Positions 1 through 64,000 of a stretch of 64,000 bases of DNA are shown here, piece after piece. The notes beneath the pieces were generated by a model, which was not told where the DNA came from, did no database searches, and worked only from the letters and a program-made list of their open reading frames with translations. Each line of letters begins with the position of its first letter. Position 1 is the stretch's first letter. The DNA comes from Petrosia ficiformis (taxonomy: Eukaryota > Porifera > Demospongiae > Haplosclerida > Petrosiidae). The DNA lies in contig OX345645.1 in the NCBI GenBank assembly GCA_947044365.1, forward strand, positions 5,895,741 to 5,959,740, written 5' to 3'. The translations under genes were made by a program, and so were the position numbers.

Positions 1-1030
1 CAATGACCTGAGTAGGATCAACTATTGCTCCAGGTAGCAGTACATACCAAGTACTATCACACTATATGCTAATCCATTTGAAAGATAAAATTTCATAAAT
101 GAGGTGAAGTATAAACATGTTCACTATCAAGTAATGAATCCATAGTATTCATTTATTAAATTATTCCATACTTTGATACCAGCCCCAGACAGTATTCAGT
201 ATTTGTATCAATGAAATTCCTGGTATCACTCATTATACATATTGATTTTTGTATGGATACACACAGTAATTGAAGATACATTTACACTTATAAATTACAT
301 GTAATAACCGCAATAAAGAGTAAAATATCAACTGAAAACATGAATAACGATTATTCAACTCACCTAAAGATGAGATTACTAGCCGGGTTGTACATAAAGA
401 ACTGTATTTCAGGTTCATCAATTAAACTGCTGGTGAGCCACACCTTCAATAACATTATTAATTATAATAGTTCCGCCCTTTTCGGCTTTCTGAGTCCCAC
501 GTGGGCTCCAAGGAATTTGCAAGAAAGGGACTCCTGTTGTCTGGGTACCCGCACCTTCGCTTGGAGATAGCGGATTTGTAGTTTGTAATGAATGTTGTAT
601 GTATTATATATAGTTCTTTAAAGATTTGCATCAAAGAATGAAGACTTACTGATGAGATTTTAGAGCTATAAAGGATGGTGCTTTTCCTTACCTACTCACT
701 CATTCTGATAACAAGACTCAAGAATCAAGGTCCAACTTATTCTCCAAATTCGTCAATGTGATGATGCATTACCTGATGTAACACCGACAAGAGAAGCATT
801 TTGTCATTTTATTCAGGTATAGTATCAAATACTTCGAGGGAGAACTAATTTTGGGGACTCTGATATTTTTATGAGAGGTATAATTTTTTTCTGTTTCTAA
901 AGAAGAATTTAGTATAGTAAACATTACATATGGTGGGAACAAGGAGGGCTATATACTTTATATTTCTCAGAATCAAATTTCATGGGTTAAAAGCCACAAA
1001 AAGTTTTGGTAAAATTTTAATGCAATAATT
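1..1030. other. intergenic, no gene seen
   Basis: AT-rich sequence with no convincing exon on either strand. Short open frames here lack splice context and recognisable domains. Confidence 0.5.
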
Positions 1031-1039
1031 ATGTGGACT

Positions 1040-1420
1040 TTTTCGACTCCTCCCTCTACTATCTCCTCCGCCTTTTCTCACTCCTCTCTTTACTATTTCG
1101 TCCTCCTTCTCTCACTTCTCACTCTATTACCTTCTCCTTCTCTTACTCCTCCCTCTGTCTCTTCTTTCTCTTTCTCCTCCCTCTACTATCTCTTCCTCCT
1201 CTTATTCCTCTCCGTATTATCTCTTCCTTCTTCTCTTACTTCTCTCTCCTTCCTTTTCTCATACCTCTACTGTCTCCTCTTTCTCCTCCCTCTATTATCT
1301 CTTTCTTCACTTCTCTTCACTCCTCTCTTCTTATCCTCATCTCTTCATCCTCCTCTCATCTCTTCATCTTCCTCTTATTTTTCCTATCTTTGTCTTCTCC
1401 CTATCTTGTCCTCTTCCTCA
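1040..1420 (+). repeat. homopyrimidine (CT-rich) tract
   Basis: About 380 bp in which the + strand is almost entirely C and T, built from variants of TCCTCCCTCTACTATCTC. Open frames across it encode only Ser/Leu/Phe/Pro-rich low-complexity peptides and are not genes. Long polypyrimidine tracts of this kind can form triplex DNA; that is general knowledge and not shown here. Confidence 0.8.
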
Positions 1421-2110
1421 TATACAGTCACACACAGTTTTGTTTCAGTTGTTGTTTTAGGACTAGTGATAAAATGTTAGACACTGTTATGTACATACAT
1501 GTATGTAACAGTTATTAGATATAAGAGTTATTGCTCAATTCCTGTTACCAAGATAAAATGTACATTTGTACATGTTATTATAATCATAACCATAAATTCA
1601 TCATCATGGTTTTGTAATTATGATGAGCATTTTTTGATTGTAATTGTAATCAGTCTCAGTAATCATGGTGTATGTCTTTGTAATCAGCCCCAACCCAATT
1701 AACTTGTAAAATATGTTCTGTAGATCAGATTATACATTCACTAGCCAAATGTCACATAGTTCCTTGTTAATCATTTCCAGAGTGGTCTCTTTCATTCTTT
1801 GTTGTTTTACCATTTTTATGAAGTTAGAATTAGCCTCACCTGTGTCATAATTGATATATAACATTCTCCATTGTGTAACTAGTGGATACAAATATGAGGC
1901 ATGTTCATAATAAAAAATCATACCAATGTTAGTAATTTTTCACAATCCCAGATTTTGCCCACATTTGTAATTTACATGTAGGAGGTTGCCAAAATTGGAC
2001 AACATTTTTGGCAACATTTGTGACATCCAATTTTTGCAATATGTTTCATCACTCATATTCTTACTGTGAAGTTAAGCTCAGTATAAATTTAATCACGAGG
2101 TGTATTATTT
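1421..2110. other. intergenic, nothing recognised
   Basis: AT-rich DNA without exon-like segments, inverted repeats or conserved motifs that I can support. Confidence 0.4.
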
Positions 2111-2290
2111 GTTTATATTTTCAAATGAAGTACTGTTGGACGTTCTCCTAATATACATTGTATGTACAGAATTGATAAATTACATGTATTTTAGTATTTG
2201 TAAGTACAGTAACTAGATACAACACTCACGCTTAGTGTCTTTATAACTTCAATTACTTATAATTTTTAATTGTCTAGTTATATTATAGTG
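2111..2290 (+). pseudogene. relic of MTMR intron 1 / exon 2
   Basis: Positions 2111-2160 match the start of MTMR exon 2 (compare 34711-34760: polypyrimidine stretch, then the codons for EVLVGHAPN), but the acceptor AG has become AA and a frame-shifting base is lost. Positions 2190-2290 match the last 100 bp of MTMR intron 1 (compare 34607-34706). In the intact copies the intron piece directly precedes the exon piece; here the order is reversed. It is a short, permuted relic of the same duplicated gene and is non-coding. Confidence 0.7.
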
Positions 2291-2659
2291 CTGTTTTAGT
2301 ACTACTTAAAAGTACAGTTGTCTACTACCTTTATAAACTGTACATGTATCTCCCATCATAGCGTGAAAACTTAATAAAGTCATGCAGGTACTGTAGCTCC
2401 ACTCCATGTTTTATATAGAAAACAGAAAGCAATACTGACGACTAGTACTATTAACTATAATAAAAATTGAACACTATTGATTATTATGCGTTTTAGTTAA
2501 TTATACATGTAGGTCTACTGTAATAACTACATGTACATAAACGTTTCATATAGGGTTTTTAGTTAATGAGGTGAGGGAACAATCATTTATCAGAAACACG
2601 TTGCTATTTGGGTGGTGTGTGGGTATGATCTACATGTAAGATTTTTTTTTAATTTACGC

Positions 2660-2790
2660 CCTCGAGGTTGCTTCTGGTAGCTTCTGGGTCAGCTGTAGCT
2701 TAGATGTTGTTGCATGTTGAAGTAAGTTTGGTCTGAACTACAGGATGAGGGGGACTCAAGTTAGAGAGGGGAAACCCCCTTTCTTATCCC
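2660..2790 (+). repeat. interspersed repeat R1, partial copy
   Basis: Contains the family core GAGGTTGCTTCTGGTAGCTT followed by TGTAGCTTAGATGTTGTTGC. Related copies occur at about 5580-5880, 7195-7500 and 59840-60000. Class unknown; no coding capacity seen. Confidence 0.6.
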
Positions 2791-2868
2791 ACTAGTAGAC
2801 TTATAATGAAACCATGTACATGCTATATCATATGAGAAAATCAGTCACTTGAATAAACTACTTTTAAA

Positions 2869-3074
2869 TAGGGCTGCAATGAATATTCATTATAATTCGA
2901 ATATTCACTCATCGTTTTGGTATTCAAATGTATTTTCAGCATCAGGATATTCGTTTAATCTAACCAGAAAGGAGTTATGGCAAAATATCTCTGAAACAAG
3001 CGAATATCCTGATGTTCGTTCATTAGACCAAGCAAATATCCGGATACCAAAAACTGCTATTCGTTGCTGCCCTA
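2869..3074. mobile_element. hAT-like MITE with 8-bp target duplication
   Basis: A 206-bp element starting TAGGGCTGCAA and ending TTGCTGCCCTA, i.e. 11-bp terminal inverted repeats with one mismatch. It is flanked on both sides by CTTTTAAA (2861-2868 and 3075-3082), an 8-bp duplication as expected of hAT-superfamily insertion. The interior is full of GAATATTC and GGATATTCG half-palindromes. It encodes nothing. Confidence 0.85.
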
Positions 3075-3082
3075 CTTTTAAA

Positions 3083-4800
3083 TTAGGGCCGAAACGAATA
3101 GTTGCCTGTTCAGTCATTTCATAACTAAATTTGTAGTTTTGTAAATGTGATTAAATTTATTTGTCTTAAGGTTGTACTAGGGGGAGGGGTAGTTGAAACT
3201 CCAATCAATTTCTAGTCTTGCCAGCTTCTTGCTGCATACAATCTGGTTCCATTCTGTATTTTTGGGAAGCCACACCCACCCAGGGGTATAATTATTGGGC
3301 CTAAATGTTTTCACTGATAGTTTATTTTCAGAAACAAAGCTAAACATGGCCCACGGGTGGTGGAGGGGGCGGTGGGTGGGAAACAATGGCAGGGTAACTG
3401 TAGTTGGTCTCTGAGAAAGATCGGAGTTTGATAGTGTCTAGAAAGGTAAATTTTATGGTTTCAGTGAAAAGCTACAGAATTCAGCTTTCTTCAGCCTCTT
3501 GTAAGTATAAAAGTAAAATGAATTTCCAGAAAACGGCTCTATTTGTTTTCTCTAAATGCATTGTACTTGGTGCACGCCATGATTGGTGGGCGTGGCTTTC
3601 TCGGTTTTGTACTTATTGCGATTGCAAAAATGGACATTTTATATATGTTTTATCAATTCCAGGACCCTATAAAGGTGATTAGAAGATATGAAGGTTGCTA
3701 TTACACCAGGTTAGAGTCATACATGTATTATATAATATTCTATTATGAAACTGATTGGAGTCGCATCCGCCCACTCCCTAGTACCACCTTAATCTACAAA
3801 AAATATAATTATTAAATTATTTCGGAAAATATTATGAAGTGATTATTTTCTCATCACATGTACATGTATAATAATTATTGTCTCCTTATTCATTTATTAA
3901 ATTATTCCATTCTTTAATATCAGCCCCTGACTGTATTCAGTAATGATAATGACAAGCATTCTTGTTACATGTATTACTACTAGAAGTGTAGGCATGTGCT
4001 TGTTGTTATACCATGGCCTATCATGTATTACCAGGACACAATAATTATAAAATAACAGCAGAGAAGTAGGAGCGTGAAACGACCACACACTTGATTGAAA
4101 CGCCTGATAGAGCTGTCCGGAGTTGTTCGAATTATAATTCATTAATACAATTAATATTATAATCACTTGGGTGTGACCACAGTTGAGTTGGCATGGCTGC
4201 TAAGCTCTTTGTCTCTTGTAAATGAACCAAAAGGATGATACGAAGATATTGTGAAGACAGTCATATAAAATATGGTGATGGGACAGGACCTCAAATGAGT
4301 GCTCGAAGTCAAAATACTGTTGGTAAAGTACATTGTGGATATGATTGTTTCTTGATTTACACAAGCATCATTCAGAGGGGCAATAATTTGCTCGAAGAGC
4401 AGCTACATGTACATATGAGGACTATGATGGGGCATATTTTCAGCATGACAACTTTTGTTCTCCCATCCAAGTGATTATAATTAATTTATAATGAATAACA
4501 ATTATTAGTTAGAAACAACACAACTCCCTACATTTCTATCAGACATTTCAGTCAAATGCATGGTCATTTCACACTCCTACCTCCCCTTCCACTATTTTTT
4601 TTCTATTATGGGATCCTCTTGTTACCTGTAGTACTGACGCATTACATTGTGTCTGATAGTGTTAAAAGAAGCACATCATCTTCACAATACAACACACTTA
4701 CACAATGCAAAGAAACACAAGGCCTTGTGTCATGTTGTCTTAATACTCATTATCAGGGTATTAATGAAACTGATAAATTACAGTCACTATTTTTTCTACT
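3083..4800. other. intergenic, no supported gene
   Basis: AT-rich DNA. Short open frames exist (for example near 4235-4474) but have no homology that I recognise and no paired splice sites. No repeat family could be assigned. Confidence 0.4.
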
Positions 4801-4810
4801 TTTCTCTCAG

Positions 4811-4889
4811 AAGTGAAGTTACTGTTGATAAAGATAATTGAACTATTAGAAGAGAAGGACCGTTACATTTACACACCTCTGAACATCAG
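4811..4889 (+). CDS. possible isolated exon, unknown gene
   Basis: A 79-bp segment bounded by a good acceptor (pyrimidine-rich, ending TTTTCTCTCAG) and a donor (CAG|GTGATT). It is open in one frame and encodes the sequence VKLLLIKIIELLEEKDRY followed by IYTPLNI, which looks protein-like (charged amphipathic helix). I do not recognise the family and found no convincing partner exons nearby. It could be one exon of a gene extending left of the window, or chance. Confidence 0.25.
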
Positions 4890-5460
4890 GTGATTTTAAT
4901 AATATATGATTATTAATGTATAAATACAGTTTAGGTTATGTAATTAATATATTCCACAGTGACAAGGGTATTGTCCATTGAATCATATACATGTATAGTC
5001 CTATAGAGGATAGTTACCTCTGTCATGGAAGGGTAAGGTCTTTTAGATATTTTAACATAACATCCTAACATAGGTAGCTGGTCCTATGGTTCACATACCA
5101 CACCCTTACTAATGTCACATATGATATTGTATTAATTATGATACCTAAACTTCACTTATACTGGTATTAATTATAGGGACAAAGTTACCCCAGTATATAA
5201 TTGTTCTATTTGAGGTGGAGTTTATGAAATTAAATTACTATGATAAAGTCACTTACAGTAACATAGTAATATTCTTGTATCTCATTTTTAATTATAGGGT
5301 CCCATAGTTTATATATACTAGTGTGATACTACTGTACTTAATAGTCAATCCCCTCTGTTTCTTGTTCTCTCTTATTTTACACTATACTTATAGTTTAGTG
5401 TAGTATAATACAGTAGTAATTACATGTACTATATAAATTATTATTAACCCCTAAGAGGAG
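4890..5460. other. intergenic, nothing recognised
   Basis: AT-rich DNA with repeated AATTATAGGG-type acceptors but no supported open exon. Confidence 0.35.
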
Positions 5461-5579
5461 GGGTATGATAGTCTCTGTGTACAGGGTTTTATACAGGATT
5501 TGTTTGTTATGTCGTGACGAAGGGGAAGGAATCTATCATGCAAATCACACTGCTCCTGGGAGGGTAGGTTGCAGTGTTT

Positions 5580-5880
5580 GCTTCTCAAGGAAAGTTTTTA
5601 ACTTTAGACTCTCTGAAGTTGCTTTTGGTGGGTTCAGGGGGCTTGTAGCTAAGATATTATTGTATGTTAAAATACATTTGGACTACATTTACATGTAGGC
5701 TTGAAATGATGTAGTGGGGGGCGGGGTGGGGAGGATATCGTTTTTTACCAGACCACCCCTACCCCACGGTATGAAATCCTGGTGTGTTTGTGAGAAAATG
5801 TGTAAACTACAAATGTAACTTGGGTGGCAGGGGACTTGCCCATTTATTTGACCATCTGCAACCACGATCTATTCTGTAAT
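5580..5880 (+). repeat. interspersed repeat R1
   Basis: Roughly 300-bp copy of the R1 family. It shares with 7195-7500 the stretches AACTTTAGACTCTCTGAAGT, GCTTGTAGCTAAGATATT, a G-rich patch before GGATATC, GTATGAAATCC and the ending ATTCTGTAATTTAATGT. Non-coding; class unknown. Confidence 0.7.
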
Positions 5881-7194
5881 TTAATGTGTTTCATATACTA
5901 AGTCATTGTGGCTGTTTCTAAATGTTCTAAGCCATTGCAGCTGTTAGATTTTATAAAGCACTGTAGTTCTTGAATCTCCTGTGGCTATTTCTAAGTGCTT
6001 GTGGTAATTTAAATTATTAATTTATTTATATAAATTATATATATAAATTATAATTATAATTATGTATATAATTTCTAAGTCATTGTGTTTGCTTGTTTGT
6101 TGTGTTAGTTTGACAATTATGATGTACGCCTACACCTGTTGTATCATGTGAGGTATGTGAATTTTCATGTACATTTGTAACTCCAGGCTTGCTCTTCTCT
6201 GACCACACAGATGTTATAAAGGTTCTTATTGTTAGTTAAGTTGCTTATATATAGTTTGTGTCATATGCTTGTACAAAGGTGAACGTGTGCTTTATAAATG
6301 TGATATAGATTATCTGATAAATGTTCAAGTGTTTACTATATATTGTACAAACCTTCTACTGTTGTGAATTGATATCAGAGCTAGGTATCATATTTTTTGT
6401 TATAATTATTCAATTTTAATATGTGTGTGCTTACACATGTATGTGTGTGATTTGGATAAGAGGATGTGCTGACAAATAGAGGCAGTGCGACTAATGTGCT
6501 TGTGTCAACGGTTTCAATTCCCTGTATTCTGACAGAGAGACAGCCAACCACTCTATAGCTTCTTGCACACGATGATGGATGAAATATTTTCCTCCATAGA
6601 CTTTGTCATGTTTCTGTCATTCATTGAAACATTATTAGTGAAAATATTAAAGCAGTATCATACGTGTAAATTGTATTTCACAATCTTAACTGTTAACATA
6701 TCTCATGTTTTGGTGTTACTGGATAGGCTTAGAAGTTTTCGAGTTTAACCCGTTTTCTCCCCGAATTAGTTTAAAATTTTAACATCTCCTGTTTAAGAAC
6801 AGATGTCTAGCACTCTTTTCTAACTCAATCGCTACTTAGAAAAGCCTAACAAACACTCCCAAAGCACTATTTCATTTCGACAATGTGCTCAAAATTATGG
6901 GCATGGACTAAATTATTTAATTTACTGTGAAAAATTAATTTGATTTTAACCCAAAATTTAAAAAAAAATTTATATTTAAATTTAATAACAATCCAAAAAG
7001 AACTCGAAAATCCTTGTCACCATTTAACCCAATTTTTACCCCGAATTTCTAAAAAAAATAAAACCCGAAAACTTTTAAGTTTATATATAAGTATCATGTT
7101 AAAAAATCACTCTAGTCTGGGGTATACAGTTCCTCTCTAGTACACTAAGTGTATCATGTATTATACAGTACATGTATTTAATATGGTACCATAC
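5881..7194. other. intergenic, no supported gene
   Basis: AT-rich. A frame at 6563-6748 gives a hydrophobic-looking peptide, but it lacks an ATG-to-stop gene context and recognisable homology, so it is not called. Confidence 0.4.
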
Positions 7195-7500
7195 ACTGAG
7201 TGATGGGCTATGCTATTCAAAAAAGTGTTAACTTTAGGCTCTCTGAAGTTACTTTTGATGGCTTCTGGGTTCCCGTAAGGCTTGTAGCTGAGATATTGTT
7301 GCATGTTGAAATACATTTGACCTCCATTAGGCCTGACATCTGGGGGGGGGGGATATCCTTCCTTATCAGTTTCCTCCACTGTATGAAATCCAGCAAGTTA
7401 GAAAATATGTCAAATAGAAATGTGATTTGTGTGGCGGGGAACATACCCACCTCTATACCCATTTGTAACGCATGAACTATTCTGTAATTTAATGTACATG
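7195..7500 (+). repeat. interspersed repeat R1
   Basis: Second long copy of R1 (see 5580-5880), with the same order of motifs and the same end, ATTCTGTAATTTAATGT. Confidence 0.7.
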
Positions 7501-7505
7501 GGCAT

Positions 7506-7704
7506 TCAGTATATATCAGTGATTAGTACATGTACGTGTATATACAATATCAGTGATTAGCACATGTACATGTACATGCAATATCAGTGATTAGCACATG
7601 TACATGTACATACAATATCAGTGATTGGTACATGTACATACAATATCAGTGATTAATACATGTACATGTACATATAATATCAGTGATTAGTACATGTCCA
7701 TGTA
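7506..7704 (+). repeat. AATATCAGTGATTA minisatellite
   Basis: Six or so head-to-tail units of about 28-38 bp, each with AATATCAGTGATTAG followed by variable TACATGTACATGTA. The Tc1 element at 7705-12480 splits the array: one more unit continues directly after it, at 12485-12515. Confidence 0.8.
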
Positions 7705-7734
7705 CAGTAGCCTTCAATAAAAAGTTCCCGTTAC
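7705..7734 (+). repeat. left terminal inverted repeat of Tc1 element
   Basis: Thirty bases identical to the reverse complement of 12451-12480. They start with CAGTAGCCTTCAATAAAAAG and are preceded by TA. Confidence 0.95.
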
Positions 7735-7887
7735 GTAAAAGTAGTACGTCAGTACTTTAGTACGCACCGTTCTACGAATTTTGAACGTATTACGGAAGTT
7801 TTTACGGTTTAGCAACGTTATGCGCAACGTATTACGGTAAACTAACCTTCACACGTGCACGTAGTGAGAAATATCTCTGCCCCTCAT

Positions 7888-7899
7888 GCTCACGTGAGC
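7888..7899. promoter_or_regulatory. E-box palindrome upstream of transposase
   Basis: A perfect 12-bp palindrome, GCTCACGTGAGC, about 85 bp upstream of the transposase ATG. A second CACGTG lies at 7852-7857. CACGTG is the binding core of bHLH factors in animals; use as a promoter element here is inferred from position. Confidence 0.4.
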
Positions 7900-7982
7900 A
7901 CGTTAGTGTTAGAGATTGTCTTATTTTGCTAGTTTGTTAGGAGAATAATTTACTGTTCTTATCAGAGCTACAAACCTACAAT

Positions 7983-9099
7983 ATGGTCTTCTCTATATAT
8001 ATCAAACAGAGGATTCTCAGTTTTTATGCCGATGGACTAAGAGCGCCGTCAATTTCCAAGAAGCTGTTCGAAGAGGGATTTATAGTAAGTAGACGAGGAG
8101 TTTACAAGTTTCTACAAAAGTATCGCCAGACTGGGGACATAGGTGGAAGGTTAGGGTCGGGAAGGCCCTCTAAGATTACAGAAGAAGTGAAGTCGATCGT
8201 TGATAGCCAGATGGAAAGGGACGACGAAACAAGTGCTGTACAGCTGCATGCATTATTAACAGCCAGAGGTTATGAAATCTCTTTAGCCACTATCCTTCGT
8301 TGTCGTGTATCATTGGGATGGACTTTTCGAGGCAGTTCATATTGCCAGCTCATCAGGAATGTTAACAAAGTTAAGCGTTTGGAATGGGCAAAAGAACACC
8401 TTAGAGAGGATTTTGAGGACGTGATATATACTGATGAATGTTCCATTCAATTTGAAACGCATCGAAGGTATGGCTGTAGAAGAAAAGACGAAAGACCAAG
8501 GCCCAAACCTAGGTAAAATTTATTAATGTTTATTAAGTAATTCCTGTAATTATAAAGCACTTATAATTACAGTAATTATACTATGTATAATTATATACAA
8601 TTATTAATAATATTTCAATTATTTGTTTTATAGGCCAAAACATCCTGTTAAAGTCCACGTTTGGGCAGGGATCAGCAAAAAGGGGAGAACAGGTATCTGT
8701 ATTTTTGAAGGCATAATGAATGCCACATATGTCGAGATTCTTAATGAAACTCTGTTGCCGTTTATTAAAGATGTTTACCCAGACCATCATAAGTTCATGC
8801 AGGATAACGATCCCAAGCATGTTTCTAAAGTTGCTAGAAAGTTTTATGAAGAAAGATCTATTAATTGGTGGCGTACTCCCCCTGAATCTCCAGACCTTAA
8901 TCCTATCGAGAATATGTGGCACGAGATGAAAGAGTACCTGAGGAGAGAGATAAAACCACGGACTAAGGCTGAATTGATTGATGGAATAGAAGAATTTTGG
9001 GGCACAGTTGATATCCACAAGTGCTGCAAGTATATCAATCATCTTCATAAAGTGATACCACGGGTGATAGAGTTGAATGGAAATGCCACAGGATATTAA
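7983..9099 (+). CDS. Tc1-like transposase (DD34E), two exons
   Basis: Catalyses cut-and-paste movement of the surrounding element. Exon 1 is 7983-8512 and exon 2 is 8634-9099, with a 121-bp intron (GTAAAA...TTTTATAG). Splicing restores one frame of 331 residues, within the usual 330-350. Residues 1-110 hold the two helix-turn-helix units, with a GRPR-like GSGRPSK linker at 58-64. The catalytic triad is D151 (in YTDECS), D234 (in MQDNDPKH) and E269 (in SPDLNPIENMW). Exactly 34 residues separate the second D from the E, the Tc1 signature. WRTPPESPDLNPIENMW is the family's best-conserved block. No stop or frameshift is seen. The start is the first ATG after the E-box region and is followed directly by the HTH domain. 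It is transcribed convergently with the BEN gene. Confidence 0.92.
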
Positions 9100-9255
9100 T
9101 GTTTTGATGTTGTGTGTTGTCCGTTTCATATATTCAATGTATTAACCGGTTCTTTTGAGAACCACCAAAATGCAAAAGATTTCAACCTCAAAATATTGCT
9201 AAATGCAATTAGTAATTCTGTGTATATCAGTAATTATAATGTGACTTTTTGATTG

Positions 9256-9445
9256 CCTATGATTGCTTTCCCATGGGTTCGAACTATATATATATATATA
9301 TTCTTTTGTCACCTATGCAAGTATGCGTTGTATACGTAGTTAAGGAAGTTACATCATTAGTAACTATAATAGGCTGATGTGTTTCCAGGCATCATAAAGT
9401 TAGCCATGATTACTGAATGATGGACACCACAAAGCAGTCATAGGG
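9256..9445. mobile_element. small MITE, CCCTATGATTGCTTT family (inside Tc1 element)
   Basis: A 190-bp copy, starting CCTATGATTGCTTTCCCATG and ending AAAGCAGTCATAGGG, of the family also seen at 27207-27557, 28609-28975, 49986-50362 and 60870-61205. It lies between the 3' ends of the transposase and BEN genes, so it inserted into the transposon or one of its ancestors. Confidence 0.75.
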
Positions 9446-9457
9446 ATACTTATCAAA

Positions 9458-11718
9458 TTAATTATATACAAGTCTCTTTTGATTTTGTCGGAGTACCTTG
9501 CAACACTGGTTTATACTATTGACACTGGTTGTCCAGAGTGGCTCAAAACAAGCTGGATTTCTCCAATATGCTGGAAATTGCTGAAACAAAATCTTTTTCA
9601 AATATCCCAGCTCTTTGTTTGGTAAAGCCGGTAGCTCTCTGCAGCCAACAACTGTACACTTTGACATCACATCAACTCCAAATATTGCCTCTCTAGCTAG
9701 CTTTACAGCTAATGTACCCACCTTGGATTCAGTCTTAAGCTTTTGGTATCGACATAAAACATCCTCCACAGGTATTAGCCTGGACTTTTGTATTTCACAT
9801 GAGGGTAATGAAGGCTGGCTAGATAGCTTGGGTGGCATTACCAATGGTCCTATAGAATTTGAAGGAGGTGATTGTACAGGGCACTGTTTTGGCTGTTGCA
9901 AAAATGGAGTTGCTGACATCTGAGACGGATGAACAGTAGTACGGTGGTCATATGAATAGTTGGTTGGCGTAATATTACCGTTGTATAAGAAAGGTGAAGG
10001 TAGCGGTGGAGCATCGTACTCATCTTCCATTGTACTACTATTGCTGGTATATTGTATAGGAGGAGGTACATTTTCATCATTTAGCATTGTATTTCCATAC
10101 AGACTTTGTGAATAATTTGAGTTGTCAATGTAAGGGGCTAGGTTCTCATCATTTACTGTACTGTCATGGTCTGCAACATCTTTTCTTTCCTCACTAAGCT
10201 TCTTTATTTCTTTCTGTAGTTCCTCCATCATCTCCTTCTTCCTTTCTTTCTTGAATTGCTTCATTTCATTCTTCATTTCCTTCGTGAGTTCCTCCATCAT
10301 CTCCTTCTTCATCTTTTTCATTTCATTTTTTAAAGTCTCTACAGTTTGTCCCAATTGGTTTACTGTAATTTCTAACAGTAGAGGGTCTACCAAGAAAAAA
10401 CATTGTAATTCATGATACAGAGTGATGTCATCAAAGACTAAGATCACTTTGATACTGAATGAACCCTAACCCTACCCTAAATGAACCACATAATGATATT
10501 CATGAGATTTTGATGGCAATGTTGGGTTGTTAAGACGTCATGAAATTATGTTACATTTATATAGTCTCATATGGTATAAGAATTATGTTAGGAGTACTGA
10601 CATTGTATCAGGATGTTTTGTTGTCATTCAAGCATGAAATTATTGTATTCTGTGGTTTGTATAAGTATTATAGTATTTTGAATGTGTAATGTAGCTACTA
10701 TACTATCCTTGATGACCCAATGTTGAACATAAATAATGACATTAATACTTACTACCTACCTGATAGAGATACAGTGGAATCTCTGTCGTCAATCACTTCT
10801 TTACTTCCATTCTCTGATACATCTTCTTCATTATTTTCTTTGTCAACCACACCACCTTCATCATTTGATTCTGTGCTGCTATCCACTGTGTTCTTTCCAC
10901 TTTCTGCTACTTCTTCATTATGAATCATGCCATTTTCAACACTCAAAATATTTTCCTCATCATGTGTATTTCCATCCTTCATTTCACTGTTTCTATTTCC
11001 TGCTATGCCTCCTTCTTTAACTCGCTCTTCATCACTGTTTTTGTGGGAAACTACACGAATAATATTCCCAGTAGGTTTAGTTGTATCTAAATTAATATTC
11101 AACAATGGCAACAGCAGTATACCTATAGTATGGTTAGCATACCTTTCCCTGAAATCTTTTTACTATTTTCTTGTTTTTTGGAATCTATGTAGTTATTGAA
11201 TTATTAATTTTATTAAGGTTGTTATTGCTTACAATACCTTTCAATGTACACTTTTTTGGTCTTTTCTGTTTCTGTATTTGTTTAGTTTTGTTCTCTTTAT
11301 CATCATCATTTATCCTCTTCCTTGACTTTCCGTTAACACTAGTACTCTCAACATCCGTTCTATCCTTTCCATCAAATGACATAAATACTCCATTTTCAAA
11401 ATCATCCATTTTCCTTCCCATCTCTTCTTTACTACCTGATAATTACAAGTTATTATTACTATACATACAAATTATGATCATTATTGCTCTTACCAATAGC
11501 ACTTATTCTTCCTGCTTCATATCCACACACTTTCCTTAATTCCCCAATTTTCATACTTCCTTTAACTGAATTTTCTGAAACTACACTGCAACTCAGTTCT
11601 TTCTCCCAGTAGATGAGAGCAAACAGTTCTATTATGGTTATCACAATTAATGCATTATTATAACCTTTTAGAAATTAATTTACTCACTAGTTTTGTTAGC
11701 AGTAGTCCTCAAAGTCAT
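9458..11718 (-). CDS. BEN-domain coiled-coil protein, five exons, carried by the transposon
   Basis: Five - strand exons join with uniform phase-1 borders: 11688-11718, 11494-11628, 11238-11435, 10760-11122 and 9458-10386. They total 1656 bp, 551 residues plus stop. The N-terminal part contains FALIYWEKELSCSVVSENS and a GELRKVCGYEAG stretch, like the N-terminal region of other BEN proteins. The middle is acidic and lysine-rich (KSRKRINDDDKENKTK) and resembles a nuclear protein. Residues about 240-320 form a KEMMEELTKEMKNEMK coiled coil. The C-terminal 110 residues (VEDVLCRYQKL ... LAREAIFGVDVM ... LKKILFQQFPAYWRNP ... SINQCCKVLRQ) fit a BEN domain, a DNA- and chromatin-binding fold. Its role in the transposon is unknown; target-site choice, silencing evasion or regulation are possible. 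Splice sites were read by eye, but the matching phases support the model. Confidence 0.8.
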
Positions 11719-11781
11719 CTTCCCCACAGCTGGTATTGACACTAATTGAGTTACTTACCACCTGTACAGTTTACAATGAAA

Positions 11782-11793
11782 TGCGCATGCGCA
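11782..11793. promoter_or_regulatory. NRF1-like palindrome upstream of BEN gene
   Basis: TGCGCATGCGCA matches the palindromic NRF1 promoter consensus of animals. It lies 64 bp upstream of the BEN gene ATG (- strand), where a core promoter would be. The function is inferred. Confidence 0.45.
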
Positions 11794-11899
11794 GTAATAG
11801 TGACCACACCCGTTACTGAAACGATAATAATGTTTACAATTATTATTTTATTATTATTATTGATGTGAAACATAAAACAAATAAAAACAAACAACTCTT

Positions 11900-12148
11900 C
11901 TAGTATAGTCCAGACTTCATATCATCACAGCAGCAGTAAACACTGTAGACTTGAGAGTCTTCATTCATAGCCCGTAGTTCATGGTTGACGCCCATTTTTG
12001 TTAAACTTTCCTGCTTCGTTTTTCGTTGTTTACAATCTCTTAACCTTACTGCCACAACACATTGAAGGACTGTTAGCACGCCGTAACTGATTGTTGAAAT
12101 CTTTACTCCAGAGAAACAGATATCAACTGAACGTTTCAGATCATCCAT
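11900..12148 (-). CDS. possible small ORF, unknown
   Basis: An ATG-initiated 82-residue frame (MDDLKRSVDICFSG ... CCCDDMKSGLY) between the BEN gene and the right end of the transposon, on the BEN strand. No family recognised. It could be a small third gene, a 5' exon or chance. The position inside an otherwise gene-dense element is the only supporting point. Confidence 0.25.
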   Translation of the reverse strand: MDDLKRSVDICFSGVKISTISYGVLTVLQCVVAVRLRDCKQRKTKQESLTKMGVNHELRAMNEDSQVYSVYCCCDDMKSGLY

Positions 12149-12450
12149 GTAGTTTATAATAGTAATATCAGCCTAGCCAAAAGACTAGATCCCATCGCTA
12201 GTTTAGATTCCTTGCTATATAGTCTAGATTGCACTACTGTCTTTCGTGGTATCTTTGTGACGGTATACCTTGAAGATCCGTGCACATGCAACAATTAATA
12301 ACTATTAAAATTAATTAATTTTTAATAACTAATAAGTATTATATTGCGTTTTATCTAAGTAGTAAGTACGCGTTACGGTACGATGCGGGCTTGATGTGCG
12401 AACGTATTTTCAACCGTAATACGTAAGAAGTATTTGCGTATTACATCTAG

Positions 12451-12480
12451 GTAACGGGAACTTTTTATTGAAGGCTACTG
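12451..12480 (-). repeat. right terminal inverted repeat of Tc1 element
   Basis: Perfect inverted copy of 7705-7734, followed by TA at 12481-12482. Confidence 0.95.
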
Positions 12481-12528
12481 TACGTACAATATCAGTGATT
12501 AATACATGTACATGTAAAGTGTGTAATA

Positions 12529-12715
12529 CAGTATATGTCAATAAAAAGTCACCATATAGTAACAATAATTATCTTAGTTCTACTGTCAGTATAGTATAGT
12601 AATTACTGTGTTACTACTGTGGTGTTCAATTGACACATACAGCAATTACTGTTGAAACTGCGATTATGAAACTACTGAGTGATTACTGTACTCTATGGTG
12701 AGATGTTATTGATAT
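12529..12715. mobile_element. MITE with Tc1-like ends (copy in MTMR unit A)
   Basis: About 190 bp with approximate inverted ends: CAGTATATGTCAATAAAAAG at the left, and the reverse complement of the same pattern around 12690-12715. It is preceded by TA. An orthologous copy precedes the same MTMR exon in unit B (41793-42012). The end sequence shares CAGTA and TCAATAAAAAGT with the autonomous Tc1 element beside it. Confidence 0.7.
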
Positions 12716-13458
12716 ACAATACATGTATACTGTACATGTATGATTTTGTGTTCATATCCATTGTGTGGTATTATTAGTACCACATGGAAAGAAATCACAG
12801 GGCTGACCTTACTATAAAATGTATTTCCAACACAAGAATGAATATTCTCTTGTATCTACTACAGATGTAACAGATGTTGTGTCCTCACTGGTCCAGTTGA
12901 TGTGTGATACACATTATCGTACAATCACTGGTTTAGAATCACTTGTTCAAAAAGAATGGGTAGCAATGGTACATCCCTTTACTAGTAGAAGTGGACTAGT
13001 AACTGAAGATTCTACAGAAGATGATGAAGGAAAAGTTAGTTACTATACACTTAGTCCTGTAGTTGTGACTGAATTTGCAGTGACCATTTCTCACATAATA
13101 TTTTTGCTCAAATACTTACCTTTAATAACTTGCCATTTTTAATGACCTATAATCCGTATAATTGGTTGGGCAAATGCCCCTGCCCTCCTAAATGAAACCC
13201 TATGAAACATTTTAGCCAAATTATTTTGTGGGAAAAGGTCAGAATACATGTAGCAATTTACAATACATATGTACATGTATTTAAGACTCCTAACATTATC
13301 AGTTTACAAGTACATACATGTCCATCTACGTACATGTATTGTCAATTTATGTATAATACATTGACATGTACATGTACATGTACTTACATGTATGTATGTA
13401 TGTATGCATGTTGTATGTTTGTATGTATATTTCGTATGTATGTACGTATGTATGTATG

Positions 13459-13560
13459 TACAGTAAATAAAATGTCACCATACAGTAACAGTAATTACGC
13501 ATGTACCTTAGTTCTACTGTCAGTATAGATAGTAATTACTGTGTTACTACTGTTGTGTCC
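13459..13560. mobile_element. partial MITE with Tc1-like ends
   Basis: Carries CAGTAAATAAAATGTCACCATACAG and the internal block TTCTACTGTCAGTATAGA shared with the MITEs at 12529 and 41793, but only the left half is present. Confidence 0.6.
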
Positions 13561-13657
13561 AATTGTTTTTATGTATGTATGCGTGCATGCATACACATGT
13601 ACATATATATGTGTGTATGTAACTACATCTGTATATATCATATATATATGTATGTAC

Positions 13658-14067
13658 TAGGGCTGGGACAAAGGTAGAAAAACAACCTTCGAAGCTTCGT
13701 CAGCAAAAATGAACGAACCTTCGAAGGTTCGCACGTGTTATTATCAATGTTGCTCTTACCTTGTTTGGTGATATAATGCCTCCAAAACTGGATTATTGCT
13801 TTATAATAAGTACTAGTCTTGTTCCTGTCACTATTTCTACTTGGATTTAGCATCGCTTGAATGAAAATTTAGGCAGAAACAGCCAACAACTCAGCCTCAA
13901 CTTTTCTTGGACACACCCACAATATTAACCACACGTTTAGATTGCAAAGTGCGCATGTGCAAACATTGAAGTGGGCGTGGCAGCGAAGCTTCGAAGGGAG
14001 AAATGTAGCTTCGAATGCGCAGTAAACGAACGAAGGTTCAAATATTCGAACCTTTTTCCCAGCCCTA
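13658..14067. mobile_element. hAT-like MITE with 8-bp target duplication
   Basis: A 410-bp element with ends TAGGGCTGGGA and TCCCAGCCCTA, flanked by direct GTATGTAC repeats (13650-13657 and 14068-14075). The interior has paired CTTCGAAG and GAAGCTTCG palindromes. The TAGGGCTG start links it to the element at 2869-3074. No coding capacity. Confidence 0.88.
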
Positions 14068-14162
14068 GTATGTACATACATGTTTGTATGTACATACATA
14101 CGTATATGTATATATGTGCATGAATGTATGCAGCATGTATGTATGTATGTAAGCATGTATGT

Positions 14163-14340
14163 TAGTATTAGTGTTGTTTTATATAGTTTTAACTAAAAGT
14201 GTAACTAAATTACAAGTCTACTGGAATAATTGTAACTATAACTAAATTGTAATCTGTCCAGCAGTAGACACTTTTAGTTAGTTACCTAAAACTAAACCCC
14301 ACAAGATTTAGTTTTAGTAACCCTAATATACTTTTAGAAC
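14163..14340. mobile_element. partial TTAGTGTTGTTTTA MITE
   Basis: Starts with TTAGTATTAGTGTTGTTTTA and is made of AACTAAA and TTTAGTTA repeats like the fuller copy at 15731-16018. The right end is not clear. Confidence 0.5.
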
Positions 14341-14734
14341 CACAGGATATGAATTTTTGTCACTCAGAGTTCACTGAAACATACATGTAGGTCCTCTTGT
14401 GCTTGAAGCTTATCGCTGTAAAATCACAGCTTGAAATGAAGTACAATTGAAGTACATGTAGTGGCTTCGAGCGGACTCTAAGCTTTCTGCCATGACTGGC
14501 AATTTGTAGCTTCACCCATTTATTTCATCCACGTGATTGAATGTTTTCAAGTGCATCATTCACAAGTTGTTTCCCCCATCATTCACGTATGTACATTTAT
14601 ATGTACAGTATATACATAATACACATGTATGTATACACTTTATATGTATGTACATGTACATGTATGCAACTACATGTATGTATGTATGTATGTTATGTGC
14701 CAATATAAATTTCATAGTCAATAATTACATACAT

Positions 14735-14985
14735 GTAATGCCTAGTGTAAAGTTAGCCTGTTCATACAGGCGTATGAGATGTTTGATTCGGACCCTGCCA
14801 GCTGAGCTACCTTAGTAGCTCAGTTGGTAGAGCATTTGTCCGAGGTACAGAGTGTCGTGGGTTCGAATCCCACCTGAGGCAACTCTAATTTTCATTTTTC
14901 CATTGCCTCAGGTATCTTTCTTTCTCTCTCTCTTTCTTTGTTTCTTTCTTTCTTTCTACATCTCCAATAACATCATGCATATATG
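14735..14985 (+). mobile_element. tRNA-derived SINE, full-length copy
   Basis: Order of parts: a leader of about 70 bp (TAATGCCTAGTGTAAAGTTA ... ATTCGGACCCTGCCAGCTGA); a tRNA-like domain at about 14811-14880 with box A (TAGCTCAGTTGGTAGAGC) and box B (GGGTTCGAATCCC); a spacer; TTGCCTCAGGTA; a (TTTC)n tract; and TACATCTCC...AACATCATG. The anticodon loop is intact in length. Because the same leader and tail recur in other copies, this is a SINE and not a cellular tRNA gene. Confidence 0.85.
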
Positions 14986-15469
14986 TAATGGATATCTCCC
15001 TGTCTGGAGGTAGGTTATGGGAATACAACTCCACGGTTACTATGGTGATCAGTGATCACACATGCAACATGGTATAAGTGCCGATAACCGATCCAATAAT
15101 TTCACACTTCCAACATATAGTAATAAAGTAACTGAACTACAAGTAGCTTTGTGTATAATATTTTACATGTACACTGATATTAAATTATTATTACTTATTT
15201 TGAATACATGTACTTACCACCTACATGTACTAGTTTAAGATTAGTTTTTATGAATACTGTATCAACATGGTAAGTGCAATGGGCTTTAATAAGAGAATTT
15301 AACAAGTGTACAATGAACATGTGTATGGAATTGATATTGCTCATGTGCAACTGATCCACTAAAGTAACCACAATATTATTTATCAGGTGATCCCATTATC
15401 GGTGCAGTAATAGAAGTATGTGTATGTAGTATTAATACATGTATGTAGTATATGTATATAATTACTTAC

Positions 15470-15725
15470 ATGTACATACATGTATGTATATTGGATTTTA
15501 TTCTACAGTGATTCTGGATGATAAGAGAAAAGACAATACAGACGATGATTAAAACAGTGATATCTCTTCTGATACAGGTGTTGGAACCAAGTGTATTTAG
15601 TTTCTTATCTAATGGTAATAATATGATACATGTAGACAAGAATGGGCATAGAAATGTTACAATGCTGTGAGAGGAGGGGTGAGAGGCAGCAATACAATGT
15701 GTGATCAAAGCTTGACATACATACA
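15470..15725 (+). other. segment shared with unit B, possible MTMR exon remnant
   Basis: The stretch around 15500-15560 (ATTCTACAG then GATGATAAGAGAAAAGACAA) matches 43300-43390 in unit B. In one frame it reads DDKRKDNTDDD and then stops. A nearby frame starting at 15580 reads VLEPSVFSFLSNGNN. These may be decayed exons of the MTMR C-terminal region, but no intact reading frame joins them. Confidence 0.35.
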
Positions 15726-15730
15726 TACAT

Positions 15731-16018
15731 ATTAGTGTTATTTTAGTGTGACTATAGCAACCACTTTTATTTATAGTTATAGTATGCCTGGTTTATCAAA
15801 CTTTTAGTTTAGTTATAGTTTAACTAAAACAATATTAGGCTTACTAAAAGGGTTTTAGTTTTAGTTACCTAACTAAAAATGGCCAATTTTCATTTTAGTT
15901 AGTTATAGTTATTGCAGTAGACTTGTAATTTAGTTATAGTTTAATTATAACTAAAATTCACAATGCCTTACTAAAAGGGGTTTTAGTTATAGTTGTAGTT
16001 AACTAAAACAACACTAAC
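15731..16018. mobile_element. TTAGTGTT...AACACTAA MITE
   Basis: About 288 bp ending in inverted repeats TTAGTGTTATTTTAG and TAACTAAAACAACACTAA. The interior is composed of TTTTAGTTATAGTT motifs on both strands. No target duplication could be made out. Confidence 0.65.
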
Positions 16019-16071
16019 AGTACATAAAGTACGAACATACATCCATATATATACATACATACATGATGCTA

Positions 16072-16222
16072 TCAGAGATGTAAAAGGAAAGTAGAAAGAA
16101 AGAAAGAAAGAAAGAAAGATGAAAAATGAGAGTTGCCTCAGGTGTGATTCGAACTCACGACACTTTGTACTCCGACAGATGCTCTACCAACTAAGCTACC
16201 AAGGCAGCTCAGCTGGCATTAA
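16072..16222 (-). mobile_element. tRNA-derived SINE (reverse strand)
   Basis: The reverse complement holds the tRNA-like domain (16131-16205; GGTAGAGCATCTGTC, GAGTTCGAATCACACC), the post-tRNA spacer and a (TTTC)n tail at about 16090-16118. The 5' leader is truncated after GCCAGCTGAG. Confidence 0.8.
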
Positions 16223-16229
16223 CAGATAC

Positions 16230-16430
16230 TATAGTTATATATATATACATAGTCTTAAATACACGCGTATGTACGTAGATACAGATATACATGTACATAT
16301 ATACACGCATAATCACATTCATACATACATACATACAAACATCTACATACATGCATACATGCATACATGTAAATACATACACACATAGACAAACATACAA
16401 ACATACAAACATACATACATCTTTCTTTCT
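16230..16430 (+). repeat. CATA/ACAT microsatellite
   Basis: Imperfect (CATA)n with interspersed TACATG. It ends at CATCTTTCTTTCTCTC, the tail side of the LINE remnant. Confidence 0.8.
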
Positions 16431-16500
16431 CTCTTTTTCACCCAACTGGGTAGTAGAGGCCATATATGGATTGATAGAAGACATCTACAGACAGACACCA

Positions 16501-17757
16501 CTAAGAACAGAAGCGCTGATGGTTGTGTAGACCTTGCTTTTTAAAATATTGACCACAACTTGGACATTTTAAAAGCTGATTATAACCTTCAGAGTGTATT
16601 TGACGGACATGATTGGATAGACCCGCTTTCGATCTTGCTACAAAATCACAGCCGCCTTCACTGCATTGCCATTGAAGCAGCACAGAGTCATGACTTCCAT
16701 CCTCATTATTATTTCTCTTCTTTCTTTCGTCCTTTTTTCTCTGTTCTAAATCTTCAAGCTCCTCATTCACTTCCTCGGCACAAGCATGTACAAGTCCCCT
16801 TCACATTTTCCTATCCACTGCAATCTCACTCCAGTTCTCCACCAAGCCACATCTCTTTAAATCATTGCTTACCACATCACACCATCTCAACTTCTGCTTT
16901 CCCACTGCTCTCTTTCCTCCCACGATCTTGCTTACCAACAGACATCTGGGGATTCTTTCTGATGCCATTCATACCACATGACCTAGCCATCTCAATCTTC
17001 TCTGTGACATTATTACTTCTACTCGCATCATACCTGCCTTTTTACGTACCTCCACATTCCGTACTTTATCCATCTTGGATATGCCTAGTATTGAACGAAG
17101 ACATCCCATAACAAAAGCTTGTAGCCGCTGAGTCTGTAGAGCAGTGATTGCCCATGTTTCACATCCATACAAAAGAGACGACATTACTACTGACTTAAAC
17201 AAATTAACCTTCAATCTTTTACTGATTTCTTTTCTATCCCATATTATCATTTTCACGCTACAAAAAGCTCTTGTTGCCTTACCTATTCTAGCCCTCAACT
17301 CTGCCTCCATGCTGCCATTATTTTCTATAATACTCCCCAAATACTGAAAATCATCTTCCACTACAATCACTTCTCCATTATCCAGACATACCTCTTGCAC
17401 CTCTTCATCAGAAGCCATAGGTGGACTAACACCCATCATGCATGATTTTTTGGCACTTATAAGCATCCCCATTTCACGAAATACCCTATCCACTTCTCTT
17501 ACAAAACATTTAAGATCTTCCATAGAGTCACACATTACCACCATGTCATCAGCATATTCTAAATGAACCAGCACTACTTCCTTCGACATTTTTTTCCTGC
17601 TACCAACCAGCCTAAATTCATCCAGATTACAGACTATCACCACCCCACATCCTTGGATTCGGGATTCCACAATACTGAGCAGTGCATCAAGGAACAGATT
17701 GAATAAAACTGGGGCTAACACATCACCTTGACGAACTCCATTTTCGATATATTGACA
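16501..17757 (-). pseudogene. 5'-truncated non-LTR retrotransposon (RT 3' half plus zinc fingers)
   Basis: Read on the - strand, the frame begins at reverse transcriptase block 4 (GVRQGDVLAPVLFNLFLDAL), has the catalytic block EYADDMVVM, then FQYLGSIIENNG, SLLYGCETWA and the thumb region RRLRWLGHVV. Two in-frame TGA stops (after GHVV, and after DRKM) interrupt it before a C-terminal part with a C2H2 finger (CSEGGCDFVARSKAGLSNHVRQIH, residues split by loops) and a C2HC finger (CPSCGQYFKKQGLHNHQRFC). The endonuclease and first RT blocks are missing. Both sides are CATA repeat, so it probably inserted into, or was overgrown by, the microsatellite. The clade is not assigned. Confidence 0.85.
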
Positions 17758-18924
17758 CCATACATACATACATACATGCAAACATACATACACACATAGT
17801 TGCATACATACATACATATGTACATAGTTTATACATGAATAAATACGTACATACATACATATATACATACATACATGCATACATACATACACACATAGTT
17901 GCATGCAATCATACATACATACATGTAAATACATGCATGCATACATACACATATACACTCATAGTCGCATACAGTGTACATATTCATATACACACATAGA
18001 CTCATATTCGCAAACATACAAACATACATACATACATGTACATACATACATACATACATACATACATACATACATACATTGTACATACATACATACATAC
18101 ATACATACATACACACATACATACATATATCTATAGAATACATACATACATACATACAGATGAACATACATGTATGTACATACATACGTATATACATGTA
18201 CATACACGCATAAACAAATAACACATACATACAACACACATACATACATACACATACGTACATACATACATACATGTATACACATACATACATGCATACA
18301 TACATTTACATACATACATATATACACATAAATACATTCAGACATATATACGTAAATACGTACATACATACATACGTGCATACATACAAACATATATCAA
18401 TAGAAACGTACATACATACATACATGTATACATATTTGCATACATACATACATACATACGTACATACATACATACATACATACATGTATACACATACATA
18501 CATGTAAATACACGCATGCATACGTACACATGTACACTCATAGTCGCATACAGTGTACATATTCATATACACACATAGACTCATATTCGCAAACATACGT
18601 ACAAATATACATACATACACACATGAGTACATACACCCACTCGTACGTACATACATACATACATACATGCATGCATACACATACATACATTAATACATAC
18701 AAACATGCATACACACATACTCGCATACTCACATGCATACACATACATACACATGTACAAACACACGTACTTACATACATACATATATCTATAGAAACAT
18801 ACATACATACATACATAGGTACGTACATACATATATATATACATACACAATGTACATGCATGCACACATACACACATAGTCGCATACAAACACACATACC
18901 TACATACATACACATGTACATGCA

Positions 18925-19030
18925 GTGTATGTATGTATGTATGTGTATGTATGTGTGTATGTAAATATCTATGTATGCGATATTGTGTGTATGTATTACA
19001 TACACACAATATCGCATACATACATGTACA
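18925..19030. repeat. inverted junction (palindrome) in CATA array
   Basis: The strand sense of the microsatellite flips from CATA to TATG and back. The centre is a near-perfect palindrome, TGTATGCGATATTGTGTGTA facing TACACACAATATCGCATACA across a few bases, at about 18973-19021. Confidence 0.85.
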
Positions 19031-20590
19031 TACACATGTACATATATACATACATCCATACTGTACACACATACATACATACATACATACATACATACAT
19101 ACATACATACATACATACATACATACACACATACATACATACATATATATATACATACACATGTACATACATACATACATACATACATACATACACACAA
19201 AATCGTATACATTGATACATACATACATACGTGTACATACATACATACACATATACATACATACACACATAGTCACAATTATACATATGCACATACATTC
19301 ATACATACATACATACATATATGAATACATACATACATACCTACACACAATATCGCATACATACATACACATGTACATATATACATACATCCATACTGTA
19401 CACACATACATACATACATACATACATACATACATACGTACATACACACATACATACATACATATATATATACATACACATGTACATAAATACATACATA
19501 CATACATACACACAAAATCGTATACATTGATACATACATACATACGTGTACATACATACATACACATATACATACATACACACATAGTCACAATTATACA
19601 TATGCACATACATTCATACATACATACATACATATATGAATACATACATACATACCTACACACAATATCGCATACATACATACACATGTACATATATACA
19701 TACATCCATACTGTACACACATACATACATACATACATACATACATACATACGTACATACACACATACATACATACATATATATATACATACACATGTAC
19801 ATACATACATACATACATACATACACACAAAATCGTATACATTGATACATACATACATACGTGTACATACATACATACACATATACATACATACACACAT
19901 AGTCACAATTATACATATGCACATACATTCATACATACATACATACATATATGAATACATACATACATACCTACACACAATATCGCATACATACATACAC
20001 ATGTACATATATACATACATCCATACTGTACACACATACATACATACATACATACATACATACATACATACATACATACATACACACATACATACATACA
20101 TATATATATACATACACATGTACATACATACATACATACATACATACACACAAAATCGTATACATTGATACATACATACATACGTGTACATACATACATA
20201 CACATATACATACATACGCACATATTCACAATTATACATACGCACATACATTCATACATACATACACACATATATGAATACATACATACATACCTACATA
20301 CATACACATGTACATACAGTGTATGTATGTATGTATGTGTATGTATGTGTGGATGTATGTATCTATGTATGCGATATTGTGTGTATGTATTACATACACA
20401 CAATATCGCATACATACATATACATGTACATATATACATACATCCATACTGTACACACATACATACATACATACATACATACATACATACATACACACAT
20501 ACATACATACATATATATATACATACACATGTACATACATACATACATACATACACACAAAATCGTATACATTGATACATACATACATAC
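19005..20590 (+). repeat. 315-bp higher-order tandem repeat
   Basis: Within the CATA array the block ACACAATATCGCATACATAC ... CATCCATACTGTACACAC ... AAAATCGTATACATTGATAC ... CATAGTCACAATTATACATA recurs at about 19005, 19345, 19660, 19975 and 20395. The spacing is 315 bp for the central copies, which look nearly identical, so they amplified recently as a unit. Confidence 0.85.
20318..20418. repeat. second inverted junction in CATA array
   Basis: Same palindrome as at 18925-19030 (GTATGCGATATTGTGTGTATG / reverse), roughly 1.4 kb downstream. It shows that the inverted junction was duplicated with its surroundings. Confidence 0.85.
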
Positions 20591-21340
20591 GTGTACATAC
20601 ATACATACACATATACATACATGTACATACACACATAGTCACAATTATACATACGCACATACATTCATACATACATACATACATGAATACATACATACAT
20701 GTACATACATACATACATACATACATACATACATACATACATGTACATACATACGTACATACATACGTACATACACACATACATACATACATACACGCAT
20801 ACATACATACATACGTACATACGTATATACATACATACATATATACATACATACATACATTCATACACACATAGTCGCATACATAGATACATACATACAT
20901 ACATACGTACATACATACACATATACAAACATACATACATACACACATAGTCACAAACATAGACACACACATACATACGTACATACATACATACATACAT
21001 ACATATACACATGTTCGCATACATAAATACACACATGCATACATACGTACGTGCATACATACGTACATACATACATACATACATAAACATGTACATACAT
21101 ACATAAATACATACACACTTAAATACATACATGTGTACATATATACATACATACATACACATATAATCGCATACATGCATACATATACATGCATGTGCAT
21201 ATATACCCGCATACATAGATACACACATACTCGCATACATACATACATACATAGACCATACATACATACATACATACATACATACATACATACATACATA
21301 CATGCATGCATATATACACATGTATATATACATACATAGA

Positions 21341-21374
<34 letters not shown>

Positions 21375-21635
21375 CATACATACATACATACAATCATTCA
21401 TACATACATACAATCATTCATACATACAATGTACATATGTACTTGACATACATACATTCAAACATACACGCAGTCATGTATGCACACACACACTCTCTTC
21501 TCTTATTCCACTCATACAAGTACATGTATACACACGCACCTTTTGCACTTGTACATGTGTTCAGGTGATATCCTTTGTGTATATATATATACAACTAATT
21601 ACTATTCACAAAACTTCATTTTCTTCCTCTTATAG

Positions 21636-21688
21636 TTGATGTAGAGATTCATGATGTAACAGTAGAGTTGAGATCTCAGTTTAGATAA
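21636..21688 (+). CDS. putative last exon of MTMR copy A
   Basis: After a strong acceptor (TTTTCTTCCTCTTATAG) the frame encodes DVEIHDVTVELRSQFR and stops at TAA. Unit B has the same exon at 45688-45740 with one change (E to Q). Assignment to the MTMR gene is by position and strand. It lies only 109 bp from the stop codon of the convergent NLR1. Confidence 0.55.
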
Positions 21689-21797
21689 ACACTAACAACA
21701 TAATAACAAACATAAAATATCTTTTACACTTATAATAATTATATGTAAACAGAAGAAACTATTATTATATTGTTTAGTACTGTGTAGTATTATTAAT

Positions 21798-24700
21798 TTA
21801 TAGAAATATATTCAGTTCTTCGAGTGACAGTCTGTTTGTTATTTCTACTAATGGTTGTGGACCAAGTTTCTTTTCTTTACGTTGAGTAATCAGTGTTTTC
21901 TTCATATCATTTAGTATGTCTATCATAATAGATGATTTTGGAATACTAACATAACATAATGATGGATGTAGTAACACAGTTTCCCAAAATTGATGTATCA
22001 TTGATATGCAGTCTACTTTATATGTATTTTCAGATAGTGCTAAGAATATAACTTTCAGGAACTTCATGTCTTCATTTCTATTCAACATATTTGTAACATA
22101 AGGAATTATCTCTTCGTAAAAAAATGATGTCAATACCTGTTCTGAGATCCTCCATGCGTTAAATATCATTGTCAGTGATTTTAGATTATCAGTAGCTTCA
22201 AAGAATTCTTTCAAATTAATATTTTCTGAAAATTCAATGGTTACATTCAGTTCTTGTAGTGTGTTGTTTCTTCTCAGACCAGTAGTCAGGTATTTGATAA
22301 GTAATGTACAATTGGATGCTTGGCTTTCTATCTCCAGACATTGTAGTGATTTGTTTGTTGACAACATCAATTGAAGAGATTTTCCCACTTCATCATGAAA
22401 CAAACTAATGCTTTTAAATTTTATTCTAAGAGTTATGATAGTTGTGTTACTGGAGAGAATGTTAAATAGTTCATTAAGACTTTCTTCTCTCTCTAGTACT
22501 ATATCCAGATGTTGTAGAAAAGGGTTAGAATCTAAATAGCTAATGAATGGCATCAATGGTTTATATAGGGATAGACTTTTCAAGTTAGCAATATTTCTTC
22601 GAACAGATTCTAATCCAGGTGACAAAGTTTCTGTTTTCTTTACAGGATATGTTATGATATCATGTACTGTATCATTACTGATATTTAGTGCTGTAAGACA
22701 TTCATTAACTACAAATGGAGATGGTAGTATTCCTTTAATAGGTATATTCAGTTTAACAGCTTGTAAGGTTTGGTTGTTTTTCAAAAGCTCTTCAATTTGT
22801 AATGACTTAGTATGAGTAGAGTCTGATGATAGTGAAAAGAACTGGATTGTATCATTTCTCTCTACTCCAGTAAGCAAACTATTTATTAATGAGTTGAATG
22901 GCAAGCCTGACAACTCAATCAAAAATTCTTTAATAGTATGATTTGTAGACAATACCTTCTCCATTTCCACTAATAATTCATTATCAATATGATCTTCAAA
23001 ATGAATAGAATGTAACTTGTCAATGCGTACATGTAGGATATTCAGATGAGGCAGTTTAAACAGCTGTGTGAACATGATCACAACTGAATCATGATGTATT
23101 GTACCAGATAGGTAGAATACTTCAATATAACTTTCTTGAAGGTACTGACACAATGACGATTGGTGTAGCTTGATTACTGATGTGATATCACGATATCCTG
23201 ATTTCATTACAATGCAATTAGTCATGTTTGAATCTTCTTTGGAAAGTTTCAGCAACTTATGATAATACCCATGATGGAGATAATTCCAAGTGACCTTTGA
23301 GTTCTTCAGGAGAAAGGACAAACACAATAAATCAAATTGTGATGATATCACCTTACGTACACAGAGAGAGGAGTTTGTAATAGATGAAACAAATATCTGA
23401 CACAATACTTTGTTTTCAGACTCGTAAATTAGATGAAGCAATTGTATAGTATCTGTATCATAATAGGGTTCATGAAGAGGATAGTCACTCATGAAAATGT
23501 CATAAAAAAGCAATTGTGGATTCTGATGAAACACAGAGCACTGATGAGATTCAAAACCAAACAATGGTTTCCTTATACATTGTAAGTCTACCTCTTTACT
23601 GAAATACTCTTGATAGCTGTCATCTTTAAGTTCAGTCAGACCTGCCACAAATCTTAGTGTCATGCGAAAGTGAGTTCCATGGAAATGTTCTCTAAACAGC
23701 ATTTTTTGATCATCATGGTGAGTTATCCACCATGCTGCCAGGAACTCCTGAATGGTTAGGTGAAGAAACTGATGTTTAGTGGTGTCTGCTATCTTGTAAC
23801 AGTTCATTAATCCAAAATGTTCACACTTCATTGAATGTGATAACTTTAGTATTTCATTTCTATTGAAAGTGGTATTTTGTGTTTTCAGCTTCTCATAAGC
23901 ACAACAACAAAGTTCATCAAATGCTCTCTTTTGATCTTCTTGTAGTTCTTCAAGCGATTCAACTGTGTCTGGATCAAGCTCTTGTTTTTCCATTGATCTC
24001 TTTACGGCATATAGAACATATTTCTTGTAAAACTTAGTCAAAGTGTTAGGAAGAATAAAGTCACACAGCTGATAAACTCTCACTAACATGAAACATACAA
24101 AAGGTATATAACATAATGACAAGACATCTTCCCTAATCTTCAATTCCTCTATTAATTGTTTAGCATTCTGTTCAGTCAGCTCATTCCTGATACATGTAAA
24201 AATTTCTTTTTTCTCAAAACCTAATACTTCAATATGACGAATGTTTGTTTTTTTTAGGAGAATTGATGAGGCATACGTACGTGAAGTAATCATTATATTA
24301 CAGCTCTGTAATATATTCCGTTGAATAATATTCAGTATGAATGATTGCGTTTGGTCTCTTCCCTTAAACTCATCCCATCCATCAAGTATTAGTAACAAAC
24401 CTCTACCATTTGTCTCCATGATCTGAGCACTAACAGTTTCACAAAGCTTTTTACTACTGTGAAATAAAGAAACAAGATCAGATATGTTTTTAGCTGATGA
24501 TACTCTCTCGTCTCTAAGATGAAGAAGAAAAACATGATCAAAGGAACATTTCTTCAATTCATTCTTAGCCCACATGTTACACAGTTTATGACAAAGTGTA
24601 GTTTTTCCTACACCTGGAGGACCATCAACTACTACTTTGATTGGACTATTATCATCATTATGTTTCAGTACATGTTGTATGTCTATTTTCTTTGATACAT

Positions 24701-26881
24701 TCATTATATTGTCTAATTTGCCATGTAACATGTTCCATGTTCTACTCCTCCCCTCTTTGTCAGAAAGACATCCTCCATGTCCCTTAATGAGTCCAAGTTG
24801 TCCAAACTTGTGTTCATCAACATCTGATAATTCATGTTTATAATAATCTTGTAACTCCTTACTATATATATCACTTTCAGTTATAAGTTCATCAGTTGGT
24901 GGCAAAGATGATGATAATCCTGATGAATATAACAATCATTACAAAGTATAATATACTAGACTGCATGCCTGCATGATTATGGATGGTGATATGCACTACT
25001 ATGCATCTGTGGTCTAGTAACAAAGTGATTTGCCTGTATATTCTGATAAAGGTACATGTGGCTCACACACATCAACTCATAATGCTGGTAACACTTACTC
25101 ATCTACTATAAACATATCCAATTCCAGGTGTGTGAATGAAAGGGGTGAATGATATATAAATTAGCACTAACACTCCTACCTAAACTCTTAACCCTACAAT
25201 CAAGAATGAAAGTCCCAGGAATGAGGACAAATCCAGAAGAACAATTCATAATTCAGAACAGGATGAATATAACCACTATATATCATACAATACTAACTAA
25301 GTGTACCTAAACCTATAATAAATATGTAAGTAGTCAGTAATTATCACTTAATTAAGACCAAAGCTTGATTCTTTCCATTTGTTTCTACATTGTGGTTTAT
25401 TATTATTTTAGAATTACATAATAACGATAATAATTATATTAACTACTATGTAGTTCATATAGAATAAACTATTCCACTTACCACATTCATGTTTCAGTTG
25501 GTTTGCTAATACATTTTCTCCTATGCTATCAAGTGTAGTGGATAATTTCAGTAGCCCTTCTTCATATGTAGGGAAACTTGTATCCATCTTCAACCATTTA
25601 TTAAACATTGCTAACATACAGTTCCTCATTATAAAATGATTATCATGTTCTATTTCTTTAATATCAGAATCTGATAATCCTAGTAAAACTCCAACATGTT
25701 TCCAATCACCCAGTGTAGTAATCTGAGCTGTACGTCTTCGTAATCTCTCTCGACCTTCAGTACTTAATATTTTCTTTGCTTCTGTTACACCATCATTCTC
25801 TTCACATTCATTCATTGATGTATCTAAAACAGTAACAAGAGTGTGTGGTAAGCAAACATGTAAACAGTACGGTTCTTAAGATTTGAAATGTTTGTTTTTT
25901 TTTATGGGAAAGTACATCTTTGAACAAAGGCTAGTACTTTTAGGAGCACCATGAAAGGTTTGAATTGAAATAATAATGATACTTTAATTATCACATTCTT
26001 AAATGTTGAGATTCAGTTTTAGAAGTCAAAATGTGGCCAAAAATTGAAATACATCTTCATGCAAATGGAAACTTATTTGGGAGGGTATTAGGTGGTTTGG
26101 GAACCTGAGAGTTTGTGGGAAGCTTCCCATACCTGATGGTACGAATTATGTTTCACTATATAGTGTAATGAATATAAGCAACAATTAAGCTCATGAGCTT
26201 AACTATAATTACCTTCTTCAATTAGCTTTTTCCTCATTGCATGTGCAGTATCTTTCTCTCCACACCTGTCTACTGATGATATTAACTCTTTCCATGATGC
26301 TTCTGATGTATTCTTAATCCACCAATCCAATGCTATTTCTATTGCATAATCGTATGTTTCATCTTCCTTTATTATAGCTCTTATCTTTCCTTTTAGCTCT
26401 ACTGGAACACTCAGGAAACTCGTTAACAAACTCCACTTGCTCTTAAAATTAAATCCACATTCATACAGTAGTGAAACTGCTTTGCCCGGAGTAATCTCTG
26501 ATAGTGAGTATAGAAATATAATAAATGATTATACTGCATGAAATATAGCTCATATTTATATACATTGCAGTAAGTTATATAAATGTGTGTTTAGTACTAT
26601 ATTAAACATAGTAATAACTAACCCACAGGTCCAGGATTTGATTCCACATCACCAGAGAGTATCAGTAGTAGAAATATACACACAGTTAGTATATGCAAAC
26701 ACACACTAGTATGACTGAGTAATGTTCTAATACATACTCCAACATATTCACTCTCCCAATGATAATCTTTCACTCCTGGATGACTTTGCATGTTATTAAC
26801 AAGTCTGCTTTTCCTCTTGACAGACTTCATACCACCACCCCACATTCCAATAGAAACTCTCCATTGTATGAGATCAATCAT
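21798..26881 (-). CDS. NLR1: 2A leader - Death - Death - NACHT - LRR receptor
   Basis: Probable intracellular innate immune receptor of 1335 residues. Four exons, all joined in phase 1: 26623-26881, 26213-26497, 25482-25823 and 21798-24919. Exon 1 encodes a basic leader, a hydrophobic segment (about residues 59-75) and a 2A-like GDVESNPGP at 77-85. Exon 2 gives a Death-fold domain (ITPGKAVSLL ... ALDWWIKNTSEASWKELI), and exon 3 a second one (LGDWKHVGVLLGLSDSDI ... IGENVLANQLK). Exon 4 carries NACHT, with Walker A GPPGVGKTT at 395-403, Walker B LLLILDGWDEF at 470-480 and a MITSRT sensor-like motif. The C-terminal half has irregular LRRs (NKSLQCLEIES, RNNTLQELNV). The start at 26881 is the only in-frame ATG before the leader; a later ATG is possible. 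NLR2 at 45854 is a close paralogue. Confidence 0.88.
26627..26653 (-). other. 2A-like ribosome-skipping motif of NLR1
   Basis: Encodes GDVESNPGP, matching the D-V/I-E-X-N-P-G-P consensus at which ribosomes omit one peptide bond between G and the last P. It directly follows the hydrophobic run IFLLLILS and ends two residues before the end of the exon. Skipping would release the receptor starting at P85 and leave an 84-residue leader. Activity is inferred from the motif. Confidence 0.85.
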
Positions 26882-27206
26882 TATGAATATCTGTATGGAA
26901 ATTATATCCAGGATTCATGGTTAATTCATTGGTACATGTAAATATTTTACAATGCAATCACTATTATATTGATAAAAGAAGCTACAGACCAAAGGTTCTA
27001 CTATCATTGTAATATTTTTAATTATAACAAATATTATGATGAATTTTTTTGTTATTGGAATATAATTATTATTGTCTAGCTATAACAGGTAAACATAAAA
27101 GATATCTATTATGATAGACATACTTAATGATATTGGTAGTACAAAATATCTTCTTTCTTATAAAAGAACAAACATAGATATATATCACTACATGTGTAAA
27201 TATTAT

Positions 27207-27557
27207 CCCTATGATTGATTTGTGGTGTCCAAGATTAATTAATGATGGCTGACTTTCTCATGCGTGAAGCACAACAGCTATAATTATTGACTTCTACTCT
27301 CCTTACTTTTAAAGGATCTTGAAAAACTATAGGAATATATTTCAGGCAAAGCAGTTTCTATGTAAGCTACAAGTTGTTTTCTTCCTGTTGGTTTAAAGAG
27401 CTTGTGCGAATGTTCTTTTACACGCCACACTTATTAATTCACTGAGTGCCCTGCAATGACATAACTTGATTAACTATGTAAACAATGCATAGTTACGTAT
27501 GTGACACAAGCAAATATATTATAGATCAATTCAATACCGTGGAAAGCAATCATAGGG
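27207..27557. mobile_element. MITE, CCCTATGATTG family
   Basis: About 350 bp between CCCTATGATTGATTTGTGGT and GAAAGCAATCATAGGG. The interior blocks GCACAACAGCTATAAT, TCCTTTTAAA-like and ATGACATAACTTGATTAACT are shared with 28609-28975 and 49986-50362. Confidence 0.75.
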
Positions 27558-28608
27558 ATCCCATAACAACCATAATTAAAGGAAAGCGTTGCATGAGGTT
27601 CACATCCAGATGAATGGCTGCATTTATATCATCTTTACTGTAATCATAATAAATTTGGCCTAATAATTTCATGGATATAGTTGTGATTGCGGTTCTGGTA
27701 TAAATGATAGGGTGTTATGTTTTGAGGAAATAATTACAATACTGTAATTTGTAGGGTGGGCCCACTGAGCATAATCTTAGCAACCACCTAGCAACGGGAT
27801 ATAAGTATTTGCATATACTTATAATTATTATGTTTATATCGTTTGTGTATACTGTAAAAGCCCTCAAAAGAAAACACCATTGGGAAGGTCCTTTTTGTCC
27901 TCTATAACGAGGTGCCACGGTCCTTATCTCAGGGGTTGACACGTGTCATGCACATGTCCAGTTCACACTCATGTACTGTTGTTATGGCTAGTCGATCTAT
28001 AGTTTGACCTCAATAAACTTAAATGCTGGAAGTTAAGTGGTATATAAGAGGATACCTTGTTTATAAGTGGTATGGGAAGCAACATGTGGCGACGTGGTAC
28101 ATTAATTTTGGAGAGTGAACACAATAATAAATGAAGACAGATTTGTTGTGGCTGTTCTAAACTAGAGAGATTTATTCAGTCTCGAGCTTCACAAATGTAA
28201 AAATATTGAATATATACCTTCATACTGTTGTTGCATGTTGATCTCAAAAAAAGTTGTCTGTATTACATAGGTCATTTATTAGTATTATTGTATAAAGGGG
28301 GTGTGACTGGCAACCATTGTGCAGAAGAGCGGTGTGTCTATATGTGAGGGGTTACAACAGTATTGAGTTCAATGACAGGTCAATCGGGACTGTGGTAGCT
28401 GTTATTTATGTAGTGAATGTCCACAACTCAGGAGTGTCCATTAAGAGGGGTTTTACTGTAAACTGATAACCGCCTCTCCTTTGGTTTGATGGAGATTGAA
28501 TTACAACATGATACAGGATAGTGATGTACCGATAACCGATCCTATATTACATCTATCTTCTGATTTCTGATTATTTCAATAACAAGTGTATATAGAGAAA
28601 AAAAGTAT
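27558..28608. other. intergenic, no supported gene
   Basis: AT-rich DNA between two MITEs on the 5' side of NLR1. No exon or repeat could be supported. Confidence 0.4.
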
Positions 28609-28975
28609 CCCTATGATTGCTTTATGGTGTCCAGCATTCAGTAATCATGGCTGACTTTATCATTCCTGAAACACAACAGCCTATTATAGTTATTATTTGA
28701 TTATCTACTCTCTTTACCTTCTAAAGAATCTTGTAGAACTTTAGAGCAGGTAGAATAGTAGCTAGTAGTTCCAGTTTCTAATTCTATGTAAGCTACAAGC
28801 AGCTTTCTTCCTGCTGAGTTCGAGCGCACGTTCTATTACGTGCCACGCCCATTAATTGACCGAGCCCCCGGGAATGACGTAACTTCTTTAACTACGTATA
28901 CAATGCATACTCGCGTAGGTGACACAAGAATATAAATATATATAGTTCGAACCCGTGGGAAAGCAATCATAGAGA
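28609..28975. mobile_element. MITE, CCCTATGATTGCTTT family, long copy
   Basis: Begins CCCTATGATTGCTTTATGGT and ends GTGGGAAAGCAATCATAG. The centre holds GTGCCACGCCCATTAATTGA and the GACGTAACTTCTTTAACTAC block seen in the other copies. Non-coding. Confidence 0.8.
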
Positions 28976-28999
28976 TGGCCCTACGGGCCATAAAAATAT

Positions 29000-31350
29000 G
29001 CATTTCCTCAATCTATATATACCCAAACTAATGGCTGATACCAATTACTGACCCGATTATAGGTACATTACTAATTTTGATTCACTCACCTCAAGAAGTG
29101 TTTGTTAGGTGGTATAACGATGTACAACTGACTATATAGAAAGAACTTGTGTTACAGGATCAAAAGAGTGAATCTGAGGGAGTATGGAAGACGAAATATT
29201 AGTAATAACTTATAAATTGACAATACATCTATCAGTTATATAATAGTAGCTACTCAAACATTAATTGATATAATCTGGTGGGTTAGCCCCTTCACATAGA
29301 GAGTCAGGTATGGTACACATATGTCATATACCAGTTGTGTAAGACAAATTTAATTATCTTCAGCCTACTATTAATTGTGTCCTCTAAATATAGTGATTTT
29401 AGAACAGTTGGATTTAGCATGCATTAATTTTAGCGAATTTCTGAGCCATGCCTAATATGCCTAATAAAATGATCACTAAATACTTTTTATAGCATGTACC
29501 AATTTTAGCGATAATTATTACATCATAGTTGCTACAATCAGTATACACAATTAAAAGTAAACTTTAGGTATGGGCTTCTATGAAATGTATTGAGTGTGTT
29601 AATACTAGATATGTAAACTGTTTATACAATGTATTTTTCCAAGTAATGCTTAGGAATTGCACAACTTGTATATGCATGTCACACCAGACCCTTCCCCTCT
29701 ATGTGAAGGGGTTAACGTTGGCCACCCAGACTAAAATTGCCAGTGTCAATGACATAGGTTGCATGGTCTCATGGGCTTTATGTGTGGATAAAATGTGTTT
29801 GTTAGTTTACCAACTCAGAAAAGAGTCTATGATATACCAGTGACTCAACCATTGCTATTTGATACCCGGTGACTGGCAGCAAGTATGGGAAATCTACTAG
29901 TCTCTGATATTTCATTATTAGCAATGGCAACACACATTAACAATATCAGTAATAAGAATTTGACACACTAAGACATAAATAAATCCATAAAACTGTATGT
30001 TACTGAATGATGACTGGCAATATTAATATTATTATTAACTTTAACATTAAAAATTACAAGTTAAAAATCCATAGGGCATAATAATTATTATAATTAGTCT
30101 TGAGTAGCCAAAGTACCTGGTTACAGGATGGGACCATCTGGAAACTCGCATCACAAAACCTTGGCAAACTATCACATGACATAATCAGCGGATAATTAAC
30201 CAAAATTAATAAATTAATTTACAAATAGCAATGGATAAAGAAGAGCACTGTATTATCCCTTGTGATGTCTGCCATGTTTTGATTAGCCCTGAACATATTC
30301 ATGTAGGAGGCACGGTTTTGCGATTACAGTATCCAGACGGTCCCGTCCTATAATGTAGGACATTGGTGGCGTGAGACTGACTATAACATATCAGTCGTGT
30401 AATAGTAGCTATCAAACATAAATTGACACAGTTGGCAGATTAGCTGCTTTGCATAGCACTTTCGCATCTACAATTAAAGTGGCCTTGGTTTATGAACAAA
30501 CATAATTACACACAATAAATCTGTTGAATGGGTGTGGTTAGTCTCATTGCTTGATGAATAATGAGATGATTCGTAATTAACATTCCTTTAGGCCTTATGT
30601 GACAACTACAATCAGAGTGGTATATACTACACACATTCCTGAAGTACTTACAGAAAGTCAACGAGTCATATTGTGGGCCCTACCAACTACAGGATGGCCA
30701 TAGAGACTAAGGTCTGGCGATGGTACACATATACCAGTTATGCAACATGGATTTGATTATGGACTTTAAAATTAAATTCATTGAGTATGTTAATACTAGG
30801 TATGTAAACTGTTTATATATACACTGCAGGAATTCTGAGGAACTGCACAACTAATGTGTGCCATACCAGATCCTTTCTCTCTATGTGAAGGGGCTGGCCC
30901 ACCAGACTAAAACTGACAGTACATGAATATGTGGGTGTTTGTGGATGTAACTGACCATGCATAAAATCATTGTTAGGATTGGGTGTGGTTTATTTATAGA
31001 AGCAATCGTTTCAGGAAGAATGAATAGGGTAGGCTTAAACAAAATGGCATGTCAAGCGAGCCGAACATTATAGCTAATTAATTATTCATAATGGGTGTAG
31101 TAATTAATAATACTCGTAACAATTGACCTGGGCCACCATATTCGTTTAATATGGCGTTATAGAAGTGATGAAAAGAAACAAAAGTTGTCGGGAAAACAAT
31201 TATATTTCCAACATAATTATCATTATTATTTATCCTGTAAGTATATAATTTATTTTAATATTATTATATACAATATTTTAAGAAGTAATTAAGATCAAAA
31301 TCTCTGTATAGGTTAAAGCCTACTATTAAGAAATTCCCAATGAATAGTAG
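29000..31350. other. intergenic DNA, partly duplicated in unit C
   Basis: No gene seen. From about 30058 onward the sequence is recognisably the same as 53335-55170 (for example ATCACATGACATAATCAGCG at 30171 and 53442), so it belongs to the duplicated unit. An older repeat with CCCTCTATGTGAAGGGG recurs at 29290, 29690 and 30870. Confidence 0.6.
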
Positions 31351-31359
31351 TCTCGAGTT

Positions 31360-31662
31360 GCCAGACCCAACCCTTTGCTATGTGACAGGAAAGCCGGGTC
31401 TGCTCAACTCACTGTACTAGCATTCATCAAGAGCATTAAGTATCTGGCAAAATGGTAATTGAATTCATAACAATAGTAATATATTCATATAGCTGGCTTA
31501 CTGGGAAAGTATAGTTATGAATATAGCTTATTTTGTTATGAATATTATAAGCAGTTTGTAACCCACTAAAGTAGCCCAAAAATCCTGCTAAACTCTTGAT
31601 GAACGCTAGTACAGTGGGTTGACCAGACCCTTCCCGTCACATAGCAGAGGGTTGGGTCTGGC
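31360..31662. mobile_element. fold-back MITE with ~75-bp arms
   Basis: The left arm begins GCCAGACCCAACCCTTTGCT and runs to ATTCATCAAGAG. The right arm is its near-perfect inverse, ending AGAGGGTTGGGTCTGGC. The centre is AT-rich. The matching interval of unit C (near 55050) lacks it, so it inserted after the duplication or was lost there. Confidence 0.8.
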
Positions 31663-31784
31663 TACATGAGCCTAAATGAAATGGTTGTGTAGTCTAATTG
31701 CCCTCCCAAATACAGGCTGGCCAATAAGACCCTAGGCTGTCTACTTGCTCTAGTAAAATATACATATCTATGTAGGAATGTAAA

Positions 31785-33990
31785 AAGTAACATACCAAAT
31801 CAGTTTCTTCCAAATTATACTAATTGCTCTTTTGACAAGCCACGCCCTTGTTCTTCGTTTGTGTGGCTGGGACCGCCCTTTTCTTTACAAACAATATGTA
31901 TTCTGGCTTCCTGTAATAAAATTAATGATATAGTTATATAAGCAGCAGAAGTTTGTATATAGTAACGTACAAAATGAGTTTCCTTTCAAACGGTCAGTTA
32001 TAATGTATATAGCTCCTCTGTTTGATGAGCCACGCCCTTCTTTTCTGTGGCACGAATTGGAACCTCCCTTTTTCTTTACAAATAAAATGTAGTCTGTATA
32101 TTGTCCTGTAATACAGTTGATATAATGTTAAATATGTAAATATAGTCATATAAACAGCAGAGGTAAGTACATATAACGACATACCAAATCAGTTTAGCTC
32201 TTTTGTTATTACAAGCCACGCCCTTCTTTTCTGTTTGTACTGACCCTTTCTCTTAGCAAAAAATATGTAGTTTGTATATTGTGCACTTCCTATAATACAA
32301 TTAGTTAAGCACTAACATAAATTATAGTTATATAAGCAGCAGAAGTGTGTATATAGTAACATACCAAATCAATCTCCTTCCAAGTGGTCAGCTCAGCCCT
32401 TCTATTTTTGACGAGCCACACCTTCTTGTTTGCACTCGCCCTTTCTTTTCAGTAGTCTATATATTGTGGATTTCCTGTAATAAAATTAGAAATGTACTCA
32501 TATATAGTTATATAGCAACAGAAATATGTATATAGTAACATACCAAATCAGTTTCCTTTTAAGTTAAAATGCTCGTCTAGCTGTGTTTTGACGAGCCACA
32601 CCCTTCTTCTCACTTTACGCAAAATAGCAATAGCTTGATGGTTAACTTCCTGTAATAAAATTAATAGTATGTTAGCTATTTAGAGTCATGTATAGTTGTA
32701 TAAACGACAGAAGAAGGTCTATAGCAACATACCAAATCCGTTTCCTTCCAAACACAGCTCTTCTGTTTATACGAGCCACGCCCTTCTTTTCTGTTTGGAC
32801 TGACTTGGACTCGCCCTTTCTCTTTGCAAAAAATGTGTAGTTTGTATATTATGCACTCCTGTAATACAATTACTTAAAATCACTAACATAAATATAGTTA
32901 TACAAACAGCAAAAGTACGTATATAGTAACATACCAAATCTATCTCCTTCCAAGCTGTCAGCTCTTCTGTTTTTGACGAGCCACACCCTACTTGTTTGTA
33001 CTTGCACTCTCCCTTTCTTTTCAGTAGTCTATATATTGTGGATTTCCTGTAATAAAATTAAAAATTTACTCGTATATTGTTATGCGGCAACAAAAGTATG
33101 TATATATGTAGTACCAAATCGGTTTCTTTCCAAGCGGTTAGCTAAAAACTCTCTTTTGACGAGACACACCCTTCTTCTCACTTGACGCACTCGCCCTTTC
33201 TTTTCAGTAGTCTATATATTGTGGATTTCCTGTAATAAAATTAGAAATGTACTCATATATAGTTATATAGCAACAGAAATATGTATATAGTAACATACCA
33301 AATCAGTTTCCTTTTAAGTTAAAATGCTCGTCTAGCTGTGTTTTGACGATCCACACCCTTCTTCTCACTTTACGCAAAATAACAATAGCCTGACGGTGAA
33401 CTTCCTGTAATAAAATTAATAGTATGTTAGCTATATATAGTTGTATAAACAACAGAAGAACATCTATAGCAACATACTAAATCAGTTTCCTTCCAAATAT
33501 AGCTCTTCAGCTTTTACGAGCCACACCCTTCTTTTCTGTTTGTACGACTGGGACACGCCCTTTCTCTTTGCAAAACAAAATATGTAGTTTGTATATTGTG
33601 CACTTCCTGCAATACAATTAGTTAAACATTAACATTAATTACAATATATATATATATATATATATATATAGCAGCAGAATTACGTATATAGTAACATACA
33701 AAATCTTTTTCCTTTCAAGGGGTCAGCTAAAAAGCTCTTTTTTGACGAGCCACGCCCTTCTTTTCACTTTACGCAAAATAGCAATAGTTTGACAGTGAAC
33801 TTCCTGTAATAAAATTAATAGTATATTAGATATGTAGAGTTGTATAAACGGCAGAAGAACGTCTATAGCAACATACCAAATCAGTTTCCTTTCAAGTGCC
33901 TCTGTTTTGACGAGCCACACCCTTCTTTATGTGCTCGATCGCTCGCAGGTACGACTTAAATGACCCGCCCTTTCCTTCTGCGTGGGTGTA
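31785..33990 (+). repeat. tandem array of ~180-bp units upstream of MTMR copy B
   Basis: Twelve units, each containing AACATACCAAATCAGTTTCC, then GACGAGCCACGCCCTTCTTT, then TTCCTGTAATAAAATTAA and ATATAGTTATATAAGCAGCAG. Units alternate between two subtypes and have drifted. The array ends about 20 bp before the MTMR exon 1 region. The CCACGCCC/CCACACCC box is the best-conserved G/C-rich part and matches the KLF/SP type GC box of animals. Confidence 0.85.
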
Positions 33991-34347
33991 CTCCACCTTC
34001 TCTTCAAATATGGCCGGTATGAGTTCTGGTAAAATATCTACACCTCCCTCAACATCAATACCAGAAGCATCACCTGAACTTCTACCAGGTCAGTAACTAT
34101 AAAATATGTTTAGATAATAATTTTAATGACGAATACTATGTTATATGTATTATATACCGATTACTGTTTTGAAGTGTGATCTAGAATGAAACTCTTGAAT
34201 AAGACTTTAAAGTTGTAGTTAGCTATTATAATTTTGTAGTTTAGTAGTCCCAAGGGCAATGCTTGTATCTTTACTTGTATAACTTCCTCATTTTGAACAG
34301 CCACAGTCTTTTAAAACTCACTTCATGTAGTTGAACGGAAGATCTTC

Positions 34348-34562
34348 TAAAGGGCATCTCCAAACTGAAATTTGTACGCTTAACGTCATAGTGACGATAA
34401 AGGTGGGGGGTGACGCTAAACATTTAAAAGAAAGGAAGCACAAGTTAGTGTGATACACTGAAGTATTCATTAATGACGTTAAGAGGAGGGGGATGAGGGT
34501 GTCTTGCAGTAGCATCACTGTGACATAAAGCATATAAGTTTCAGTTTGGAGATGCCCCTTTA
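34348..34562. mobile_element. MITE in MTMR intron 1 (unit B)
   Basis: Ends CTAAAGGGCATCTCCAAACT and AGTTTGGAGATGCCCCTTTA form ~24-bp inverted repeats. The same element sits in intron 1 of copy C (56421-56640), so it predates the duplication. Confidence 0.8.
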
Positions 34563-35959
34563 GAAAGCCATAGCTGCCAAAATCATGCTTCATTAGTTGC
34601 AACAAGTCTAGTATTTGTAAGTACAGTAACTAGAGACAACACTCACACTTAGTGTCTTTATAACTTCCATTACTTATAATTTTCAATTGTCTAGTTATAT
34701 TATATGTTTATATTTTCAGATGAAGTACTTGTTGGTCATGCTCCTAATACACAATTGATATTATATGATATCAGTACCCCTGTTGATATTCCAGATACAA
34801 TCACAGGAACATTATTTATTACTAACTATCAACTTTGTTTCAGACCTATCCCATTTCTTGTTGAAAAGGTATATAGTATATATCAATACAAATTATTATC
34901 AAGAAATAAGTTTTATACTTTACATTAATATTATCATACATTAATTTAGTGTTATTGATATAGTGTGTTTAGTATGGTTACTAAGGATCATTACTATCAA
35001 TGGGATTAATATTTATAACTATACTTGTATCACATATCAGTGCTTGAAATAGTTTTCTAAAGCAAACAGTTTCAGTCAATTTGATTATGAAGTTGTTAAA
35101 GCAAGTTTCAGTTGCATACCCATACTGTACACTGGGTTTCATGTAGGGGATGTGGTTGTGGTGAGTTCTAATAGGTGCACACTGTACCCATGATTTCTTT
35201 TAGAGATTCTGGAGAGACATCCATCCTTGGAATTTGGTTGCTAATAAGCAAAGCACAATAATCCAGTACATTACTTCCCATTTTTCCCCTCACCTCAAGA
35301 AAATGTCTTAATAAAGACCTGATACCCATTTACATGTATGATTTTGAGATATACATGTAGAAGTATCCCACATGACCATGACTGCTCTTGACTAATAATT
35401 CACCTTGCTATGAGGTTACTGTACTTATTTATTGTATTCTATATTTTTCAGTTGTCATTATTAACCCTTCATCTGCTGTAGGTGCTTTAAAGCGCCCCAC
35501 CCACTACTAATTATACTGCTGGAAGCGCTTTAATGTGCCCAAGCTGTAAATGGGCAGAGTACTTAATATCTAATTACTTGCAGCTCTATAACTCTTACAT
35601 TTTATAAGACTCAAGATTCTAACTTACTTTGTTGGAAAGAAGAATTGTTAAGCAAGCCATTCATGTTAAATTTATGCTTCGTAATCACAAGGAAGACGAA
35701 CGCTTGAAAATTTAGTACTTCCACGAGCAACACCCACCTCTATACTCGCCTGCATAACTTCTGTATTTTAAACAGCAGTGACTTTTAACTGACTTGGATA
35801 TACAGAAGAGCACCTACATGTGAGAAAGCTGTAGATACCAAAAACATGCTTCGTTAGCTACAGGAAGCAGCAAGGCGAGTGTATGAATGTGTAGTAGTCA
35901 GTGGCAACGCCCACAATTAGTGTCATTTTATCGCTTTTGTTAGGCATGTAGCTTCGATT

Positions 35960-37640
35960 TTTGGGCTCCATGTACACATGTATGTACATTTTACATACAT
36001 GTGTACATGTAGTATACATGTACATGTACATGTATATACATGTACATGTACATGTATATACATGTAGTATATATGTACATGTACATGTATATACATGTGT
36101 ACATGTTGTACATATGTACACGTACATGTATATACATGTACATGTAGTATATATATACATGTACATGTACATGTAGTATATATGTACATGTACATGTACA
36201 TGTACTGTATATACATGTAGTATACATGTACATCTATAGTTCTATACGCATGTAGTATACATGTACATGTACATCTATAGTTCTATACACATGTAGTATA
36301 CATGTACATGTAATATTTTCCATTTTACACAGTTAGTAGTTGTAAGAAAAGAGAATTAAAATCAAAGGCTACAATACCTAAGAAGATTTCTGAATTAGAA
36401 ATTATATGCAAGGTATAGTTAATTAGAAAACAAAACAAGTATGATATATGGTTTTATACATATAAGTATGTACATTGTATGTACATGTATGTGCATACAT
36501 GTATATACTCATGTATGTGTATAAATGTAATTTAATTTGTATATATGTCCACGTATATACAGTGTATGTATGTACAAATGTATGTATTTATGTATGTAAG
36601 TATGCATGTATATACATGTATGTACATGTATGTAAATGTATGTATATACATGTACATAAATTCATACATGTATGTACATGCATACATACATAAATACATA
36701 CATGTATGTACATGTGTACATATGTACTTATGTATGTACATGTAAGTATGTAGATAGATATGTATGTAAGTACGTAAGTACATACATACATATGTATGTA
36801 TGTACATGTATATATGTATACGTATATGTACATTGTATGTACATGTACATGTATTTACTATTTACGTACGTACATGTATTTATATTTATGTACATGTATG
36901 TATACTGTATGTATATATTTACATGTATGTACATGTATGTACTTGTATGCAGTGCTTCATACAGTAAATGAAGCTAGGGGGGGCAACGATGTTACCATGT
37001 GCTGTAAGCACCTATTGGCAAACTAAGGGACTTTTTGTGACATTTTTGGAAACACTTGTGTATTTTTCTGTAACAGTTGAAATTTCTGGCCGTGTATTTC
37101 CTTCTACTGTTTGACAAAAACTACAGCAATGTCAGCACACAGTTCAGGATTGCACCATTTAACATTTAGACTATACAGATATAACATGAAAGAGATCAAA
37201 ATCAGTAATCATTAATGATTTTCCTTCAAAACATCTCACAGGTAATACAATGTAACATGTAGTACGTACATGTACATGGATGTATGTATGTATGTATACA
37301 TATATGTACATGCATACATACATACGTATGATGTACACATGTATGTATATGTAATTATGTACATGTATGTATGTTTGTATGTTTGTATGTACATGTACAT
37401 GTATGTACGTAAGTATGTAAGTATGAATGTATACTATAATTATGTACATACATTGTATATACGCATTTATGTACACATGTATATGTATGTACGTATATAC
37501 ATGTATGTGTGTATATATATGTATGTATGTATATATTATGTGTGTATTTACTGTGTACTTATGTATGTATAAATATATGTATGCCTCATTATTATTATTA
37601 TATATCATATATACTATCTTAATACATGTATGTGAACATT
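35960..37640 (+). repeat. TACATG and TATG microsatellite blocks in MTMR copy B introns
   Basis: Three blocks (about 35980-36320, 36460-36950 and 37255-37640) of TACATGTA palindromes and TATG repeats flank exon 4 (36333-36412). Frames through them encode only Met-Tyr-Val-Cys type repeats. Confidence 0.8.
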
Positions 37641-37864
37641 GTGTATTGTTTATCATTTAGTTACCATAGCGATAATGTTTATTACATATTTGATGTGCCT
37701 ACAGGTACAACAATATTCATGTCATGTGATCAAAAGTATAATGATATTCATGTATCATTGTAACTTCTGTTTACTGATAGTAATATTCATATTACAATTA
37801 AATATTAAATATCATAAACGTGATATATTATGTATATACATATCTATATACATATAGTGACTAC

Positions 37865-38230
37865 ATACATATATATGGGTATGAGTACATGTACGGTACA
37901 TGTACGGTACATGTAATACCACCGTTACTATAGTATACATAGATACTCTGACACAGGGGTATATATGGGTATGAGTACATGTACGGTACATGTAATACCA
38001 CCGTTACTATAGTATACATGGATACTCTGACACAAGGGGTATATACATGTGTATGGGTATGAGTACTTGTACGGTACATGTAATACCACCGTTACTATAG
38101 TATACATGGATACTCTGACACAAGGGGTATGCGTACATGTAATACCACCATTACTATAGTATACATGGATACTCTGACACAAGGGGTATGAGTACATGTA
38201 TGGTACATGTAATACCACCATTGCTAGTAT
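37865..38230 (+). repeat. ~75-bp minisatellite, about five units
   Basis: Units carry GTATACATGGATACTCTGAC, ACAAGGGGTAT, GAGTACATGTACGGTACATG and TAATACCACCGTTACTATA. Starts lie near 37870, 37964, 38042, 38125 and 38188. Confidence 0.85.
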
Positions 38231-38269
38231 ATTGTATACACACTACACGAAAATTCATGTGTCTAGCAT

Positions 38270-38510
38270 GCTAGCAAAAGGCGCAAACAAACACATACAC
38301 AACAAACAAACAAGCAGCCACAACGGCTTCATTAAACATTACTATGGCTTAGAAAAATAATCAGCCACAATAGCTTAGAAAATAGGCAGCCACAATGGCT
38401 TAGAAAATGAACAGCCACAATGGCTTAGAAAATGAGGAAAAATTGAACACTGAATGCCCAGTCTTGAGAACCGGGAATGGTGGGTTAAAGATCTTGTACA
38501 TGTATATTGT
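38270..38510 (+). repeat. AGCCACAATGGCTTAGAAAA repeat
   Basis: Short tandem repeats of CAGCCACAATGGCTTAGAAA followed by GCCCAGTCTTGAGAACCGGG and GGGTTAAAGATCTT. The same family occurs at 39895-40260 and 62545-63115. Confidence 0.7.
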
Positions 38511-39471
38511 GTACCAGTACATGTATATGTCTGTTGTGTACACACTACATGTACATATTTACATGTACATGTATGTACTTATACAGTACATATACAGTAT
38601 GTACCTACACAGTACATGTATACATACACAACATGTACATTTGTACATGAACATAATATTATATACATGTATACACACTGTGTATACAATATACATGTAC
38701 ATGTACTGTGTATTACACAGTACATGTACATGTATATTGTGTACACAGTACATGTACATATTTACATGTACACATGTATGTACCTATACAGTACATTATA
38801 CAGTATGTCCATACACATAGTTACATGTACATGTACATATATACATGTGCCTACAAAGTACATGTGTACATGTATGTACCTACATAGTACATATTCTATA
38901 CCAAGTACATGTACATGTACATATATATGTTCTTTGGGTATGTCTGAAGAATGAAATGTCCCTACCTTATTTCAGGTTTGTGACATTTCAACACAATGGC
39001 GGCGACAATGCACTTTCATATTTTTACATATGCAATGAGCTGTGTGGTGCATGCATTATATTTATGTACATGTACATGTATGTCTGTACATCTACATACG
39101 TACATTTGTACATATACATGTAGCATTGTATTTATGTACATGTACACGTATGTATGTACATATGTACATTTGTACATTTACATGTACATGCATATATGTA
39201 CATGTAAGTACATATGTACATTTGTACATGTATGTATAATTATATTTTTATTTTAGGTAGTCAATTGTTTAGGAATGTATTCTCCCTCATCTATCTATCA
39301 TTTATTTTCATTTGATTATGCCCGAGTGTTGAGGAACAAGAAAGATAATGTAATTACTGCAGGTAATTAATAATAATATTATAAAACAAAGTTGTCAACC
39401 TGTTTCCTGATTTTATCATAAACTACTGCACATATACATATGTACATATGTACATGTATATGTACACATGT

Positions 39472-39580
39472 TACAGGAGATATAGAAAGAAAGAAAGAAA
39501 GACACCTGAGGCAATGGAAAAATGTAAAATGAGAGTTTCCTCAGGTGAGATTCGAACCCACAACACTCGTACAGTAGTGA
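39472..39580 (-). mobile_element. truncated SINE copy
   Basis: Reverse-strand (TTTC)n tail, spacer and the 3' half of the tRNA-like domain (GGGTTCGAATCTCACC). It breaks off inside the anticodon arm. Confidence 0.75.
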
Positions 39581-39825
39581 TACTTTCTTCCTGCTGGGCA
39601 AGCTTGCATTCCTTTATACATACATGTACATGCCACACCCATTAACTGATGAAGCTACAGAATTACATGTACAATCTACATGTACACATGTACATATTGT
39701 ATACATATATACTGTATGTACATTAACCCACATAAATGCTATGATGGGGATCATAATTACAATTTAATATAAACAAAAATATATAATTCCCTGTATAAAT
39801 AGTATATCATGTACATGTAGTATTC

Positions 39826-39902
39826 GGACCCTGCCAGCTGAGCTGCCTGGGTACATGTAGCTCAGTTGGTAGAGCATCTGTCTGGAATACAGAGTGTCGT
39901 GC
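39826..39902 (+). mobile_element. truncated SINE copy
   Basis: Begins ATTCGGACCCTGCCAGCTGA and includes box A, with an inserted TACATG, but breaks at CAGAGTGTCGTG, where AGCCAC-family repeat sequence follows. The break coincides with the loss of MTMR exons 7-12 in this copy. Confidence 0.75.
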
Positions 39903-40260
39903 CAGCAAAAGGCGTAGCAACAAATACCAGACGACAACCAAGCAGCCACCATTGCTTAGAAATGAGCAGCCAACATGGCTTAGAAAAATTCGAAGTAAAA
40001 ATGGAACACTGTATACCCAGTCTTGAGAACCAGGAATGGTGGGATAAAGGTCTTTGATAGCTAGCCAACTCTCCCCACTCATCCAGTGTCCACCTGATAA
40101 TAATAATAAAATAGTATAATTATATAACAAGTACGCAACTATAATGCATAATGGAACTCACAAACAAAGAAGAGAAGCACAGAACTGCCATAAACTTTAA
40201 GTTGGTCACAAGACCTGAGCTATACCCGGCACATGCTCTTATAAAACCAACTGGGGGCAA
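39895..40260 (+). repeat. AGCCACAATGGCTTAGAAAA repeat, long copy
   Basis: Matches 62545-63115 of copy C intron 12 over its full length (GTCTTGAGAACCAGGAATGG, CTAGCCAACTCTCCCCACTC, TTTAAGTTGGTCACAAGACC). It therefore marks the retained part of intron 12 in copy B. Confidence 0.75.
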
Positions 40261-40264
40261 TCAT

Positions 40265-40700
40265 TAAGTACACATGTATAGTACAGTACGTGTATAGTAC
40301 ATGTATAGTACATGTACTGTACATAGTACATATACAGTACATGTACATTACATGTACTGTATATGTACATATGCATTACATGTACAGTGCACATACAGTA
40401 GATGTATTCATTGTATTGTACATGTATGTACATGTGTAGTACACATGTACATGTACATGTACTGTATATGTACATTGTGTACATATACAGTACATGTACA
40501 ATGCACGTTCAGTACATGTACTATACATGTATAGTGCATGTACTGTACATGTATAGTACATGTACAGTACACGTATAGTAGATATACGGTACACCTACAG
40601 TACATTTGCTGTATATGTACATATACAGTACATGTACAGTGCACATGTACAGTACATGTACATGTACTGTACAGTACATGTATAGTACATATACAGTTCA
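40265..40700 (+). repeat. TACATGTACAGTACATGTA satellite
   Basis: Dense alternation of GTACATGTAC and CAGTACATGTATAGTACA, self-complementary over most of its length. The corresponding intron of copy C has a shorter version at 63500-63745. Confidence 0.85.
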
Positions 40701-41010
40701 TGTAGTTGATAATTTATTGAATATTTCATATCATTATAGATCCTGTCTTCGTTTGGCCAGTGAAATAGTGAATACAATGTTTAATAAGAGAACATGTTGT
40801 CTACTTCTAGGTATGTATATACTGTATATACATGTACATATATAACTATGTCTGCTAATGTGGGTGTGTATGTGAAGTTTGAAAATGAAATTAGCATCTA
40901 ATAGAATCCTTCTCTAAACCTTAATACATGTACATACAATGTACATGCACAATCAGTGAATATTGTATGAATCCTAGGACACTCCAACTAAAATTAAGTA
41001 ATAATATAAA

Positions 41011-41775
41011 ACGAGCGCCGTCGGGACGGGACCCTCGCCTATGTACCAAAGTATTACAAACTACAATTTTTTTTTCTAAATATAATATGCCAAAAGATTA
41101 TAAGTATTATCATTGCTTATTTGTATGGTCATATAATAATGAAAACGAGATTGTTTAGTTTATGTGTATAAAACATATAAAGTGTACTGGTATGTTAGTT
41201 TTTAATATTATAATTATATAAACTAATATGTCAGTACTTATTACTTTATAACTGAAAGATTTTAGTATGATTATACTAGTCCATACTATAAGTCTTACAT
41301 TTTAGTCTTTGTTTTATCTCAATGAGTCTTGTGAAATATTCTGCAAAGAGAGCCTACACAGTACAGGTCATCAAAACTGCTGACGTTTGACTCACATGCA
41401 CAGCACATGACTTGAAAATTTGAAATAGGCAGAGCTTGAAAGTAATGGAGAATGCTTGGAGCTAGTGCTCGATGTTGAAGCAACCACTACCCAAATTGTG
41501 TTTGCTGTTATGTAGTGCTTTGCTATCGATAGTCATGATACAGGAGTATTTATCTTTTGATGTGTCTGGAAACAGTAACCGTGAGTTATAAAGATTGTGA
41601 TAACTTTATAACCGAAGAGTTTTAGCAAAAGCCTCTTGTTATTTTTGATCCTTGTATAATTTGAAGTCTGCCAGTAGCTCGTTGGAGCCACCAATGTTCG
41701 TAGTTTTCCCAAAATTTAGCACAGACACACAATATGATTACCGTACCCTTCCGCCTACGCTTCGCGGCGAGGGTA
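41011..41775. other. GC-ended insertion in MTMR copy B intron 13
   Basis: Unlike its AT-rich surroundings, both borders are GC-rich and roughly inverted: GACGGGACCCTCGCC at the left, GGCGAGGGTAATAG at the right, near 41765. No frame inside is convincing. Possibly a non-autonomous transposon. Confidence 0.4.
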
Positions 41776-41792
41776 ATAGTGTATATGCATGA

Positions 41793-42012
41793 CAGTATAT
41801 GTCAATAAAATGTCACCATACAGTAAAGTACATGTAATTACCCTAATTCTACTGTCAGTATAGTATAGTAATTACTGTCTCACTACTGTGGTGTTCTATT
41901 GACATGTACTGTAATAATTACTGTTAAAACTGTTGAACTACTGTAGTGTGGAAATGAAACTAATGAGTAATTACTGTACTGTACTGTATGGTGACTTTTT
42001 AATGATATATAT
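41793..42012. mobile_element. MITE with Tc1-like ends (unit B)
   Basis: Left end CAGTATATGTCAATAAAA and right end GGTGACTTTTTAATGATATA are inverted copies of each other. Orthologous to 12529-12715, as both precede MTMR exon 14 by about 140 bp. Confidence 0.8.
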
Positions 42013-42779
42013 TGTACATGTATTTATATCCATTCTGTGGTACATGTACATGTATTATAAGTTTCTATGCTCACAGGGATGACCTCACTATAAAGTGTAA
42101 TTCAGACATACAAGAATGAATATTCTCTTGTATTTACTACAGGTGTAACAGATAGAGATTTATCATGTGTTGTGTCCTCACTTGTCCAGTTGATGTGTGA
42201 TTCACATTACCGTACAATCACTGGTTTAGAATCACTTGTTCAAAAAGAATGGATAGCAATGGGACATCCCTTTACTGATAGAAGTGGACTAGTAACTGAA
42301 TATTCTACAGAAGATGATGAAGGAAAAGTTAGTTACTATACACTTAGTACTGTAGTTATGACTGAATTTACAGTGACCTTTTCTAGTTTTGCTCAAATAC
42401 TTATGTACATGTACGTACATGTATTTATGGCTCCTCAATAGCATTATCAATATCCAAGTTTTATAAAACTGTACAACAAACAATGAAAGGTTTACTGTAA
42501 AATGTCATGATTTGTTTCTTGCTGTCTTATATTGAGCCACTGATGTCGATCTCTCATCTGCCAGATCTTCTGCTTCAAATCTAGCCACCAACAGTGCTTC
42601 TATTCTTGTCCTCTCCCCATTTCGGACTACTTTTGGACTTGCTTGAGGGCGACTCAAGAGATTTTAGCTCTCTGAGCCCTATAACAGGAGATATAAAGTC
42701 ACTTGTCTCTTTAGACACCATTTTTACCCAGTCCATGACCACAAAAAGATTACCACGGTTTATTTACATTACCTGTCCT

Positions 42780-43290
42780 TATACAGTACCAGGGTTTATG
42801 TACATGTATATGTCCTTATACAGTACCAGGGATTATGTATATGTACATGTATACATGTATGTACTTACACAGTACCAGGTTTTTTTTTTTACATGTACAT
42901 GTCCTTATACAGTACCAGAGTTTATGTACATGTACATGTCCTTATACAGTAGAAAGTTTATGTACATGTATATGTCCTTATACAGTACCAGGGTTCATGT
43001 ATATGTATGTATTGTATGTATGTACTGTATGTATCAATTTACTTGTGTGTGTATGTATATGTGTAGCATATATGTACACCGTACATGTATGTACACTGCT
43101 ACATGTACATATATGTACATGTATATATCCTAATAGAATACCGGGGTTTACTTACATGTACATATACTTGTGTATGTACATGTACATGTATGTATGTATA
43201 TGTACTGTATGTATGTACAATTGTGCATGTACATTGTATGTATGTATGTATGTATCAATGTACTTATATAATTATACGTGTATGTATGTT
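42780..43290 (+). repeat. TACATG / CCTTATACAGTACC repeats
   Basis: Tandem TGTCCTTATACAGTACCAGG units of 30-45 bp separated by TACATGTATA, followed by TATG microsatellite. No coding frame is supported. Confidence 0.7.
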
Positions 43291-43619
43291 AGATTCTATT
43301 CTACTAGCAGCTCATATTCTGGAGGTATACTGATTGTACTAGAGAGGTAGAATGATAAAACAAAAGACAATATAGATGATGATGAAGACTGTCTTCTAAT
43401 ATAAGAGTAAGTATTTCAATTTTGTATTACAACTGCTTGTAGTTGTAATCTAACTTGATTCTGAAAGGTCTAATAGTACCTCTGATATTAGTAGTACCTC
43501 TTGAGATACTGAAGATACTAGACATGACAACTAAAGATAGTAACTTCAATACTAGTAGAATATGTAAGTAGAATTATTCATAATATAATCTAGTATAATG
43601 ATTATATTATTCATATTCT

Positions 43620-44248
43620 ATTTACACTCATACATACATACATACATACACACATAGTCGCATACGTACATACAAACATAGTCGCATGCGTGCATGTGTA
43701 TACATACACACATGCATACATACAAACATACATACTGTACATACATGTATGCTCATAGTTGCATACATACAAACATGTACATACATGTACACTCATACTC
43801 GCATACATACATACATACATACATACATAGTCGCATACATACATGTACATGTACATACATATGTACATAGTCGCATACATGCATACATACATACATCATT
43901 TCATGCATGCATGCATATATACACACATAGTTGCATACATACATGTACATACATATACATACACGTATACATACATATGCACATAGTTGTGAGTGTACAT
44001 ACATACAGTCATACACACATAGCCGCATACATGTATACACACACTCGCATACATACATACATACATGTACATATAATTATACATACAAACATACGTACAT
44101 ATATACATTGTACATGTACATACACACATAATCGCATACATACATACATACATACATACATACTGTACTTACACGCATACACACATATTTGTATACAAAC
44201 ATACTCACGTACTCGCATACATACATACATACATACATACATACATAC

Positions 44249-44279
<31 letters not shown>

Positions 44280-45310
44280 CACATAATCACATATGCACAT
44301 ACACACATAGTCGCATACATGCATGTGTATACATACATACTTGTACATACATACATACATATAGTCGCATACCTATACATACATATATACTTACATACAT
44401 ACATACATACATACGTACACACATAGTCGCAGACAAACATACACAGATATGTACACATGTACATACAAACATGTACATACAAACATGTGCATACATGTAC
44501 ACTGATACTTGCAGACATACATGTACATACACTCATGCATACATACACATACATACATGTACAATGTCAGGCACACATAGTCGCATCATACATACACACA
44601 TAGCTGCATACATACATACACACATAGTCGCATACATACATACACTCATAGTTGCATACATACATGTACATGTACATACACACATAGTCGCATACATACA
44701 TACCTATATATATACATACACACATACATGTATTGACATATATAATCGAATGCATGCATACATACATGCATACATACATACACACATAGTTACATACATA
44801 CATACATATACATGCACCTACATACATACACATATACATACATACACACATAGTCATGTGTGCACATACATACATACACACATAGTCGCATATACACACA
44901 CTCGCATACATACATACATACATACACGCATACATGCATACATGTACATACATGCACACATAGTCGCATACATATATACACACATAGTTGCATACATGCA
45001 TACACACACACATAGTCGCATACATACATACATGTATATAGTCGCATACATGCATACATACACCTATACATTCATACACACATAGTCGTGTGTGCACATA
45101 CATACATACATACACACATGGTCGCATATACACACACTCACATACATACATATATACATATATGCATACAAACATACGTACATATATACATGTACATGCA
45201 CACATAGTCGCATACATACATACATACATACATACATACAAACATACGTACATATATACAGACACACATAGTCACATACCTACATACACACATACATACA
45301 ATACATATAC
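43620..45310 (+). repeat. 1.7-kb CATA microsatellite (unit B)
   Basis: (CATA)n with the landmark ACACATAGTCGCATACATAC recurring every 40-90 bp. It occupies the same place relative to the last MTMR exon and the NLR gene as the 17758-21430 array of unit A, but lacks the 315-bp higher-order unit. Confidence 0.9.
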
Positions 45311-45687
45311 ACTTGTTTGAGCCAATCTTTGGAATCCAAAGTTTTATTACAGTTCAATGAGATATCCAAACAACAAAAGTATAAAACTACAAAAAAACTA
45401 AAACTTATGATAACTACAACCTATTTATATACAAAATATCAAAGAAAGTTCTAGAAGGGCCATGTGAGTGGTGTGACATCTAGTGACATCTAGTGTCAAA
45501 CCACACAGGTATTGAGCAATGCTTGCAGCAAAGGCAAGCCTGTGACATACAATAAGTACTACAAGTGAATAAATGAATGAATAATTAAACAACACTTACA
45601 TAAAACACTTGTGTTTATGTGATGTCCTTTGTGTACCTACAACTAACAACTATATATTCACAAAACTTCATTTTCTTCCTCTTATAG

Positions 45688-45740
45688 TTGATGTAGAGAT
45701 TCATGATGTAACAGTACAGTTGAGATCTCAGTTTAGATAA
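45688..45740 (+). CDS. putative last exon of MTMR copy B
   Basis: Acceptor TTCTTCCTCTTATAG, then DVEIHDVTVQLRSQFR and a TAA stop. It differs from unit A by one residue and is conserved although the rest of copy B is decayed, most likely because of the young age of the duplication. Confidence 0.55.
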
Positions 45741-45853
45741 ACACTAACAACATAATTACAATCATAAAATATCTTTTACACTTATAATAATTATATGTAA
45801 ACAGAAAAAATATTATTATATTGTTTAGTACTGTGTATTATTATTTATGGAAA

Positions 45854-48800
45854 TTAGTTCCATTCTTCTTCATAACCCATTCCATCTCTCAGTTGTACTA
45901 ATGGATTTGGACCAAGTTTCTTTTCTTTACGTTGAGTAATCAGTGTTTTCTTCATATCATTTAGTATGTCTATCATAATAGTTGATTTTGGAATACTAAC
46001 ATAACATAATGATGGATGTAGTAACACAGTTTCCCAAAATTGATGTATCATTGATATCCAGTCTTCTTTATATGTATCTTTAGATAGTGAATGTACTGGA
46101 TAGAATATAACTTTCAGGAACTTCATGTCTTCATTTCTCTTCAACATATTTGTAACATGAGGAATTATCTCTTCATCATAAAATGATGTCAATACCTGTC
46201 TTGAGATCTCCCATGTGTAAAATATCATTCTCAGTGATTTTAGTTTATCAGTAGCTTCAAAGAATTCCTTGAAATTAATATTTTCTAATAATTTAATGTT
46301 TACATTCAGTTCTTGAAGTGTGTTGTTTCTTCTCAGACCAGTAGTCAGGTATTTGATAAGTAATGTACAATTGAATGCTCCACTTTTGATCTCCAGACAT
46401 TGTAGTGATTTGTTTGATGACAACATCAATTGAAGAGATTTTCCCACTTCATTATGAAACAAACCAATGTCTTCACATTTTATTCTAAGAGCTATGACAG
46501 TTCTGTTACTGGAGAGAATGTTAAATAGTTCATTAAGACTTCCTTCTCTCTCTAGTACTATATCCAGATGTTGTAGAAAAGGGTTAGAATCTAAATAGAT
46601 AATGAATGGCATCAATGGTTTATATAGGGATAGACTTTTCAAGTTAGTAATATTTCTTCCAACATTTTCTAATCCAGGTGACAAAGTTTCTGTTTTCTTT
46701 ACAGGATATGTTATGATATCATGTACTGTATCATTACTGATATTTAGTGCTGTAAGAGATTCATTAACTGGTATGATACATAGAGATGGGAGTATTCCTT
46801 TAATAGGTATATCCAGTTTAACAGCTTGTAAGGTTTGGTTGTTTTTCAATAGCTCTTCAATTTGTAATGACTTAGTATGAGTAGAGTCTGATGATAGTGA
46901 AAAGAACTGAATTGTATCATTTCTCTCTACTCCAGTAAGCAAACTATTTATTAATGAGTTGAACGGCAAACTTGACAAGTCAATTAAAAACTCATTAATA
47001 GTATGATTTGTAGACAATACCTTCTCCATTTCCACTAATAATTCATTATCAATATGATCATATGATTGATCAGATGTTACACAAATAATGTGTACATGTA
47101 GGATACTCAAATGAGGCAGTTTAAACAGTTGTGTGAACATGATCACAACTGAATCATGATGTTCTGTACCAGATGTGAATATATTAATATAACTTTGTTG
47201 AAGGTACTGACACGATGATGATTGGTGTATCTTGATTACTGATGTGATATCATGATATTCTCCTTTCATTACAATGCAATTGGTCATGTTTGAACCTTCA
47301 TTGGAAAGTTTCAGCATCTCATGAACATATGGATTATGGAAACAATTCCAAGTGATCTTTGAGTTCTTCAGGAGAAAGGACAAACACAATAAATCAAATT
47401 GTGATGAATACACTCTAAATACACAGAGAGAGGAGTTTTTAATGGAGGAAACAAATATCTGACACAATATTTTGTTTTCAGACTCGTAAATTAGATGAAG
47501 TAATTGTATAGTATCTGTATCATAATAGGGTTCATGAAGAGGATAGTTACTCCTGAAAGAATTACGAATGTCACCACAAAGCAATTGTGGATTCTCATGA
47601 AACATAGAGTACTGATGATATTCAAAACCAAACAATGGTTTCCTTATGCACTGTAAGTCTACCTCTTTAATGAAATACTCTTGATAGTTGTGATCTTTAA
47701 GTTCAGTCAGACCTGCCACAAATCTAAGTGCCATGCGAAAATGAGTTCCATGGAAATGTTCTCTAAACAGCATTTTTTGATCATCATGGTGAGTTATCCA
47801 CCATGCTGCCAGGAACTCCTGAATGGTTAGATGAAGAAACTGATGTTTAGTGGTGTCTGCTATCTTGTAACAGTTCATTAATCCAAAATGTTCACACTTC
47901 AATGAATGTGATAACTTTAGTATTTCATTTCTATTGAAAGTGGTATTTTGTGTCTTCAGATTCTCATAAGCACAACAACAAAGTTCATCAAATGCTCTCT
48001 TTTGATCTTCTTGTAGTTCCTCAAGTGATTCAACTGTGTCTGGATCAAGTTCTTGTTTTTCCATTGATCTCTTAACGGCATAAAGAACATATTTCTTGTA
48101 AAACTTAGTCAAAGTGTTAGGAAGAATAAAGTCACACAGCCCATAAACCCTCACTAACATGGAACATACAAAAGGTATATAACATAATGACAAGACATCT
48201 TCCCTAATCTTCAATTCCTCTATTAATTGTTTAGCATTCTGTTCAGTCAACTCATTCCTGATACATGTAAAAATTTCTTTTTTCTCAAAACCTAATACTT
48301 CAATATGACGAATGTTTGTTTTTTTAAGGAGAATTGATGAGGCATACGTACGTGAAGTAATCATTATATTACAGCTCTGTAATATATTCCGTTGAATAAT
48401 ATTCAGTATGAATGATTGCGTTTGGTCTCTTCCCTTAAACTCATCCCATCCATCAAGTATTAGTAACAAACCTCTACCATTTGTCTCCATGATCTGAGCA
48501 CTAACAGTTTCACAAAGCTTTTTACTACTGTGAAATAAAGAAACAAGATCACATATGTTTTTAGCTGATAATACTCTCTCATCTCTAAGATGAAGAAGAA
48601 AAACATGATCAAAGGAACATTTCTTCAATTCATTCTTAGCCCACATGTTACACAGTTTATGACAAAGTGTAGTTTTTCCTACACCTGGAGGACCATCAAC
48701 TACTACTTTGATTGGACTACTATCATCATTATGTTTCAGTACATCTTGTATGTCTATTTTCTTTGATACATTCATTATATTGTCTAATTTGCCATGTAAC

Positions 48801-51800
48801 ATGTTCCATGTTCTACTCCTCCCCTCTTGTTCAGAAAGACATCCTCCATGTCCCTTAATGAGTCCAAGTTGTCCAAACTTGTGTTCATCAACATCTGATA
48901 ATTCATGTTTGTAATAATCTCGTAACTCCTTACTATATATATCACTTTCAGGTATAAGTTCATCAGTTTGTGGTGAAGATGATGATAATCCTGATGAATA
49001 TAACAATCATTACAAAGTATAATATACTAGACTGCATGCCTGCACGATTATGGATGGTGATATGCACTACTATGCATCTGTGTTCTAGTAAAAAAGTGAT
49101 TTGCCTGTATATTCCGATAAAGGTACATGTGGCTCACACACATCAAATCATAATGCTGGTAACACTTACTCATCTACTATAAACATATCCAATTCCAGGT
49201 GTGTGGATGAAAGGGGTGAATGATATATAAATTAGCACTAAAACTCCTACCTAAACTCTTAACCCTACAATCAAGAATGAAAGTCCCAGGAATGATGACA
49301 AATCCAGAAGAACAATTCATAATTCAGAACAGGATGAATATAGCCACTATATATCATACAATACTAACTAAGTGTACCTAAACCTATAATAAATATATAA
49401 GTAGTCAGTAATTATCACTTAATTAAGACCAAAGCTTGATTCTTTCCATTTGTTTCTACATTGTGGTTTATTATTATTTCAGAATTACATAATAACGATA
49501 ATAATTATATCAACTACTATGTAGAATAAACTATTCCACTTACCACATTCTTGTTTCAGTTGGTTTGCTAATAAATTTTCTCCTACCATATCAAGTGTAG
49601 TGGATAATTTCAGTAGCCCTTCTTTATATGTGGAGAAACTTGTATCTTTCCTCAACCATTTATTGAACATTTCTAACACACAGCTTGACATTCTATCACG
49701 ATTATTATATTCAATCTCTTCTACAACAGAACCTAATTCTAGTAGTTGTCCAACACGTTTCCAATCCCTCAGGATAGTAATCTGGGCTACTCGTCTCTGT
49801 AATCTCTCTCGATCATCAGTATTTAATATTTTCTTTGTTACTGTTACACCATCACTCTCTTCATGTTCATCTTTTGATATATCTGAAGTAGCAAGATTGT
49901 ATGGTAAGCAAACATGTATACATATTTGTGTAGTATATACAAGGTTCTTAAGTTTTTTTAAAATTTTTATGGCCGGTAGGGCCATCCCTATGATTGCTTT
50001 CCCACGGGTTCGAACTATATATATATATATATTATGTTTGTGTCCACTTGCGCGAGTATGCGTTGTATACGTAGTTAAGGGGGCTCAGTCAATTAATGGG
50101 CGTGGCGCGTAAAAGAACGCGCGCTCAAGCACTACAGACCAGCTGCAGCAGAAAGAAAGCTGTGTAGTTTACGTAGAAAGTGGAACTAACAGCTAACTAT
50201 TCTACCTGAAATATATTCCTAAAGTTCTACAAGGTTCTTTAAAAGGTAAAGAGAGTAGATAATCCAAATATTAACTATAATAGGCTGTTGTGTTTCCAGC
50301 ATGATAAAGTTAGCCATGATTACCGATTACTGAATGCTGGACACCATAAAGCAATGATAGGGATACTTTTTTCTCTATATACACTTGTTCTTATCGAGAA
50401 GTATGAAATTTTATTGTCATTAATACCACTGAAGTCAAATATTTGATAAATCAAAATTAAACGAAAACATTTTGGGAAGCCACACACCATGTTTGAAGTG
50501 TGGGGTATTATCCCCATGAATAGTTTGAATCAAAGCCACTGTGAAATGGATTGTAATGTATTCTCAGAGTTAAACACCATATATATAGTTTAACAGTTAT
50601 TGTTTTAAATTTTGAGATTCAGTTTTTGGAGGCAAATGTGGCTAGACCAAGAATATATCCTCATTTACTTAATAAAAGTATTTTTGAGCAAGGTGAGTGG
50701 TTTATGAGCTGGAGTTTGTGGGGAAGCTTCCCATACCTGACAGTAAGAATTATCTTTCAATATAGTGTAATGAATACAATAATTAGTGGTGTGTGATAAT
50801 ATTTGTTACTAAAATTATTTACATGATTAATCTGTATTAGCAATGAAGTCCACAGTAAAACAGACACTCTCTTTCCAGGAAACAACATGACCATGCACAG
50901 CCAAACTCAAACCACTGACCATTTAGCTCAAGCTCTAACCACTAGTCGTGTGCCCCTACTCTTAGGGGTCAGCATGGCTTAATGGCTCTTAGGGTCAGCA
51001 TGGCTTAGCGGTTAGAGTTGAGCCTCTTGATCAAACGGTCAGTGGTTCAAGTTTGGCTGCAGTCGTGTTGTTTCCTGGAAAGAGAGTGTCTGTTATTCTG
51101 TGGACTTCATTGCCAATGTAACACCGTTAGGAAGGTTTCTTCCTAATTAACTTCTCTTAGGATTTTTTGGCCCTGCCGTCACTAAACACTCAGCTACGCC
51201 CCTGGTACAAAGAGAGTTGTTGTTGTCTTTGTAGCTGAATTGGGTCGGTTGTTGTAGAAGATAAGAAGGAACTATCACATGGGTGCTACACTTCCTTTTA
51301 TAGCATATGGTATTTAACTATAATTACCTTCTCCACTTAGTTTTTTCTTCATTGTGTCTGCAGTATCTTTCTCTCCACACCTGTCTACTGATGATATTAA
51401 CACTCTCCATGATGCTTCTGATGTGTTCTTAATCCACCAATCCAATGCTATTTCCATTGCGTACTCAAATGCTTCATCTTCCTTTATTATAGCTCTCATC
51501 TTTTCCTTTTGTTCTAGAGGAACATTCAAGATACTTGTTAATCGATTCCAATTGCTCTTAAAATTAAACCCACAATCACTGAGCAGAATTACCGCTTTGC
51601 CAGGAGTAATCTCTGATATTGAATATAGAAAAAAAAAGCAAGCAATTATACTACATGAAATATATAGATCATATTTATCTAGTAGGTTATATACATGTGT
51701 GTTTAGTACTATATTAAACATAGTAATAACTAACCCACAGGTCCAGGATTTGATTCCACATCACCAGAGAGTATCAGTAGTATAAATATACACACAGTTA

Positions 51801-52029
51801 GTGGATACAACCACACACTAGTATGACTGAGTAATGTTCTAAGAATATTCATACACATTCCAGGAGGTTCGTACTTCCTGTGATAGTCTTTCATACTTGG
51901 ATGACTTTGCATGTTAACAAGTCTGCTTTTCCTCTTGACAGACTTCATACCACCACACCACATTCCAATAGAAACTCTCCATTGTATGAGATCAATCATT
52001 ATGAATATCTGTATGGAAACAATATTCAA
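45854..52029 (-). CDS. NLR2: 2A leader - Death - Death - NACHT - LRR receptor
   Basis: Close paralogue of NLR1, 1351 residues. Exons 51735-52029, 51328-51612, 49544-49882 and 45854-48990, all phase 1. The leader starts 11 residues earlier than in NLR1 (MNIVSIQIF before the shared MIDLIQW) and has the hydrophobic segment and GDVESNPGP at 89-97. Two Death-fold domains follow; the second is more diverged (LRDWKRVGQLLELGSVVEEI). Walker A is GPPGVGKTT at 406-414 and Walker B LLLILDGWDEF is identical to NLR1. The LRR half differs at many sites, with small insertions and deletions, and the final residues differ (DGMGYEEEWN versus SLEELNIFL). The third coding exon is separated from the second by an intron of about 1.45 kb filled by two mobile elements absent from NLR1. 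The frame is intact throughout. Confidence 0.88.
49986..50362. mobile_element. MITE, CCCTATGATTGCTTT family, in NLR2 intron
   Basis: About 377 bp from CCCTATGATTGCTTTCCCAC to ATAAAGCAATGATAGGG. The matching intron of NLR1 (25824-26212) is short and lacks it, so the insertion is younger than the duplication. Confidence 0.85.
50840..51113. mobile_element. fold-back element with tRNA-like arms, in NLR2 intron
   Basis: Arms of about 80-120 bp are inverted copies: GCAATGAAGTCCACAG ... AGACACTCTCTTTCCAGGAA at the left and its reverse at the right. The right arm also contains box A-like TGGCTTAGCGGTTAGAG and box B-like GTGGTTCAAGT, and the left arm the diverged inverse. Hence it looks like two tRNA-derived units placed head to head. 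It is absent from NLR1. Confidence 0.75.
51739..51765 (-). other. 2A-like ribosome-skipping motif of NLR2
   Basis: GDVESNPGP, identical to NLR1, directly after the hydrophobic run IFILLILS and one residue before the end of exon 1. The flanking leader has drifted (for example YEPPGMCMN versus ESEYVGVC), whereas the motif is unchanged. Confidence 0.85.
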
Positions 52030-52235
52030 TATTTAGGATTCATGTATGATAGTCTAGTATATAAATTGTTTCCATCAGGCTTATGCAAGGTATTACTATG
52101 TTATACAGTCATGAACTCATAATAAGATTAGAAACAAAGGAAAACTGAATAACGTCAGGACCTTCTGATATCTGGTCAGGCAGGCACTCTTACCATCTGC
52201 ACCTCCATGCAGACTTCTTGAAGCCAGGACACTAT

Positions 52236-53190
52236 GTAAGGGAGCACTGCTAGCAAGCTAGATTTACAGAATGCTTATCGTATTTTATTTATCCAGCTGG
52301 ACAAACACATGTTATTGGGAGTTAGATGGAGAGGCCAGGTGATCCTGGACGTACTCTGCCATTCAGTCTATGCTCGGCACGCAAAATCCTCACCATAGTG
52401 GTAGATGCTCTGCTGTGGGTGATGCAGGCATTCAACATGTCATATATTGTATTACCTCTCAGAACAGCTTTAGCTGGGACAATCTTAGTTGGCAAGCAAC
52501 ACTGTCAATCTCGACTCCTAAAAAGATGATGAGGGTGCTTGGGCTATCGATTTTGTGGAGGGAAACTGGCATGCCTATCATTGCACAAACTTGTAGTGCT
52601 TTACTTAGACTGTTAGAACACTGGAAAGAGTTGTGGCTACCTATGAATACAAAGTCATTCTCTATGTCAAAATAGCCAAACATCATAATTGTTGCACAAA
52701 GTGTGAATTCCATGCAGTTGCTTATTGGTTCACTCGATCATGCTGCTTCTGTCATTTGCCCAGGTAGCACTTTCCTCTGGGGACATATTGAGGTTCTATC
52801 AGCTGGCTCAGACATTCACAATTATGTAAGGCTGAACACACTATATATAGTGTGAGCAGATCTCCAGCGATGAAATATGTAATATGTAATATGGAATCAG
52901 CTTTATGCTGGCACCATACCAAGCCGACCACATTCTGTCAGATGCATCAGATTCATGGGGATGAGGGATCATTTGTGCTCTAGCGTTGATTCGAATTCAA
53001 TGGCCACCAGACTGGCAAGAAGAGAACATAGCAATAGAGAACTGATGCTCATGGTAGGCAGGGCAGAAAAGCTCTCTGGGCTCCCCATTGGTACGGAGCT
53101 GCAGTCCATTGCGATTGTGACAACTGACAGTGGTATCAGCACTTAAATCAGGCTGGGTAAAGTTCCCCTGTTCCTGAAACACATTTATAA
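52236..53190. pseudogene. degenerate DIRS-like retroelement fragment, partly inverted
   Basis: On the + strand, 52240-52470 reads like a DIRS reverse transcriptase (NAYR-like start, then LPFSLCSARKILTIVVDALL). On the - strand, 52459-52713 encodes a later RT block (MIGMPVSLHKIDSPSTLIIF, then LGVEIDS and LRLSQLKL). On the + strand again, 52920-53160 resembles the RNase H region (LSDASDSWG, IQWPPDWQEENIAI, LTVVSALKSG) with several stops. The middle piece is thus inverted relative to its neighbours. No intact gene remains. The assignment rests on remembered family motifs. Confidence 0.65.
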
Positions 53191-53199
53191 TCAAAACTG

Positions 53200-54174
53200 T
53201 TTTATGTTAACATGGGTACACCCAATAAACAGGTTACGCATTGCCTATTCTTTTTTTCTGTGCATTTCAACTTCAACATTTCAGCCAAGCATATTAAAGG
53301 TTCAGAGAAACCATGCTTAATATTATTATTTTTACAAGTTAAAAATCGACAGGGCATAATATAATTAGTCTTGAGTTGCCAAAGTACCCCATTACAGGAT
53401 AGGACCATCTGGATACTCTCATCACAAAACTTTGGCAAACTATCACATGACATAATCAGCGGATGATTAACCAAAATTAATGAATTAATTTACAAATAAT
53501 TATTGAGTGATGGATAGAGCAGAGCACTTTACTATCCCTTGTGATGTCTGCCATGTTTTGATTAGCCCTGAACATATTCATGTAGGAGGCACAGTTTTGC
53601 GATGGCAGTATTCAGATGATGCCATCCTGTAACGTAGGATGTTGGGATGTGAGACTGACAATAACCTATCAGTTGTGTAATAGTAGCTATCAAACATAAA
53701 TTGACATAGTTGGCAAGTCAACCGCTTTGAATAACACTTTCGCATCTATAATTAACATGGACTTTTTGGTTTATGAACAAATATAATTACACACAATAAA
53801 TCTGTTGGAAGGGTGTGGTTAATCTCATTGCTTGATGAATACTGAGATGATTCGTAATTAACATTCCTTTAGGCGTCATGTGACAGCTACAATCAGAGTG
53901 GTACTGCACACATTCCTGAAGTACTCACAGAAAGTCAACAAGTCACCGGAATCACATTTTGGGCCCTACAACTACAGGATGGCCAGAGAGACTAGGGTAT
54001 TACACATATACCAGATATGCAACATGAATTTAATTATGGACTTTAAAATAAAATTCACTGAGCGTGTTAATACTAGGTATGTAATTACTTTATACACTGC
54101 AGGAATTCCGAGGAACTGCACTACTCATAAATCTGTGCCATACCAGATCCTTCCTCTCATGCAAAATGGCTGGC
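53200..54174. other. intergenic, duplicated with unit B upstream region
   Basis: Matches 30058-30900 with small differences. No gene seen. Confidence 0.6.
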
Positions 54175-54893
54175 CTAGTCTCACGTAGCTAGAGCCATCC
54201 TAAAAGGGAAGGTTCTGGGGACAAGCCTATATGCACTCTGTTCAAGTACCACTGGATGTTGGGTGTAAAACTCCTTAAGAGCTACATTGAGTCCCCTCCC
54301 CTCATCGTGTCAAAGTGGCTAATGGCAGATTGCTGTGCTCTCAGTGAGTGTGATGTTAGTAAAGATACAGAGAAGTCTAACAGATTGAAATTGTATGGAG
54401 ACAGTAAAGAAGCCACTAGAAAAAGGTTGGAATTGTTTTCTTATCAAGAACTATTGTTGGACTAGACTTGGCTATGCCACAAGTGTAAGAATGAAATTGA
54501 TGAGTATTTCGAGCTTATTTAGGAGATCAATGCAAAGAGAGTGTATTTAGTGAAAAAATTGCAGAGTGTATATAGCTGCCTTTGGTGAACCAACAGGTAG
54601 AAAAAAATCTGGCAGAAGACCATAAATCAGGGATTTCCCATATCCTGTGGGTAAAGACGCAAAAATGTCGTTATCTTCAACAAATCTGAAAATACATTCT
54701 CTCTATTTTTCTTTCAATGCAGCGACAGCAGCTTTTCTCATAGATAATGCTATTGCACTCCCTACAGCCATATATGTAAAGTATGAATATAATTTGTTAA
54801 CTTCATGAATATGATTTAGATAATCATGACACTTTAAGTAGGCTTGTCCCCAGACCCTTCCCTTTTAGGATGGTTCTTGTTACTTGAGACTAG
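54175..54893. mobile_element. 719-bp DNA transposon with ~56-bp inverted ends
   Basis: Ends beginning CTAGTCTCACGTAGCTAGAG and the inverse of CTAGTCTCAAGTAACAAGAA, both continuing into CCATCCTAAAAGGGAAGG and CTGGGGACAAGCCTA. The duplicated unit upstream of copy B keeps the empty site (GGGGCTGGCCCACC near 30890). At the filled site GGCTGGC precedes the element and GGCCGGC follows it, suggesting a 7-8 bp target duplication. It contains a 69-codon open frame (54256-54465) without recognisable domains. Superfamily uncertain. Confidence 0.8.
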
Positions 54894-55194
54894 GGCCGGC
54901 TCACAAAACTAAAACTGAAAGTGCAATGAATAAGGTGTTTCTGGATGTAACTGACGGTGGAATTACATCATCCGGATTGAGTAAAATTATTCTAGGGTTT
55001 ATCATTGTTAGGGTTGGATGAGGTTTTATACAAGCAATCGTTTCTATTTGTTAGTAGCAATGGTTACATCAATAAACTCCCAATAAATACATTGTGTAGT
55101 CTCACTGGCCCTCCCAAATACAGGCTGGCCAGCAAGACCATAGGCTGTGCACTTCCTCTAATAAGTGAGACAGAAAATAAACTATCTAGGAATG

Positions 55195-56055
55195 TAAAAG
55201 TAACATACCAAATAAGTTTCTTTATCGACGAGCCACGCCCTTATCTGTTTTGGAATCGAGTGGGACACACACTTTATCTTTACTCAGTCTGTATAATTAT
55301 TGGGCAGTTCCTGTAATAAATTATTATTTATGTAATAATAACTTTGTAATAATAATAATTATATTTATATAAGTAGCACAAGTCCGTATATAATAACATA
55401 CCAAATCAGTTTTCTTCCAAGCGGTCAGCTTGACGAGCCACGCCCTTCTTTTCTGTTTGTACGGGACTTGGACTCTCCCTTTCTCTTTGCAAAAAAATAT
55501 GTAGTTTGTATATTGTGCACTTCCTGCAATACAATTAGTTAAGCACTAACATGAATTATAATTATATAAGCAGCAGAAGTAAGTAGATATAGTAACATAC
55601 CAAATCAATCTCCTTTCAAGCGGTCAGCTCTTCTATTTTTGACGAGCCACGCCTTCTTGTTGCACTCGCCCTTTCTTTTCAGCAGTCTATATATTGTGGA
55701 TTTCCTGTAATAAAATTAGAAATGTACTCGTATATAGTTATATAGCAACAGAAGTGTGTATATAGTAACATACCAAATCAGTTTCCTTTTAAGCTAAAAT
55801 GCTTGTCTAGCTCTGTTTTGACGAGTCGCGCTCTTCTTCTCAGAATAGCAATAGCTTGACGGCAAACTGCCTGTAATAAAATTAATAGAATCTTAGCTAT
55901 GTAGAGTTATATATAGTTGTATAAAGGACAGAAGAACGTCTATAGCAACATACCAAATCAGTTTCAAGCGCCTCTGTTTTGACTAGCTACACCCCTCTTT
56001 ATGTGCGTAGCTTATGTACGTCCTCGGCTTAATTAATGACCCGCCCTTTCTCTTC
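55195..56055 (+). repeat. tandem array of ~180-bp units upstream of MTMR copy C
   Basis: Five units of the array described at 31785-33990 (AACATACCAAATCAGTTT..., GACGAGCCACGCCCTT...). It ends about 30 bp before the exon 1 ATG. Confidence 0.85.
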
Positions 56056-56086
56056 TGCGTGGGTGTACTCCACCTTCTCTTCAAAT

Positions 56087-59000
56087 ATGGCCGGTATGAG
56101 TTCTGGAAAAATATCTACACCTCCCTCAACATCAATACCAGAAGCATCACCTGAACTTCTACCAGGTCAGTAACTATAAAATATGTTTAGATAGTAATTT
56201 TAATGAGGAATACTATGTTATATGTATTACTGATTACTGTTTTGAAGTGTGATCTAGAATGAAACTCTGGAATAAGACTTTAAAGTTGTAGTTAGCTATT
56301 ACAATTTTGTAGTTTAGTAGTCCCAAGGGCAATGCTTGTATCTTTACTTGCCTGTATAACTTCCTCATTTTGAACAGCACAGTCTTTTAAAACTCACTTC
56401 ATGTAGTTGAACAGAAGATCTAAAGGGGCATTTCCAAACTGAAATTTGTACGCTTAACGTCATAGTGATGCTAAAGGGGTGGGGTGTGTGTGCGCATGAT
56501 GCTAAACATTTAAAAGGAAGGAAGCACAAGTTAATATGATACACTGAAGTATTCATTAATGACATTAAGAGGAGGGGGGTCTTGCAGGAACGTCACTGTG
56601 ACGTTAAGTGTATAAGTTTCAGTTTGGAGATGCCCCCTTAGAAAGCCATAGCTGCCAAAATCATGCTTCATTAGTTGCAACAAGTCTAGTATTTGTAAGT
56701 ACAGTAACTAGATACAACATCCACACTTAGTGTCTTTATAACTTTCATTACTTATAATTTTCAATTGTCTAGTTATATTATATGTTTATATTTTCAGGTG
56801 AAGTACTTGTTGGTCATGCTCCTAATACACAATTGATATTATATGATATCAGTACCCCTGTTGATATTCCAGATACAATCACAGGAACATTATTTATTAC
56901 TAACTATCAACTTTGTTTCAGACCTATCCCATTTCTTGTTGAAAAGGTATATAGTATATATCAATACAAATTATTATCAAGAAATAAGTTTTATACTTTA
57001 CATTAATATTATCATACATTAATTTAGTGTTATTGATATAGTGTGTTTAGTATGGTTACTAAGGATCATTACTATCAATGGGATTAATATTTATAATTAT
57101 ACTTGTATCACATATCAGTACTTGAAATAGTTTTCTAAAGCGTCCAGCGGAAACATCTGGACAAAACAATACTTGAGTGAATTTGACCATCAAGTTGTGA
57201 ATATTGTCCAAACTAAAAGCAAGTTTCAATAACATACCCACATAGTACCCAGGATTGCATTTAGAGAATGTGGTGGGAGGGTTGACATTCATCCTTGGAA
57301 TTTGTTTGCTAACAAGCACACTACAATAATCCTGTACATTACACATCCCATAAAAGTCTTTATTTATTTATTTATCACTTCCCCTCAACAAATTTTCTTA
57401 ACAAAGGTCTGTACCCATTTATGACTTATGTGATATAGAAGTAACCAGAGTTTTTGATACATTTTGAAGCATGGGCCAAATTGGGCCAACAATAGTTAGT
57501 GTGTATGCTATCTTGAGCCAATTAACAATTAATTAATTAATTAATGAGTTAATGCTGTTAGTGATGATATAATTAAATGTGCCATCTGGCCCAAAGTGAA
57601 AACTGTGCTGTGCCAAATAAGAAAGCCCTTATCAAAATCTCTGCAAGTATACATGTACATATACACATGCCCATGACTGCTCTTGACTGATAATTTACCT
57701 TTCTCTGAGGTTACTTATTGTATTCTATATTTTTCAGTTGTCATTATTAAACAAGTCAATAGTTAAATCAAGTGAACACATTCCATTAACTTACATCATA
57801 CAAGCTCAAACAAGTGAGTGCATGTAAAATTACATTGTATTAATGTGACATGAGGGTGAGGCTTAATAAAGGTCATACAAGATTAGATAATACACTAGTG
57901 AAGAGTGTGCGTTATTTAATGGAGACTGTTACTTACATGTACTGTATATACATGTAGTATACATGTATGTGTACATGTAGTATACATGTACATGTACATG
58001 TAGTATACATGTACATGTAGCATAGTTATGTACATGTAATATTATAATTATTATGATTATCATTTTACACAGTTAGTAGTGGTAAGAAAAGAGAATTAAA
58101 ATCAAAGGCTACAATGCCTAAGAAGATTTCTGAATTAGAAATTATATGCAAGGTATAGTTACATGTATAATTACATGTGTATTAGAAAACAAAACGAGTA
58201 CATGTATGATTTGATGATGATATATCTAGTCAAACAAGATGGGACATTTGTACATAACTATCACTGTACATTTTACAATACTGTAGTTGATGGATACATG
58301 TACATGTACATGTATGTGCATGTACCTACACAGTACATATACACATGTACATGTATATTGTATACACAGTACATGTACGTGTATATATATATATATATAT
58401 TATATGTTCTTTTATTAGTAATGGGTGTGTCTGAATAAAGATATGTTCCTACCTCATTTTATTTTCTGATATACATGTAAATATACAATGTACATGTACA
58501 TGTACATGTATGATTTTACATGTACATGTACATTTATATTATAATCATTTTAAAATTGTTTTATAGGATATGAGAAGATTGGTTTTCAATTTTAAAAATT
58601 GTGAAAAATCTGATACCATACATGTAAGTATTGAACAATAATTTATAATATACTTACCTCTTAGAGGAGTGATAGTGTGTGGAATTTATATGGGAAGTTA
58701 GGCAAAAGTTTAATTTGAAAGACTTTGGGGGATGATGTACGGTACAGGGGTATTGCACTGTGACTATTGTATTGGAGAAACTAAGAAGGGTGAGGGTTGA
58801 TGACATTTCAACACACTGTACTTTGAGTAGTATTAACATTTCTACACTCAAAATGTGGAATAAAAAATATTATTTTCACAAATTTTTTTATGTATTCAAT
58901 AAGATGGGCAGAACATTCAATATATTTATGTACATGTTTCTACATGTATGTATGTACATACGTATGTATAATTATATTTTTATTTTAGGTAGTCAATTGT

Positions 59001-62000
59001 TTAGGAATGTATTCTTCTCCCTCATCTATCTATCATTTATTTTCATTTGATTATGCCCGAGTGTTGAGGAACAAGAAAAATAATGTAATTACTGCAGGTA
59101 ATTAATAATAGTATTATAAAACAAAGTTGTCAACCTGTTTCCTGATTTTATCATAAACTATTGCAAATATACATGATATTATCAGGAAAGAAAGAAAGAA
59201 AGAAAGACACCTGAGGCAATTGAAAAATGAGAGTTGCCTCAGGTGGGATTCGAACCCACGACACACTGTACTCCAGACAGATGCTCTACCAACTGAGCTA
59301 CCAAGGCAGCCCAGCTGGCAGGGTCCGAATCAAGATTTAACCAAATACTAGGCATTAGGTGAAGGCCGGGGTAATGAAACCACCAAAGCACCAACACCAA
59401 CCTAAGCATATATACTTGATATTATCAGGAAAGAAAGAAAGGAAGAAAGAAAGAAAGACACCTGAGGCAATTGAAAAATGAAAAATGGGAGGTATATGTA
59501 TATGGAGTTGAAAGGAGATTCCTTTCCACTTGCAGATCTCTGATACATGTATTTAATATCATTACACTTTGAGCTCATTATGATATTAGCTTGTTATACA
59601 GTTTATGAGCTATTGATGTTTAGTAGTTAGTTATTTCGGTTTCAATATGGTTACAGACTGATCTGCAAGTAGTGGGAGGGGCTGGCTATACAATTCATCT
59701 GCATGAGTAGAAATATAAGAGATTAAAAACATGTATCTCATTATTTAAATGGTTTATTCACTAGTAATGTGTGTTAGAATGGGGAAAGAAGCAATCATAT
59801 CAAGCTGCTAGAAGATGTACATGTACATGTACATGTAGGTGTGTGTTCCCCTTTAATTTTAGGTCCTGTGAGGTCGCTTCTGGTGGCTACTGGTCCCCAG
59901 AGGGACTGTATACATCTACATGTAGCTTGTGATATTGTTACATGTTGATTTAGTGTATTATATCCGGGAGGTGAGGGAAATTCCCTGTTGTCTTTAGTAT
60001 GATACCATGATGTATAGTAGAAATAAAATTAGATTATAATATAATTATAATTTTTATTATTATTAGATCCAATTCCAACTTTTTTAAATCCCAGAGATTG
60101 GCAAAAGGTAATTCAATAACTATACTATTATCATGATTATATGTAACTACTTTATAATATTATAATATTATATATTATATAATATTATATATTATATAAT
60201 ATTATATACTATTTAATATTATACAGGAATTAGATAGACTGGGTATTAATCAGAAACAATGGAGAGTTACTGAAGCTAATAACAGATTTCTTCTTTGTGA
60301 CAGGTAATCAGAAATGACATATTATACATGTGTGTATTAGTTATTATATTCATCATTATTGTCATCATTATTATGTTACCATAGTTACTGTTTAACATGT
60401 GTGTTACCATGGTTACTAGCTGTGCCCAAATAAGCATATACATGTATAAAATGTAAGTAAAGATTTTTACAATACAGGATTGTTTAAACTTCAAATGTAA
60501 TCAATTATTATAGTATTTCCACCTACAAATACATGTACATGTACATGTATTTGATAATAATTATGATTAACAGGGGAATAGTGTTTAAATACAGTAACCA
60601 TAGTAAATACAAGCTAAACAGTAACCATGGTAACATACATGTACTCTCATTATATATTAGCTCTTATCAATGTGATTTATATCTTATATACATGTACATG
60701 TAGTCAATATAATGTACTATTATCATAACTATTAATAATATATTTCATTGTTCTAGTCTTCCTCCATACATTGTTGTCCCATATAACATCAGTGATGATA
60801 CTTTAGAATATGCTGCTAGTCTTCATAAAGATAATAGATTACCTGTGAGTTAATATTGAACTAATTATTATAATATATAAGAAATCATAGGGATGACCCG
60901 TGGGCTATCTCTATCATTGCTTTTCATCTACATGTACATTTATATTATATTTACATGTACATGTATACATTGTGTATGTTTGTGTCACATGTGACTATGT
61001 ATTGTATATGTACATGTAGTTAAGGAAGTTGCGTCATTCCTGGGGGCTTGATCAATTAACAGGCGAGGGGCATAATAGAATGTGCGCTCTAGCTCCTAAC
61101 ATTCTACAAGATCCTTTAAAAGGAAAGAGAGTAGATATAATCAATAATAGGCTATTGTATTTCAGGCATACGAAAGTCAGTCATGACTTCTGAATGATGA
61201 CAGCACATACAATACATGTATATCTCCATACATGTATATATTTGTAGGTATGGTGTTGGAGTCATCCACACTCTGGTGTATCATTGACTAGAGCATCATT
61301 ACCTGATGAAGATAGATTAGAAGCACCTGATCCAAGGTATGAATTATAATACTAACTAATAAAACACATCTTTATTAATTCATATTTGTGACTGTGAAAG
61401 GAGACCTTGAGATAATATACATACAGTTTACATGCCTTCATTTACAAAATTTACTGAGGGGGGCAACATATTTGCCCCCCTCCCAAATGAAACCCTGGTT
61501 CAAATATACAATGTACATGTACCTGCCTTGGGATAATAGGTTCATCTGTGTACATGTGCATGTACCCTGCCAGCTGGGCTGCCTTGGTAGATCAGTTGGT
61601 AGAGCATCTGTCTGGAGTACAGAGTGTCGTGGGTTTGAATCTCATCTGAGGCAATTCTCATTTTTCCATTGCCTCAGGTGTCTTTCTTTCTTCCTTTCTA
61701 CATCTCCTGTAACATCATGTACATGTACATAACATGTATTAGCGTACATGTACATGTGTTTCTTTTCATAGTTACATGTATGCAGTATCAATGGCTAGAA
61801 ATCTTGATGTACAAGTAGAGAATAAACAAGTAGTTCAGTTCAAGATTCCTGAATGGTGTTCATTTTCTGTTAGAGATATTCATATAGCTTATATCAGACT
61901 ACATTCTTTATGTATATCAGGTATATATATTTAACATGTCTCTATTTGCTGTATAATATATAGGAATTACAGTACATGTACATGTACAATGTACCTGTAT

Positions 62001-64000
62001 ACATGCCAACATACATGTGTACATGTACATGTACATAATGCCTAGTGTCAAGTTAGCCTGTTCATACAGGCGTATGAGATGTTTGATTCGGACCCTGCCA
62101 GCTGACCTACCTTGGTAGCTCAGTTGGTAGAGCATCTGTCCGGAGTACAGAGTGTCGTGGGTTCGAATCCCACCTGAGGCAACTCTCATTTTCATTTCTC
62201 CATTGCCTCTGGTGTCTTTCTTTCTTTCTTTCTTTCTACATCTCCGATAACATCATGTACATGTAACTAATGTATTATCATTTATTCATAGCCAATCCTT
62301 TTGATTTGATGAAACAGGATCAATACTGGTTACCAGGATTAGATGGATCCAGATGGTTATATTATGTTAGGTATGTTCTCCTGTGTGTGTGTGGGTGAGT
62401 GTGTGTTGATATTAAGTTGTTGTTGTTGTTTTGTAGTGTTTATATAATACGTACATGAATTAAAATAATAACAAGATATATGTACGTGTACAGTACATGC
62501 TCATCTGTGTATATACATGTACGTATACATGAAGCTTCATGTGCCTAGCATTCTAGCAAAAGGCGTAGCAACAATTAACAAACAAACACAACAAACAAGC
62601 AGCCATAACAGCTTAGAAAAATAATAATCAGCCACCATGGCTTAGAAAATGAGCAGCCACAATAGCTTAGTAAATAAGGAAAAATGGAACACTGAATGCC
62701 CAGTCTTGAGAACCGGGAATAGTGGGTTAAAGATCTTTGATGGCTACCCCAACTCTCCCCACTCATATAATATTTTTAATAATAAAAATAGTATATTTAT
62801 ATAACATGTACGTAAGACCATGGCTTAGAAAATTCGAAGTAAAAATGGAACGCTGTATGCCTAGTCTTGAGAACCAAGAATGGTGGGTTAAAGATCTTTG
62901 ATGGCTAGCCAACTCTCCCCACTCATCAAGTGTCCATATAATAATAATAATAAAAATAGTATATTTATATATGTATAATAAGTACGTAACTATAATGCAT
63001 AATGCAACTCACAAAGAAAGAAGAGAAGCACAGTACTGCCATAAACTTTAAGTTGGTCACAAGACCTGAGCTATACTAAGCACCTGCTCTTATAAAACCA
63101 GCTGACAATCACATGAACATATAATGGAAGTACTGATTAGTACTGATTACAATTGTGAAGAGCACTGATAAGTACTAATTAATGCTGCTGATTAATACCT
63201 AGTATGTCAGACAGTCACATTTCTTGTCAAGCTCAACCTAACATTAACCAATGCTTTGTTATGTCATCATTCATTAATCATGACTGACTTTCTAATGCCT
63301 GAAACACAACAGCCTATTATAATGATTATCTACTTTTCTGATTATCCACTCTATGCCATGTATTTTATAAGTACTGTAAAACTCAAGCACATACATGTAT
63401 TCTATCAATCATACTCATGTAGGGCTGGCCCTATGCTTTTGTATTCTGTTAATTAAATCTTGTACATGTACATGTAAAAACTTGTTTTCTTTCTTACAGT
63501 TTATGTGCATGTACTGTACGTACATGTACAGTACATGTACAGTACATGTATTGTACATATATAGTACATGTTCAGTCCACATACAGTACATGTACTGTAC
63601 ATGTATAGTATACAGTACATGTACATACATGTATACTGTATATGTACCGTACATGTACAATACATGTACATGTACTGTACATGTATACATGTATAGTACA
63701 TATACAGTACATGTACTGTATATGTACTGTACATGTACACAGAGCAAGAAAGAAAGTCTAAACTTGCTTGGACTTTTGATTGGTTATATAATGTATTGTG
63801 TATGTAATATAAGCTCAAAATGGTTGGACATTTGTTTAAGAATTTGTCCAATGACCAGTAGCTATTTCTTGCCCTACATGTACAGTTCATGTAGTTGATA
63901 ATTTATTGAATATTTCATATCATTATAGATCCTGTCTTCATTTGGCCAGTGAAATAGTGAATACAATGTTTAATAAGAGAACAAGTTGTCTACTTCTAGG
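56087..64000 (+). CDS. MTMR10/11/12-like gene, copy C, 5' part (runs off the window)
   Basis: Thirteen exons with compatible phases: 56087-56165, 56798-56946, 57738-57813, 58073-58152, 58567-58623, 58989-59097, 60067-60107, 60227-60303, 60757-60844, 61248-61336, 61772-61920, 62292-62370, 63929-63999. They give 381 residues with no stop. Residues about 27-155 fit the PH-GRAM lipid-binding domain (GTLFITNYQLCFRPIP). Then come myotubularin-type blocks RDWQKELDRLGI, WRVTEANNRFLLCDSLPPY, RLPVWCWSHPHSGVSLTR and IPEWCSFSVRDIHIAYIRLH. The exon with the active-site loop lies beyond the window, but copies A and B lack the catalytic Cys and Arg there, so this is probably a pseudophosphatase that partners active myotubularins. 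It is the best candidate for the functional copy. The start ATG follows a conserved leader shared with copy B. Confidence 0.85.
56421..56640. mobile_element. MITE in MTMR intron 1 (unit C)
   Basis: Orthologous to 34348-34562: ends TAAAGGGGCATTTCCAAACT and AGTTTGGAGATGCCCCCTTA. Confidence 0.8.
59184..59345 (-). mobile_element. tRNA-derived SINE in MTMR intron 6
   Basis: Reverse strand: leader end (GATTCGGACCCTGCCAGCTG), intact tRNA-like domain at 59236-59308 (box B GGGTTCGAATCCCACC), spacer, TTGCCTCAGGTG and (TTTC)n. A tail-only fragment of the same family follows at 59428-59490. Confidence 0.85.
59840..60000 (+). repeat. interspersed repeat R1, partial copy
   Basis: Carries TTTTAGGTCCTGTGAGGTCG, CTTCTGGTGGCTACTGG and TGTAGCTTGTGATATTGTTA, matching the core of the copies at 5580 and 7195. 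Confidence 0.55.
60870..61205. mobile_element. MITE, CCCTATGATTGCTTT family, diverged
   Basis: Contains CCGTGGGCTATCTCTATCAT near the left end and ATGACTTCTGAATGATGACA at the right. The internal blocks GGAAGTTGCGTCATTCCTGG and TCCTTTAAAAGGAAAGAGAG match 28609-28975 and 49986-50362. Confidence 0.6.
61565..61722 (+). mobile_element. tRNA-derived SINE in MTMR intron 10
   Basis: tRNA-like domain 61577-61653 with mutated boxes (GGTTTGAATCTCATC), spacer, TTGCCTCAGGTGTC, TTTC-rich tail and TACATCTCCTGTAACATCAT. The 5' leader is cut after CCCTGCCAGCTG. Confidence 0.8.
62038..62265 (+). mobile_element. tRNA-derived SINE in MTMR intron 11, full length
   Basis: Leader TAATGCCTAGTGTCAAGTTA, tRNA-like domain 62109-62180 (TAGCTCAGTTGGTAGAGC, GGGTTCGAATCCCACC), spacer, TTGCCTCTGGTGTC, (TTTC)n and TACATCTCCGATAACATCAT. 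It differs from the copy at 14735 at only a few sites. Confidence 0.88.
62545..63115 (+). repeat. AGCCACAATGGCTTAGAAAA repeat in MTMR intron 12
   Basis: Two successive blocks, each ending CTCTCCCCACTCAT plus an AATAATAAAAATAG run. The second extends into AGTTGGTCACAAGACCTGAG. Shared with 39895-40260. Confidence 0.7.
63500..63745 (+). repeat. TACATGTACAGTACATGTA satellite
   Basis: Copy C counterpart of 40265-40700, just before MTMR exon 13. Confidence 0.8.

Follow-up and report, generated by a model that had tools for sequence, protein, structure and literature searches.

A repeated leader-2A exon at the start of Death-NACHT receptor genes in the sponge Petrosia ficiformis, and a candidate second product

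StopGo (2A) sequences in cellular genes have been called rare, with the sea urchin named (PMC12846837, PNAS 2026), and NLRs were mentioned among the cellular 2A carriers in a review-type paper of 2024 (PMC11512398), as stated in the accessible parts of these papers. In the part of Roulston et al. 2016 that was available, a 26-residue 2A of Strongylocentrotus purpuratus NLRs showed both recoding and signal activity; recoding by SpNLR2A6 was about 80% (the authors' qualitative estimate), and secretion rose once recoding was abolished (PMC4981915). The same source gave the 26-amino-acid 2A in 14 of 87 NCBI entries; a wider count came to 85 of 241 NLR proteins. The sea urchin precedent on which an earlier note on the present DNA drew is real (PMC4981915). 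Excerpts of a survey of viral sequences reported that FMDV needs just over 30 native residues for full StopGo activity, that Leu at p7 and p9 matters in F2A mutants, and that motif 6 was among four motifs tested, all of them active (PMC12846837). A word search of the main text of PMC4981915 found no mention of sponge, Amphimedon or Porifera, and "2A-like" was absent from the main text of a sponge NLR survey (PMC12909245). No report of a 2A on sponge receptors was found among the literature matches listed (titles and abstract openings), a partial coverage that does not establish novelty.

The stretch of Petrosia ficiformis DNA analysed here (the window, 64,000 nucleotides) contains two paralogous gene models, NLR1 and NLR2, with the following features.

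26623..26881, minus strand: NLR1 exon 1, coding part (leader and 2A; 86 codons plus 1 base; phase-1 donor)
26840..26881, minus strand: NLR1 conserved N-terminal motif MIDxxQWRxxIGxW, codons 1-14
26654..26701, minus strand: NLR1 hydrophobic run CLHILTVCIFLLLILS, predicted membrane segment, overlapping the upstream context of the 2A
26627..26653, minus strand: NLR1 GDVESNPGP, the StopGo/2A core; skip expected between the last Gly and Pro
26213..26497, minus strand: NLR1 exon 2 (weak, sub-threshold Death-domain match)
25482..25823, minus strand: NLR1 exon 3 (Death domain)
21798..24919, minus strand: NLR1 exon 4 (NACHT, C-terminal region and stop codon)
51735..51999, minus strand: NLR2 exon 1 (paralogous leader and 2A)
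51739..51765, minus strand: NLR2 GDVESNPGP
51328..51612, minus strand: NLR2 exon 2 (weak, sub-threshold Death-domain match)
49544..49882, minus strand: NLR2 exon 3 (66% match to NLR1 exon 3)
45854..48990, minus strand: NLR2 exon 4 (NACHT and C-terminal region; NACHT match at C10:5943982-5944446)

The NLR1 model, built from DNA, comprised four exons separated by phase-1 introns with GT-AG borders and gave a single open frame of 1335 amino acids; the NLR2 model had the same layout from 51999 to 45854 and an open frame of 1341 amino acids. The leader, hydrophobic run and GDVESNPGP lay in frame at 26881-26627 on the minus strand, where the earlier note had placed them. Exon 1 encoded 85 residues up to the end of GDVESNPGP, followed by one Val codon, one base and a GT donor (CTGTGG/gttagt); the donor is 4 bases past the last Pro codon, which agrees with the claim that the leader ends almost at the exon border. 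The fit to the skipping consensus also held: the octapeptide D(V/I)ExNPGP was present, with an L-rich upstream context and (A/S/C)G before p12. The proposed Death-Death-NACHT-LRR order stood in part. NACHT (PF05729, E 1.7e-25) and the Death domain of exon 3 (PF00531, E 2e-6) were found in NLR1 by Pfam, the Death match of exon 2 was below the Pfam cut-off (0.024 in NLR1, 0.064 in NLR2), Pfam gave no LRR family in NLR1 at E 0.05, and the best match of the C-terminal part to PDB sequences was weak (E 0.15). By its gene model, NLR1 is thus a predicted Death-NACHT gene with the leader-2A at the N-terminus of an NLR-type protein. Elsewhere in the window, long TATG-type simple repeats at 21000-21540 help to produce mechanical open frames on both strands, and an open frame at 16969-17958 (minus strand) had a partial reverse transcriptase match (1.2e-16).

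Compared with the sea urchin NLR 2A as described in the accessible text, the sponge arrangement has in common the octapeptide at the N-terminus of Death/NACHT receptors, a hydrophobic run directly upstream and many family members. However, the whole sea urchin signal is 26 residues long and works as a signal sequence, whereas the sponge leaders have 61-92 residues (n=93), with 33-65 of them ahead of the hydrophobic run instead of a run near the start. The sponge leader also has a conserved N-terminal motif, its own exon, a phase-1 donor and a relative on ankyrin-repeat proteins. The sponge leader-2A module is, as judged by these sequence features, a variant distinct from its closest precedent, the sea urchin NLR 2A. 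With the L-rich StopGo motifs 2 and 6, as given in the available part of PMC12846837, it has in common Gly at p11, A/S/C at p10, a Leu-rich p6-p9 and Asp at p12; those motifs are viral, whereas the sponge ones are in cellular genes and have a hydrophobic run of membrane-segment length.

The 191-Mb assembly holding the window (29 contigs) was searched for both ends of the leader. The DNA pattern for D(V/I/M)ExNPGP had 205 sites, enumerated by three narrower patterns (66, 99 and 40) with the Met form absent, against 0 for the reversed-pattern control, and a chance motif was therefore ruled out. A pattern for the far end of the leader that does not include the 2A, MIDxxQWRxxIG, had 122 sites (31 + 82 + 9; controls 0), and the 2A octapeptide followed within 400 bases in 118 of them, in register in 117. 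Linkage of the N-terminal motif to the 2A is near obligatory. The canonical motif was also present in 80 of 82 genomic matches to the leader protein (150 of 156 candidates scored). In total, 127 of the 205 2A sites, a few of them broken, were leader-linked, that is, within 800 bases of the N-terminal pattern, matched by the leader protein, or added by reading (L038, L039, L070 and L079); the other 78 were unlinked. The module is real, repeated and conserved. "In register" does not imply stop-free, stops having been checked at some sites only, and at least three in-register leaders had an in-frame stop (C10:5176182, 5717854 and 6553219). The exceptions to linkage were two N-terminal-motif sites broken by stops and without 2A (L055 and L057), one leader split by an insert whose 2A survives about 700 bases further on (L058), and one open leader with a 2A ending in NPGL (L056). 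The last (C10:4978147-4978881) has a NACHT exon downstream at C10:4976433 and is a natural candidate for a non-skipping copy. The insert in L058, a MIDLCQWRAS leader (C11:5316178-5317224), resembles window repeats at 28581-28996 and 49964-50389 (68-88% over pieces), one upstream of NLR1 and one within NLR2 intron 2, and may be a short mobile repeat.

The association extended to the receptor exons. Of the 103 NACHT exons scored (out of 249 candidates), 67 were preceded on their own strand by a 2A site no more than 6 kb away; the control counts were 2 downstream and 1 upstream on the opposite strand. Seven more NACHT exons had a site at 6-20 kb, and 29 of the 103 had none within 20 kb upstream. 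From the C10 cluster, 20 of the 127 leader-linked sites were fetched; an exon-2 match followed in 19 of these loci and a NACHT match in 18. At the one C3-family locus read, the predicted phase-1 join leads from the leader to an exon that resembles a Death domain (0.00036, narrowly missing the Pfam cut-off) and is followed by a NACHT-type exon. Leaders starting with MIDLCQWRAS, read at C11, C2, C1 and C12, headed another type of gene at the two loci where the reading extended downstream. The exon that follows the leader at C12 was one long open frame containing 26 ankyrin stretches, and the predicted splice joined it to the leader in phase 1, stop-free through the fetched DNA; at C11, the predicted leader-ankyrin join was likewise in phase 1 and open for 1332 codons. 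Shuffling of the leader-2A exon, for which the earlier note had suggested a search, is borne out by this related leader exon heading ankyrin-repeat genes at both such loci examined.

Constraint and geometry were assessed in 93 distinct open leaders, with identical copies merged. Most of these loci had been chosen through the 2A pattern, and a leader had to show QWR close to its start as well as NPG(P/L); sequences dropped included L070 (MIGIC start) and L086, L107, L019 and L076 (stops or frame change). This selection accounts for part of the invariance at QWR and NPG and for part of the low pN/pS at the 2A codons (0.23 over all pairs); less affected by it are the 118 of 122 linkage, the p7, p9 and p11 columns, and pN/pS in the middle and hydrophobic parts. 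Leu occupied p7 and p9 in 92 of 93 leaders each, p10 was S, C or A in 92, and p11 was Gly in all 93, with p6 and p8 more variable. Over all pairs, pN/pS was 0.35 at codons 1-14 (slightly favoured by the selection), 0.63 in the hydrophobic stretch and, from 380 equal-length pairs, 0.95 in the middle. The synonymous difference at codons 1-14 was 0.40, so constraint there acts on the protein. Between families, whose labels are crude and derived from short sequence tags, as they are for all within- and between-family ratios, pS at the 2A codons was 0.57. In NLR1, some 70 residues or more separate the conserved first 14 codons from the skip site, against just over 30 native residues for full FMDV activity (PMC12846837). 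Because its start is conserved, its middle is not, and the conserved part is far from the skip site, the leader seems to be more than a targeting signal, and this pattern of constraint is the main evidence for that view.

A hydrophobic stretch (19-mer with KD >=1.6) was present in 91 of the 93 leaders; the best 19-mer ended 4-11 residues before the leader end, and the net charge ahead of the stretch averaged +4.0 (range 0 to 9). In none of the 93 did a 19-mer of this hydropathy begin within the first 22 positions. Judged by hydropathy only, the predicted released leader matches tail-anchor geometry, with one hydrophobic segment near the C-terminus and none earlier. No known fold or domain was recognized: Pfam found no domain in the two leaders scanned (one alone, one within NLR1), PDB sequences gave no match, and an AlphaFold model (helices 4-22 and 38-81) had low confidence (pLDDT 67), too weak for a fold search. 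An amphipathic N-terminal helix was unsupported, the moment lying below shuffles (mean z -1.49).

The 2A is very likely functional, in our judgement, and exon 1 is predicted to encode a working StopGo/2A signal that would make NLR1 a two-protein gene. Most ribosomes would fail to form the last Gly-Pro bond and would release an 84-residue leader ending in NPG; translation would then continue into a cytosolic Death-NACHT receptor beginning with Pro. The ribosome tunnel holds about 30-40 residues, and at the moment of skipping the hydrophobic segment would still be inside the ribosome. Membrane insertion of the freed leader would for this reason be post-translational, giving a small tail-anchored protein whose MIDxxQWRxxIGxW end faces the cytosol. 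Where skipping fails, in a minority of ribosomes, the product would be a receptor fused to a membrane anchor; the unskipped chain would expose its signal anchor later and probably place the receptor across the membrane in type II orientation. That the gene makes two proteins, a receptor and a free leader with a role of its own, is the best explanation of the data and a reasonably probable one. It is favoured by the linkage of the N-terminal motif to the 2A, the p7, p9, p10 and p11 columns, the pN/pS pattern, the hydrophobic geometry, the NACHT association and the ankyrin joins. Counting against it are the lack of a known leader domain or fold, the non-amphipathic N-terminus, the stops in at least three in-register leaders, the 29 NACHT exons without an upstream 2A, and the look of many leader copies as recent duplicates, which means that the copies are not independent events.

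The dual targeting proposed by the earlier note is possible but incomplete. Under sea urchin-type dual targeting, the leader would be a recoding signal sequence only: skipping would give a cytosolic receptor and a discarded leader, read-through would send the receptor to the secretory pathway or membrane, and the ratio would be the point. The recoding and secretion behaviour of SpNLR2A6 (available part of PMC4981915) is in its favour, as is the one natural copy with NPGL, which is expected to be always fused. However, neither a signal nor a 2A requires the conserved block at the start of the leader, the hydrophobic segment comes only after 33-65 residues, unlike a classical signal, and read-through would yield a type II membrane protein, not a secreted product. 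As a full account, dual targeting was judged rather unlikely. Less probable still, and doubtful at best, is a translational brake, in which the 2A would mainly halt a share of the ribosomes at the leader and keep the receptor low or stress-dependent. In its favour, models of StopGo include termination at the 2A as one outcome, and regulation by stress has been postulated for the sea urchin case (PMC4981915), but a brake leaves the conserved N-terminal motif and the membrane-length hydrophobic segment unexplained.

The 2A sites also differed in their relation to reverse transcriptases (RTs). Among the 150 RTs scored of 1383 candidates, one was located 1.4-2.5 kb downstream, on the same strand, of 10 of the 78 unlinked 2A sites and none within 4 kb downstream of the 127 leader-linked sites; at this depth of scoring, the idea that leader sites are part of a retrotransposon was rejected. 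APE-type non-LTR retrotransposons reportedly carry 2A sequences, as described by Odon in 2013; the octapeptide is common to both, and the 10 RT-associated sites look like these elements, whereas the MIDxxQWR leader is absent from the two RT-linked examples read, L043 (C10:6660692) and L045 (C1:28011923). In these two, the 2A is followed by a weak PHD-finger match (below the Pfam cut-off) and by an RT 1.7-1.8 kb downstream, and they are read as 2A in a putative non-LTR-like element. That the leader motif is a relic, acquired with a duplicated exon or a retrotransposon and carried along without function, is highly improbable: the RT-associated unlinked sites show that a donor exists and many copies look recent, but the motif was retained at 118 of 122 sites across families with widely differing synonymous sites (between-family pS 0.57), and none of the 150 scored RTs lay within 4 kb downstream of a leader-linked site.

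Relatives were also found in protein databases. A search at E 0.01 gave 633 relatives, and two at E 0.1 gave 17 and 1004. Among the 241 relatives listed, 233 had the exact N-terminal motif, followed by the octapeptide in 231, a proportion biased by profiles that contained the 2A and by the restriction of detection to proteins near query length. Eight of the 28 relatives read were Amphimedon queenslandica UniRef entries ("Uncharacterized protein"), and all eight started with MIDVSQWR and had the octapeptide, with a longer leader. A set of relatives, some of them from A. queenslandica (P0138-P0147, P0150 and P0214), had longer leaders with two hydrophobic stretches by eye, and these leaders may span two exons, the second one carrying the 2A; because of the two stretches, the A. 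queenslandica leaders do not fit simple tail anchoring. Two entries, P0135 and P0136, were leader-like and without 2A. The latter is probably a cut-off exon, since relatives sharing its start, some of them from A. queenslandica, run past the same point to a 2A. The Death-like tail after the 2A of A. queenslandica P0214 had no Pfam match and a weak BLAST match to NLR1 exon 3 (5e-5, two-sequence search).

A broader proposal can be put forward tentatively, and we regard it as somewhat less likely to be right than wrong: sponges may have made 2A a general way to encode a dedicated partner in a receptor gene, namely a tail-anchored micro-protein that has a conserved cytosolic MIDxxQWRxxIGxW handle and is produced at a fixed ratio to the receptors. 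These receptors would form a large, fast-evolving repertoire with at least two architectures, all served by one shared membrane partner system. The 127 leader-linked 2A sites of this single animal genome are spread over two or more receptor architectures, and their leader resembles a protein in its own right. If the module works, it offers a natural set of paralogues, including the NPGL copy, for testing directly what cellular 2A is for, the candidate purposes being dual targeting, a second product and dosage. A further group of seven 2A sites was of the GATGTGGAGAGCAACCCNGGACC type (C3:2014468, 2023116, 2136954, 2142869, 2152252 and 2303138, and C4:1367440). The two of these that were read, L041 and L042, had a hydrophobic run without the MIDxxQWR leader, and six of the seven sites lay inside the C3 NLR cluster.
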